Assembly: GCA_027625915.1 (NCBI GenBank)
Contig: JANTQA010000048.1
Coordinates: 2,170,001 to 2,234,000 of the forward strand
Direction of reading: 5' to 3'
DNA: 64,000 nucleotides
Source of the DNA: Anaeramoeba flamelloides
Lineage: Eukaryota > Metamonada > Anaeramoebidae
The position numbers and the translations under genes are program-made. Below are positions 1 to 64,000 of the stretch, piece by piece. The notes beneath the pieces are model-generated. The model ran no database searches. It was not told where the DNA came from and saw nothing but the letters and a program-made list of their open reading frames with translations. Each line of letters begins with the position of its first letter. Position 1 is the first letter of the stretch.

Positions 1-1216
1 CAAATTGTGTGAGTTATTATTAGTTTAAATCTGAGGATCTTCATTCAAAAAAAATAAAAAATAGAAAAAATTCTTTCTAGTTTTTTTTTTTTCATTTTTT
101 TTAGATCATTATCGCAAGACGAACTTTTAAATTCCAATAAAAGTATTAAATTTACTTTCTATTAAAAAAAAAAATTAACTTTTTTCTAAATTACAACATC
201 TTTAAAAAGTTATTGTCTTCACTATATTTAAATTTTCAAAATAAATACAATTCACTAATAATACATTTTAAAACTATATATTTTATTTAATAAAAAATCT
301 AAAGAGTAATTAAGATCAAGAGAAAATTCGAATTTATTCTATCAAACTATCACTTTTATTTTTTATGTTTAGAGACTTTAACAAACAACTCAACCATTTA
401 TTTCTCAAAAAAAAAAAAAAAAAAAATAGAAAAAAATAATAATACTCTAAATAAGTATAATATTATCTAATTAAGATATTTTTTTCTGGAAATAACCAAG
501 ATAAATATTTCTAGAAAAAAAGTTTACTTTTTATCATTTTTAGGTTAATTTTCAGAAAACAAATTTTTTTTTTAATTAGCTATGAAGAATTGTTTCTAAA
601 TTATATTTCAATAATTGTGACTCGCCTGAAATAAAAACTGATTCTATTCATTTATATTCGAAAACAATTAATTGTTTAATATTTATACTATTAACTTTTA
701 AAATTATTACCAACACCTGACAGGCATTTTCAAAATTAAAAAAAAATAAAATATAGGGGTTATAAAAAAGTGAAATAAAATTTTTGAAATTAGTTTAATA
801 TATTTTGTATAACGGGACTTTGACAAAAAAAAGGTGAATAAGGAGATTTTTTGCTGTTAATTATATACTAATTAAAATTATTACACCATCTCAATTTTTT
901 TAATCTTAATAAACTATTCTTAGACCTTTTTTTGTCTTTGATTTCTTAAAAAAAAAAAATCAATAAATTAATGAGAAAAAGAAAAATAATTAAAAAATAA
1001 TTAAAAAAAAAAGACAAAAAAAGGAAAAGAAAAGATAAAAAAAGAAATAGAAACAAAAAAATCCAATAAGAATAAAAAAAAATTGAAAAAGAAGAAATAA
1101 CAAAAAATCATTTTGATACAAAATTTAAAAATAAATTTTGATAAAAAAATAGAGAATAAAGCCCAGCAAAAGATCATTTCAATAAAATAATAAAGTGAGT
1201 CAGCATTTTGGAAAAA
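1..1216. other. AT-rich intergenic DNA, no gene seen
   Basis: Mostly A and T runs, with no exon-like segment on either strand. A short stretch near 580-630 resembles the end of the repeat found at 3425 and 8204, but too weakly to delimit. Confidence 0.6.
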
Positions 1217-1780
1217 TAAACTCTATTTCACTCAAAGTGGCCTAGCCAAAAATGAAAAGGTCACTTTATTTTTAAGAATCAACAATCAAAGAATATTTAC
1301 AAATATGAGAAATAATAAACTTAGTATTAGAGTCGATAATCATAAAAGAAAAGCCTAAATAAACTCTAAATTTCAAAAATAAAAATGTTAAAAAAATTTT
1401 TGGGCTCTTTTCATTGGAACATTTGGTGCAAAATTCTCAATTTCTTTAAGAAATTAAAATTGTTGACAATAAGATTTTTTAGTTGTAAATGTATGAGTTT
1501 TAAAAGAAAACACAAAACCACAGTTTTTTTAATGTTATTTTGGTATTTTAAAACATTTTTTTTTTTAAATTTAATTTTTAAAAAGAAATAAAAAAGAAAA
1601 GAAGAAAAAAAAAAAATAAATAAAAAAGTAAAATCTAGGAAAAAAAAAATTACGTAATGAGAAAAAATGATTTTGATCTAAAAATTAGAAAATAGTTTAC
1701 GAAGAATAATGAATTAAACTCATAGAATATGTTCTATTTCTTCAATAAAACTGGGCCCACTTTGACTGAAAAAGAGTTTA
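1217..1780. mobile_element. Non-autonomous TIR element, family A, copy 1
   Basis: The ends are inverted repeats: AACTCTATTTCACTCAAAGT on the left and the complement of ACTTTGACTGAAAAAGAGTT on the right, flanked by TA on both sides. A second copy at 3895-4479 shares ends and interior, for example CATAGAATATGTTCTATTTC near the right end. TA duplication and size (about 560 bp) fit a Tc1/mariner-type MITE. No coding capacity was seen. Confidence 0.75.
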
Positions 1781-2460
1781 GTTTAAATAAAATAGTAAAA
1801 CAAATTTAAATGTCATTTCACCCAATAATTTTTTTCCTTTTTATCTTACTTGAATATTTTTTTTTAGTCTTTTAAAATCTTTTGATTTTAGAATACTTTT
1901 GTTTAACAATACTTTGATTTCCTAAAAGAAAAACTGAAATAATTATTTATTATTTTTGATGCTTAATATTTCACCAATAAAGTGCTTTTCTTTTAATGTT
2001 CTTTATTACGATAAAAGAATTATTACAATTTGAGTAAAATAAAAAATTTATTTCCTTTTTTCCATATTTATCTGAAATGATTTATTTGTTAGATCAATAA
2101 ATATTTTTGAAATGAAAATATATTTGACAAATAAATTTGAAACAATTAAATATTAAAATTTTATTTTCTTAGAATTCGTAATATGAAGAATAAAAAATTC
2201 TTGTTTAAAGCATTACAGAAGGTATAAAAACAAAAAATTAAAGAATTAAAAAAACAAATTCTTTTTTTACTTGTTTTTCATCAAAAAAAAAAATGGAGAA
2301 AAAAAATAAAAATATTGATTTTATACCTTTGTTTGCTTTGAAATATTTATAAAAAAGAAAAAAAAATGTTAAATTATAATATACAAATTATTTAAGAATA
2401 TTTTAAAAGATGAACCAATTATAAATATTATTATTGGTATTGTGAACCTTATTAACATGC
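1781..2460. other. Intergenic DNA downstream of the Chk2-like gene
   Basis: AT-rich sequence between the family A element and the stop codon of the minus-strand kinase gene. It should hold that gene's 3' UTR and polyadenylation site, but I could not place either. No other gene seen. Confidence 0.5.
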
Positions 2461-3078
2461 TTAATCGGATTCTTCTTGATCCGAAAAACTTGATGAATTA
2501 TGTTTTTCCAATAATCGGATTTCTCGTTGTTTTTGCTGAACCTTTTTCCTTTTTATTATTTCTTCAGAAATTAAATAATTTTCATCTGAAATTAAATCTC
2601 CTTTCCCAATTACCCAACTGTGAGAAAGTGCCTCTTCTGCATTTAATCGAGATTTGGGGTCACCTAAAATCAGTCGATTAATTAAATTTTTTGCCGCCGG
2701 GGATATATCATCAAACAGACCATCATAAAAATAAAAATCTATATCTAATATTTGTTTTTGTAGATCAATATTGTCTTCTCTTCGTGGCTATAATTTTAAT
2801 AAGTATAAAATTGAAAATTAGAAATTAGAAATATAAAGTAAGTAAATGAAAAATCAAGAAAAGACAAAATACAGTTTATTCAAAAAGTTCACAAAATTTC
2901 TGTAACTAAATTATTATATTTTTCTGGTTATAATCTGAAAAAAACCTTTTTAAAAATTTTTTTCTTAAATTATAAAATATTTTCAGTAAATAGTTGTTTT
3001 TAGGTTTGTGTTTTTTTCAATTATATTTTGGTGATAATAATTTTTGTTATTATAGATACATAAATACATACATACGCT

Positions 3079-3139
<61 letters not shown>

Positions 3140-6100
3140 TGTGTGTGTGTGTGGGTGTATGTGTGTGTGGGTGTGGGTGTATGTAAGAGAACACTGAAAA
3201 TTTTTGAAAATGCTGTATTAAAAATAGAAAGAGAATAAAAACTTACATGGAAAGGGAAATTTCCGCTCAAGCTATAAAATAGAGTTAAAATGAAAAAATA
3301 ATTGAGAATAAAAATAAAAGAAAATTAACATATTTTTAAATTTAAAAGTTTTTTTTTTTCATTATGAGAATAGTTTTTATAAGTTTTATTTTGAAGTTTA
3401 AAAAGATCATGATATCTTATAAATATAAATTATTTTTCGAAAATGTTGACCCACTTTATAATATTGCAGGGAATGGTTTTGTACCACTTTATTCTTGATA
3501 TTTTTCTCAAAATAAAATATTTAATTTTTGTATCAAAATCATTTTTTCTGTTGATCATTTTTTTTCGAATCTTTTTGTTTGATTATTTTTTGTTTTTTTT
3601 TTTTTATTATTTTTTTTTCATTTTCTTTTTCTCTTTAATTTTCGATTCTTTTTTCTTTTCCTTTTTTAAGAAGCCAAGTCGAAATAAAAAAAAGATCTTG
3701 GAAAATACAAATAAATATTTAAAAAAATAGAGACATGTGATGTCTTTCAAAAATGAATATCTAATTATTAACAAAAAATCTTATTGTAACCTTTTTTCAT
3801 TGAAAGTTTAGTAATAAAAAATTTATAATCCTCTTTCAAAAATTGTGAGTCGCCTTTTTTGAGTTTTTGGTTTTATTTTTTATAATTTTTGATGTAAACT
3901 CCATTTCACTCAAAGAGGCCCAGATACAAATGAAAATTTTCACTTTTTTTAAGAATAAACCAAACTCAGATTGTTTTTAGAAATCAGAGAAATAATAATC
4001 TTCGGATTAGGGTTGATATTAATAAAAGAAATACCTAAACAAACTATAAATTATCAAAAAAAAAAAAAAATGTAATAAAAATTTTGTATATTCTTTTATT
4101 GGAACATCTCGTATAAAATTTATCTCTTTTTTTACGAAAATTAAATTGTTTACAATAAGATTTTTTATTGTAAATGTATTGATATAAAAAAAAAAAAAAG
4201 CAATAATTTTCTTAAGGTTAATTTGGAGTTTTAAAGGGTTTTTTTTTTTCAAATTTACTTTTGAAAAAAAAAAAAATTGAAAAGAAAATTAAAATTCAAA
4301 AAGCAAAAAAAGCAATTAAAAAAGCAAAAAAAATACAAAAAAAATATTTGACTAACTTGAAAAAAATGATCTTGATCTAAAAATTGAAAATTTATTTTGA
4401 GAAAAATAATGACTTATACTCATAGAATATGTTCTATTTCTTCAATAATACTGGGCCACTTTGCTTGAAAAAGAGTTTACCAATGTTTTATATGTTTAGA
4501 ATAATTAAAAAGTGAATTATTAATAAGGATTTAATAATTAGTCGATATTGTATACAAAATAAATAAATTTCTTTATTTAATTTATTATTTTAGGTGTGTC
4601 ACTATTTAGGAATTTGGATTATTAACAATCATCTTTTTGAAATAATACTTTTTACACCACAAACTTAACAAAAAAAAATACAAAGGTGAATTTTTCAAAG
4701 TCTGTTAATTTTTTCAAAATTAAGTTTCCCAACTTATGAAAATGTTATTATTATTTGCCATTTACAAAAGTAAAAAAATAAACTAAAAATAATTAATTAT
4801 CAATCAAAATAGAAAAATTGTTTCAATTAATTTTGGTGTAAAATAAAAAAAAATAATTAAATAATTATGGAAATTATATTAATAAATGTTGATAGAGCAA
4901 TTTTTTAAGCACCATCAGCCAAGTGTATTTGTTTGTTTCGATCTTAAAGAACTCAAATATAACTTAATATCAACCGATCATTCAATAAAGAAAAATGTGG
5001 ATCAAAAGAAACAATCAACTTTAATAAAAATGAAGTGGTTTTTCATACTTAATATTAATACAAAAAGAATTATGTAATAACCAAATCTTCTTTATATTTT
5101 TCTTTTTCACAATAACGATTATTATATTTGTTATAGTATTGTTAAATTTTAATTTCTTTAGAAAAATTATTGAAGGAAAAAAAATTATTTAAATAAAATA
5201 TTGTTTTTTAAACACCTTGTTAAAAACCAACTAAAAAATATCAAAACGTATAAGTAAAATAAAGATAAAAAATAGTAACAATTGTTGGATTTTTCAATTT
5301 TTTTTTTTTTTGATCTCAGTTGTTCTTCATTCTTATTTGTTCAAAACAGTGTTATCCATTAATAGTGGTCTTTGTTAAAGAATATATATATTACCAATTC
5401 TCATCTTTTTCTAAAATTCGTAAAGATAAACAATTATAAAAAAAATAAAGAAGAAAAGGGATGATTATTTACATTATATATAAGAGTACACCCGTTGACC
5501 ATAAATCACATTCCTTGCCATATTTCTTTCCTAATAATACTTCTGGGGCTACATAATATTCAGTACCAATTTTTGTTGATAAATTTCCATCCAATGGGAT
5601 GATTCGAGAAAACCCAAAATCACATAATTTAACTTCAGTTTTTGTTTTAGATCCTGTTAGTATTAAGTTGTCAGGCTTTAAATCTCGATGTACAATTCCC
5701 TTTTGGTGTAGATACTTTACAATTTTTAAAATATTTTTAAATAATTTCTGTGCTTCCTTCTCAGTATAAGGAATTTTTTCTTTGTTAATTTTATGAATAA
5801 TATATTCTAAAAGTGTTTTCCCTTTGACATACTCCATAAACAAATAAATTTCTTTATCGGTTTCTTTAACTTCATACAGTTTAATAATTCCATGATGATC
5901 AATTTCTTTTAATAAAGTTATTTCATTTGCATAATTTATATGTTTTGGTTGATGCCCTTCTTTTTTACGATCAATAACTTTTATTTTTTCAATAACTTTA
6001 ACTGCATATTGTGTTTTGGTTTTAAAATCTTCCCAAAGATAAACTGATCCATATCCTCCTCTTTTTAAAAGAAATTATTTTGAATATATTATTTATTTAT

Positions 6101-8411
6101 CAAGGTTTTGAGAATCATTAAAAAATAATTAGAAAAAGTGGAAAAAAATGATATTAAAACAAAGCCAACCAAATTATGTGAATAATAGTCTACATTAGGA
6201 ATGTTTTAAAGCAATGTTCAAGAAAAATTTTTAAATAAACTTCTTAAAGTGTCTTGAAAGAATTGAAAATTAATAAAAGAAAAAATATCATATAGTTGTT
6301 TTAAAAAAGTGAAAATTAAAATTTTTGTAAAGAGTTATAAATATACATATATTGTTTTATTTCTTCTTTTCAACTATTTTTGATCCATTTTTTAAAAAAG
6401 GTTATGTTTTAACTTTTTGAAAATGTTTTTAACTTTTTTTATGATATTTAATTTCTGTTTTAATTGCTGTGCTTAATTTTAATTTAAAAGCCATTATATA
6501 TGTTTTTAGAGATATCGAGGTTAATATATAAAATGTTTCGAAGTGTTTCCTTTTGGTGTTAAACGTTTGTGTAAGAGGAAAATTATTTTACAATTAATTT
6601 ATTCTTTAAATGTATTGTTACAAAAGAAAATTTTCAGAAGGTATATTAACTTGTTTTTTTGAAATGCAACAAAACCAAAAGAATATTATTAAAAGTTAAA
6701 TAGCAGAATTATGGATTTTTTTTGAAAAATTTATTGGATCAAATGATAACTTTACGAATCGAATTATTTTTTATATATATATTAATAAATTGAAAATTAA
6801 ATAAGATTTTTTTGGTATTTGCAAAATTATTAAAATGTTGAAACCCTTTGAAAAAAACTTATTTAATTTTCAATTTATAGGTTTATATTATCTATAAAGT
6901 TTGTGTTTAAAACTAAAAAAAATAACATATTTCGTTTGATTATGGTTGGTTCAATATTTAGATCTCTTGAGTAAAAAAAATATGGTTGCTATCCAGAAAT
7001 TTTTGGCATAAAAGGAAACAACCACCAATGCATTCACCACTTTGTATTGTTAAAAAAAACTTTTCATTGAAGTTTTTTTTTATTATTATTATTTTTATAC
7101 TCTATTTTATTTCTTACTGTTTATTTCTTTTCTTCTTGTATTTATTTAAAAATAATTTTTTTTCTTTTCATTGTTTTTAAGAGAAAATTTATCCTATGAG
7201 ATATAATCTTGTCTACATTATAGATTGGATAAAAAAACCTAAATAACTTTCAGGTTTCAATGAAACAGGGGGTAATTTTGTTAAATCGACTCTCTTCAAT
7301 AATAAAAAAATAAAAAAATAAAATTCATTTTTTCTGGTTATGTTTAAAATAATTTTTAAGATGCTTCGTAAAAGTTAGTATATTGTTACAAATTGTTTTA
7401 TTTGTTCAGATTATTCTTTTTTTTTTAATAGATCATTCTGTAATAAAATTGCCAAATGGGAGAAAAATACCAAATTGGTTTTAATTGCAAAACAATAGTA
7501 AATGTTCTAATTTTGAAATTTTTTTTAATGTCTTTTTTGTTCATTTTAAAATAAAAACTCAAGTCCAAAAATAAGATTGATTATTGGAATCAAAATAGAA
7601 TTCAAAACAACACATAAAACCAAAATTTGAGAATGTTCAATATCCCAAATTTGAGATTTAATCGTAAGCATTAGTAAAATTGATTTTTTTGGGATTTTTG
7701 ATACTATGCTTTTTCTATTCATTTAAAATTGGCTTTAAGATTTTAACAATAGTATTAAGAGACTAGTCTCTATTATTATTTTTTTTTTTTTGACCAATTT
7801 CTAAATAAGGATTCCTTATTGGGGATAAGTTTAAATTTAGAAATCGAAAAATCTTCATTATGAAAAAAAAATGGTTCCTTTTTATTTTTAGTATATATAT
7901 TTTCAAAGTATTAATATTGAATAGATTAGCCAAGATGTAATATTAAGAATTTTTATAAATGTGAAGGACTTTTTTTCCTTTTTTTTTGAGAGAATTTGAT
8001 TTTTGGTTTAGTTTTATTTGTATATAAATTATTGAATTGGAATTTATATAAATCTTGATATAAATGAATGTGAAATTATCTGTTTTGATAAAAAAAGAAT
8101 TGTATTGGGCATTATTTAATTTTTTAATATTTCCAAATAAATTCTACATATAAGTAGAGATTATTATTTGAAATTGTTTTATTTGGTCAAAATAACTTTG
8201 AAAGTAAATTATTTTTCAAAAATGTTGAATCGCTTTATAATGTTATTGGAAGAGGTTTTGTCTAGTTTTTTTTAATATTCTTATCAAAAATAATTTTTCA
8301 ATTTTTAGATCAGAATCATTTTTTCTAATTTTGATTGAATTTTTGTTTTGATTTAATTTCTTCATTGTTAGAAATTTTTCTTTTATTTTTCGTTTTCTTT
8401 CTTTTTCTTTT

Positions 8412-8449
<38 letters not shown>

Positions 8450-11400
8450 CTTTGTTTTTCTTTTCTTTTTTTCTTTTTTTAAAAGAAAGAAAAATTTACA
8501 AAAAAATATATATATATATCTTTGGAAATACCAATAAACATTAAGAAAATTGAGGTTGTGTAATTTTTTTTTAAATGGGTATATTTATTAACAAAAAAAT
8601 CATATTATTAACCTTTTTCGAGTGAAAGTTCAGTAATAAAAAATCCGTAATGCTCATTTCAAAAATTGTGATTTCCTTTTTTTTTTTAGGTTTTTATTTT
8701 TATTTTTTATAATTTTTTAAAATATCAGGATTTTATGTGTTTATCAGAATTAAAAAGTGAATTATTAATAAGATTTAATAATCATTAGGCATTAAATACT
8801 AAAGAATATATATATATATATATATAGTTGTTTTTTTTTCAATATATTTTTTTCAGTACAGTCACAATTTTTGAAATTATGTTTATTTTTAACAATCTCA
8901 TTTTTTTTTTATAGAATAGATTTTTAAAAAGTGTGATTAGTTGACAATATTATTTAATAATAATTTTTTTTTATTTATTGTGATTAAAAATAGTGATTTT
9001 ACTTTCCAATTATAGGCGATAATTTTATTCTTGATAATTCTGACTATTGAATTAATATCAAATAAATATATATATATATAAATAAATAAATAAATAAAAG
9101 GTAGAATAAAAAGTTAAATGATTTTTTAAAAATTAGTTTTGAAATTAAAATGGCAATTGTTGGTTATATATATATATATATATATATATTTAAATATGTT
9201 TAAAAAGGGTAAATAATTACTTCATCTGTAGCTCTTGGGCATAATAAATAGTCATCAAACAAAAAGCCGTATTCTATAATATAATTATACAAAAAAATTG
9301 AAAATTAAGTTATAATTGTTTCTCCTTGTTGATTGGAAGATATAATAAAACATACTTGGGGTGGGGTGTGTTAATCTACAATGGTTTAAAGTAATTTCAT
9401 CTTTATGTCTTAATTTTACTTTATTTCCTTTTCCTATTAGCTATAAATATAAATAAAAGTCGAAAGAAAAATAGAAAATAATTTATACTTTAGATAAAAA
9501 ATAAAAAAACTGTAATATATATTAATTCGAGATCTTATTCTCGGAACTTCATTTTTGCGTGGTCCGGTAACATGTGGTAGTACACAGTGTCGATATTTTC
9601 CAGAATTTAAATTGATTACATTAAATAAATCTAAATTCTTAAAAACCCAACAATTTTATTTTTTTTATTTCAAGAAGATTTTTTTTCTTTTTGTTTCAAA
9701 AATTCAAAAAAATCGCAGTTTGGGTTAACTTTCATCAAGTTTTTTGTTTATTTGTTAATTGTTCTTGGTTTTTTTGAGGTTTTCTATTTTATTTGGAAAA
9801 TCAATAGATTTTCGTTCGGTTTTTTTGATTTTTCTCTTTACTTTTTGAAGTGTTCTAGGTTTTTTTGAGGTATTCTATTTTAGTTCAAAAATCTCATAGA
9901 TTTTCGTTCGTTATTTTTTTTAATTTTTTTAATAAACCGAAAATTTATTTAAATTTTCTGTTTATTCCAAAAAGTAAAAAAAAAAACGCCATTAGCTTTT
10001 TCAGAATTAAAAAGAATTGGGTTAAAAAATAGATTTTACTTTATTCTTTTAAATTCTGGAAAACCGCCGTTAGCTTTTCTTGAATTTTCTGTTTATTTGT
10101 AAAATCAATGGATTTTACATCAAAAACAGAAAACCTCAAGAAAAGCTAGGCACTCCACGGCACTTGATGGACAATTTTCGTTAGGTTTTCCAGAATTTGA
10201 AAGAATGGAGTAAAATTTATAGATTTTACTCTATTCTTTTGAATCAGAGAAAAGTTGGTAAACTTTTGTTAGGTTTTCCAGAATTTAAAAGAATAGAGTG
10301 AAACCAGAGATTTTGCAGGATTCTTTTGAATCCTGGAAAACCTAGGAAACGGAATGTTTATTATTAGTAATTTCCGTTCATGATTTCAGTTTTATTAGAG
10401 AAGAATACAGCATTTTCAAAACTATTAGTTATTATTTATTCAAAAAATTATCCAAAAGTTGAATTTAATCAAAAATTCATTCTTACATTCATTTAAATTT
10501 TTTTTACCCAGAAAAGTATCTTTTTTTCTTAACTGAGGAATTTTAAAAACCGTGTCACTAATAACAACAATAAATGCAATAGTCACAAGAATTTAAAGTT
10601 CTGAAATGCTGATTATATTGTAAATTAAATTTGTTAACGGAGATGAAAGGTTAATTAAAGGAGTAGTTTTATCTCAAGTGAAATTTTGAAAATTTTGAGA
10701 TCAAGCTTCAGAATATATTGATTGTTTTTAATTGAAAAGGTGCCGAGATCTCCATATTGTCAATTAAAAAGAAATCTTTTAGAGTTTAGTTAAGCTCTTA
10801 TTGATTGAGCTTTGAGAGAAAATTAAAAGATTTATAATTTGGATTCAACAGTAATAACAATTTTGATTTTTTTTCTTTATTGTTATTTGGAATTTAGAGA
10901 GTTTGTTCATGGAAAAATAAATTGAACAAAATTTTCATTCAGTTTAGCTCACCAAAAAAAAGAAGAAGACTGGAAGAAAAGTGCAAAATTACAAGGTATA
11001 AAAGGGGAATTCAAAATAAGCTGATTTTTTTGATTAAAATCTCAATTTGTTAAGTTTTTTGAAACCTTTTTTTGGAAAGCTGAATGAAAATTTTGTTCAA
11101 TTTATTTTTCAACTAACAGTATAATTTGCAAGTATTAATATTTGGTTAAGGGAAGGTAACTATTATTTATTTTTTTCAAAGATAATAGAGTGCTTATTTG
11201 TACAAAGGTGTGTTAAACTTGATAAACAAACTCGTTTATCAATTTTAGATAGAATGAGTAATCATTTTTAAAAGAAGTTCAATTTTTCCCTTTAATTTTC
11301 AGTAAAAAGATCTGATCTTTTTGGTTTGAAGATTTAAGAGATCAAAAAAGAAAAAGTGAAAAATTGGCAAAATATTTTTATTTTTATGAAATCTCACTTT

Positions 11401-13974
11401 TAGTAATTTCTGAGGGTTTATATGAACAAATAACCTTGGAAACATTTAATTTTATTTTCAAAAAAAAAAGAAAAATTAATCAAATATTTATGATTGAAGA
11501 TCTAGAAAAAATGATAATTTCTTTTATTTTCAATAATTTAATAAATTTCAAGTAAATTTAAAAGATTTAGTAATATTTTTTTTCCAATTGTTCAGAGTAT
11601 AAACAACGAACTGTTATTATTAAAATCAATTATTTGATACTATCTTTTTTTTTTTTTTTAATTAAAATATATCAATTTGAATTCATTTTACAGTCCGATA
11701 TCATTTTAAGGCACAGGAAAAATCAACATACAAGGCACAAATTTTTGATTTAAGGCACTTTCCCAATTTCAAGATATAATTTCACCGAATAATTACAGAG
11801 TTAGTTTGAGTGTTTTCTTCAATATATATATAGAATACAGGCAGTTCCACTTTTAAGACTCAAACTTTCAACGAAATTTAAGGTATAAAAAAATCTCAAA
11901 TTAAGGCACAAAATTTGGAATTTTTTTTTTTACAATTTATTTTACTAGAATCTGAATTTTGTGCCTTAATTTGAGATTTTTATTGTGCCTTAAATTTCGT
12001 TGAAAGTTTGTGCCTTAAAAGTGGAATTGACTATTACATTATGAGTAATCTTGGAAATTTACACAGAAAAATTGTACCTTATTTTGACCACTTTGATTTT
12101 GTGTCTTACTGGGGTTTTTTTGTGCATTAAAAAGGCACAGGACTGTATATATTTGAAAATCTTTTAATAATTGAGAAATAATAATAAAGTCTATTGATGC
12201 TTATAATCTTTGGGTTGTTAATGATTTACTTGAAACTAATTAAGAGTGTATTATTAATTATTGGTTATAAATAATCGAATTAAAAAGTATTTCTTTAGGT
12301 TATAAATTGGGTTTACCAGATTTTAAAAAGGTATTTTGGGGTAACTTTTTAATTTAATGATTTGTTTTTCGCATATTTTTTTCTTCAATAAAAAGAAAAA
12401 ATTGATTAGAATTGTTCTTTGGAGAAACAAATTATATTTTTTTCAGGTTTAAAATCATTATTATAATTTTTTTAAAATAAGTAGAGTTTTTATACTGGGT
12501 TCATTTAAACCCCAGTGGTTTTCTTTTTAAAGTGTGTTTTGGTACAATTGAATCATGGGAAATAAGATTGTCTTTCTTCTTTCTGTAAAATAAATTGTTT
12601 TAAAAATACTTCAGAAATATGTGGAATTTTGAACTTTTACAAAAATAAAAAAAAAATTGATCAAACTTTTTTTCTAATAATAATTCATTTCTGAAAATAA
12701 CATTAAAAGTAAGTCTGGCTTTATAGTAGTCAGAATTTTACTTTACTTTTCAATTTTGAGATGTGGCAAAATTTTTTGAATTTGTTTTTACTGGTATTTT
12801 AAGTAAAAATGGGAAAAAATTTTCACTTTATTTTCCTTGTTCTTTTCCAAAAGAGAGTTTTCAAAGAAGTAAGTGATTTCAATTTTTGAACCGATTTTAA
12901 ATTTTCACTTCTATTTCTATTTTAGATAGAGTTCTGAAAAAGGTGGGCTGTAATATAATTCTAAAAATTCTATTTTGGAAAAAAATAAGGAAAATGAAGT
13001 GGAAATTTTTCCTATTTATAATTCAAATACCTGTATATGTATTTGAAGATTTTTTTTAGTTAACTCGTCCCGTAGATCTGTGACACTCTGTCCTAAATTT
13101 TTTCAAAGTAACAACAAGAGTGTGTTTGGAGAAAAAAATTAAGAGTATTTTGTGACGAAGGAATTATTGGATCGGGATTTATTAACTATTTGTTTCTTTT
13201 TGTATTTTTGGTATTATCTTGTCTATTTGCCAATGTTTTTTTAAAAAAAGGTTTGTAATAAACCATCTAGAAATGATTGTTTTTGTTCTTAAACTGTTTA
13301 CTTGCTTCTTTTCAAGACAGAGTGTTTTTCAAAAGAAAATTTCTTTTTGAGTTCCTTTTCTTACACAAGAATAATTCTCAAAATAATTTGGAACCTAGAA
13401 TCCAAATATGCTGGTGATCACAATTCCTAAAAGGATGGTATTAATTCAAAACAAAAAGAAAATTTTCCTTACTTGGTTGTTTAGATAGGTCCCATTTGTT
13501 GAGTGATCTTGTAAATAAACAATATGATCAAGCCTTCCTTCTGTTGCATTTTGAATTTTTTCTAGAGTGATTGTGCAATGTATTTTTGAAAGTTTGGGTT
13601 GGTTAATGACTAAATTACATTTACGGTATCTTCCAATAGAATCTTTTATTTTGTTTGGTATTATTATGTTTTGTGGTACAAAAAAAAATAAAAATTAAAA
13701 AAATACTTGAAATAATTCTAGTTTGATTCTAAATAAAAACGTTACTTCTTTTCTGTGTTAAAGGAAAATTTTTCGTCCCTTCAGTTATAGAATGAAGAAG
13801 GCCCCATTGCTGAAGTTTCTATGGACAAAATTGAAAAGAAGACAAATAAATAATTTAAATGAAACAAGACGCTCCAATTTACAATTGTGTTGGGGAGATC
13901 AGAACATAAAAATATTGTACCATTGAAAAACTTACCTGTTTTTTTTCCTTTTTATTTTTTTTCTTGAAAGACAT
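2461..13974 (-). CDS. Chk2/Rad53/Cds1-like checkpoint kinase (FHA + Ser/Thr kinase), nine exons
   Basis: Exons, 5' to 3' on the minus strand: 13936-13974, 13746-13818, 13473-13642, 9356-9440, 9221-9273, 9003-9043, 5473-6060, 3247-3271, 2461-2787. They sum to 1401 nt (466 aa) and every junction keeps phase with GT-AG ends. An FHA domain spans about residues 18-122 (GRYRKC near 41-46, then LSKIHC, then HSTNGTYLNN). The kinase follows from about 148: glycine loop GKGGYGSV, Lys175, Glu200, HRDLKPDN with Asp280, DFG with Asp301, and a T-loop with Thr316/Thr320 before APE. FHA followed by a CAMK-type kinase is the Chk2 layout; family members relay DNA-damage signals in the nucleus. The N-terminus is only about 17 residues, so no SQ/TQ cluster is visible unless an upstream exon was missed. 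The start is the first in-frame ATG of exon 1. The exon 3 acceptor (AAAAG) is poor, but it restores the FHA strand spacing. Introns of 2.2, 2.9 and 4.0 kb are packed with repeats. Confidence 0.87.
3079..3182. repeat. (CA)n-(TA)n-(GT)n compound microsatellite inside an intron
   Basis: A CA run, a TA run of about 30 bases and a GT run follow each other, so the block is self-complementary and could form one long hairpin. It lies in the last intron of the Chk2-like gene, about 65 bases downstream of the donor of the 25-nt exon. In the transcript a CA-rich segment comes closest to that donor. Confidence 0.9.
3247..3271 (-). CDS. 25-nt micro-exon 8 of the Chk2-like kinase
   Basis: Acceptor TTTTATAG and donor GTAAGT bound 25 coding bases. 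With the last two bases of exon 7 they encode ILSGNFPFH, which aligns with the LSGYPPF segment that follows the F-helix of CAMK kinases. Without it the kinase lacks this segment and the frame breaks. Confidence 0.9.
3425..4560. repeat. Dispersed repeat R3, copy 1 (interrupted by family A element)
   Basis: About 550 bases are repeated in direct orientation at 8204-8790; both copies lie in introns of the same kinase gene. Shared landmarks are a near-identical start around TTATTTTTC, a central T/C-rich tract, the motif TTCAGTAATAAAAAAT (TTTAGTAATAAAAAAT here) and TAAAAAGTGAATTATTAATA near the end. The copy is split at 3895-4479 by a TA-flanked element. No coding potential seen. Confidence 0.7.
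3895..4479. mobile_element. Non-autonomous TIR element, family A, copy 2
   Basis: It starts TAAACTCCATTTCACTCAAA and ends with the complement (CACTTTGCTTGAAAAAGAGT followed by TTA). It is flanked by TA, and the related repeat at 8204-8790 carries the uninterrupted site at 8723-8724. Same family as 1217-1780. Confidence 0.8.
4886..5472. other. Remainder of intron 7 of the Chk2-like gene
   Basis: AT-rich intronic DNA with a short plus-strand open frame at 4886-5077. That frame shows no recognisable domain and no splice context, so I do not call it a gene. Confidence 0.5.
6061..8203. other. Most of intron 6 of the Chk2-like gene
   Basis: Intron 6 runs from 9002 down to 6061 on the minus strand, about 2.9 kb. 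This part is AT-rich and I saw no exon. A stretch near 7262-7320 (GGTAATTTTGTTAAATCGAC then CTCTTCAATAATAA) is related to one at 28248-28300, so it belongs to another dispersed repeat. Confidence 0.55.
8204..8790. repeat. Dispersed repeat R3, copy 2 (empty site for family A)
   Basis: Direct repeat of the 3425-4560 sequence without the insertion. It contains a T run of about 37 bases and the uninterrupted target TA at 8723-8724. It lies in intron 6 of the Chk2-like gene. Confidence 0.75.
9003..9043 (-). CDS. 41-nt micro-exon 6 of the Chk2-like kinase
   Basis: Acceptor TTCAATAG and donor GTAAAA bound 41 bases that start in phase 0 and end in phase 2. They encode SELSRIKLSPIIG plus two bases of the Lys in the GKGGYG loop. 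This is the only segment I found between 6061 and 9220 that fits both flanking phases and supplies the start of the kinase N-lobe. Confidence 0.85.
9630..10350. repeat. Palindrome array H1
   Basis: Several consecutive imperfect palindromes. One type has arms of TTTTCCAGAATTTAAAAGAA and a centre around AAAATC..GATTTT; a second has TTTTCTGTTTATTTG arms (10088-10136). They are separated by short GC-richer spacers such as GGCACTCCACGGCACTTG. Related arrays lie at 18670, 27330, 41215, 44090 and 63680. This one is in intron 3 of the Chk2-like gene. Confidence 0.8.
10350..10690. repeat. Conserved tail following palindrome array H1
   Basis: About 330 bases that recur in the same position and orientation after the array at 41215-41560. 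Matches include CTATTAGTTATT, ACAACAATAAAT and GATGAAAGGTTAAT. The array and tail therefore seem to move or duplicate as one unit. Confidence 0.6.
10911..11111. mobile_element. Short TIR element, family F, copy 1
   Basis: The left end AAATTGAACAAAATTTTCAT and the right end ATGAAAATTTTGTTCAATTT are perfect complements, continuing on both sides. About 200 bp with no coding potential. A relative lies at 15561-15765. Confidence 0.75.
11689..12147. mobile_element. Tc1/mariner-type MITE, family E, copy 1, itself interrupted
   Basis: Ends TA-CAGTCC and GGACTG-TA mark a Tc1/mariner-like element. It sits inside the R1 copy: the sequence on either side joins into the continuous sequence of the R1 copy at 22258-23474. 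The interior matches the element at 23985-24257 in reverse, apart from the insert at 11836-12033. Confidence 0.85.
11836..12033. mobile_element. TA-inserted palindromic MITE, family B, copy 1, nested in family E
   Basis: Left end CAGGCAGTTCCACTTTTAAG and right end CTTAAAAGTGGAATTGAC form inverted repeats, and the arms continue inward with repeated AAGGCAC-type motifs. TA flanks both sides. The family E copy at 23985-24257 has the uninterrupted sequence AGAATATTACATTATG (on its minus strand) at this point. A diverged relative is at 55218-55420. Confidence 0.85.
12806..13018. mobile_element. Short TIR element next to the R1 copy
   Basis: About 40-bp inverted repeats: the left end with TTTTCACTTTATTTTCCTT matches the complement of the right end AAGGAAAATGAAGTGGAAAT. 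About 210 bp, no coding potential. A partial match to the left arm is at 23765-23810. Confidence 0.65.
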
Positions 13975-14887
13975 TTGTTTGAAAGAAATTAAAATAAAAA
14001 AATGATCTTTAACCTTTTTTTTTTTTTTCTTCACAAAAAATCCCCTTACATTTTCAAATCTTTGAGACTTTTTAAAGCTTTCAGGCAATTACCAAAACTT
14101 TTAATCATTTTACAAACCATTAAAAAGATGCAAAGCTTTCGTGATGTGAGATTTTTTTAGTCTTGTTTTAAAAAAATGTTACGTTCTTTTGAATTTTTGA
14201 TTTCTTCATGTAAGGATCTTGTTTCCGTTCAAAATCGGATTTTTGGTTGATTGTTTCTTTATGTGAGAATTTTTTGAAATTTTTTTGAAAAATAAGGATC
14301 AAAGTTTATTCTATTAAACTGATCAGCTCTTTTTTTTTGATAATTTTTAAGACTACCTCTTTAGACAATAATATTAATGGTTCGCAAATTATTTATTTTA
14401 TTTATTTAAAAAGTGAATTATGAAGAAAATTAATTGATCTTGTAAAAAAATATTTAATTTCTCTGAGAGATATGACAAATCAGGATTCTTTTAAAGTATC
14501 TGGAAATAAAGAAACGAATGTGAAATTTTTAATTTCATTCAGACTTGTGACAAATAATGTGAATAATATTTTGGTATCTTTGAAACAATTAATTTGGATT
14601 TTTCTTTTTGTATTTTTCATACTTTTTAAGGAAGAATAAAAATTATCTAACAGAGAAACACATTTTCCGATTTGGTTTGTCACATCTCTCTAGTAAGATG
14701 ATTGGCGTCTATTAAATAAATAATTTTTTCTACACTAATTAGGGATATTGACTAATTTGTTATTATTTTTTAAATGCTTAACTAAACTTAGAAAACCCAC
14801 TCACTCTATAGGAACTTGCTGAAATCTTTCAAAAAAAGATCTTTAAATTGAGATTTATTTTTAGATAAATTTTTGATCCACTATTAA
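13975..14887. other. DNA upstream of the Chk2-like gene
   Basis: The presumed 5' UTR and promoter of the kinase lie here, but no core promoter motif can be trusted at this AT content. An open frame continues upstream of the chosen ATG to about 14088 without another ATG. The minus-strand frame at 14480-14683 has no recognisable domain. Confidence 0.45.
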
Positions 14888-15329
14888 CTATTGAGAGGAA
14901 AATGTTGTACACAGAAAAATGGTTGTACACTATTTTTAATTGGGAACATTAGTAAAATTGAAAATCAAATCCTATTGATAACTAGGTGAATTTTATATAA
15001 ATCTAGGTTTAAAAGTGTTTCAAGTTCATTAATATGTGGTGTGTATAGAATATTCATTTGAATGGTTGATAACTAAAGTAGATCACGCTATTTTAACAAA
15101 AATCCAAGTTGAAGTAATGTTTACTATTAATTCTGAAAATGATAATTTTTAAACTTGCTTTAGGTTATCAGAGATAAGATTTTGAAAAAGTAGAATTACA
15201 TTAATCCTTATTCCAATGAGTAGATTATTGTTATTTTCTTTAGTTATTTCACAAACGATTGTAATTAAAAATCATTTTCAGTAATGTTCCCAATTAAAAT
15301 TGCTGTCCAACTATTTTTCTTTCAATAGT
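14888..15329. mobile_element. TIR element, family G
   Basis: About 60-bp imperfect inverted repeats: the left TTTTTAATTGGGAACATTA is answered on the right by AATGTTCCCAATTAAAA, and the outer parts (CTATTGAGAGGAAAAT against ATTTTTCTTTCAATAG) also match. About 440 bp, no coding potential. Confidence 0.75.
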
Positions 15330-15560
15330 AAAAACAGTTTTATCTTCATTTTAATCAATTCCATTTTAATAAACTGATACTTGTCAGAAAAAAATTGTAT
15401 TTTATTTTAAAGTTTTTTGACTTATTGAATGGGGTGTAGAATCCAATTCTATGAACAAAAAATCTGCTTTTCTTTTAATTTTACTTTGTAAAAAAAATAC
15501 TATAAGATCTTGGTGAAAGTTAAACTTTTTTTAAATCAATAAATTATAATACTGTTAATT

Positions 15561-15765
15561 GCAAAATAAATGGATAAAAATTTTCACTCAGCTTTCCAAA
15601 ATAATCACATTCCAAGAATGAAAACAAATCATCAAAATTATCAATTCTATAAGGTGAAATCAATAATAAAAACTGATTTACGAATATTAACAATTGAAAT
15701 GTTCCTTGATTTTAAAACTTTTTTTCGGAAAGCTGAATGAAAATTTTGATGCATTTATTTTGCAA
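15561..15765. mobile_element. Short TIR element, family F, copy 2
   Basis: Ends GCAAAATAAATG and CATTTATTTTGC enclose arms with AAAATTTTCACTCAGCTTTCC-like sequence (GGAAAGCTGAATGAAAATTT on the right). Same arms as 10911-11111. Confidence 0.75.
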
Positions 15766-15784
15766 AAAATAGTATTACAATTAT

Positions 15785-16660
15785 TAAGTATTTTCTCGAA
15801 AGGTCAGGATAAATATATTTTAAAATATTTTTATTAAACATAATTTTCTAAAATTATTTAAAACATATCAAATTATTAAAAATCGTACATTGAGTTTTAA
15901 TGATAGTTCAATTTGTTTGTTAGTATGGCAGTAAATAAATATAAAATATGAATTTTTCTGATCTCGATTTTGTCTGATATATTTTAGGGGGGGGATTTAT
16001 TTATTATTTTCATTTTGATCCAAAAAAAATCATTTTCATATTTTCTTTAATATCGACAAATTATCAATAAAAAAAAACTAGTATATAGCTGTTCATTATT
16101 GTTAAAAGAATCGTTTGGATTCTTGTTATATTTCCTATTATTTATTCGAATTATATGTAATTGTTGTTTGTAAAAAAAAAAAAGTTCATTTTTATTTTTC
16201 TTTTTTTGAAATATTTTAATGTATATAAGCTTTTCTAGAAAAAAGTAGAGAAATTTTATTTCAAAATATCTTTATTAAGCCCAATATCTAAAATTATTTA
16301 AATACCCAAACACATTAACTGCCAAAAATTTGTTGTATATTGCAATTCAATTTATTTGTTAGTAAGGTATTAATAAAAGCTATTAAAATTTCCGATCTCG
16401 TTTTTATTTGATATTGGTACGGGTGAAAATTGCTGTATATTTTTTTCTTTTCGATAAGCAAAAAAGTTTTCATAACTACATAACCCACGTATAATTCTCA
16501 ATCAAATTAAAAAAAATATAACTGTATTTTATTATTTGATAAAAATATTTTAAATATTTGTTTTCTCTAGTTTTTTTATTGAAATTGGTCGTACAAGGTT
16601 TTCTAAGAAAAGGTGGTAATTTTTTTTTATTGGAAATATTTTAATTAACATATTTTGAAA
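15785..16660. repeat. Two adjacent diverged copies of repeat family C
   Basis: Copies at about 15785-16230 and 16235-16660 are direct repeats. Shared marks are CTAAAATTATTTAAA, ATTTGTTAGTA and GATCTCG followed by TTTGATAT. They match the reverse complement of the complete element at 44661-45243. Both have lost clear terminal repeats. A run of eight Gs lies at about 15987. Confidence 0.6.
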
Positions 16661-18669
16661 TAAATGTCATAGTCATTAATTTAATCATTTTTTATATTTA
16701 AAATAATTTTTTATTGTCAATTAATGAAGAATAAACTAACAACAATGATAATTTTTTAGAAATGTAAAAAAAATTACCTGATTTTTTAGGAAATGACTTA
16801 TATTGAAATCTTTAGAATATATGCGATCCAATCAGTATTATTATTTGTTTATATTTATTATTATTTATTTATATTTATTATCACTAATTTACTATAAAAT
16901 TTCTTAAAGGGTTTTTTTTTATGAAATTTCAATAGTTCGCAGACTTTTTTTGCAAATACTTTACATTTTAGAAATGATCCATTCTGGTTTTATTTAACAC
17001 ATAAGCTTTACATTCAAAAAGTTATTTAGCAGTTCCGAGTACATTTTATTATTTCGATGGGTTAATGTCTTAAAAACTGTTTTATTTTGAATTAGTCGAA
17101 AATTTGATTTGGTTTATTCGTTAATGATCATTTAATGTGATCATTGTCACATTTATATAAAGGTAGTGGGTACTGAATTTCAAGTTAATCTCACAAAGTT
17201 GAATTAAATCCTGTTTGAAAAAAATATTTATTCTCCATGGTATAGACCTTTTAATTATTTCCTAAACATTTTATTAAATTGGTTGTACTCATCTTCCAAT
17301 TTGTAATTTTTTAAGGTCTCGGTGGATAAGGTGCGGGTTAGGTTAGGTAGGGTTAAAAGTCATATAAATGGATTATAAATGTGTTCCTTTTTATATCTTA
17401 AACATAGTTTACTCATCCATCATTGAATCTTTGTTAAATTTTAATTAATAAATTAGATTTTAGTGAGCTGATTGGATCAAAGTGGCTTAAAATCAAATAA
17501 TGTGGATTGAATCAATATTTACAAATAAGAAAACAAGTATGTTTTGGTAGTATATTAATTTGGTTATGTAGTATTCTATGTTCAGCTTTGGCCAAAACAA
17601 GATTTGTGAAGCTAAAACAATGGGAAAATAATTACAAACCTACTAAAAAATTTAAAAAAAAAAAACAAAATCAGATTCTTAAATAATGGTTCTTTAGAAG
17701 TACATTTTCAAAAAATTTATAATTAAAAACTTTCAAATTAAGTAGCATATTTCATTTCATCGATATTACATTAAATATTTATACTTTTTTATCTAAAGAA
17801 AAACATGGTTATGGTCTAGAAGTTCACAACAGAAACCAAAGTGACAAACAAATAGTTAACACTCGGGATAAAAAAAGGTGTTTTCGGGTTTTTTTTATTT
17901 ATTTTATTGGTTAAAAAGGAGTTAGCGATAAAACCGAAAATCATATACCCCAAAATAACTAAATTTGATTGTGTATGTGTTTTTTTTTATCACAATTATA
18001 ATTTTAACTGTGTTATAAAATAATTTTAGATTGTCTTTAAATACTTAAAAGGTATATTTTGGGAGGATTAAAAGAAAAATAAGAAAATTTTTTACAATAA
18101 AATTGGCTAAAACAAATTTTGATAAAAAAATAAAAATAAAAATATAAAACTAATGTTGGTAAAAACAATTTTTATAGTAATAATAATAATAATTCAAGTG
18201 TGTTGATTTAATTATAAGCAGATAAAACAATGGAAAAATGATTATTTTGTATTTTTTTTTAATTTGATGGTTGGGTATAAACATTTACGCGGGGTGTATA
18301 ATTATTGTCATTTATTTTTTCTTTATAATCTTTTTTTTTAATCCATGATGATTTTTGGATTTTCCATTTGTTTTTTATGTTCCGGTATTTTAGTGTTAGG
18401 AAGTAGTAAATTGATGGGTTTTCCTTTGTAACTATTCTTCCTCATATTCAAAAAATATAACATCGTATCTAAAGAAAATGTTCATAATCATTTTAGGTTT
18501 AAACTTTTATTTATTATTATTAGATTATTTTTTTATTCAGTGTGATTATATCTATTTTTCTATCTTCGTTTAGAAGGAAAAAATATTTTTTTTCTTCTAA
18601 TTTTTTTAAAGATAAATTATACTATGATCCATAATGTTGGATACATTATACTTGGTATTAAAATCTTTA
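16660..18669. other. Gene-free AT-rich DNA
   Basis: No exon-like segment or RNA gene was seen on either strand. A short stretch richer in G is at 17315-17360 (GGTGCGGGTTAGGTTAGG). Confidence 0.5.
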
Positions 18670-18890
18670 AATAAATTTGGGGTTACGGGGTTTTCTGTGG
18701 AGTGTAGTAGAGTGCTGCTGGGTGTATAGCTTTTCCGGAATTCAAAAGAATGGAGAAAAATCGTTGATTTTACCCAATTCATTTAAAATCTGAAAAAGTT
18801 GACGGTGGTTTTCTTAAGAATTGCTCTTTTATTTGTTTAATCTATAAACTGTGCAAATAAGCAAATAAACTCGAGAAAACATAATGGTAT
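18670..18890. repeat. Palindrome array H2
   Basis: Carries the same palindromic unit as the array at 9630: TTTTCCGGAATTCAAAAGAA, then a centre ATCGTTGATTTT, then AATTCATTTAAAATCTGAAA. The unit is preceded by a G-rich spacer with TAGAGTGCTGCTGGGTG. Confidence 0.65.
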
Positions 18891-20216
18891 ACGGTATGTG
18901 ATTTGCTTTATTTTTCTCTCTTCAATAATAAAAAATAAATCAATCAAATTTTTTCTTTTTTAAAAGAAATAAAACAATTTGAAGCAAGCTATATCCAAAA
19001 AAAAAAAAAAGGATATAAATCAATTTGTAAAAAAATTTTTTTTTTTTAATTGTTAATGTTTTTTTTTTTTTGTGAAAATTATGATTTTAACAATGCATTC
19101 AACGTATAAAACATCATTGTTAGATATTAATTAGTTCTTTCCAATAATTTAATCTACGTTCTTTCCAAGGCTACCATGAATTTTTATATGAATCAAATTT
19201 TGATGCTGATATAGATTTTTTTGTAAGACATAACTTTAATTTAAATATAAAAACATCATTAAATAATATGATAGAAATTTTTTAGGTTTGAAAAGTTGTT
19301 ATCAATATATGTGTATTGTTAGAGAGGAATAATCAAAGAAATTTTACTAAATAAAAAAGAGAAGAAGAAAAATAATTAAAATATTATAGTACAAAATTAT
19401 TATATCATTTACAAAAGTTGTTCTCATTTTATTTTTGATCAAAAAATTATTTACAAAAGAGATTTAAACTTGACAAAATTATTAAATTGAATACACCAGA
19501 GAAGAGAAAACTTCAAACTTCATTTTAGTTTATTAAAAATTGTTTTATACCCTTATTATATTGTCATTTTTTTAAACAAATTGTTCATGACTCGTTTTTT
19601 ATTAAAACTGTTCTTTTTTTTTTTCGAAATATTATGATTTAAATATGTTGAAATTAATATAATATGTACAAATTCGAGGCTTATTAATATTTTACTTTAA
19701 ATTGTATTGCCAATTTACAAACACAAATACTTACAAAGAAAATAATATTTGAAATCGAAAAAAAAAAGCCACTTTTTTGAAAATATCTTGGATCTTGTGG
19801 AAATATCAGTAATTAGAATAATTTTCCTCATTTAAATATAAAAAATTTCACAAAAAACTTAAATTCAAAAAAAAAATAAAAAACTTAAAATTGTGAAAAA
19901 AAATTCTATATTATTTAATTTGGAACTTTCATTTTTGAAGATCCAATGAAGAGATAAAAAAAAAACTGAAAAAAAACAAAAAACAAAATAAAAAAAAAAA
20001 ACAAAAAACAAAAAAACAAAAAACAAAAAACAAAAACAAAATAAAAAAAAAAACAGAAAAACAAAAAACAACAAGAAAGGATTAATCCTTTCAATGTCTA
20101 TAAAAAATCAAATAAATAAACATATCTGAAAAATAAGAAAGTTAACTATCGTTTAAATAAAGAGAGAATGGAAAAAAGAAAAAAAAATATTCTATAAGGA
20201 TAGTCACATTTGAAGT

Positions 20217-20248
<32 letters not shown>

Positions 20249-20437
20249 TTTGAAAAGAAATAAGAAAAAGATCAAAGGAAAACACGAAAACATAGAGAAA
20301 GAATATTAAGAAAATTAAATCAAATAGAAAAAGAACAGGCAAAAGAACAGAAAAAAAAAAAAAAAAAAAAAACAAATTGCTAATCTTTTGCACCTAACTT
20401 TTATCAACATTTGGTTGAAATAGTTATAATTTTGGGA
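18890..20437. other. Gene-free DNA downstream of the UBA-like gene
   Basis: Long A and T runs. The open frames at 19865-20393 are low-complexity readings of A-rich tracts, not genes. The 3' UTR of the minus-strand gene ending at 20438 should be here. Confidence 0.5.
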
Positions 20438-21438
20438 TTATTTTTGAGAACGGAAGATCATAATATTGTGGTTGTGTTTTGTTTCATTTTTGAAACCATA
20501 TTTTGCAAGAAATGAGTGAACTCCTCGTTGTAAATTTTTTTTAGTGACTTTTTTGGTGTTGTATTTTGCAAGGAGATCAAAGATTGTTTTTTGGATTGTG
20601 ATTTGGCTTTTGGTTTTGAGGTGATCAGGATATCCTACAATAAGCTTTGGATCATATTCAATGATTGCACGGAGTCTTTTGTCCCAGTTAAGGAACCCTT
20701 GCGAAAGCACTGATTTAAATTTATTTAATTTTTCAAGTTTTTCTTCCTCGCTTTCTTTTGTTTTTGTTTTGTCTTCTTGTTCATTTCTGTTTTCTTGTGC
20801 TTGTGCTTGTTCTTGTTCTTGTTCTTGTTCTTGTTTTTGTTCTTGTTTTTTTTCCTGTTTATTAGGCCGAATAGCCAAAAGAATTTTTCGTTCTTTTGGA
20901 GATCTTTTTTTTTCTTGGCAAACAGTTTCATATGATCTTTTCCTTGGGGTAAATTCCATCAAATCCATTCCTTCACCTTCACTTGACTGCGAGCCAAAGA
21001 GTTCCTCCATTTTAACAACTGATTCGTTATTCCTTTTGAAGGATGGTTTGAGTCTTGACGCATTTTTAAGTTCAAGAAGTCCGAGAACACCAACAGAAAA
21101 CTTTTGAAAATTTTTGGAAATTAAATGTGAAAAAAAAGATGAGAAAAAATAAATAAAAAAAAAAAAAAAAATTTCGAATTTGATTAGAAAAATAATTGTT
21201 GGTTTAAAATTACTTTATTGTTTAAAGTGTGAAGATTGGTAAAACAAAAACAAAGAAAAAGAAAATAATTTACAAAAAAAAAAAAAAAAAAAATAAAAAA
21301 AATAATTACTTGGTAGTCCCAATTGCAAATATCCAAATAAGAAAGAGCATCATTTAATGAACTTCCAGTTTCTTGTCTAAAATTGTTAAGAAGAACATTT
21401 TTTTCTTGGTGTAAATTTGTTTGTCTGAGATTAAGCAT
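20438..21438 (-). CDS. UBA-like domain protein with E/Q-rich tract, two exons
   Basis: Exons 21310-21438 and 20438-21100 join in phase 0 across a 209-nt intron (donor CAA|GTAATT, acceptor AAAAG). The result is 263 aa starting at a true ATG. Residues about 12-55 read like a three-helix UBA/TAP-C-type domain: LLNNFRQETGSSLNDALSYL, then NWDYQ, with the third helix supplied by exon 2. This fold binds ubiquitin or related ligands, but the ligand here is unknown. After a Ser/Glu-rich linker come basic segments (TPRKRS, EKKRSPKERK) that could be nuclear signals, an EQ/AQ tract around residues 130-150 with an E/K coiled-coil stretch after it, and a compact C-terminal region (about 170-250) that I do not recognise. 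The UBA-like call rests on pattern and length only; the rest is a hypothetical protein. Confidence 0.7.
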
Positions 21439-22257
21439 TCGTGTATTGAAATTGTGTTGATAAAAATTGTAAATGGAAAAATTAAAAATGAATTAACAAA
21501 AGAAAAGGAATAAAAAAAGTCTAAGGTCTAAAAAGAAAAAAAATTTATTATAAAAAAAGGGAAGAGAAAAAAAAAAAAAAAAAAAAAATTTAAATAAATT
21601 AAAAAGTAGAAAAATGAATTTGCTTCTAAAAATTATTGAAAATGAAACTGAAATTTCTCCAAACAGAAAAATCAAAGATCGTAAAATAGAAAACTAGATT
21701 CTTCTTTTTATTCACCTCCTTTTTTTGCATTTTCAAAATTAAGAAAAATTTTAATTCTAATTGGAAAAATGTAAAATTAAAGACACTAACTATAGTTTGT
21801 GTTCACTGAACATAAGATTTTTTCTTGAAAAAATTCGTTTTTTGGAATTGAGTATAGTTCTTTCAATAACCTGTGTTGACTTAAATATATTTTGTTTTTG
21901 AAACTTTTACTGTTGTTTTCCAGATTTTGTGTTTTTAATTGCTGTTAAAAAATCTTTAAATCGTGTTTTGTGTTTTTAATTGTTGTTGAAAATGAAAACT
22001 TTTCAAGGGTGTGTTTATTTTTAAAAAGGAAGTCTGTCTTGGCAATAATACTTTCAATCTCGAAGTAATAATTGAAATTTTTTTTCAAAGTTTTCCACAA
22101 TATATTTTTTCTTATTATTGATTGAAAAAATAAAAGATCTTGATATAACCGATGAGTGTTGACAGTTTTTAGGAGACCTAATTCTCTCTCATTATGTAAA
22201 TGGTTGAAAAAGAATTGATTTTTAAATAATAGTCATTGGCAATGTTCTTGTCTAATT
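21439..22257. other. Gene-free DNA upstream of the UBA-like gene
   Basis: AT-rich, with an A run and low-complexity frames at 21493-21675. No exon recognised. Confidence 0.5.
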
Positions 22258-23474
22258 TTAAGGGACTAGTAAACTAAAAAAAATCTTCAAGTAAATTTAC
22301 TAACAAATTAAAAAAAATTTTACCGTGTCTTGAAATTGAAAAATAAAGTAAAAATCAGATAACTACAAGACATGCCTTACTTTTAATACTATTTTCAGAG
22401 ATGAATTATTGTTTTTAAAAGACTGATCCATTTTTCTCATTTTTGAAAAGTTCAAAATCCAACATATTTCCAAATTATTTAAAAAAAATTATTTTCTTTG
22501 AAAGAAGATTGAAATCTTATTGCCTGTAAAGGATTTATACAAAAATACACTTTAAAAATGAAGACACTAAGTTCTAAAATAACTAAGTTTAAAAAATCTA
22601 CTAAATCTCAAAAAAAATACAATAATTATTTTAAACTTGTTAAAAATATAATTTTTTGATTCAAAGATCAGACCAAATCTATTTTTTCTAGGGATTAAAT
22701 GAAAAAATATGAGAAAAAGAACCAAAGAATCGAATTAAAAATTTTCCCGAAATACTTTTTTAGAACCTGGAAAATTCAACTTATTATCTAAAGAAATACT
22801 TTTTAATTTGATTATTTATAATTAATAATTATAAACCCAATCTTAATTATTTCAGTAAGTCATTAACAACCCAATGATTAAATGTATAAAATAGGTTTTA
22901 CATTTATTTCTCAATTTTTTCAAGATTTTGCAACAAATAAAAGAATTCAAATGCTTATTTCTAATAATAAAAAAAATAATAGATATTATCAAATACCTGA
23001 TTTTAATACAAACAGTTCCTTGTTTATACTCTTGGTATTTGAAAAAGTATATTGAAAAGTCTTTTAAATTTCAAGAAATTGAATAAATATTTTTGAATCA
23101 AATAAATGTTCAAATTTTTTAGATCTTCAAGGATACAAAATTTGATTTATTTTTCATGTATTTTTAAAATAATATTAAAGACACAACGTTACTTGTTCAT
23201 AAAGACTCCCAGAAATTACTAAAAGTGATATTTCTTCAAAAATAATTTTTTTTGCAAATTTTTATTTTTCTAATTTGATACTGAAACCCAACAAAAAAGG
23301 ATCAGATCTTTTGACTGAAAATTCCATTGGAAAAATGAAATCTTTTAAAAATGATTATTCATTTCTCTAAAGTTGACAAAGGAAGTTTCTTATTGGGTTT
23401 AATTGTATCCTTATGTAAATAATTTCTCTATTACCTTTGGGAAAAAAAATAAATAAGAGTTACTAGTCCCTTAA
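22258..23474. mobile_element. TTAA-ended element, family R1, most intact copy
   Basis: It starts TTAAGGGACTAGTAAACT and ends AGTTACTAGTCCCTTAA, so it has terminal inverted repeats of about 10-16 bp inside a TTAA on each side, over 1217 bp. Copies of nearly the same length lie at 37479-38700, 61549-62733 and (reversed) 11146-12802. TTAA duplication is the hallmark of piggyBac-class insertion; the class is inferred, because no transposase is present. Confidence 0.8.
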
Positions 23475-23984
23475 TGAAAATTATGTTTAACTTTTTTTCT
23501 TGTTTTACTTTTTCTCCTTAACAGTTACTTGGCTAAGAGTACTCAGAATTTTTTTTTTATCAAAAACAAAATGAAAATTCTTTACAGCCAATAACAAAGA
23601 GAAGATATTTTGAGACATTAGGTAGCATCAAAATGGTGTTGGTAATCGAAGAAAAAATAGTTGTCAAAAAGTTATAAACCCTTTCTCGGCTCTCTGTGGG
23701 ATTACACAACCAATCTTGTTTCAATAAAATCTTTTATTACCCCTGCCACTATTGATTAATAAAAGGGAAAAAAAATTCACTTCATTTTCCTCTTTTTTCC
23801 TTTGTAAAAAGTGTCTCACTTAGAAATCGATCGAAATTTGTGTTATCGATATATTTCCTATGGTGGTTCTTTTTTGTGTTAGAACTGGTAGAAATTGGGT
23901 GAAAAAGAACCCTGAAGGGATTGAAATATTCCAGAATTGAAAAAAAGATAATTCGGAGGAGTGTAATCTAATATAAATTTCAAT
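23475..23984. other. Gene-free DNA between two mobile elements
   Basis: Contains a piece at 23765-23810 resembling the left arm of the TIR element at 12806. Nothing else recognised. Confidence 0.5.
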
Positions 23985-24257
23985 TACAGTCCTGTACTCT
24001 TTTAAGACACATGAAAAATCAAGAAATAAGGTACAAAATCAAAGTGGTCAAAATAGGCACAATTTTTCTGTGTAAATTTCCAAGATTACTCATAATGTAA
24101 TATTCTATATATAGATAGATTGAAGAAAACACTCAAAATAACTCTCTCATTATTTGGTGGAATTATATCTTGAAATAGGGAAAGTGCATTAAAGTGAACA
24201 AAATTTTGTGCAGTATATGTTGATTTTTCCTGTGTCTTAAAATGGCATAGGACTGTA
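23985..24257. mobile_element. Tc1/mariner-type MITE, family E, copy 2
   Basis: Bounded by TACAGTCCTGT and a complementary GGACTGTA, about 270 bp. It is the reverse orientation of 11689-12147 and lacks the nested family B insert, so it gives the empty site. The open frame on the minus strand at 24086-24361 only reads through this element. Confidence 0.85.
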
Positions 24258-26471
24258 CTAATATGAATACTACCTTTTTCACTTATGGGCTTTTTCTTTG
24301 ATTGATCAATTATTAAAAATTTGTTCAAAAAATTGAAAATTTTTGAGTTTCTCCAAAGCACACAAATAATTTCGAATCAATAAATAAACAATGATTTAAA
24401 AATTAAATAATCTTTAATAATTTGGAAATACTATTATTTTCCAATGAAATGTTGAAAATTTTTAGTTCACATTCGAAAATATTTTTACAGTTTTAAATGT
24501 GAAGAAAACCCTAATATCTTACAACATCGTTTAGAAATGATATTTTTAGACATTTAAACAAAACTTCCTTCTTGAACATCAAGATTAAATTTTTATCTGC
24601 TAATTTGATTGCAGCAGCAATAAATAATATTCATTTTGGAAATTGATATAAAAATTTTGATTTTTTCCTTGGAAAATTGCAGTAATATAAAAACATTAGA
24701 TCTTTTCAAGAAAAAATATTCCGCAGATTTATAAAAACATACAACAGTAACAACCCTACAGCGAAATCAATGATAAACAGAAAATTCATTTTCTATCCCA
24801 CACTTTCCTTTTTATGACAGGATTTTAGATTATGTGATAGCCTATTACAAATCATGATATTTTCTAAAAGAATAAAAATTTTCAATAGAGAATTAATGAA
24901 AATTTGAATTTTTCACTACAAACCTTTGAAAATGATCAATAATTTTGAAAAATTTGAGGTTTTTTATGGATCTTTAATTTCTAAAGACCTTAAAATTAAA
25001 AGACAATATCATTAAAAAGTGATTATTAAATTCGATCTCCCATCTTTTGAAACTTTACTTTGGTATTTTGGAATATATTTCATTAACAACAAGATTTTTT
25101 TGTTTTTCTTTCAAATAAGAAAATTGTTTAAAAAAACCTATCACAAACCATAAAAAATGTGTGACAGTGTCTAACCAAATATTTTTTTTTTTGTATTTAA
25201 CAGAGATAAAAAGTCAATTTCTATATCTTTCAAATTTCAAGGTAGGTTTGGAACATTTGTATTTCAATAAGTTCATCACAATTTGTTCAAAATCCCTACC
25301 CTAAAGTTATATTTTTAATCTCATCTGATACCAAAGATCTCTCGAGAAGTTTCAACTTAAAAACAATTTTGTACAAAAAAACCTAAAAAAAAACTCATTG
25401 TTCACAATATATAACTTTTAGAATTTCTATGATTTATTCATTTTTTCAAAAAAAAAATAAAAAAAAATCAAATATTTTGATTTAGTTAGAAACCATTCAC
25501 CAATTAGAAAATTTGAGAATAATAAAAAATGATTATATAAAATCTCTCTTTAATTTTTGGATAAGTGGAAATTTTTTTATGATACAGAAAACTAATTCGA
25601 GAATATTTTTTTCAAAAACAAAAAATTGAGAAATAAACAAGGGAACATATTTTTTTTTTCACTATCAATTTTTACTAGGATTATCTCTAAACTTAAAAAA
25701 ATTGGTTAATTTTTTATTTCCTGTTTTATGATTTTATTTTATATATTCCCATTTTCTCAAGTTGACAATATTTTTGATAGGTAATAATTTGATTTCATTT
25801 CGATAGACTAAACTGTGAGTAGATCTTTGAAATGTTAAGCATTTATATTATAAAAAATTAATAATGTTTGATTTTTTTTTCAAAAATATATTGTTGATTG
25901 ATATTTCTATTAGATTTTTAGAGCCATTTGGACAATAGAAAACTAACATTATTAACATTTAATTACATGGTATTTTGATTGAGTACAAATCTTTGCGTAA
26001 ACACTAATCCATTGCAGTTACACTAACAACAAAATTAAAAAATGTGAAAATTATTAAATATAATTTAATTTAAAAAGGCAAAAAGAAAAAGCAAAAGAAG
26101 AATATATTATCGTTTATTATTCCATCCATTAAAACGAAAATAAAAAAGAAAAAGAAAGATAAAATATCAACTTTTTTGTAGGTTTTTAGCATACAAAATT
26201 GAAGATTAGGAAAATATTATAGAAAAGGATATATATTATGTAACCCACTTTTCGTTGATCATTAAAAGGGGCATGGTTATATTCAAATAGAGGGATACAC
26301 GATGAATAATAATAAAATAAACCAGAATAAAGATTTTATAAATTAAATCTCTTTGTTTCAGAAAAAAATATGTAAAAATAGATCAATAGAAAATAATAGA
26401 ATTAATACATAAGGATAAAAAGAAAAATAAAAGGATTAATCATAATTAAATGGGAGCAAGACAATGGTTTG
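24258..26471. other. Gene-free DNA downstream of the CDK gene
   Basis: 2.2 kb of AT-rich sequence without exon-like segments or recognisable repeats. The CDK 3' UTR should lie at the right end. Confidence 0.5.
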
Positions 26472-29400
26472 TTATTTTTCCATTGTTTCCCTAATCTCAT
26501 CAAAATATGGATGATTCATTGCTTGTTTTGCAGAGATTCTTTCTGAAGGATCGTATATCAACATCTTTGCAAGTAAATCTAAAGCTTCAGGATCGATTTT
26601 ATTTTTTTCACCAATGATCTGTGTCATTGTTTTCTTTATACCAACCGGGGAAAATTGGGGGAAAATTGATGAATAATTAGGAAGTGAAGTTAAACCTGGA
26701 AAATTTTCATTTGTTGGAGTTCCAAAACATTTAAAAATTTTAAATAATAAATCAATTTCTGAATCGGCTATTTTTTTTTTTAAAATTGGGAATGAATAAA
26801 ATCAAATATTGTTAATAATAAAAGTTTAAAATAATAATAATAATATAATACCGAATAAAATTAACGATTAATTTGAGTTTTGAATAAATTTGGCCAAGAA
26901 ACCCTGGATTTTTTTTTTTATTAAAATTATTTTTTTGAAAAAAAATGCGTTCAAAATTTGAAATTTTTATTTTTTCCATTTTTAAACAAACCCCTTAAGA
27001 AGATATTCATTACTGTATATCCAATTACCTTTTATAATGCTGTATTAGTATACTTTAATGAAAAATATTCGAGAAAGGTTGTATTTTTTTTTGAAGTTTT
27101 AATTTACTTTTTTCTTAAAATGTCATTCTTGATAGAATTGGTGCATTTTGGAAAAACAAATTATTGTTCACACACTTTAAAAATATCATCACCCATCAAA
27201 CATTTAACATCTAACAAATTAGTTGGTGAATCAGAATGATGACAAATAGTACAAATAAAAAAACAAAATAATTTTTTTTTTTTTTTCAATTTTGTTTTAT
27301 TTTTATATTTTGGTTTTTATATAAATTCGGGAACATAGTGCCCCACTCTTAGGGGTGATGTCTAGGTTTTTTTAATTCAAAAGAATTGAGTAAAATCTTA
27401 GATTTTGCTCAATTCTTTCAAACAAAAAAAAAAAAAAAAAAAAAAAAAAACCAACAACAGCGGAATACCAATTATCAATCACAGTTTGTGGAATTTTCCT
27501 CTGTAATCGACAATCTTTCTACCGTGTTTTTACTCACCCTGTGAATTCAGGGGAAGTGTCACCGCGTGCCGCAGAGTGCCTATCTTTTCCAAAATTCAAA
27601 AGAATAGAGAAAAATCCTGCGATTTTGCAAAATTCTTTCAAATTCCAAAAAAACTAATGACAGTGAATAATTTTTAATTTGGTCATCCAAATAATACTAT
27701 TATTATTATTATTTTTTTGATATTTTAATTATTTTTCTCTCTCTCTTTTTTTATTTGATATAATTTTCTTTAATTACACCTTTCTCCAAATAAATAAATA
27801 ATAAATTGTTTTTTCAGAATATGGGCATGATTCAAAACAGTTTCTGTGGTAATACACATCAATTTTTTCACATAACCAATAAGTACCATAATTTCTTTTG
27901 AAATATTAGCAATGGCAATAACAATGCCTTGTTGGATTTTTATGAGTTTAGATCTGTTTACTATTAACAACATTTTTATTCATGGAATTTCAATCTTTTT
28001 GTTAATTCAAATAAAAAAAATTATCATCATCAATTGTTTTTTGAACAATTGGTCCATAAATCATCTCTATGTTAGGAACTAACATTTTAAAGAAATAATG
28101 CAAAGTACTTCACTTCTAAAAAAATGCGAATGTTTAAAAAGATTAGTATTTACACCTTGATTTGCCACCACCAACAAACACATTATTTGTTGTATAATTA
28201 AATAGTATTTTTGGGTTTAATTTTTTTTTTTTTTTTTTTTAAACAGAAGGTAATTTTGTTGATTTACCTCTCTTCAATAATAATAAATAAAAAAATAAAA
28301 TAAAAAAATTGTTTTTTTGAAGTTAATCAATATTTGTTTACCCTTTTCAGTTTGGTTTGTTTCCTTATTCTTGATATTTTTTTTAAATTAAAACAATGAC
28401 TGAAAAGCTTTTGTTAATTTTGACTCTTTTTTTTTTTTCAATTTTTATTTTTAAAAATTAAACAAATAATTTTTTTTCTCTGTATCGAATTACCCACAGC
28501 ATAAAACTGTTAATATTAAGGAAAAGTCACCATCAAATGAAACTTGTAGTAAACTTAATAGCAAAATCAAAAAAAGTTTATCACATCTTGAAATCGAAAA
28601 ACAAAGTAAAAATTTGATTACTATAATACCTGACTTACCTTTAAAAACTTTTTTCAGAAATGAATTATTGTTTTTTTAAAAGTTTACCCAATTTTTCTCA
28701 TTTTTCAATGTTCAAAATTCATATTTTTCAAATATTTCAAAATAAATTATTTTCTTTAAAGGGGAAATGGAATCTTATTGGTTGTCTGTGTAGAAAGTGT
28801 CCAAAAACACAGCTGCGAAATTAAACTACAAAGTATTTTGGACTTTATCAGTACTTATGGGATATATATTTTTAAATTTCACAATTTTTTATATAATTTG
28901 CAGTGTGACAAACAGACGTGCTCAGAGCATAAAACCCGTGTCTCGAATAAAACCCCAGGTCCCCCCCCCCCCTCTTGTTCTGATACAACATCTAATTAAG
29001 CATCTAATACTATACCAAAGATCTAATCAATTTTGAAGATAAACTCCTTGCTTTTTTATGTAAATTTTAAATTATGAATTTAATTAGTTATAAATTTTTT
29101 AATATTTTTCTTAGTTTTGATGAAAGTTTACGTTTTTTTGATGGAGAAAATACTCTCAAAAATTTACTCTATTTTTTTGAGATAAATTTTTGATATTTGA
29201 TCTTTCATTTTTAGAATTTTTTTTCATTATTAGAACTTTAAGAAACCAATATGATATTTAATTAGGGTTTATTGTTTGGTTTCTTTTAATGACTTAATAT
29301 CAATGCTTTCTAAAAAAGGGAACTCTTTTTATTTTGAAACACGCGTTTTCCCAAGTCTACGTGTGTTTATTTTAGCAACAGTAATCGGAATTTTACCAAT

Positions 29401-30583
29401 TTCTCAATAAATTTCAAAAAAAAAAAAGAAAATGTTTTAAATCTTCATACCTGGGAATAATGGGTAATTCATTAATAATTCGGCAAAAATGGTTCCAACA
29501 GACCACATGTCTACAGGTGTAGAATAATGTTTTGCACCTAATAAAATTTCTGGAGCACGATACCATAAAGTAACAATTTCGTGGGTATAGGTACGAAGAG
29601 GGATTGAAAAGGACCTTGCAAGTCCAAAATCACAAATTTTAATTACTCCTTCTTTATCAATTAGGAGATTTTGGGGTTTAAGATCTCGATGAAATACACC
29701 TTGAAGGTGACAAAATAATAGCCCTTTTAATATTTGATACATATAACTCTATTGTTTTTTTGTTTATGTTTAAAAAAGATTAAATTATTAAAATTTTCAA
29801 AGTGATTAAAAAATTAAAAAAGGAAACAAAGTTCAAAAAAAAAAAAAAAAAGAAAAGAATTAAAACCAAATTAACAAAAAACAAAAGGACTGTGTTAGGT
29901 ATTTGTTTGTCTTACCGAGAAAAATATTTTTTTTTTTTTTTTTTTTAATTTTTAACGATTAGAAATTTTTAAATTGTTTCAAAAAATTCCATTTGGAGAG
30001 TGATTTAAGAAGAAAGTTATTAAATTTTATTTTCAAAGGATAGTAGTCGTTGTTTCCATGATGCTTTTGATTTTGTTTTTCAACAAAACAAAAAATTTCA
30101 AAAGGGTCAGAAAAAAATAAAAAGAAAAAAGAGATGAATTAAAAGTAAACGAAAGTTACCTTAACTAATTTAGGATCTAGTAACCCTTCACATGAGTCCA
30201 TGTGTTTTTTCAGATCTTGATCAAGAAACTCAAATACAAGACAAAGCTTTCCATGGTTATGTACGACATCAAGCAATTTGACAATATTAGGATGTTGAAG
30301 TTCAAGAAGAAGAGATACTTCTCGAATTGTTGTTGAAGGAACACCTTCTTCGTCGCCCTCAAGTCTGATTTTTTTTAGTGCAAGAATTTCTCCTGTTTTT
30401 TTATTTTTCACCTTGTAAACAACACCTAAAGAGGACAAAAAATCAAAAGTAATGAAAAAAAAGAAAAGAAAACAGTTGTGAATTTTAGGAACGAATTGTT
30501 GAAGAAATCAATGTGTTTTTACCGTAAGTGCCTTCACCAACTTTATGAAGTTTAACTAAATTATTAAATGTGTTTTTGGACAT
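26472..30583 (-). CDS. Cyclin-dependent kinase (Cdc2/CDK1-2 type, PSTTIRE), four exons
   Basis: Exons, 5' to 3' on the minus strand: 30523-30583, 30160-30425, 29451-29748, 26472-26767. All have GT-AG junctions with matching phases and give 306 aa, close to the usual 290-300. It is a proline-directed Ser/Thr kinase activated by cyclins and controlling the cell cycle. Visible landmarks are the glycine loop GEGTYG with the inhibitory Thr19/Tyr20 pair, Lys38, the cyclin-binding helix PSTTIRE (residues 50-56), HRDLKPQN with Asp131, DFG with Asp149, activating Thr164 in YTHE, WYRAPE, and the C-lobe [11 protein letters not shown] and YDPSERISA segments. The PSTTIRE helix differs by one residue from the canonical PSTAIRE. 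The last intron (26768-29450) is 2.7 kb and full of repeats; the others are 97 and 411 nt. The subtype (CDK1 against CDK2/3/5-like) cannot be settled by eye. Confidence 0.95.
27330..27660. repeat. Palindrome array H3 in the CDK intron
   Basis: Units such as TCAAAAGAATTGAGTAAAAT/ATTTTGCTCAATTCTTT (about 27378-27422) and a second at about 27588-27650, separated by a GC-richer spacer with GTCACCGCGTGCCGCAGAGT. The first unit runs into an A run of about 30 bases. Confidence 0.7.
28505..28860. repeat. Partial copy of family R1 in the CDK intron
   Basis: Matches the left third of the 22258-23474 element (CATCTTGAAATCGAAAAACA, then AGAAATGAATTATTGTTTTT). It is truncated on the right, where repeat R6 takes over. 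Confidence 0.6.
28960..29412. repeat. Dispersed repeat R6, copy 1
   Basis: Repeated in direct orientation at about 31045-31530, upstream of the same gene. Shared marks include AAAATTTACTCTATTTTTTT, CTTTCATTTTTAGAATT and CTTTTTATTTTGA followed by ACACGCG/GCG-type sequence. It starts with a run of twelve Cs at 28961 and ends about 40 bases before exon 3. Confidence 0.6.
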
Positions 30584-31044
30584 TGAGATCTTTTTATAGT
30601 AAGGAAATGGAAAAAATGAAAATTTTTTTTTCACGATCAGACTTTTAAAAATTTTTTTAAGGGATTAATAACTCATTGTTCGTTTTTACCAACGTATATG
30701 AGTATTTATTTTACAAAGTTTAAATTAAACTTGTTAAACAAATTCCTTTAATATTTGTTGCAAAATAAAGGTTTTCAAATTTTTATATCATCATTCCAAA
30801 AAATACTTTAAAAGATCAAAGTCAAATTTTTTAATTTTAAAAACGGTTATATTATCATTTCGAATTCTAGATTTGAACTATTTTTTGCCGACATTGAATA
30901 TAGAGATTGACTGTTTTGGAAAGTAAAAAAAGAATTTTTTTCCTGATATTTTATAATTAACAGCATCAATATACCAAGATCAAAATAATACGTGTCCAAC
31001 AACTATGATCTGTGTTTCGAAATATATTACGTGCTTTTTTTTTC

Positions 31045-31530
31045 TTTCTTCTTGTTTCAATGCAGCACCCAATTTACTACACAATAATATACCTAAGTTC
31101 AATTCAATTTTGAAAGCAAAGATCTTGGTATTTTGTGTAATATTTAAAATATTAATTCAATTAACAAAGTTGAAAATTTTTTACAATTTTTTTGAACTTT
31201 TTTGTTTTTTTGAATATTTAGACCTTTCTGTAAAAATTTACTCTATTTTTTGAGAGAAATTTTCCAATTTGATCCTTCATTTTTAGAATTTCTTTTTAAA
31301 TAATAGAACTTGTAGAAAAAAATACCATATTTAATTCGGGTTGATTGTGGTTTATTCGGCCAGTTGATGAAAAGGTCTTCTATAACAAAAAAAAAAAAAC
31401 ACGCTTTTTATTTTGATACATATATTAAGCGTTTTTGCATGCTTTATTTTGACAACAGTAGGAGAAATCGATCACCCTTTTTCAAAAACAATTTAATTTT
31501 TCAAAAAATATCAAAAACTATTTTACAAAA
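31045..31530. repeat. Dispersed repeat R6, copy 2
   Basis: Direct repeat of 28960-29412. A reverse-orientation fragment with AATAAAAAGCGTGTTTTTTT occurs at about 36910-36940. Confidence 0.55.
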
Positions 31531-33185
31531 AGAGAGAATTGTTTAAAATATTATAGACACACGAGAGTAAATATTAAAGTTGTAAACAATACAGTTTTTA
31601 CAATTTTCAAGATAAATAAAGAGTTCTATTCGTGTATCCAAATTTAGGTTATAGTAAATATAATATCTGATTATCCTATCAGGATAATAACAATTTTATT
31701 CAAAAAATTGTGTGGTGAAGACCAATCTTTCAATTTTCAAAAAAAAAAACATTTTTGAAACAAAGTATTGACATTTGTCAAACGATTTTATATTGAAAAT
31801 CCTACTGAGTTGAAAAATAAAAATGGGCCTTTGGTTTACTCTAAATAAAATTTGGATAAATTCCTGGAAATCTTTATTTATCTCTAAAATTATAAAAAAT
31901 ATATTTTTTACAACCTTCCGTATTTACACTTGTATAATTTTTAAATCTTTTCATTTTATTTTTTTTTTGAATTTTTAAATTAAAACTTTTCCCATAAATA
32001 AAGTTTTAAAAAAGGTAAAGACTATTTTTCAAAAAATAATCGTTTCTAATTTTTCTATTTCAATAAAAGGAAATAAATCGACCTCATCAGGTAACAAAGA
32101 GGTCGGAATAGGGAGGTGATCAATTGTAAATATCTTGAGTTCTCAATTATTTAAAACTGAAATTTTTCGAAAAGTTTTAAGAAAAATAAATACTCTATTA
32201 TTTCAAATCAAACTCTCAAAAAAAAAAAGTTTTTAAAAAATATAACACCTTTTTAAACAAATATAAGAAGTAAATAAATTATCATTTATTTTTATTAAAA
32301 ATTTATTCCTAGAAAAAAGATGAATAAACAAAATTAAAAAAATGTTAGATAAATCAAAAAAGTCACAAAACTTTTAAAAATTAATACACATTCACCTAGA
32401 AGAATTTATAAAACGGAAGCAAAAAATACACAAATCCAAAAATTATATCTATAAAAGATACTAAATCAAAAGAATTTAAATTCTTGGTTTTGGATATATA
32501 CCAAACAATCAGATTCTTCCAAAAAAAAAAAAAACAAAATAAATATATTTAATATAAAAAAAAACAGTTTCCAAAAAGTTGAACAATACAAAAATCAAAA
32601 AAGATGAAAAAAATCATATTATATTTAATTATAAATTGGTAAAAAGAATTAATTAAAGAAAATTAATCAAAAAATATATATAAAAAAAAAGAATTAAAAA
32701 ACTGAAATATTTTTATTATTATTATAATTATTACCTATAAATTTATAATTTCATTTATATACCCAAATTAAAAACATTTATATTATTGGATATTTCCATA
32801 ATCTGAAATAATTAGATCAAATGAAAGGTTTATCTAACTAAAAATGAAAACCCCATGAAAAGTGAAGTTCATTTTTTTAATTTGAGAAATAAAAAGAAAT
32901 TTTCTAAAATTTTCTTTTGATTCCTTAATTTTAAAAAGGAAATTTTTTGGTTTTTTTGGGTTTTCTTCTTATTCAAAAACCTTAGATTTTACATATTAAA
33001 AATAAAAACCAAGAAAAAAGCAATTGATTTTTCCATAATTCTTTGCAATTCTGTAAAATTTAAGAACTCTGGGAAAGGTCCAAATAATTCACGGAAATGT
33101 TCAATACCAAAAATAAAATTAAAAATAATAAAAAAAGATAATCACCACTTTCTATGATTAATAATCATTTTTCTATATTCATTAG

Positions 33186-33186
<1 letters not shown>

Positions 33187-33236
<50 letters not shown>
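33187..33236. repeat. (ATT)n microsatellite
   Basis: About sixteen uninterrupted ATT units. Confidence 0.95.
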
Positions 33237-35028
33237 TAAATTTAATAGGATGGGGGTAAAATCATAGATTAAACTACATTCTTCAACTTTTTTTTTGATT
33301 AAATAAAAATAGACATAACCAAAGAGCAGTGTAATTGAATTTATATATCACTTTACAATTATTTTTATTTTTATTTTATATCAATAATAGAAAAAGAAAC
33401 CTATTACATTTTACCAAGCTTTCATATAAATCATTTTTAATTATTTTCAAAATTGTGATCGAATTTTCAACTCTTATTATGAAAAAAAAAATAATAAATA
33501 AACATAAAAAATTAATTTAGATGTGTGAAAAATGAAGAAACTGGTGGTACAAAAAAAATATTCTCCAAATTTATTGAAATTTCACCTAAAATTATGTAAC
33601 CGGTCAAATTATTAGATTTTATCAACTCGATTTCATTTTATCTTTTTTTTTATTTAAACCCACTTTTAACATTATAACAAAAATTGTGGAAAATATATCA
33701 TCAAAAAAAAATATCATGTAACCGGAAAAAAAATGAATGAAAACAAAACAGAAAATGAAAATAAAATGAAAAAATGGTTTGTAAAATTAAAATTATTTCC
33801 AAATTGAATGTTTTTTGAGTAAATTTATTTTTTAAATTATTTGAAATATATCCAAAATTTTGGAATTTATTTATAAATGAAGATTTTTTTGTATCATAAC
33901 AAAATATGATGAAAATAAAAGCAAATAAAGGCCAACTGAACAAACAAAGGATTATTATTTTCTAATAATCAAATCAGAGTAAATATTATATTTTCCTATA
34001 TTTTCTTATGAGTTTTTCACTTCAATTATAAATAAAAACCGAATTCAAAAAGTAGAGTAATGATTAGTATTCCAAATACAAAATTAAACCAAAATTTCAA
34101 CTTTTTCACCTTTTTTTTATTGGAATTATAAAACTTTGAATTTAAGTGTAAACATTAGTAAAATTATTATTTTGTTTTTTTTTGATTTTCTGCTTATTTT
34201 TTATGTTTTTCTGTTGGTCTGGTATTAACTTGAAAATTTTAATAATAAGTATTTATTCAGTTGAAAAAATTTCAATTTGAGTCCATTTATTGATCTATAA
34301 AAAAGAAGAAAATTAATATTTGAAATTTTTTCCCTTTTGACTACAATTTTACAATTAAATTTGATTTAACACTTTTTTTCCAGAAATACAAATTTTTACT
34401 GAATGATAAATCCAATCAATCTAAATCTACAAAATTGGTATTTTTTAGGTTTGATGAACTTTAATAAAATATATCTTTGAAGGTCAGACTAATAATTAGA
34501 ATATATATTTTTGAAAAAATTTTAATTTTTCACCTGAATTTTCTAAATAAAAATATATGATCAATTTATTTGTTTTGTATTACATTACAAAGTGGAGCAA
34601 TTATGATAATTTTTTTTTTTTTGGAACTAATAAAAATCAAAAATTCACTCTATTCTCTACAAATTTGTTTTAATTTTCTGAAATTTGTAGATGATCAATA
34701 CTTTTTAGATAAAAAAAATAATTAAAGTAAAAAACATAATAATTGTTAAATATCTATATCTGAGCGTTAATATAATTTAAGAATATTTTTTTCCAGGATT
34801 TTCATTAAAATTCTAATATTGTAGATAATTTCTATTGAAATAAATGACCAAATTAAAAAACAAATTAAAATATTTGACAATTTTATTACATTTTTCTCTG
34901 TGAAAATGAATATATAAAAAAAATCAAGATTGGAAAATAATTTAGAAAGACGTAGATGTAAATCTACAAGAAAAAAGGGATATTATAAGGATTAAAGCTA
35001 GTGATTGTGTTTAAATGTATTGGTATAC

Positions 35029-36285
35029 TTATTTATTATAAGCCCAGCTAACAATTGAAAACCCAAAACCAAAAAAAAATACAGAGGCAATTAAAAGGAA
35101 TAATTTATCTTTTGCCAATTTTGAACTGTAGATACACCCAACTATAATACCAATTAAAGCTTCTGGCAATAAAACTAGGGAATACTTAAGAACTAAGAGG
35201 CGGTCAAATGTTGCGAATGTTGTCCAGAAAATAAAAAGGAGAAGAGTATAAAAACAGCAAAAGAAATTTGAAATCATTGCCGAGTTTATTGGGCCAAACC
35301 CAAACCAATTTTCAAGTGTTACATAAATAAAAAGCCCCGGTGAAACTGCTAGCATTCCTGAAAAGAAAGTAATTAGAAAGTACACGATACAAATTATTGC
35401 TATTGAGATTTGAAATCTTCGATTTTTCCAGTCACCAACCCAACTTGACAGCTCAGATTCTTTAATGGTTTTAAATCCTTTTTTTTCCAGAAGCGAGATT
35501 TCGAGATCTTGTTCTTCTTGTGTGATTGGGGAATTGATTGAACCCAAAGAATCTTGGAAATGGTTTGATTTTTGGTTATTTAAAATATTTTTGTGCTCTT
35601 TATTGTCTTCTTCGTTGTCCAGTTCTTTTTTCTCTTTTTCTTTTTCTTTTTCTTGGACAATTTCTTCGACTTTTTCTTCTACTTTTTCTTCGACTTTTTC
35701 TTCTTCTTCACTCTTCTGATTATTTTCCACTTTCTTTTCCTTTTCTTTATTAGTGTTATCTTGATCTCGGGAATCGGTCGGAAAAGACTCTTCTGATTCC
35801 TGATCAAGAAGAGGCACGTTTACACCCCCATTTTGAAGATTTAGTTTTTTCTTCTTTTCTGATCGTTGAATACTTTTTTTGGATCGCCACACCTTAAAAA
35901 GAAAGAGGCACCCAAAAAACAGCAGCATATAGGAGATTCCTCCATCCAAATGCTTTTGAACAACAACCTGGTACCTTTTCGTATATGTTAGCCCTGCCAT
36001 GCCCCCAACACAGATCACAAAGCCAGGAATAATTAGCCATGTTTGGAGCTGTCTTTCAATCTTTTTCTTTTTCAACAGAACATTGAGCAAAAACAAAGAG
36101 AAAAAGCAAGAGACAACATCCAACGATAAAGATACATAAATAATGCGGTTGATTGGAAAATGCCAAATGCTCAGAGACAACGGAACAAGAAACTTCCATT
36201 GTGTTAATGCTATTGTTGAACTACCAATCCCAGTCAAAAAACTTGAGAAAAAAAAGACTAAAAAAAATTCAAGCAAAAGATCCAT
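35029..36285 (-). CDS. TauE/SafE-like multi-pass membrane protein with acidic linker
   Basis: A single exon of 418 aa from the first true ATG; an in-frame GTG just upstream is ignored. TauE/SafE proteins are transporters, several implicated in sulfite or sulfonate export, built from two four-helix repeats. Here the N-terminal half (residues about 1-135) carries TGIGSSTIALTQWKFLVPLS in helix 1-2, and the C-terminal half (about 289-418) carries the equivalent FFSGMLAVSPGLFIYVTLEN followed by GPINSAMISN. The two repeats are joined by a roughly 150-residue soluble linker with EEKVEEKVEEKVEE and EKEKEKEKK, likely coiled-coil or disordered. The glycine-rich repeat signature is degenerate (GIGSS instead of GIGGG), so substrate cannot be inferred. 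The call rests on the duplicated helix pattern. Intron-free. Confidence 0.7.
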   Translation of the reverse strand: MDLLLEFFLVFFFSSFLTGIGSSTIALTQWKFLVPLSLSIWHFPINRIIYVSLSLDVVSCFFSLFLLNVLLKKKKIERQLQTWLIIPGFVICVGGMAGLTYTKRYQVVVQKHLDGGISYMLLFFGCLFLFKVWRSKKSIQRSEKKKKLNLQNGGVNVPLLDQESEESFPTDSRDQDNTNKEKEKKVENNQKSEEEEKVEEKVEEKVEEIVQEKEKEKEKKELDNEEDNKEHKNILNNQKSNHFQDSLGSINSPITQEEQDLEISLLEKKGFKTIKESELSSWVGDWKNRRFQISIAIICIVYFLITFFSGMLAVSPGLFIYVTLENWFGFGPINSAMISNFFCCFYTLLLFIFWTTFATFDRLLVLKYSLVLLPEALIGIIVGCIYSSKLAKDKLFLLIASVFFFGFGFSIVSWAYNK

Positions 36286-37478
36286 TTTCACAAAAAAAGA
36301 AAATGAATTGGAAGTTTGACAAAGGTATTTCGATTTTTTTTATTGGTCCAAAAACACCACTTTTTAGGTTTTAGAAACTCCAATTCGGCTTGGTTGATTT
36401 TTAATCCAGATTGACTCAATAGTGTTTCGTTTTTTGTCAATTAAAAATTTATTTTCTGATTTTGAAAACCAGTTTTTTATTTTCGCCTAAGAAGATTTAA
36501 TTACTCATAATTAGGTACTAATATAATCAAACAACCAGTTTCTAACAATTCAAATGAAATTAATTTCGAAAAAATCGAAAAAAATAAATGATTTCAGTTT
36601 GCTTTTAAGTTGATAAATTCAGATGCGATTTCCTCCACCCCCGTGCATGGGACGATACTTCAATTTGTTTATGCTCTTTATCTTTTTAATAAAATACTTT
36701 TTAACCAAGTATTCATGCAAAAATCACATATTTGTACCTTTAATAATAATTTTGAAGCTCAGAGAATTCCTTCGTTATTGGTTCGTTTCTTATTAAATTT
36801 ACTTGGAACTAAGGGTAAATCTGATTAAGGTTCGGATTATAAATACAAATAAAAACACCTCTCTAATAGTTGTCAAAATAATGTGTGAAGAAATGTTTAA
36901 CCACATCTTTCAAAATAAAAAGCGTGTTTTTTTTTGTTATAGAAGACGTATATATCAACCTATCAAAGAAACTGTCTATAGACTCAGAGAAAATATGAGA
37001 CTGATAACTCCAAGTTCTATTATTTAAAAAGAAATTCCAAAAATAAAGATCAAAGGTGAAATTTTGTCTCAAAAAATAGAGGAAATCTTTTTAATAAAAA
37101 GAACAGAACAAAGCAAAAAGTAATAAAAAAAATTTTTTGAACAATATGCATTACGAAAAATTTTCAACTAATTGCAATCATAATTTAAAATTTACTTAAA
37201 ATATCAACGGCTTTACCTCTCAAAGTTGATTTCAAATAAGATATACTGTTGGGTAATGAATTAGATATTGCATTTAAACAAGAAGAAAAAAAAAGCACGG
37301 ATTCTTTTTTGAAAAGGGTTTTTTAAGGCTTGGAGGACATGTTTTTTTGATCACTATCGATTTCTTTTGAGATACTTTCATGAATTTTAAGCTTTATTGG
37401 AAGCCTTTATTCTAAAAAAACTTTAAAATTCTTTGAAAATTTAAAAATCAATATTACAGACTAATTCAGAAAAATCCT
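36286..37478. other. Gene-free DNA at the strand switch, left part
   Basis: Upstream of the TauE-like gene. It contains a short GC-richer segment (about 36620-36655, CCTCCACCCCCGTGCATGGG) and a reverse fragment of repeat R6 near 36910. Open frames on both strands at 36803-37072 are readings of this repeat. Confidence 0.45.
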
Positions 37479-38700
37479 TTAAGGTTATAGTAAACATAGA
37501 AAAAATCTTCAAGTAAACCCAATAGTCAATTCCAAAAAATTTTTACTGCATCTTGAAATTTCAAAACAAAGTAAAAAACTGATTACTACAAACGCGAAAC
37601 TTGATCTTAATGCTATTTTCCGTAAACAATTATTGTTTTTTTCAAAGTTTGATGCATTTTTCCGATTTTTGAAAAAGTCAAAATTCAACCATATTCTGAA
37701 ATATTTAAATAAAAAAAATTTTCTTTGGAAGGAAAAAGAAATTTTATTATCTTTAAAGGAAGTGTACAAAATACACTTTAAAAATAAAACCACAAAGTTC
37801 TACAATAAAATAATTTAAAAAATCTACTTCATTAAAAAAAATTGCAAATAATTATTTTAAACTTGAAAAAAATCTAATTTTTAACTCAGGGAATAGTATG
37901 TCTCAATTTTTTCTTTTTATTGAATAGAAAAATCAGAGAAAAAAAACCCAAATAATTAAATTAAAAATTCTCCCAAAATATTTTTTTTAAATCTGAAAAA
38001 TTCAACTTATAAACAAAAGAGTTACTTTTAATTTGGTTATTTATAATTAATAATTAACAACCCAATCTTAATTGTTTCAGTAAGTTATTAACAACCCAAA
38101 GTTTAAAAGTATCATTGGATTTTACAATTATTTTCTAATTTTTTAAATATTTTCAAACAAATTAAATCAATTCAAATTAATAATTCTAATAATAAAAAAA
38201 ATAATAGATATTATAAAATAACTGATTTTAAAAATTACAGTTCCTTGTTTATACTCTGAAGATTTAAAAAGGAATATTACCCACTCTGATAAAATTTCAA
38301 GAATTTTGATAAATAATTGTGAATTTAATAGATGATCATTTTTAATAGATCTTCAAGGATTAAACATTTGATTTATTTTCCTTTTATTTATAAAATAAAA
38401 TAAAGGTTTGTTATTTCTTCCTATAGGTCCTCTATAATTACTAAATGTGAGATTTCTTCAAAATCAAATTTTTTGAAAATTTTTCATTTTTTCTAATTGA
38501 CCCAAAAATCCAAACAAAAAAAGGATTAGATATTTTGACTGAAAATTTCATTAAGAAAAATGAACTTCTTTTAAAAATTATAACACACCACACTAAAGTT
38601 GAGAAATGCAGTTGAATTTTGTGTTTAATTATATCCTTGTTTAAATAATTACTCTATTAACTTGGTAATAAAAAATAGATAAGAGTTACTAGCCCCTTAA
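37479..38700. mobile_element. TTAA-ended element, family R1, second full-length copy
   Basis: TTAA at 37479-37482 and 38697-38700 enclose 1.2 kb that aligns along its whole length with 22258-23474, for example AACAACCCAATCTTAATTGT and AATAATAGATATTATAAAAT. The left terminal repeat is more worn than the right. Confidence 0.75.
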
Positions 38701-38787
38701 ACTTTTTTGTTCTCTTTCCAATTTTTGAAATTGTCTTACTGAGCTTTTACGAATTACAATTCCTGAAATTCAAAAAAATATTATCTT

Positions 38788-39252
38788 GTGTTGGGTGGGG
38801 CTACTTGTTAATTAAGTACTTATTTGATCGATCATGTGTTTGGAATGCAGTTTTAATTATGGCTCAAAATAACATTTTTTTACAAAATCCGAATTGAAGA
38901 GTGTACTTTTATTATATTGGAAGTTTCATTATAAAAAAATGTGATTTGTTGTTGTTGGTTGAAGTTTTTAATTATATATGATTTCATTTAGAGCTTTTAA
39001 TTTTTTTTTTTTCATTTAGTTAATGGACTGAGAAGTAAATCAAAATTATCCTCTTCAACCAAAAAATCTAAATTCTGTATTAAGAACCTCTCAATCAAAT
39101 AATCTTAGATTCTTTAATTCAAATTTGGGTAAAAAAAAAAAATAAATAATCAAAAATTGCGATTTTGAACCACTATTAAACCCCATGCCAAATACAAGAT
39201 TGATCATATAAGTACCTAATTAACAAGTCACTACACCCAACACTATATATTT
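38788..39252. mobile_element. TIR element, family H
   Basis: Inverted repeats of about 45 bp: the left GTGTTGGGTGGGGCTACTTG followed by TTAATTAAGTACTTAT is answered on the right by ATAAGTACCTAATTAACAAG and CACTACACCCAACACT. About 465 bp, no coding potential. Confidence 0.8.
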
Positions 39253-41214
39253 TTTTTTCAATATCAGGTATTGTAATCCTTAATTATTGTATTTTTTGTT
39301 TCTAAATTCAATATAAAAATTGTAAATTCGTTGACAACAAGATGGTGTCTATGAAAAAAAAAATATTTTAAAAATACTTTACACTTATAAAAATCTGGAA
39401 ATAGAACCAAAAAGTTTAAAAACCCTTTTTTGAATTTATCTGTCGAATAAAAAACATAATATATTTTTAATGTAATTTGTGAAAATTATTTATTATATTT
39501 TCATCTCCATTTCAAGTGAACCAAGTCTACTTGAAGAGTAAAAAGTTACTAAACCCCTTGAATAGTATTCGAAGTGGAATATCAAAAAATTTGATATTTT
39601 TTTATTACTTTGAAAGATGACTAAAAATTAGAATAAATACCAGTTAGATAAATTAAACAATTAAATTCAAAGAGAAATTCCTGATTCTTTCAACTAAATC
39701 TACTTATCCCATTTATTGGTCCTTTGTATATGGATTTGATTAGTGATTATTGTAATCATGGAAATACACCAATTTAATCTTAAAAAGGTAAAAATCTATT
39801 AACTTCCTTTTCTGATTTTTTAAGAGCACACTTTAATAAAAAAATGCTTATTTGTAATCCTTCTTTGTACATTTGTTTGGTACTTTTTAAAAATATAATA
39901 TTGGAAAAAATGGCCGGCATGAAAAAAACCCATACATGATTTTTTATACAGTGAATATTCGTAAAATTGTTTTTTAATTTCTTTTATTTACAATCAAATC
40001 CTTATTTTTAAGAAAAAAAATTTTAAAATTATAACCCAGCTACTTATTAGAATGATGATAAATTCAATTATGCTTGTTCATAAAACCATTCAATCAATCA
40101 AAACAAGAATAAAAATTATCATTTTCCAAACTCTACTAAACCTCTATAAAACGAAATTAATTTTTCAAAAAAAGTTGATCTACTTAGGCTATCAAACAAT
40201 TACTTGAGTATTCTAGAGAACCCCCCCCCCCCCTTTAATGAATTTTAGGTAGATTTATTACTTAGTTCATAAAAAATTTGGTTATTTATATAAAGAGTTT
40301 GATTGAAAATATTTGAAAATTTCATAACAATTTTCATGATATTCTATTAAAAATCTATATGAGATTTTTTTGAAACACAAATTTTTTTTCACTACTATTT
40401 ATGTTGATTTATTTTTGAGTGAACTAATAATTCTTTAACAATAAATTTGGTAAAAGTTTTCAAATTGAAAAAAGGCCATGTAATTTTATCTCATTGAAAT
40501 TTTGTAATACCAGTGTTAAGTGTTATCTAAATTTAGAATCAAGTGAAATAGCATTTTATAATGTAAAACACATTGATTGGTTGACAATAAAAGTGAACCT
40601 ATCGAATTTACCAAAATATAAAATTTAGGATTTTGTAAAAAAATTGTTAAGTATGGAAGTATTAAATGAATTCTTCAACACATCGGGAAATATAAAACCG
40701 TTTTTCAATAAACATTTTATCGTCTTTTATTTTTATATTAAAATTCGTAATTTTATCAAAACAAAAAAAATTGATATTTTTTAACGTTTTTACTTGTTTT
40801 TATTTTATATTCACTAGGGAATCTTTCCAAACAAGTACAAAGTTATCCACGATTCTGAAAAGGTTTTTTCAAAAAAAAAATCTAACAATTAATTACTTTT
40901 ACAATTTTAAATAACTTAACTTATAATAAACAACATTAATTAATAAAAGATCTCCCATCAAAAATTATTTTTCAATATATTGATAAATTTGAGTTGGAAA
41001 ATCCAATTTTCCTCGTTATATTAAGATTTTTTTCAAATTTAATTGTAAATAATTGAATAATTGTTTTTTTTCATTATTTAATGGTTATTATATTATGTTG
41101 TAAAAGTATTTTAAATTTAATAAACATCTTTCAAAGGGAGAATCAATTATTTTGATAATTAAAGAATTAATTATTGATTTAAATTGAAAAATTATTTTTT
41201 CTTTAATTTTACCT
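39253..41214. other. Gene-free AT-rich DNA
   Basis: No exon, RNA gene or delimitable repeat seen. A run of thirteen Cs is at 40221-40233. Confidence 0.5.
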
Positions 41215-41890
41215 TAGATTTTTATTAATTTTGGAAAAAAAAAAACGTAAAATTTATTTAATTTTCGTTTTATTCCAAAAAATAAAAAAAAAATTTTTTT
41301 CTCTGTTTTCTTGAGTTTTAAGTTTATTTGGAAAATCAATTGATTTTCCAAATAAAAAATATAATCACCAGAAAATTTCGGCACTCTTAGGGCACTTTAG
41401 TAAGGTTTTTCAGGATTCTAGAAAAATCGAGTAAAAATCATAGAGTTTACTCAATTCTTTTAAATTCTGAAAAAACTAGTAAACTTTTCAAGAGGTTTTT
41501 CTCGTCAATAAAATCAAAGATTTTACTCGGTTCTTTTGAACCCTTGAAAATATAGGACAGTCAATATTTATCATCGGTTATTTTTTTTTGATAGTTAATT
41601 TACATCAAAATATTTAAAATGTTTTCAATGCTATTAGTTATTGAATGTTCAAGGAAAATTTCCTAAAGTTTAATTTAATTAACATTCATGGTCACACCCA
41701 TTATAAAATTTATACCGCAAAATATACCTTTTTTTCTGAACTAGAGACTTTGAAAAAAGGATGTATTATTGACAACAATAAATACAATACCCTCAAGAAT
41801 TCGAATTTTTGGAATTTTTTTATATTATAAATTAACTATATTATTAATGATGAAAGGTTAATGAAAGTATTAATTTTGTCTAAAATTTTT
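41215..41890. repeat. Palindrome array H5 with conserved tail
   Basis: Palindromes with AAATCAATTGATTTTCCAAA (about 41325-41355) and a TCCAGAATTT-type unit (about 41405-41475) are followed from about 41557 by the same 330-base tail as at 10350-10690 (CTATTAGTTATTGAATG, GACAACAATAAATACAATA, GATGAAAGGTTAATGAAAG). Confidence 0.7.
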
Positions 41891-43110
41891 TTTTTTTTTA
41901 ATTTTATTTTTTTAATTGGTGAGGTAAGAAGATATTTATTCAATTATTTTTTCATTTATGTTAGTTATTAGATTAAAAGAACCAATAACTCCACAAAATT
42001 TAATAATTCACCTATAAAACAATCTTTCAATATCTAAATAAAAACCCCTTTTCAAACAAAATATTCTTGTTTACCTTACGATTTTATATTGTAAATCCAA
42101 TCAAACTTATAAATCAAAATAGATGTTTTGTTTGCTATTACCAAACTTTGGATTAATAATTAAACTCTTTTTTTATCTTTAAAATTGTAAAAACTCGATT
42201 TTTTACAACACTCCCAATTTAAACTTGTGTCAAACAAATAAATCTATAAATTTCTTGTTATTAAATTAATTTTTTTTTCTGATAAAAATTAATTATATCT
42301 TTTAAATCCCAAATTTCTATCATATTATAACCCTGTGTATTATATTAGATCAATAGTAAATAAATTCATTTTTTAACATCCTTTAAAATTCCTATCTTGT
42401 GCCTAACGAATCAACAAATATCCAAAATAACTCATCTACACACTCTTCAAATGATGTATTTTTTCCAATTTCAAGTGATATCAACCTTAAATATATGAGT
42501 ATAATCCTTGATGTAATACTCTTGCATTAACACAAATTGATCGAAACTAAAACTGTTCTTTTTCTTGTTTAAATTGAAGAGGAAGTCGATAGAAAGGGTT
42601 AAAATATCCTCACTAAACTTTTTTTTTTTGATATTGAGACAATTCTAATTGTAACTATTATCAAGATTAAAAAATTAGTAAATTTCATTACTCGTCTTGG
42701 AATTATAGATGAGACGATATTTCAACTTCGTTCCCAATTTGTATGTTTAAAAAATTTCCCAAATTACAACTTACTTTTTTGAAAACTCAATGATAAAAAG
42801 AACAATCTGGAAAAAGTAGTGAAAATTATTACCAATTAAAAATTTAAATACCAGTAAAAAGGATATTTAGTTTCCAATTTCCTTAACAGTAATTGAGCGA
42901 ATAACAAACCGTGTAGTAAAATTTATTAGAGAAAATTTAATGAAGGAGGATCAATTGCATAACAACTTTCTTTTCAACTTTTTTGGGATAGAAGAAACAA
43001 AGGAAAACATTTCTTCACAATGATAAAACAGATGCTATTATTTTAAGGAGAATGTATATCAAACCCATTTTGAAAAAGAAAAAGTATCTAAAATAACAAC
43101 CGATATTTAT
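41891..43110. other. Gene-free DNA upstream of the ALG3 fusion gene
   Basis: AT-rich. It should hold the promoter of the plus-strand gene, but I see no motif I would trust. No exon recognised. Confidence 0.45.
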
Positions 43111-46100
43111 ATGGGTTTTTTCATTTTTTACAAACTTTTCTTATCTATGCGTTTTTTTTCTTTCATTCTCCTCTTTTGTTTTTTAACTTTTTCTTTTTGT
43201 TTTTCGATTCAGGATCTCAAAAAGTCTCTTTTTTTGAAATCAAAAAATGAGCCAAAATGGATCCAAATACGAGACGGTCCCATTGGTTTAGGATCAAAAA
43301 ATGAGCAACACCAAAGGTAACAACAATTTTTCTCTTTTTTTCTTTTTTTTTTTTCTTCTATTTGATCCTTCCAAAAACAAAATAAAAAAAATCGATTTTG
43401 TTTATTGTTTCTTCAAAACAAAAATACAAAAACGAAAACCTATTTTGCTTTCTAATCGTTTTTAAAAAAGTCTAACTGAAAAAGAAGAAAACAAAGTTCT
43501 GAAAATAGGACACTTTAAGTTTTTCAACTGTTTTATTTGGATACTTTTGCAAAATTTTTTGCAACTTTTTTGCGATCGAAAATAATTTTTTTTGTTCTTC
43601 ATTGATCTTTAAGGTTTATGGTTCTTGAAATGGGAAAAAAAGGTTATTTGTTTTTTTTTTTTTTATTATTGAAGAAGTGTAAATTACACTCTAGTTGCCC
43701 TTAGACTTAAATTCCCTTTCAGAAATTTAAGCAAAAAATCATAGATTTCACAATTATTAATTAATGAAAATAATTTCAAACTGTCTTGTTTTAAAATTAA
43801 TTCATTAAGGATTAATTTCTTTTAATTTGTTATGAAATATTAATCTACTATCTTTTCCATAGGAAGGATATACCCATAAAAAATGATTAATATTTTCTAT
43901 TTTTTCCTTTTGTTCATATATTAAACATAAAGGGCAAAATTTATTTGAATTTTTATTGATTACATAGCAACACCTATATAAACAATTAGTAAATGATCTG
44001 AATTTTAGAATTGTTAATTTGATGGATAACTTAAATATTTTTGGGTTTTAAATAAATAATTCTGATTTTTAATTATTGCAATATATATTTGTGGAAAATC
44101 GTCAAGTGCTGTCGAGTGTCGTAAAGTGCCTTCAAGTGCCTAGGTTTACCGGATTTTCTGTTTTATTTATAAAGTGCTCTAGGTTTTTTTAATAAATTTT
44201 CGGTTTATTTCAAAAAGTAAAAAAAAATCTAACGAAAATCTATTGATTTTCCAAATAAACAGAAAACTCAAGAAAACCTAACGGCGGTTTTTTTTAATTT
44301 GAATTCAAAAGAATTGAAAAATTTTCTTTTAATTTCTAAAATTAAAAAAGATAATGGCGGTTTTCCAGAATTCAAAAGAAGTAAGTAAAATCTTTGATTT
44401 AACTCAATTCTATTAAATTAAGGAAAACCTAACGAAAAGTGTCCTCAAGTGCCCACTTTTCCAGAATTCAAAAGAATAGAGTAAAATCTCAGATTTTTCT
44501 CAATTCTTTTGAATTCTGGAAAAGCTAAAGGCGTTTTTTTTTAATTTAAGAAATAAACCGAAACTTTCTTAAATTTTATGTTTATTTCTAAAATTAAAAA
44601 AAACATAATGACACTCTCAAGTTTTAGAATTCAGCAACTCGTTATATGTGTACTTATATAAGGTATTTCCAAAAAAGTGGGGCATTTTTTTTCACTTTTT
44701 ATAAAAAATCATCATTATTAGTGATGGTATTTATTAATCGACAATACCAAATTAAGTTTAATATTAATACCGATTAAACCAATGACCTAAGGTATTTATT
44801 TCGAAATATGTTAGTTGAAATATTCCCAAAAAATGAAAAAAAAAATAGCTCTTTTTTTGGTTAAAGCAATGTACGACCAATTTCAATAAAAAACCGGAAA
44901 TATGGAAAGGGAACAAATGATTTTTTAAACACTAAAACGCAGTTATATGTTTTTAATTATATTGTAAAAATTGTTGAGATTAAAAAAGTTATGGAAATGG
45001 CTTTTTCGATCAAAAAGAAAATAATAAACGCCAATTTTCACCTCTATAATATATCAGATAAAATCAAGATCAGAAATTTTAATATTTTTTATTTATGTAA
45101 TACAATACTAAGAAACAAAATGAATTGTTATCAAGAATCTATAAATGGTAGTTAATGATATTGGATGTTTAAATATTTTTTTGAAGATTGGGTTTAAAAG
45201 AGATATTTTAAAATAAATTTGCCCCACTTTATTGGAAATAGCTTATTTCAATTTTAAATTCAATTAAATCTTTTGAATACCAGTTGATTTTATTATTTAT
45301 TCTTTGATTAAATTTTATTAATTTTTCTAAATAAGGAAGAGATAACTTTTTTAATTTATTCTTTAATTTAAATTATTTTTTTATTTACTGAAATTATCAT
45401 ATTTTCGATTTTAATTTCTGTTTTGTAAATAATGTTTGATATATTTCTGTTGATTTTACATATTTCAGTTATAAATGAATTAATCCAAGAATTTAAGTAA
45501 TTTAAAGTTTTTATTTCATAATTAAAAATGTTCGAACCCATATCTTAATTAACTTAATATAAATGATTTAAATAATCTAATATTCATATTATTGTTCATA
45601 GAATTGTTATTAAATAATTGTTTAGAGCTATTAAATATCTCTTTTGATTTTTTTAAATTATAAACTATATGTGAAATTTTATCGAAATAAATACCCAAAT
45701 ATTTAATTTTTTTTAAAATCTTTTGAGATAACTGTTTTATCTTTATTAGATTTTAGTCCAAATTGAAAAAATATTATTTGTTTATCGTGCAATTTTCAAT
45801 CTATCTATCTATTTCAAAGGCAACTATGTACCAAAAGTAAAAAAAAATATCCTATTAAAAAAAAAAAGAGAAGAAATCAGTCAAAATTATCGAAAATTGA
45901 TTTTTATTATCGAAAATTTAAAAGTCTTTTTCATTTTTCAGTTCTGTTCAAAATGAAAAAAAAGTTTCTTTTTGCTTTGTTTTTACAAAAAAAGAATTTT
46001 TAATAGAACTTTTGATAAATTTTTGGCAAAATATAATTTTTTTGCAACCAATCACTACTCTTATTTGCTCAGTATAACATTTTCTCGTAATATACCCAAG

Positions 46101-49100
46101 TACAATTGAATTTACATACTAGATCATGAAAAAACTTTAATATGAGAACAATTTTTATATAAGAGTGTTTATTTCATAATATACTTTTCTCAAGATCTTG
46201 TTCAGTTTTATAAAAATTTTAATAGTAAAAAATAAATTTTTTTACTATTAAAAAAATTACTAATATAAAGAATTTTTTGAAATAAATGTTTTGAAAATTG
46301 TTATGAAAGAATATAAAATAATATTATTAGTGGGTTTATACTTTTAAAATATTCACCTTTGTCCCTATAAAATTTTACTTATAATCATTTTATCATTTGA
46401 TAATTATTCAAAATATACTTTTAAAATTTGTGCTTTTTTAAACTCCAAAAACTAATTTAAAAACCATTTGATGAACGTGGCTGGGTTGGAAATGAAATTT
46501 TATAAAAAAAAAAAAAGATAAAATTTTATGATTTTGTGAAAAGATGGTAAAACTGATGTATGTAGATTCAAGTAATTCTGTCCAAATAAATAATCATCAA
46601 AAATCCAATACCTTTATATTAATTCCCAACTACAAACTATCATTTCTTTAAGGTTCTTGCCTTGATCAAACAAAAAAACTAAAATAATTTTTACTCATAA
46701 TTTAAATTATGAAAAAAATAATAATTTACCACATTTTAGTTTTTATTATTTTTTCAACAACAATAAAAGACCAAAAACAATAAAAGAACAAAAACAATAA
46801 AAATAACAGAAAACAACACAACCATAAAATTTTATTGTTCAGGATATTTATATTGATTTGGTGTAGCTAAGTTAGAAAAAGTTAGACATTATTTTGCGGA
46901 AAATTAAATTGTTTTGTGGAAGAAATTTTTAATATTGTTCTAATTAGATTATGTTAGATATTTTTTTTTAAATAACAAAATTATTCTCTCAACTAAAAAA
47001 AATTTTTTTTTCTTAATAGTGAAATAATTTCAATTACAAAACCAGAAGAAACTGAATATATTGCCACTTGTTCAAGAAATGGGGAAATAAATTTTTATAG
47101 AGTCTTAATGTATCCTAATATATATCCTTATTGGACACATTTATATTATGGCAAATTAACCTTACCACATGATACCATTATTAAAGATTGTTTATTTTCG
47201 AAAGACCAAACACAATTAATTGTTTTACAATCTACCAAAGAAGAAGAAAATAATTTTAATACAGTAACAATATTGGATTTATTTGAAATAATTGATGTTA
47301 ATACCAGAGATGAGTATTTTATTTCAAATCCAAAAATTAATGATCACCTTCAAGATTTAGGATTTCAAATTAATCACCCAAGGGATAATGTAAATTTCAT
47401 TTGGTCTGATAAAAAAAATATTGAAAACTCCCAAATTAGTTATGATAATGATAAATATCAAAAAGAATTAAACAATAAAGGGCATATTTTCAATAATGAA
47501 AAATCAATTAACAAAATTTTAAGTAATGATATTCAGACTAAACAACATAATTCATTCATGAATAATGACGAACTAGTAAAAAATAAAATAAGAATGTCCA
47601 AAGATTCAAATTATTTAATTATTATGGAAGGGACTGACCATTGGATTATTGATGGAAGTTCAGGTAATAAACACCGTTCATTGAGAGATGTTAAAGATTC
47701 ACAATTTTCAACAATATCAAATTCCTTTTATACAATTGGTACAGACAATTCATTATATGTTTATTCAAAAAATGATGAATCAAAAAAATCAAATTGGGCC
47801 CAAGAAAAAATTAATTTAGAACATGAATTAAAAAATAAGAATTTTCAACAATTCTTGGTTGTAAAGAAAAATATTTGTGATCAAAATAACAACGATGATG
47901 ATAATGCCGACTACTACAACAACAATAATAATGACAAGAATAATAATATAAAAAAAAAACACAAAAGTGAATTATTATTTTTATATAATATAAGCAAAAG
48001 TAATAATAGAGAAACTCTAATTATTATTGAAATTGATTCAAATTTCAAAATAAAAAAAATTCAAGAAATTAATTTAACAAACGTTCTCAAAGAAATAAGG
48101 AATGGTGATCATTATGGAGACGATAATACCAAATTAAGAAATGAGCTTCTTATCAAATCTTCACCAGATGGGAAATATGTAGCGGTAACTGCTGTGGGTT
48201 CAAATGTTATTCAAATCTTAAATTATAATTCCAATTTAAAAAAATACATAATCCATGAACAGATAATATTAAAATCGAATAAAAAGAACAATGATAATGA
48301 AAATAATAACAAAATATCTACAATTAATTTTTATCAATTCCAATTTTATTATTTGCAAATAGGTACTCTAAATGGTAATTATTTAATTCACAAAAATAAT
48401 AAAGAAGAATCACCAGAATGCTTTCCACTTGCAAGGAGGATCTCATTTTATATTAAGGAAAGGCCAATTCAGCCCAAGAGAACCCATTTATATAAGCATG
48501 GAAACCGAAGATCTAATTACATAATTGATGGGATCTGGAAACATCCATTATTTTTATTGTCAATATTAATGTTTTTAATATTACTATATTTCCAGCCAAT
48601 TATCACAAAGTTGGAATATTTACTATTTGCAGGGATCTTAAATAAAATTGGGAATGTCATGAACAATTTGAAAAAATATATTAATTATTTGCCAATAATC
48701 TTATCCTTCTTATCCATTTTTGAAATCTTCACTCAGCAGCCCATTTTTGTTAACGATTGGCCTGCACACATGAGCCATATTGAGCAATTTTTAAAAGAAA
48801 AAACATTTGATTATTCCAAATATATGCATCACCATGGCCCAAACACATATGCATCAGGATGGCAATATCTCTATTCAATCTTTTATTTTATAACAAATTC
48901 TGGAAGTTTAACTTTATTCCAAATCTTATTTGCAATTTTTGAAGTAATTATCATGATCTTAATTTTTAGAATTATTTCGAAAAAATTGAAATTGCCCCTA
49001 ATTATTGCCATTTTGGCAATCGCGTCAAATAGATTACATTTGTATAACGTTAGGGTCTTGGTAAACGATTTCCCTTCGGCACTTGGCTTATATATTGTTT

Positions 49101-49897
49101 TTTATTTATTTTTAAATCAAAAGTGGTTTTGGGCTTCGATCTTCTATTCCTTTGTAGTCGCAACCAAACTCAATTTCATTTTTTATTCGCCAGTGATCTT
49201 TTTGATACTCCTCCACTCAACCGGTATCATTAAGACAATATTATTATGCTTTGTAATGTTGATTGAGCAAATTGTATTGGCAATACCCTTCCTTCTCGCA
49301 AATCCAATAGATTATTTAAAAAATGCCTATGATATAAGTAGAACTTTACTTTGGGAAAAGTCCAGAAACTTTAAATTCGTTGGATTGGAAATTTTTGATG
49401 ACTCGCGTTGGCATGTATTATTATTATGTCTAACTTTAATCATCTTGGTTATATTTCTCAAAAAGGTTAATGCCCTTTTAAAAAAAATACCAGTTGGATC
49501 GATTAATTGGAAAAGATTGATCATTTTTTCTCTAATGTTCTCCAATTTTATTTTTATTACCTTTTCCAGAGGATTGTATACACCCTTTTTTGTCTGGTAT
49601 TTTTATTCCTTTTCAACAATTTGTTATTTCTCGGGAATACCTAATCTATTCATTCTAATTTTTTGGATTTCTCATGAAGTGCTGTTCAGGTGGTGGGATT
49701 CTCATATTTTAGAAATGTGGATTACCTTCTTTTACTTTTTAATCAATATTTATATATTAATTTCAACCTTTTCAAATGACAATTCCTTTATTAATATTTT
49801 GGAGAAAAATCCTGGATCCTTAGCAAAAGATACAAATCATGATAAATTAGATCAAAAAAGGAGTAAAAATATTAATAAAGAAAAGAAAGATAAATAA
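43111..49897 (+). CDS. ALG3: Beta-propeller / ALG3 alpha-1,3-mannosyltransferase fusion, two exons
   Basis: Exon 1 is 43111-43316 (donor AG|GTAACA, phase 2). Exon 2 is 47020-49897 (acceptor TTAATAG|T), which restores the frame and gives 1027 aa; a second ATG at 43147 would give 1015. Residues about 13-32 are a hydrophobic signal peptide. Residues about 60-560 hold WD40/PQQ-like units (ETEYIATCSRNGEINFYRV; SSPDGKYVAVTAVGSNVIQI) with N/D-rich insertions. One membrane segment at about 577-600 precedes ALG3. The enzyme begins near 620: VNDWPAHMSHIEQFL at about 646 is the lumenal loop 1 acidic motif, followed by GPNTYASGWQYLYSIFYF, RVLVNDFPSALGLY, AIPFLLANPIDYL and FSRGLYTPFFVWYF, in ALG3 order. 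ALG3 adds the sixth mannose, in alpha-1,3 linkage, to Man5GlcNAc2-PP-dolichol in the ER lumen. Known ALG3 proteins are about 440 aa without a propeller. Exon joining is inferred from phase; the 3.7-kb intron could hide a further small exon. Confidence 0.8.
43790..44060 (-). mobile_element. LINE remnant, C-terminal zinc-finger region
   Basis: Minus-strand translation gives LTILKFRSFTNCLYRC and FCPLCLIYEQKEKIENINHF, then PSYGKDSRLIFHNKLKEI. This resembles the Cys-Cys-His zf-RVT segment that follows reverse transcriptase in non-LTR retrotransposons. Stops flank the segment, and no intact frame covers the element. Confidence 0.6.
44090..44640. repeat. Palindrome array H6
   Basis: The clearest array. 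The unit at 44457-44523 is a 67-base near-perfect palindrome (arms TTTTCCAGAATTCAAAAGAA, centre AAAATCTCAGATTT). It is preceded by a related unit at 44344-44425 and a second type with GAAAATCTATTGATTTTCC (about 44240-44275). GC-richer spacers read GTGCTGTCGAGTGTCGTAAA and GTGTCCTCAAGTGCCC. Confidence 0.85.
44661..45243. mobile_element. TIR element, family C, complete copy
   Basis: Ends GGTATTTCCAAAAAAGTGGG and the complementary CCCACTTTATTGGAAATAGC enclose about 580 bp. The interior matches, in reverse, the two worn copies at 15785-16660. The terminal style resembles the TA-inserted element at 59551. No coding potential seen. Confidence 0.75.
45250..45800 (-). mobile_element. LINE remnant, reverse-transcriptase C-terminal part
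   Basis: Minus-strand frames give FGLKSNKDKTVIS, then KKIKYLGIYFDKISHIVYNL, then NMNIRLFKSFILS and LRYGFEHF. This is the order seen in the thumb region of LINE reverse transcriptases (YLGI, then KSFILS.LRYG). Frames shift and stops occur, so it is a dead fragment. It belongs with 43790-44060; array H6 and the family C element lie between the two. Confidence 0.65.
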
Positions 49898-51261
49898 TTA
49901 TTATTTCTATAAAATAATTATTAATTTTAATTTATTTTTGCTTTTTTGCTTTTAATTTTTTTTTAAAAAAGGTCAAATATTTATTTTAAATTTTCTCTAA
50001 ATTTTTTTAGATTTGCGTTTAGTAATTGTAAGTTTGTCTATTTTCCCAATGATTATTGCAAGTTATTTTTTTTTAATAAATATTTAATCTGTTTGAGATG
50101 TGTTTCAAACTATAAAAATTCTAATTATTCTTGAGTTTATATCTTCTTTTATAAATTGAAGTTCAAGTTTGATCAATTTTTGATTTTTTTTATAAAAATA
50201 TGGTTGGTAGGAATGTGATCTTTATTGTTAATAATTAGTAACTTTTTTTCATTTTTACCGAAAAATGGAATTAAGTTGAAATCTTTTTTTTTTGTAATAT
50301 TGAAAAAATTATAATCTCCAAAATAATTGGCCAATACATATTCTTTTGAAAATTTGTATAATTTGTATGAAATTTAGTTTTTTTTTTCATCTTATAGAAA
50401 ATATTTAGGTTTTCATTGGTAAAATTGACAGTTATTTAAATAAAAAAGTTTCAAATATTTTCTTACAAGTTTTATGATCTATATTAGAAATGAGTAAAAA
50501 TAATATGTTTTGTTATTGAATGAAAATTATATGATTATTTAATTAAACCCCAACAATCCAAAAATTCAATTTAACAAATACTAAAAGTTTTACTGCTTCA
50601 ATAATATTTAAAGATGTATTTTTTTTTAGAAAAAAAATAACAGATTTTTAGAAAAAAAATAACAGATTTTTAGAAAATGAGTTCGATTTCATAATTAATA
50701 TTAAAAAAATTATTCTAATTATAAAGAATTCTTTTATGGAAAATATAAGAGTAAATATGTGATAGTGTACCAACTTCCATCAAGTTTATAATAAAAGATT
50801 AAAATGATATAGTAGTGCTAATATATTTAATTACCTATTTGCATTTAATCCAGATTTGAATTTTTACCAAAATACTAAATAATTCAAGGATAAAGTAATT
50901 ATATTATGGTATTTTTTTTTTTTTTGATATCGAATTATAAAATATTAATTATTCATTTTTACATTTTTTTTAAAAGATTTATTTTTTTTTTTTTTATTTA
51001 AATAAGAAATTTTATTATGATAATAGTAATACAAAACTCAATATATTGATTTATTAATTATAAAAATCAAAAAAAGTTGTTAATTTTATAATAAAAAGAT
51101 ACATAAAAAAAATATATTACTGAGAAATTTTCATTTTTTTTTCAGACAAAATTTCAATAAATATTAAAATAAGAGAAAAATGAAATAAATTTGTTTAGCA
51201 CATAATTAAAAGTTTTATATGAATAATTTTCTAAAACTTCAATTAAGTAATAGAAAAAACC

Positions 51262-51292
<31 letters not shown>

Positions 51293-52380
51293 CATTTAAT
51301 ATATTGAAATTAAATTAATAAATTTTTTATTATCGTTAAATTAATCAACCCTAAATTTAAAAAAATATAAAATAACTTTTAAATATTTTCAAATATAATT
51401 AAACAATCTTTAAAAAGTATTTTTGTTGTAATATTTTGATTGTAAAAATTTGAAAAAATCTTTGTGAAAATTCAATTTGTCTCTAAATGAATCCAGATCT
51501 AGTAGAATAATTTTTGATCTATGCTCTCTTATTGATTAATATTGTTTATTTCTATTAGATTTTCAAAAGTCAAAAATTAAAAAAATCGTAAAAATTCAAA
51601 AAAAAAAATCGAATGTTTAATCTGACTTGGGAACTATTGGCCAAATAATTTATATTTTAAAATTGGTTGTGTAAAAAATTTACAAATTTTCCAATGAAAA
51701 AACATATTATTTGTTTTTCAAATTTGATTTCTATTTTTTTTTTCATTATTTATTATTTTTAAATCTAAAATATCGATTGTCATCAAATGATAATCAATAG
51801 ATAAAATAAATTTTCACTCGATGTTAAAATATCTTTTATAATGAATAAATTATTTATTAAAGTGCACAAGTCATTTTGGATTCTGAAAATTTATTTTATG
51901 AATATCAGTCAAAATTCTTGAATATTAACTCATGAATTTTTTTTTTCAATATGAGCTTTATTATTCTTATTTTCAACATTTTTAATAATCATTATCAGCA
52001 TCCGAATTTGATTTTGAAAAAATTTCACGGTACCTTTGGACAGATTGTTAAAATTGTCGAGTACTGAGCTGATCTAATTGGCATATTGCTTATCTCTTTT
52101 AAAACTATCAATTTTAACCCTTTCGTAAATGTATAAATGGAAACTATATTCTAATTTTTTACTAAAATTTTATATTGATCCGAAAAATTGAATTTCAAAG
52201 CGTTACTTTTTAATTTGCTTCCAAAAACTAAAAGACTTGTAAAATTTCAAAAGCATCTAAACTAAAGTTCAACCATAGTAATTTGTCTAATTGTTTAATA
52301 AACAATTACAATGCAAAAATTAATCAATTTATTTCATTTTTTTAACATTTTACATTTTCTTTCACTTTTAACAAATTTAA
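49898..52380. other. Intergenic DNA between ALG3 fusion and dolichol kinase
   Basis: 2.5 kb, strongly AT-rich, with A runs (one of about 35 at 51258). No exon recognised. A 22-base tandem repeat lies at about 50627-50683. Confidence 0.5.
50627..50683. repeat. 22-bp tandem repeat, about 2.5 units
   Basis: The unit AACAGATTTTTAGAAAAAAA plus AT is repeated head to tail. Confidence 0.85.
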
Positions 52381-53937
52381 ATGGTCGAAAAAATTGAAAA
52401 TATTTTGCTCTTTCTGGATCTAATTTTCAATTTGATCCCAACAAGAACAATTCAAAAGCAAAGTAATTATACAATAGTAATTCTATTTCTTTTACTTTTC
52501 CTTTTCTCGTTGATATTAAAAAACAAAGTCGAGGGCTATTTAAATAATTATTACCCAAGAGAAGGATCGCAATCTGTTCTTTTAGGCCTTTTAATTCTCC
52601 CAATCTTATTTTATTCAATATCCGTTCAGCCAAATGATGAGCAGAGCAAAATGTCCGTATTCTACCCAATTTTTTTAATTGCTCTGCATCAAAGCTATTT
52701 CACATTATTGATTCCAACAAAGGTGTCACCGATCTTTAGTATCTTGTATTGGTATTTCTTCAAAGAATATTTGCCAATTGTACCATTTACACTAACAGTG
52801 CTCTCTCATTGCCGGTTATTATATTTATTCTTAAAACACTTGAAACGATCATTCTCATTTTGTGAAGCAATGATCCTTTGCCAATTCCTTTCCATCATTT
52901 TTGGAACAGTTATTACTTTATGCTTTTCAAAAATCTTCAACCAATTCTTTGATTCGAACAATGATTTGTTTGCTTTGTTTTTCATTTCGAAAAAGATTGA
53001 TCTCGCTCTTAAACTTGAACAATTACCAACAAGTTTAATATTGTCGCTTTGCATTATTTTTTCCGTGATGTTAACAATCCAATTGCTGATTAAAGCGATG
53101 AAAAAACTTGATTACAAATGCTATTTATTGCTTTTTTTTGCAAGCTTATATTTCTGTTGCTTTGCACCGTTATTTCTTTTGGTAAAAAGCGATCCCGTCG
53201 AAACAATGCTGAACCAAATCTTTCAAAACAAAGAAAGGGTCTTCTTATTGGCCTTTTGGTTTCTTACACTCTCCTTAATGTTTTTTATCTTTTTTCACTC
53301 CAAGACCATTCGATTTTCAAAACAATTATCGACAAATACCAAAAGAAAATGGTTCCATGCGCTGTCCGTTTTTATTTTTGTTCCTGGGGTTATTTTTCAA
53401 CCAGAATTTATGTGTTTGTCTTTTGTTGTTGCTCTTACGGTTTTTGTTCTCGAAGAATTCTTAAGGATTTCACAAATTGTTCCTTTTCACCATATTTTGA
53501 CCAAATTCCTCAGCCAATTTAAAGACAACAAAGATAAAGGAGTAATTATCCTTTCCCATTTCCATCTTTTAATTGGCTGTGCAATACCTGTTTGGGTTGT
53601 CACTTATTCAACGATCAACAACACACAAGTGGCAAAATTAATCCTCTTTGGTGGAATAATCGCGATCGGGATTGGAGACTCAATAGCCTCAATCGTGGGG
53701 AAAAAAATTGGAAAAATTAGATGGTACAAAACTCCTAAAACTGTGGAAGGTACCTTGTCTGCGATTATTGCCTGTACACTTTTTTCAATGCTCATCCTCA
53801 ATGACTACAATCTTTTGAAATTATTTTTTGTTTGGTCACTCTTGTTTTTATTAGAAGCATTTACTGAACAAGTAGACAATCTCGTATTGCCAATCTATTT
53901 TATATCAATATGGTTTGCCATAAATAGAGCTTCTTAA
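52381..53937 (+). CDS. DOLK: Dolichol kinase (SEC59/DOLK)
   Basis: A single exon of 518 aa, close to the 538 aa of human DOLK. The enzyme phosphorylates dolichol with CTP in the ER membrane to make dolichyl phosphate, the lipid carrier for N-glycan, O-mannose and GPI precursors. The protein is almost wholly hydrophobic, with a dozen or more predicted membrane segments. The C-terminal third holds the family signatures: RKWFHALSVFIFVPGVIF (from about residue 321), EEFLRISQIVPFHH, then GGIIAIGIGDSIASIVGKKI (from about 424) and IRWYKTPKTVEGTLSA, which in the family form the CTP-binding region. The start is the first ATG of the frame, close to upstream stop-rich DNA. It lies 2.5 kb downstream of the ALG3 fusion on the same strand, and both serve dolichol-linked oligosaccharide assembly. 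Confidence 0.92.
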   Translation: MVEKIENILLFLDLIFNLIPTRTIQKQSNYTIVILFLLLFLFSLILKNKVEGYLNNYYPREGSQSVLLGLLILPILFYSISVQPNDEQSKMSVFYPIFLIALHQSYFTLLIPTKVSPIFSILYWYFFKEYLPIVPFTLTVLSHCRLLYLFLKHLKRSFSFCEAMILCQFLSIIFGTVITLCFSKIFNQFFDSNNDLFALFFISKKIDLALKLEQLPTSLILSLCIIFSVMLTIQLLIKAMKKLDYKCYLLLFFASLYFCCFAPLFLLVKSDPVETMLNQIFQNKERVFLLAFWFLTLSLMFFIFFHSKTIRFSKQLSTNTKRKWFHALSVFIFVPGVIFQPEFMCLSFVVALTVFVLEEFLRISQIVPFHHILTKFLSQFKDNKDKGVIILSHFHLLIGCAIPVWVVTYSTINNTQVAKLILFGGIIAIGIGDSIASIVGKKIGKIRWYKTPKTVEGTLSAIIACTLFSMLILNDYNLLKLFFVWSLLFLLEAFTEQVDNLVLPIYFISIWFAINRAS

Positions 53938-54066
53938 TGCGTTATTCCACCCGGAAATCTGTCAATCGGCACTTTCTCCAATTAAAGTACGCCAATTTGG
54001 TGCCGAATTAAACAGCCGAAAGGGGCATTTCCAAACCAAACCGTTGAGGTATTCACAACTACTTAA
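53938..54066. other. GC-rich, potentially structured segment after the dolichol kinase stop
   Basis: About 130 bases directly after the stop codon have clearly higher GC than the surroundings. They contain nested complementary pairs in plus sense: GGAAAT with ATTTCC, CTGT with ACAG, and TCGGCAC with GTGCCGA. This could be a 3' UTR structure, a small RNA or a degenerate coding remnant. I cannot choose between these. Confidence 0.4.
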
Positions 54067-54772
54067 TGAAAAACAAAGTAAGAAGTGAAATATCTTTAAA
54101 TTTATCCCGTGTAATAATACTTGAGTTTTTTATTATCAATTTTTGTTTTTTTTATTTTTGTTGAAAAATTTAATTTTTAGATAGTTAATTTCGAGAGTAG
54201 AATTGACTTAAATTAAAATATATTGCACTTGAAGATAAGTCACATTAATGATTGGTGTTTTAAATTCCTCAAAAAAAAAAAAACTATTTGATAAGATACT
54301 ATCAAAAAGTTGAATTGATCATTTAAATAATCACAAGTATATTAATAAATAATTTTAGAATTTAGAAAAAAAATTTACATTTCGAGACAAAGTTTAAGGT
54401 TAAGTTTCCAATATAAAGATTTCAAAATTGAAAAAGATCTTTCTTAAATTTGTCTCCAAATATAGATTAGTTATTTCTAACATTCTCATATTATTTAAAA
54501 AATTAAATAATTAATGAATGGATATTTTTTACAAATTATTTCTACATCTTGAAAATATATTGAAAATACAAATAAAATAAATTCTAAAAATTTGGACACA
54601 GTTTGAACAGTTGAAAGAATAGCAATACTACACTTTAAATTCAATTTGGAAATCATTTTGATTTTACAAAATACTATTTCATTTTTTTTTTTTGTTTCTT
54701 GTTTTTTTTTTTATTTCAGTTTTTTTCCAGTTACATAATCTTTTTCTTTAGATCGGTATTTTTTTTTTTACA

Positions 54773-54943
54773 ATGGGTAATAGAAGGTTAATGTTGAGTT
54801 TGTTCAAATCGAAAAATCACATCTGGTTTGTTGATGGTATTTTATCATTTGATCGATCGATAATTGTTGGTGAAATTTCAACAAATTTAACAATACATTT
54901 TTTTGTACAGTTAGTTTCATTGTTTTGGAGGTATCTATTTTGA
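54773..54943 (+). CDS. Possible short coding exon, unidentified
   Basis: ATG-initiated frame of 56 codons with mixed composition (KNHIWFVDGILSFDRSIIVG) unlike the low-complexity frames around it. A GTATCT donor-like site lies inside it after TTTTGGAG. I do not recognise the product and found no partner exon. It may be a fragment or chance. Confidence 0.22.
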   Translation: MGNRRLMLSLFKSKNHIWFVDGILSFDRSIIVGEISTNLTIHFFVQLVSLFWRYLF

Positions 54944-55217
54944 TTTTTTTATTTGATATTTTTTTATTTTATTTGGATGAAAATGATTTCATTTAAAATT
55001 ATTAATATTGTGTAACTTGAACCTGGTTTAATATTATGTTGGTGAAAATACAATAAATTGGGTTTTTTTTTTGTCTATTTTTGATTTTTTTGTGTTTACA
55101 AATTTTTGGAAGGGGTTTAGTTTCAGAAAAAAGAAACTTCAGTAATCCGGGTCCCAATAGGTTTTTATGTTAATAATAACTGAGTAAACCTTGAACTTTA
55201 AAAATGGATAAAAAAGT

Positions 55218-55420
55218 TATAGTAAGATCCACTTTTAAAGTTGAAAACTTTCAACAAAATTTAATCTAAAGAAAAATCTATAATTACGTGAGAAAAATTT
55301 TTCGGATTTTTTTTCATTCAATTTATTTAACTCATATTCGGATTTTGTACTTTAATTTAGAATTTTTTTATACCTTTAATTTCGTTCAAAGTAAGTACCT
55401 TATTGGTGGAATTGGCTGTA
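55218..55420. mobile_element. Worn MITE, family B, copy 2
   Basis: Right end GGTGGAATTGGCTGTA and left end GATCCACTTTTAAAG match the ends of 11836-12033. The interior CTTTCAACAAAATTTAA corresponds to CTTTCAACGAAATTTAA there. Confidence 0.6.
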
Positions 55421-57122
55421 ATTTAGTAGATTTTAAACTCTTTTTCAGTCGAGGGTTCCTAGTTTCATTCTGGAAATAGAATTTATTCCATCGTTTAATC
55501 CATTATCTTACTCAAAATAAATTTTTAATTTTTTGCTCTTATCATTTTTTCTAATTAAGTCAATTTATTTTTTTTTTTGTTTTTCTTCTTCTTTCTTTTT
55601 TTTTTTGAAAAACTCAATTCAAAAAAAAAAAAAAATCCTTTGAAACTCCAAATGTGCACCTAAAAAATTGATGAATTGTGTTTTCTTTTAAAATATTTAT
55701 ATTTACAATTATAAAAAAATCTTATTTTCAACAATTATAATTTTCGAAAGAAATGGAGAAATTTTTGCACTAAAAGTTACAATGAGTAATCCCCAAAATT
55801 TTTATAAAACATTTTTTTTTTTTTTTTTTGTAATTTAGAGTTTGTTCAGGTATTTCATAATTTCTGTCGGCTCTAATTCAAAGTTTATCATTTCTCTTAT
55901 TTCTAAACAATCTTAGTGTTGTATGGTTCTTAAAAATAAAGTGAATTTTTCATTTTTGGATGGTAAAATAAGAGTGAAATGGAGTTTATATGTCAATTTT
56001 TAAATTCCCAAATATGATTATTTGGGTTTCTATCTTAAAGTTTGGAAAATCAACTTTTTTAAATTTCCAAAATGAAAATTTTTAATACTGATTATAAATA
56101 AAAAATCTAATAATTCATTGTTCACTCATTTTTATAATAGATTTTTTTTATGCAATATGAAATATAGATTATAAATAGGTTTTACTTTTAATTATAATAC
56201 AGTTTAATTATTGAGAAATCGAGGGTCGTTCTAACCTCTTAATTTTCTTTCATGGGTTACCAATACTATACTTGTTATTATGCCAACGTTTGTAATTATC
56301 TTAAATCAAATAATTTGAAATTTTATTGAAGACGAAATGATAAAAGTTTTTCAATTATTTTCTTTTTATTTTCTGTTTACTTTTTTTTGAAGAAATATTG
56401 GAATGAGTGTGATTTCTATTTGTTTGTCTGTTTCCTATTTTTATGGTGACTAAATGTCGGATACCTTTTGGGTGAACTATGATTCCTAGATGAAACTGTT
56501 TAATAATCGCCTTTTTAAACAATAACTACAATAAATTATATTCCTTTTATATTTCAAATACCAGAGGTTGATGATTTGATAAACGTCTTGAGATTTATTT
56601 TCTACTGGATGAAAAGAATAACACAATCCATACAAATACTTTTTCAAGATTTTTCAAACTTTCAGATTGACGTTCTTCAATTCAACTCAGTATCTGATAT
56701 TCTTTCATATTTTTTCAAATTTCAAATAATTGATACAAACTTTTGTAAGCCAAAAAAAGGGGTAAAAAAGTAATAATTAACATAAGATAACATTTTGAAT
56801 TAAATTGAAAATTCTTGAAAGTTATCGAAAAGAAAAATATTTGTATACTTTCTAGAACCTGAAACCTTTTTATGAAAACAAAATCATGGAAAGTAGTTTA
56901 AAATACTTGTTTTTAAAAATTTGACTTGTATAAACTTTAAAAATTGAAAGTTGTTGAATTTTGATCTTGTAATTCCTTTCAAAATTTTGATAACAATTTC
57001 AAAAAAACAAAAAGTATTTTGAAGTAAAAAAAGTGACCATAATTTTTGTGTTATTCTTGTCCTCTTGCTCTCAAAAAAATTTTTCATTTTTTTTAATTCC
57101 ATCTATCTTTATTTTATTTTAA

Positions 57123-57857
57123 ATGGTTTCTTTAAAACTCCAAAAAAGATTAGCATCATCCGTTCTTGGTGTTGGTAAAAGAAGAGTCTGGTTAGATCCT
57201 AATGAAATCCAAACCATCTCCATGTCAAACTCTAGAAGAAGCATTCGAAAGCTCCACCGTGATGGTTTAATCATCAAAAAGCCCGAAAATGCAGTCTCCA
57301 GAACAAGATTCAGAAAAAGATTGATTGCCAAAAGAAAAGGAAGACACACCGGGTTAGGTAAAAGAAAGGGTACTAAAAAGACACGTATGCCACCAAAGAT
57401 CTTGTGGATTAGAAGAATCCGAATCTTGAGAAGATTATTGAAGAAATACAGAGATTCTGGAAAGATCGATCGACATACATACCACGAACTTTACTTGAAA
57501 GCAAAAGGTAACGAATTCAAAAACAAAAGAAATTTGATTGAACACATTCACAGAGCTAAAGCAGAAAAGATCAGACAAGAGCAACTTGAACAACAAGCAC
57601 AAGCACGAATTGAAAAGAGAAAGAGCGCCCGTGAAAGAAGAAACAAACGTGTTCTTGAAAAGAGAGAAAAGTTTATGACCACCAATTTACATAAAGACTT
57701 AGAAAAGGGAATGGTGGTTGAAAAAACAAAGAAGAAACAACAACCAAAAAAGAAACAACAACCAAAAAAAAAAGAACAACCAAAAAAGAAAGAACAACCA
57801 AAAAAGAAGCAACAACCAAAAAAGAAACAACAACAAAAAAAAAAAGGAAAGAAATAA
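57123..57857 (+). CDS. RPL19: 60S ribosomal protein eL19 with repetitive C-terminal tail
   Basis: A single exon of 244 aa. Large-subunit protein eL19 sits at the subunit interface near the exit side and binds 28S rRNA. The core (residues about 1-180) is typical: [50 protein letters not shown], then [20 protein letters not shown] and the long basic helix ending in the [16 protein letters not shown] region. The family is usually about 190-200 aa; here a tail of roughly 45 residues adds [12 protein letters not shown] repeats. The gene is GC-richer and more codon-biased than its neighbours, as expected for a highly expressed gene. No intron is needed. Confidence 0.96.
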
Positions 57858-58290
57858 TCTGCTCTGGTAAAAATTAACCTTTAGAAATGCTCTTTACTTT
57901 TTTTTTTCTTTTTATTTTTTCTTTTATTTTCTTATTTTTCTTTTCATTCTCTTCTTTTTTAAAAATTATTTTTATTTCCCTTCAAAAAAGGAAAACAAAT
58001 CTTTTCAATACCTTGATCTGAAAGCCAAAATAGATTCTTTTTTAGTGGAACAAATAATTAGAGAAACGATCACATTCTTTTCTTTTTTTTTTTTTTGAAT
58101 TTTTTTTGCTTTTTTTTCTTTTTTTTTTTTAATTTTTTGAAATTTGAAATGAAAAATTTCGATTCGTAATTTGCGTTTCTTTTTTATTTACGTGGAGAAA
58201 CAATTTTGGATTGATCATTTTGTTTTATTAATCACACACCTTTCAAATAAATATTAAAATCACCAAACATACAAACGTGAAAAAAATTTC
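57858..58290. other. Intergenic DNA between convergent genes
   Basis: T-rich 3' flank of eL19 with long T and CT runs, then the 3' flank of the minus-strand exon at 58291. No other gene seen. Confidence 0.55.
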
Positions 58291-58499
58291 TTAAAAAACG
58301 AGATGAATTGTTCCACAACAACAGTGGTGTTTGTATTCGTTCAAAAGATTTTCGGGTTCCTTTATTGACACAATTTTATCAAGAATTTTGGAATTCTCTT
58401 CAAAGTATATTCTTAATAAATGTAAAATAAATTCCTCTTGTAAAATATGAAAACCAATTTGAATCTTTTTAAAGTTGTTCAATTCACAAACAAGCCGAT
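58291..58499 (-). CDS. Probable last exon of an unidentified minus-strand gene
   Basis: Minus-strand frame of 68 codons plus stop, preceded by an acceptor AATATTCAG. It encodes a non-repetitive, amphipathic sequence (NNFKKIQIGFHILQEEFILH, then IYFEENSKILDKIVSIKEPE, then NEYKHHCCC) that looks more protein-like than any other short frame nearby. The exon would continue from a phase-1 donor upstream (to the right), which I could not find. No family recognised; chance remains possible. Confidence 0.4.
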
Positions 58500-59550
58500 C
58501 TGAATATTAGTTTCCTTTTTATTGATAAACCAATGAAAAAATGTAATACTTGTGTCTGTAGAATAAATTACAATACTTTTATTTTTAAAATTTTCTTTCT
58601 TTGGTAAAAAGAGTTTTCAAAGAAGTTTGTTGTCATTTCTGATCACTATAAATTTGTTTAATTCCTTTTTTTAGGGTTTATATATTGAGATATTTAGGGT
58701 CAATTAACAGTCCTAAATGAAAGGTATATTGAAGAATTGGAAAAAAGATAATCAACTAAAAAGTAAACCCATTTAAATTTCAAAGTACCAATAAAGATTT
58801 GAAAATTTTCAAATACAACACAAGTGAATAAAGAATTAGTATCATATTGACTAAACCATCTTTTTTGATCAACTTGACACGAGACTTTATTAACTGAAAT
58901 TTCAAAAATTTAACCCAAAACAGAAAAACAATGAAAAATTATCACATTTAAGGAATTAGTGCCACCATAGATTTCTCTATAACCAAAGTATATTGTAATT
59001 GGGTGTAAATGATATTAGTGAACATGTCTCAAATAGCTCTAAAAAATCTATTTTAAATCCTATTGCATAATAAATTCTTAGATTTTTTACTATAGGATCA
59101 CAATTAAAAAATTTCATTTTGAAAAAATTTTTTTTAATTCCTTTTCTCGAAAATAAAAATAGAAACTCATAAAAATATTATTCTGGTATTTAATAATTCA
59201 TATTTAGAACTTCCAAAAGCAACTATTTTTATAATTTTTTAATGTCAAAGATTAACTCAATAATCGTCAACATAAAAAACTAAAGACTGGGTCGAATTGT
59301 TTCCTTTTTGTAAAGTTAATTGTAACATCAATATATTTCAAATATTTCTGAAATAATTTGTCAATAGAATCTATGCGATAATTATTTAATTGGTGAATAA
59401 AATTGAATTGTTTAGCAATTAATCTACATTTCAACACAAATTTTTGAAAAATATTTTGCAACTTTGGAGTCTGAGTATTGATAATTAAACCTTTAAATTT
59501 GTGGTGTTAGATACATATTTTTTTTTGAAATTTCATGATGTTTTTACTAA

Positions 59551-60614
59551 TAAACTCAATTCCAAAAAATGGGACACAAAAAAAAATTACATTAATAAAA
59601 ATATACCCCAAAATACATGATATTTGAACATTAAAATAATAAAAGACCCGAAAGTATTTAATTAATACTATTTATATATTTTATAGTAAATTTAAAATTC
59701 AATTCGAAAAATAAAAAAGAAAAAATAAAAAAAAGTGTGCCCCAATTTTTGGAACACAGTTACCAAAAAATCCATTTTTATTGAAAGAAAAAGTAATAAA
59801 AACTATTAATAGATTCAGCTTGTCTTTTGATAACTAAATCTATTTTTTTAAATATAGAGTTTACTAATTATCTTAGGTTTCCCAACTCAAAGTATTTCAT
59901 ACATTAGTGAAAATTTTAAAAATTCTTCTTCGTTTTTTGGTTACAATTTTTCAGTTTAGTATCCATAAATTCCCAATTGTATTTAAATCTTGTGGAATTG
60001 GGGGTCAAGGGCCCAGAACATTACATCCCCGATTTAAGTAAGTTTGAGTTTTTTTTTTTGAGGTATGTGGACAAGCTCCATCCTTTTGGAAAATCCATTT
60101 CAACTCACTATATTCTGAATTAGCGAGTTGAATTTCCTTTGATTTTTTTGATAATATCATTAATAATACATTCAGTATTCACACTTCCATTAATAATAAT
60201 AAGGTCTGTTTGTAGGCCATGTGTCCTAGCACATCATATCATGATTTTTTTTCAAAAAAAATTTTTCTCGATAAAAAAAGAATCTTTTTTCTTTTTAAGA
60301 GAAAAAAAAAAAATTTTTTTTTGTGATCAGAATGAAAACTTTTAAATTTCATTTTAAAGTGATTTTGAGATTTTCGAAAAGTTTTGAAAAAAAAAGAAAA
60401 TTTTTTTTTTATTTGAAAAAAAAGAATACAAAAAAAATCAAAAAAATTATTGAAAATCAAAAATCAAAAAATAATTAAAAAAAAATGATAATTAACTTTA
60501 AAATTATTTACATTGATTGTTAATATCTAATGTTTCTATTTAAGAGTCAAATATCACTTTTCTTGGAATTAAATTGATTTTGAAGGTGTGCCCCAATTTT
60601 TGGAATTGAGTTTA
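59551..60614. mobile_element. Tc1/mariner transposon remnant with TIRs
   Basis: Left end TAAACTCAATTCCAAAAAAT and right end ATTTTTGGAATTGAGTTTA are inverted repeats that continue into TGGGACACA / TGTGCCCC and are flanked by TA. A further right-type end (GTGTGCCCCAATTTTTGGAA) lies at about 59734-59762, so a short internally deleted copy or a nested relative occupies the left fifth. The element is inserted into repeat R2, and its empty site is in the copy at 61370-61385. Confidence 0.8.
59940..60240 (-). pseudogene. Tc1/mariner transposase fragment
   Basis: Minus-strand frames give NGSVNTECIINDIIKKI, then WIFQKDGACPHTS (compare WxFQQDxAxxHTS of Tc1/mariner transposases, with the second catalytic Asp), YLNRGCNVLGP and PQDLNTIGNLWIL (compare SPDLNPIENLW). 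Stops and a frame change interrupt it and the N-terminal part, including the first catalytic Asp, is missing. Plainly non-functional. Confidence 0.75.
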
Positions 60615-60789
60615 CAAGTATAATTTTTCATTGATGGTACCCAAAAATATTACTACTTTACAAATCGACTTTTATAGACATTTGAACCATGTGTTACTAA
60701 TGCGATTAAACCCAATAACAACATACTTTAATCTTGGTTTTCTCTTGGTAGACACTAATCCCTTAAGAGAGAAGTACCACCCAATATTT

Positions 60790-61435
60790 ATCAATAATTA
60801 AAGTATGTTGGAATTAAATGTAATGGGCATTTTTGGTCTATCCATCAAATATCTATTAAAAATCTCTTATAAATATTACTTGAAAATAAAGTATTAATTT
60901 TTTTTTAACTAAAGATCACAATTATAAATGATAAATTTTGGATTTTTTTAATTTTTTTTTTTACTTTTCCAAATCTAAAAATATAAACTCGAAATAATAG
61001 TATTTCGTTATTTGATAATTCAAATTTAGAACTTCTAAAAGTAACTATTTTTTCATTTTTATCATTTCAAGATTTATATCATAAAGTTATATAATAAAAT
61101 TGTCAAAATTTATTGTTGTTTCACACCCTTTCTCTAAAACTGGTTGTATTTACGATATATTTTCAAATATTTCTGATTAAAATTTGTCAAAATAATCTTC
61201 AGGATTAATTCTTATATTTTGTAAAAAATAATTTTTTTTTGTAACTAACTAGTATTTTGGGAACATGTTGAAAAAAGATATTTTATTACTTTGGAGTCTT
61301 TATTTTGATGGTACAATCTTTAAATTGGTCCCCAAATGTAGTTTTTTTTTCTGAAATTCCTTTTTTTTACTAATAAATACAAGATCATTTTTATTTGATG
61401 AGATCTAAAATTTGGTACATTTTTACAAATCAATG
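60790..61435. repeat. Repeat R2, copy 2 (uninterrupted)
   Basis: Direct repeat of 58960-59552 plus 60613-60665. At about 61370 it reads TTTACTAATAAATACAAG where copy 1 carries the transposon. Function unknown, no open frame. Confidence 0.65.
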
Positions 61436-61548
61436 CTTTTGTATATTTGAATCCTGAGAAAAAATGTTGTTTACCTTCAATAGTAACATATTTTTAATTA
61501 TAAACCTCAACAATGTAGATGTTAATCTATTAAATATCTTATACAATG

Positions 61549-62733
61549 AAGGGATGAGTAAACTAAACAAATCTTCTCATGAATTTAATAACAATCTCAA
61601 AAAAAAAAAAAATGCGGCATATTGAAATTGAAAAATGAAGTAAAATTCTGATTACTTTAATTCAAACCCACTTTTAAAGCCATTTTCCGAAAGATATTAT
61701 TGTTTTTAAAAAATTGATCAATTTTTTCCAATTTTTGGTAAATTTCGAAACCTTACATATTTCCAGAATTATTCTCATAAAATTATTGTCTTTGCAAGAA
61801 GAAAGAAACAAAATTATCAGTGAGTTTTTCAAAAATATACTTTAAAAACCAAACGAAAAAGTATTAAAATAATTTTCTTGATTAAAAAATTTTAATTTTG
61901 AAAATAACAATAATTTTTTAAAAGATTGAAAAATATAATTTTGTTATTCACAAAACATATTAAATAATTTTTTTATTTTTGTTCAAAAAAAAACCTAGAA
62001 TAGAAAACATACCAATAAATTTAAAAGTTCTCCAAAACGATTTTTTTAAAAAACCTAGAAATTCAACTCCTAAACCCAAGAAATACCTTTTTATTTGATT
62101 ATTATAACTAATAACTAAGAGTATCTCTTAATTATTTAAATGTGAGTATTGATAACAAAATGGATTAAAATTATAAATATGATTTTTTTCTTTTTATTTC
62201 CCAAAATTTTAAATATTTTCAATAAATAAAAATAATTCAAATTGATAATTTCAATAAAAAAAAGTTATTTTTAGTTTGATTTCAACAATATAACTATGCA
62301 TTGATTATACCTTTAATATTTGAAAAAAAATATTGACATAATATTTGTTTGATTTCAAGAAATTTAATAAATATATAAGAATAAAATAGATTGTTTATTT
62401 TGAACTGGACTTCTAATTGAAATATTTGATTTATTTTTCTGTATCTTTTAAAAGAAATTTAAAAGCTCCAATTTGATATATTCATACAAACTATTAAAAT
62501 ATTATCAAAAATTGTATTTCATCAAAATATAATTATTTTGCTTATTTTTTTTTTTTATACTTCTGATTTACAAAAAATTACATATCAAAAAAGCATCAGA
62601 TAAGACATTTTTACTAAAAATTTAATTGAGAGAAAAATAAATTCTTTAACAAACGATAAACCATTTCTCTAAAGTTGAAAAGTGAAGTTTTTATCATCTT
62701 TAATCACACTTTCCTACCAACAGGTACCCTTTT
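61549..62733. mobile_element. TTAA-family element R1, worn copy
   Basis: Aligns with 22258-23474 over its length (GGGATGAGTAAACTA at the left; ATTGAAATTGAAAAATGAAG, TATTATTGTTTTTAAAAAAT inside; AGGTACCCTTTTATC at the right). The TTAA and terminal repeats are eroded. Confidence 0.6.
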
Positions 62734-62906
62734 ATCTTTTTGGGGAAGCAATAAACAAAATTTATGAGCCCAGCAATTGTATTTTTAATGTAAAAAAGTA
62801 AATATTTTCCCAAATTTTAGGGATTATAAAAATCAAATAACTGTGGTAAGATTTTGAAATTATTGTTTGTATGAACAATTTTATAAATTTTATGGAGACT
62901 ATTCGA

Positions 62907-62938
<32 letters not shown>

Positions 62939-63612
62939 TTCAATAGTTTATGAACGATTAAAAAAAGATTTGTTGACTATATTTTCCAAATTTAACAAAA
63001 TATGTATTTTCTTTGTTTTGTGTATCCAAATCTTGAAAATGTGACTTTTTAATCTTTATTTAAAATAAGTCTTGACAAAAATTTGCAAAAAGAAAAGCAT
63101 TATCCTGCTTTTAGATTTATTTCAATTAAAATAATTTATTTAATCAAATTTATTCAGATAAAATATACAAAATTGAAGTATTGATTTGAAGATTATCAAT
63201 AAAATCTATTTTAAATTATTCGATAAACTCAAAAAAATAATTTTAATTTAAATTTGGTAAATTTCTAAATTATTTATTTATTTATTTCTTGGGGGAAGGG
63301 AGAAATTAAAAAAAAAAATTATCAATAAAAAAAGAATAAAAAATAGAAAAATAATGAAATTATATATATATATATATATAAGCTTAATTTCAAAAATAGG
63401 TGTTGATTTTTTATCAGAAGAAAATTATTTTAATTGTTTTTTTTTTTTTTTTTTTGAATAATAATGTATTTTACTAAATTTTTTAGAGATAATAGCCAAT
63501 ATAGATTAATAAATAAAAATGTTGTATAATCATTGTATTTTTTGAAAGACAAATGAAAAAAGAAAATAATAATAATAATAAAAAAGTTTGCCCCTAATTT
63601 TGAAATTTAACT

Positions 63613-63646
<34 letters not shown>

Positions 63647-63679
63647 TCACGTTTATTATCAAATCAAAAATGTATCTAC
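62734..63679. other. Gene-free DNA with several (TA)n tracts
   Basis: TA microsatellites are at about 62911-62938, 63361-63380 and 63613-63640. A TTTGCCCCTAATTTTGAAAT motif just before the last one resembles the ends of the family at 59551. No gene seen. Confidence 0.6.
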
Positions 63680-64000
63680 TATTGTTAGGGTTTTCTGGGT
63701 ATGAAATAATATCGTAAAATCGCATTTAACTTTTCCTGAATTTAAAAGAATTCTCGAAAAGAGTTGTTTGGTTATCTTAACTTTTCAATTTTATTTGTGA
63801 ATTTTTCGATGGTTTTTTAATTTTTGAAATAAACAGAAAATTTTAATAGATTTTCGGTTTATTTCAAAAAGTAAAAAAAAAAAACCTAACGAAAGCCTAT
63901 TGATTTAAAGAATAAAAACTAAAAGCTCAAGAAAACTAAGGTTAGGTTTTTTTAATTCCAGAAATAAAAATAAAATTCAAGAAAATTTGGGTTTAATTCT
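63680..64000. repeat. Palindrome array H7, running off the window
   Basis: Shows the same parts as the other arrays: ACTTTTCCTGAATTTAAAAG, GATTTTCGGTTTATTTCAAA, CCTAACGAAAGCCTATTGAT and TAAGGTTAGG. It continues past the right edge. Confidence 0.65.

Follow-up and report, generated by a model that had tools for sequence, protein, structure and literature searches.

Analysis of the window, a 64,000-nucleotide stretch of the AT-rich Anaeramoeba flamelloides genome, demonstrated that an N-terminal domain (N-domain) and an ALG3-like enzyme are fused in a single gene at 43111..49897 (+), here termed locus C43. A 966-codon uninterrupted frame was found at 46997–49897 (+), and spliced two-exon models were built for this locus (1015 aa) and for two further loci of the same genome, C11 (1012 aa) and C13 (998 aa). 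All three fusion genes have two exons and a common joint between the two parts. The features of the C43 gene are as follows:

43147..43316 (+), exon 1, with a signal-peptide-like N-terminus followed by a PIGLGS segment that is conserved; C11 and C13 have counterparts
43317..47019 (+), GT...AG intron of phase 2, 3703 nt in C43
47020..49897 (+), exon 2, with the remaining N-domain, linker, extra membrane helix, ALG3-like enzyme and stop
47020..48535 (+), N-domain part in exon 2 (residues 57–562), probably WD40-like, with profile matches and four cysteines that do not vary among the three genes
48458..48547 (+), conserved basic juxtamembrane stretch (residues 537–566)
48548..48604 (+), predicted extra membrane helix TM-A (residues 567–585), mean KD 2.5 (3.1 in C13)
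48695..48751 (+), TM1, the first ALG3-type membrane helix (residues 616–634), aligned to canonical ALG3 TM1
48755..49702 (+), Pfam ALG3 (PF05208) match beginning at loop-1 Asp636 (4e-50, 171.7 bits)

Exon 1 of C43 has an alternative in-frame upstream ATG at 43111 (+), and the open frame of C11 offers only the Met equivalent to 43147. The intron measures 1997 nt in C11 and 390 nt in C13, and its phase-2 position splits the identical codon in all three loci. When the whole exon-1 peptide was searched with filters off, 3 kb of the divergent C13 locus yielded a counterpart (E value, 1.4e-12), in a search where the Phe-rich composition of the peptide produces fortuitous matches as low as 3e-4. With the hydrophobic stretch removed, the remainder of the peptide recovered this counterpart with an E value of 4e-7, the next match being at 1.4 (filters off). 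The sequence-only reading had described a signal peptide in exon 1, an exon 2 in matching phase, an extra membrane segment (here TM-A) and a propeller-to-enzyme fusion within one exon. The fusion itself and the extra membrane segment are supported, exon 1 is signal-peptide-like, and the propeller is putative. One unbroken open frame runs across the joint at all three loci, and dN/dS between C43 and C11 was 0.07 there.

We considered that two adjoining genes might have been misread as one, or that the assembly might be chimeric. However, the identical joint lies inside one unbroken frame at three loci, one of which is just 57% identical overall, and this explanation was therefore rejected as extremely improbable. 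These results demonstrate that the fusion is a real gene architecture.

The three copies were compared to determine how each part of the protein has been conserved. The dN/dS ratio between C43 and C11 was 0.30 for the N-domain, 0.07 for the linker and TM-A, and 0.05 for the enzyme, and the identity between C43 and C13 was 41, 54, and 80%, respectively. The enzyme part is thus under strong purifying selection. The signal-peptide stretch was not conserved between C43 and C11 (dN/dS 1.5 over 20 codons). Within this genome, full-length N-domain matches were limited to the three fusions. Two stand-alone ALG3 genes are present in the same genome, at C64 and C46, together with genes of the GT22, PMT, and ALG6/8 families.

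The N-domain was searched with a WD40 profile built from 260 repeats of this genome, and the three fusion N-domains scored 14.7, 14.5, and 14.0 bits. None of 200 shuffles each of C43 and C13 reached the real score, the shuffle maxima being 4.5 and 7.3 bits. The best repeat matches were located at residues 55–81, spanning the splice, and at residues 435–446 (48152–48187); of the seven or so blades to be expected, the profiles gave two clearer candidates and some weak ones. A generic WD40 consensus gave a weaker result on C43 than the own-genome profile, with 2 of 60 shuffles reaching the best score. No Pfam WD40 match exceeded the cut-off in any of the three; the best, in C13, had an E value of 0.086 (13.9 bits versus a cut-off of 27), and C43 and C11 gave no match. 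Pfam searches with three pieces of the C43 N-domain returned sub–cut-off matches to unrelated families only (best E value, 0.0055), and a PDB search with the N-domain alone returned none up to an E value of 10. Five matches were obtained when the N-domain alignment was searched against the PDB, the best being a 60S ribosomal L22 chain (E value, 0.0025; 74 positions), and these were taken as chance. Internal repeats were not significant by profile self-comparison (best 23.7 versus a shuffle maximum of 26.6; top-four sum reached by 2 of 40 shuffles), and this test was consequently dropped as support. Overall, the profile scores suggest that the N-domain is probably WD40-like and a putative propeller. 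The WD40/PQQ-like units of the sequence-only reading thus stand weakly, in that the signal exceeds shuffled controls, but they fall below the Pfam cut-off and are not recovered by self-comparison.

EMC1, a subunit of the ER membrane complex, has a signal peptide followed by a large lumenal beta-propeller region and then a membrane helix, and this is the same order as in the fusion, where the signal peptide, the lumenal placement and the propeller are putative. Unlike the fusion, EMC1 has no enzyme part, and of the three EMC1 frames of this genome, two scored 3.2 and 0.9 bits against the WD40 profile and the third did not match it. An EMC1-type propeller was rejected as the closest kind on account of these low scores with the WD40 profile.

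To which side of the ER membrane the N-domain is exposed was addressed by hydropathy, sequon, and cysteine analyses. Exon 1 encodes a hydrophobic stretch at residues 3–21 with, by eye, small residues at −3/−1 before residue 21. The hydrophobic N-terminus is found in all three fusions, with C13 slightly below the threshold (1.47 versus a mean KD of 1.5). N-x-S/T motifs and their reversed counterparts numbered 2/10, 0/10, and 6/12 in the three N-domains, and 16 WD40 frames of the genome gave 62/59 (Fisher P = 0.023 when, of the fusions, C43 and C13 alone are counted). Against block shuffles, depletion was significant for C43 (P = 0.006) and C11 (0 of 2000) and was not significant for C13 (P = 0.20); among the EMC1 copies used as a lumenal control, one of three showed no depletion (7/7). 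Helix parity, sequon avoidance, and the four invariant cysteines favor a lumenal location, whereas the basic stretch before TM-A is contrary to the positive-inside rule and disfavors it. On this mixed evidence the N-domain is tentatively read as ER-lumenal, and the lumenal placement proposed from the sequence alone is supported less firmly than the fusion, the signal-peptide-like exon 1 and the extra membrane segment, with the basic stretch as the point against it.

A cytosolic propeller would result if the exon-1 segment acted as a reverse signal anchor or if TM-A did not span the membrane. WD40 domains are usually cytosolic, and PREB/Sec12 and TBL2 combine a cytosolic WD40 domain with one membrane helix and no glycosyltransferase; they resemble the fusion in attaching a WD40-like domain to the ER membrane and differ from it in the cytosolic side of that domain and the missing enzyme. 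This general habit of WD40 domains and the strongly basic stretch N-terminal to TM-A speak for such an arrangement. However, it requires either that TM-A, one of the protein's most hydrophobic helices, be non-spanning or that the ALG3 part be inverted, and the sequon avoidance and invariant cysteines fit the lumen. We regard a cytosolic propeller as decidedly unlikely.

ALG3, of family GT58, is the Dol-P-Man:Man5GlcNAc2-PP-Dol alpha-1,3-mannosyltransferase. The enzyme part of C43 matched PF05208 far above the cut-off (171.7 versus 23.6 bits) over profile positions 24–353 of 358, and C11 and C13 also scored above the cut-off. Separate profile searches thus gave a clear family assignment for the enzyme and a sub–cut-off result for the N-domain. 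In the PDB, ALG3 (9s6r) was the only sequence found at E values up to 1 (E value, 8.9e-24), and the two align from TM1 onward. At the level of family membership as judged from the profile, the earlier description of a complete ALG3-like enzyme is valid. By simple hydropathy (mean KD 1.5), ten segments follow TM-A in C43 and C11 and eight in C13, and the same method gave seven segments for the ALG3 of this genome. TM1 is weakly hydrophobic (mean KD 1.6 in C43 and 1.3 in C13), and in C13 it falls under the threshold (1.33 versus 1.5).

The fusions differ from ALG3 in adding a signal peptide, an N-domain, and an extra helix, in coexisting with stand-alone ALG3, and in sequence. Pairwise identity was 29.7% between fusion and own ALG3 and 28.1% between fusion and 9s6r, compared with 36.9% between own ALG3 and 9s6r. 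In a reference set of 9s6r and the two near-identical ALG3 proteins of this genome, 56 of the 132 columns identical across the three were changed in all three fusions. YTEI (loop 1), GGTGPLVYPAG, WSINW, and SLHYQF were each altered at several, not all, positions in every fusion, and the Glu of YTEI was replaced. The SNFI...FSR...WY blocks were retained. In the alignment, Asp636 of loop 1 stands opposite Asp of own ALG3 and opposite Asn of 9s6r, which makes any role for it putative. With respect to ALG3 proper, the signature motifs are not kept in the fusions, which are also not the sole ALG3 of the genome. The altered motifs are also compatible with lost activity.

The sequence-only reading had suggested that the propeller might couple Man5-to-Man6 extension to a lumenal signal, which would make the fusion a second ALG3 performing the same step on the lipid-linked oligosaccharide, with a lumenal propeller sensing glycoproteins or glycolipid. 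PF05208 membership with nearly full profile coverage and the 57 columns identical in all six compared proteins, SNFI and FSR blocks included, are consistent with this. However, the genome already has two stand-alone ALG3 genes, and all four of the motifs listed above are altered, though not at each position. The proposed coupling is weakened by these results, and a second ALG3 of this kind appears rather unlikely. In a pseudo-enzyme, the ALG3 fold could instead lack transferase activity and either anchor the protein in the membrane or sense lipid-linked sugars, with the propeller as a docking platform. Replacement of the YTEI Glu and alteration of the pocket motifs would agree with such a role, but no region of the protein is more constrained than the enzyme part, and loop 1 keeps an acidic residue; a pseudo-enzyme is accordingly judged quite unlikely.

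Relatives outside this genome were sought with two short peptide patterns per scan in viral and prokaryotic collections only, which are not meant for eukaryotes. The viral contigs gave 136 (N-domain) and 49 (enzyme) pattern matches and the prokaryote genomes 28 and 24, none of which was confirmed. Four proteins searched against NCBIfam gave no match. In the parts consulted of the open literature, passages of PMC4973528 and PMC8476585 among them, no report of a propeller–ALG3 fusion was found.

The explanation we prefer, to which we give about an even chance, is that the fusion is a deep ALG3 paralogue with a lumenal WD40-like N-domain. It would probably be a mannosyltransferase that depends on Dol-P-Man and whose acceptor has changed, and the N-domain would bind this acceptor or a partner. 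An ALG3 paralogue (GT58; GT-C fold by family) would have gained a signal peptide and the WD40-like domain. The signal peptide would place the N-domain in the lumen, TM-A would lead from lumen to cytosol and TM1 from cytosol to lumen; with this helix order, loop 1 would consequently be lumenal, as in ALG3. The donor is most likely still Dol-P-Man, given the family membership, the SNFI...FSR...WY blocks, and the retained acidic residue of loop 1. The acceptor is probably not, or not solely, Man5GlcNAc2-PP-dolichol, as suggested by the altered pocket-region motifs and the presence of two stand-alone ALG3 genes.

PMT/POMT enzymes carry a lumenal MIR domain and TMTC1–4 carry lumenal TPRs; in PMTs, the MIR domain probably serves to take hold of the acceptor or a partner protein or to bring it into place. 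The fusion would share with them the theme of a GT-C Dol-P-Man enzyme with a lumenal non-catalytic protein-binding domain, but it differs in glycosyltransferase family, domain, and position in the chain, and PMT-family matches lie elsewhere in this genome. By this analogy, we speculate that the lumenal N-domain may act in a like manner on the acceptor or on a partner protein. An extension of this idea, possible but unlikely in our estimate, is a new kind of lumenal mannosylation, in which a GT58 enzyme with a lumenal WD40-like propeller would select a protein or other non-lipid-linked-oligosaccharide acceptor, having evolved beside the standard N-glycan pathway. To our knowledge, GT58 consists of ALG3 only, a single-domain, single-substrate enzyme, and WD40-like propellers are rare in the ER lumen. 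If true, a duplicated and diverged GT58 with a receptor-like lumenal domain in three constrained copies would point to a branching of the family into another function, and it would provide a testable case for how a lipid-linked-oligosaccharide enzyme could gain a new acceptor.

The 254-Mb assembly (76 contigs), in which the window is G000:C43:2170001-2234000, was searched with the Pfam ALG3 family (GT58; PF05208), giving at least seven matches at a minimum of five genes. Of these, two are stand-alone ALG3 genes with frames of 481 aa (C64) and 467 aa (C46), and three are long frames, of 966 aa in the window (C43), 965 aa at C11, and 947 aa at C13. The window frame at 46997-49897 is open and uninterrupted over its 966 codons. 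Each of the three long frames is preceded by another that codes for a hydrophobic N-terminal segment and for a PIGLGS block and terminates at a GT donor; in every case the donor/acceptor junction was in phase 2 within the same Ser codon. The introns were 3703 nt (C43), 1997 nt (C11), and 390 nt (C13) in length, and the spliced proteins were 1015 aa (C43, from the Met at 43147), 1012 aa, and 998 aa, respectively. Within a 3-kb stretch, C13 exon 1 was matched by the window exon-1 peptide with E 1.4e-12; the whole peptide also gave composition-driven matches there, down to 3e-4, and the peptide minus its hydrophobic part matched at E 4e-7, with no other match below 1.4. The sequence-only reading had described the fusion at one locus, and its presence at three places it on firmer ground. 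The proposed start at 43111 is an in-frame ATG upstream of 43147; the open C11 frame has a counterpart of the later Met only. Inside the fusion intron of the window, a short frame (43805-44047, minus strand) showed by eye a CPLC...H..W..P pattern, presumably resembling the zinc-binding end found in reverse transcriptases of non-LTR retrotransposons.

The enzyme part matched PF05208 with E 4e-50 (171.7 bits, profile positions 24-353 of 358), and the only PDB sequence found at E up to 1 was the ALG3 entry 9s6r (E 8.9e-24). In an alignment of the three fusions, the organism's own two ALG3 proteins, and 9s6r, 57 columns were identical in all six. The three ALG3 proteins, two of which (the own pair) are 90.6% alike, agreed at 132 columns, and at 56 of these the three fusions shared a different residue. 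The motifs YTEI, GGTGPLVYPAG, LRLFND, WS(I/V)NWQ, and SLHYQF of ALG3 were replaced by FVN(D), HHHGPNTY(AS/PA)G, RVL(V/T)ND, KSRNFK, and GL(Y/H)TPF, respectively. Asp636 in loop 1 of the fusion lies opposite Asp in the own ALG3, and its catalytic role is only putative because 9s6r carries Asn at that position. The fusion was 29.7% identical to the own ALG3 and 28.1% to 9s6r, compared with 36.9% between the own ALG3 and 9s6r. It is thus about equally far from both, which speaks against its having been copied recently from the resident ALG3; its sequence would fit a paralogue that is either ancient or evolving fast.

Pfam analysis of the whole N-terminal domains (N-domains) of C43 and C11 gave no match, and that of C13 matched weakly to an EML propeller (E 0.024) and WD40 (E 0.086). 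In a first test with a generic WD40 consensus, the best scores were 39 for C13 and 35 for C43 (equalled by one and two of 60 shuffles, respectively), and the clearer WD40-like repeats were located towards the two ends of the domain, at corresponding positions in both proteins. An own-genome WD40 profile of 260 repeats, grown from this consensus on the frames of 30 loci, scored 14.7, 14.5, and 14.0 bits on the three N-domains. The maxima of 200 shuffles each were 4.5 (C43) and 7.3 bits (C13); the C43 enzyme part scored 0.1, and own EMC1 frames scored 3.2, 0.9, and no match. Because the profile scores exceeded those of the shuffles but profile self-comparison found no significant internal repeats in the N-domain, we describe it as WD40-like and consider a propeller fold likely. 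When searched against the genome, the C43 N-domain matched three places, all fusions, and that of C13 matched five, including the three fusions. The other two matches, one over 46 residues (E 6e-4) and one over 53 residues (E 1.45), were based on an asparagine run, and the weaker one extended into the SPDGKYLAIT blade.

Nei-Gojobori dN/dS between C43 and C11 was 1.5 over 20 codons of the signal-peptide stretch, 0.35 over 36 codons in the rest of exon 1, 0.30 over 461 codons of the N-domain, 0.07 over 92 codons of the linker with the extra membrane helix TM-A, and 0.05 over 358 codons of the enzyme. The C13 paralogue is more distant, with 41, 54, and 80% amino-acid identity to C43 in the N-domain, linker with TM-A, and enzyme, respectively; dS was approximately 1.2 in the N-domain, approximately 1.1 in the enzyme, and undefined (saturated) in the linker. 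The joint between N-domain and enzyme is therefore old and has been kept in frame. Other genes noted in the window are as follows:

57123-57857, plus strand: RPL19 (C11 copy at L026:4363-5076; proteins 97% identical)
52381-53937, plus strand: dolichol-kinase-like gene, 518 aa (CTP_transf_1, E 9e-4, below the cut-off)
35029-36339, minus strand: TauE/SafE-type membrane protein (TauE, E 6e-9) containing a charged insert of low complexity

RPL19 lies downstream of the fusion at both C43 and C11 (4.4 kb downstream on C11), and the two loci apparently arose by duplication of a single segment, with a synonymous divergence of approximately 0.22 in the fusion gene. GT22 and ALG6/8 matches were apparently also in pairs, like ALG3. 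The paired RPL19, ALG3, GT22, and ALG6/8 suggest a large duplication or diverged haplotypes.

Membrane segments were assigned by simple hydropathy (threshold, mean KD 1.5). The N-terminal hydrophobic stretch had mean KD values of 2.35 (C43), 2.59 (C11), and 1.47 (C13), and TM-A 2.5, 2.5, and 3.1. Ten ALG3-type segments followed TM-A in C43 and C11 and eight in C13, where TM1 fell under the threshold (1.33); the own ALG3 gave seven by the same method. The direction of TM1 can be taken from homology, since it aligns with canonical ALG3 TM1, and the single helix ahead of it would therefore place the N-domain in the lumen. The signal-peptide-like start, with small residues at -3/-1 by eye, is consistent with this placement. 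The conserved, strongly basic stretch ahead of TM-A speaks against it, because the positive-inside rule expects such a stretch to be cytosolic. N-x-S/T sequons and reversed motifs numbered 2 and 10 (C43), 0 and 10 (C11), and 6 and 12 (C13) in the N-domains, compared with 62 and 59 in 16 non-redundant WD40 frames from this genome; with C43 and C13 taken together, Fisher P was 0.023. The EMC1 copies, a lumenal control, were not uniform (0/13, 0/14, and 7/7). Against block shuffles, depletion had P 0.006 in C43 and P 0.20 in C13, and in C11 it was equalled by 0 of 2000 shuffles; sequons were also low in the enzyme parts and the TauE-type protein (P about 0.04-0.06), and no depletion was found in four other window frames tested. 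Four cysteines were invariant across the three N-domains (45% identical).

The genome also gave 13 GT22 matches, six ALG6/ALG8 matches (about four genes), three EMC1 matches, and 14 matches at 11 places to PMT (protein O-mannosyltransferase family, PF02366), a profile that also matched 7 of 14 control prokaryotes. The GT22 match at G000:C29:2256810-2257628 contained nine internal stops (two TGA and seven TAA), possibly reflecting introns or a pseudogene; the frame of a possible relative on C26 is open. The dolichol-kinase-like gene, 2.5 kb downstream of the fusion on the same strand, would belong to the same pathway as ALG3. Its match came from the C-terminal part of the product, the full frame giving none, and was the only one in the genome; the gene was not found in the searched C11 and C13 stretches. 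Twelve rows of a table in PMC4973528 list one ALG3 for each of eight species, two for Emiliania, and none for Giardia, Spironucleus, and Trichomonas.

Since the standard pathway is apparently in place, the fusion appears to be an addition, and a different acceptor or regulation therefore likely keeps it. The earlier proposal that the propeller couples Man5-to-Man6 extension to a lumenal signal is weakened, because the genome carries resident ALG3 genes. The fusion would most likely be an ER-lumenal mannosyltransferase that depends on Dol-P-Man and has an altered choice of acceptor, and its lumenal WD40-like domain may bind the acceptor or a partner. Of this reading, the gene, its fusion, family, and constraint and its coexistence with ALG3 are established by the data, and the topology, fold, and donor are inferred. 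Other GT-C enzymes carry added lumenal binding domains, as in PMT with MIR and TMTC with TPR. We know of no GT58 enzyme with such a domain, and literature searches returned none among the matches listed. The fusion has a domain architecture that is new, and it forms a diverged branch within an enzyme family already known.
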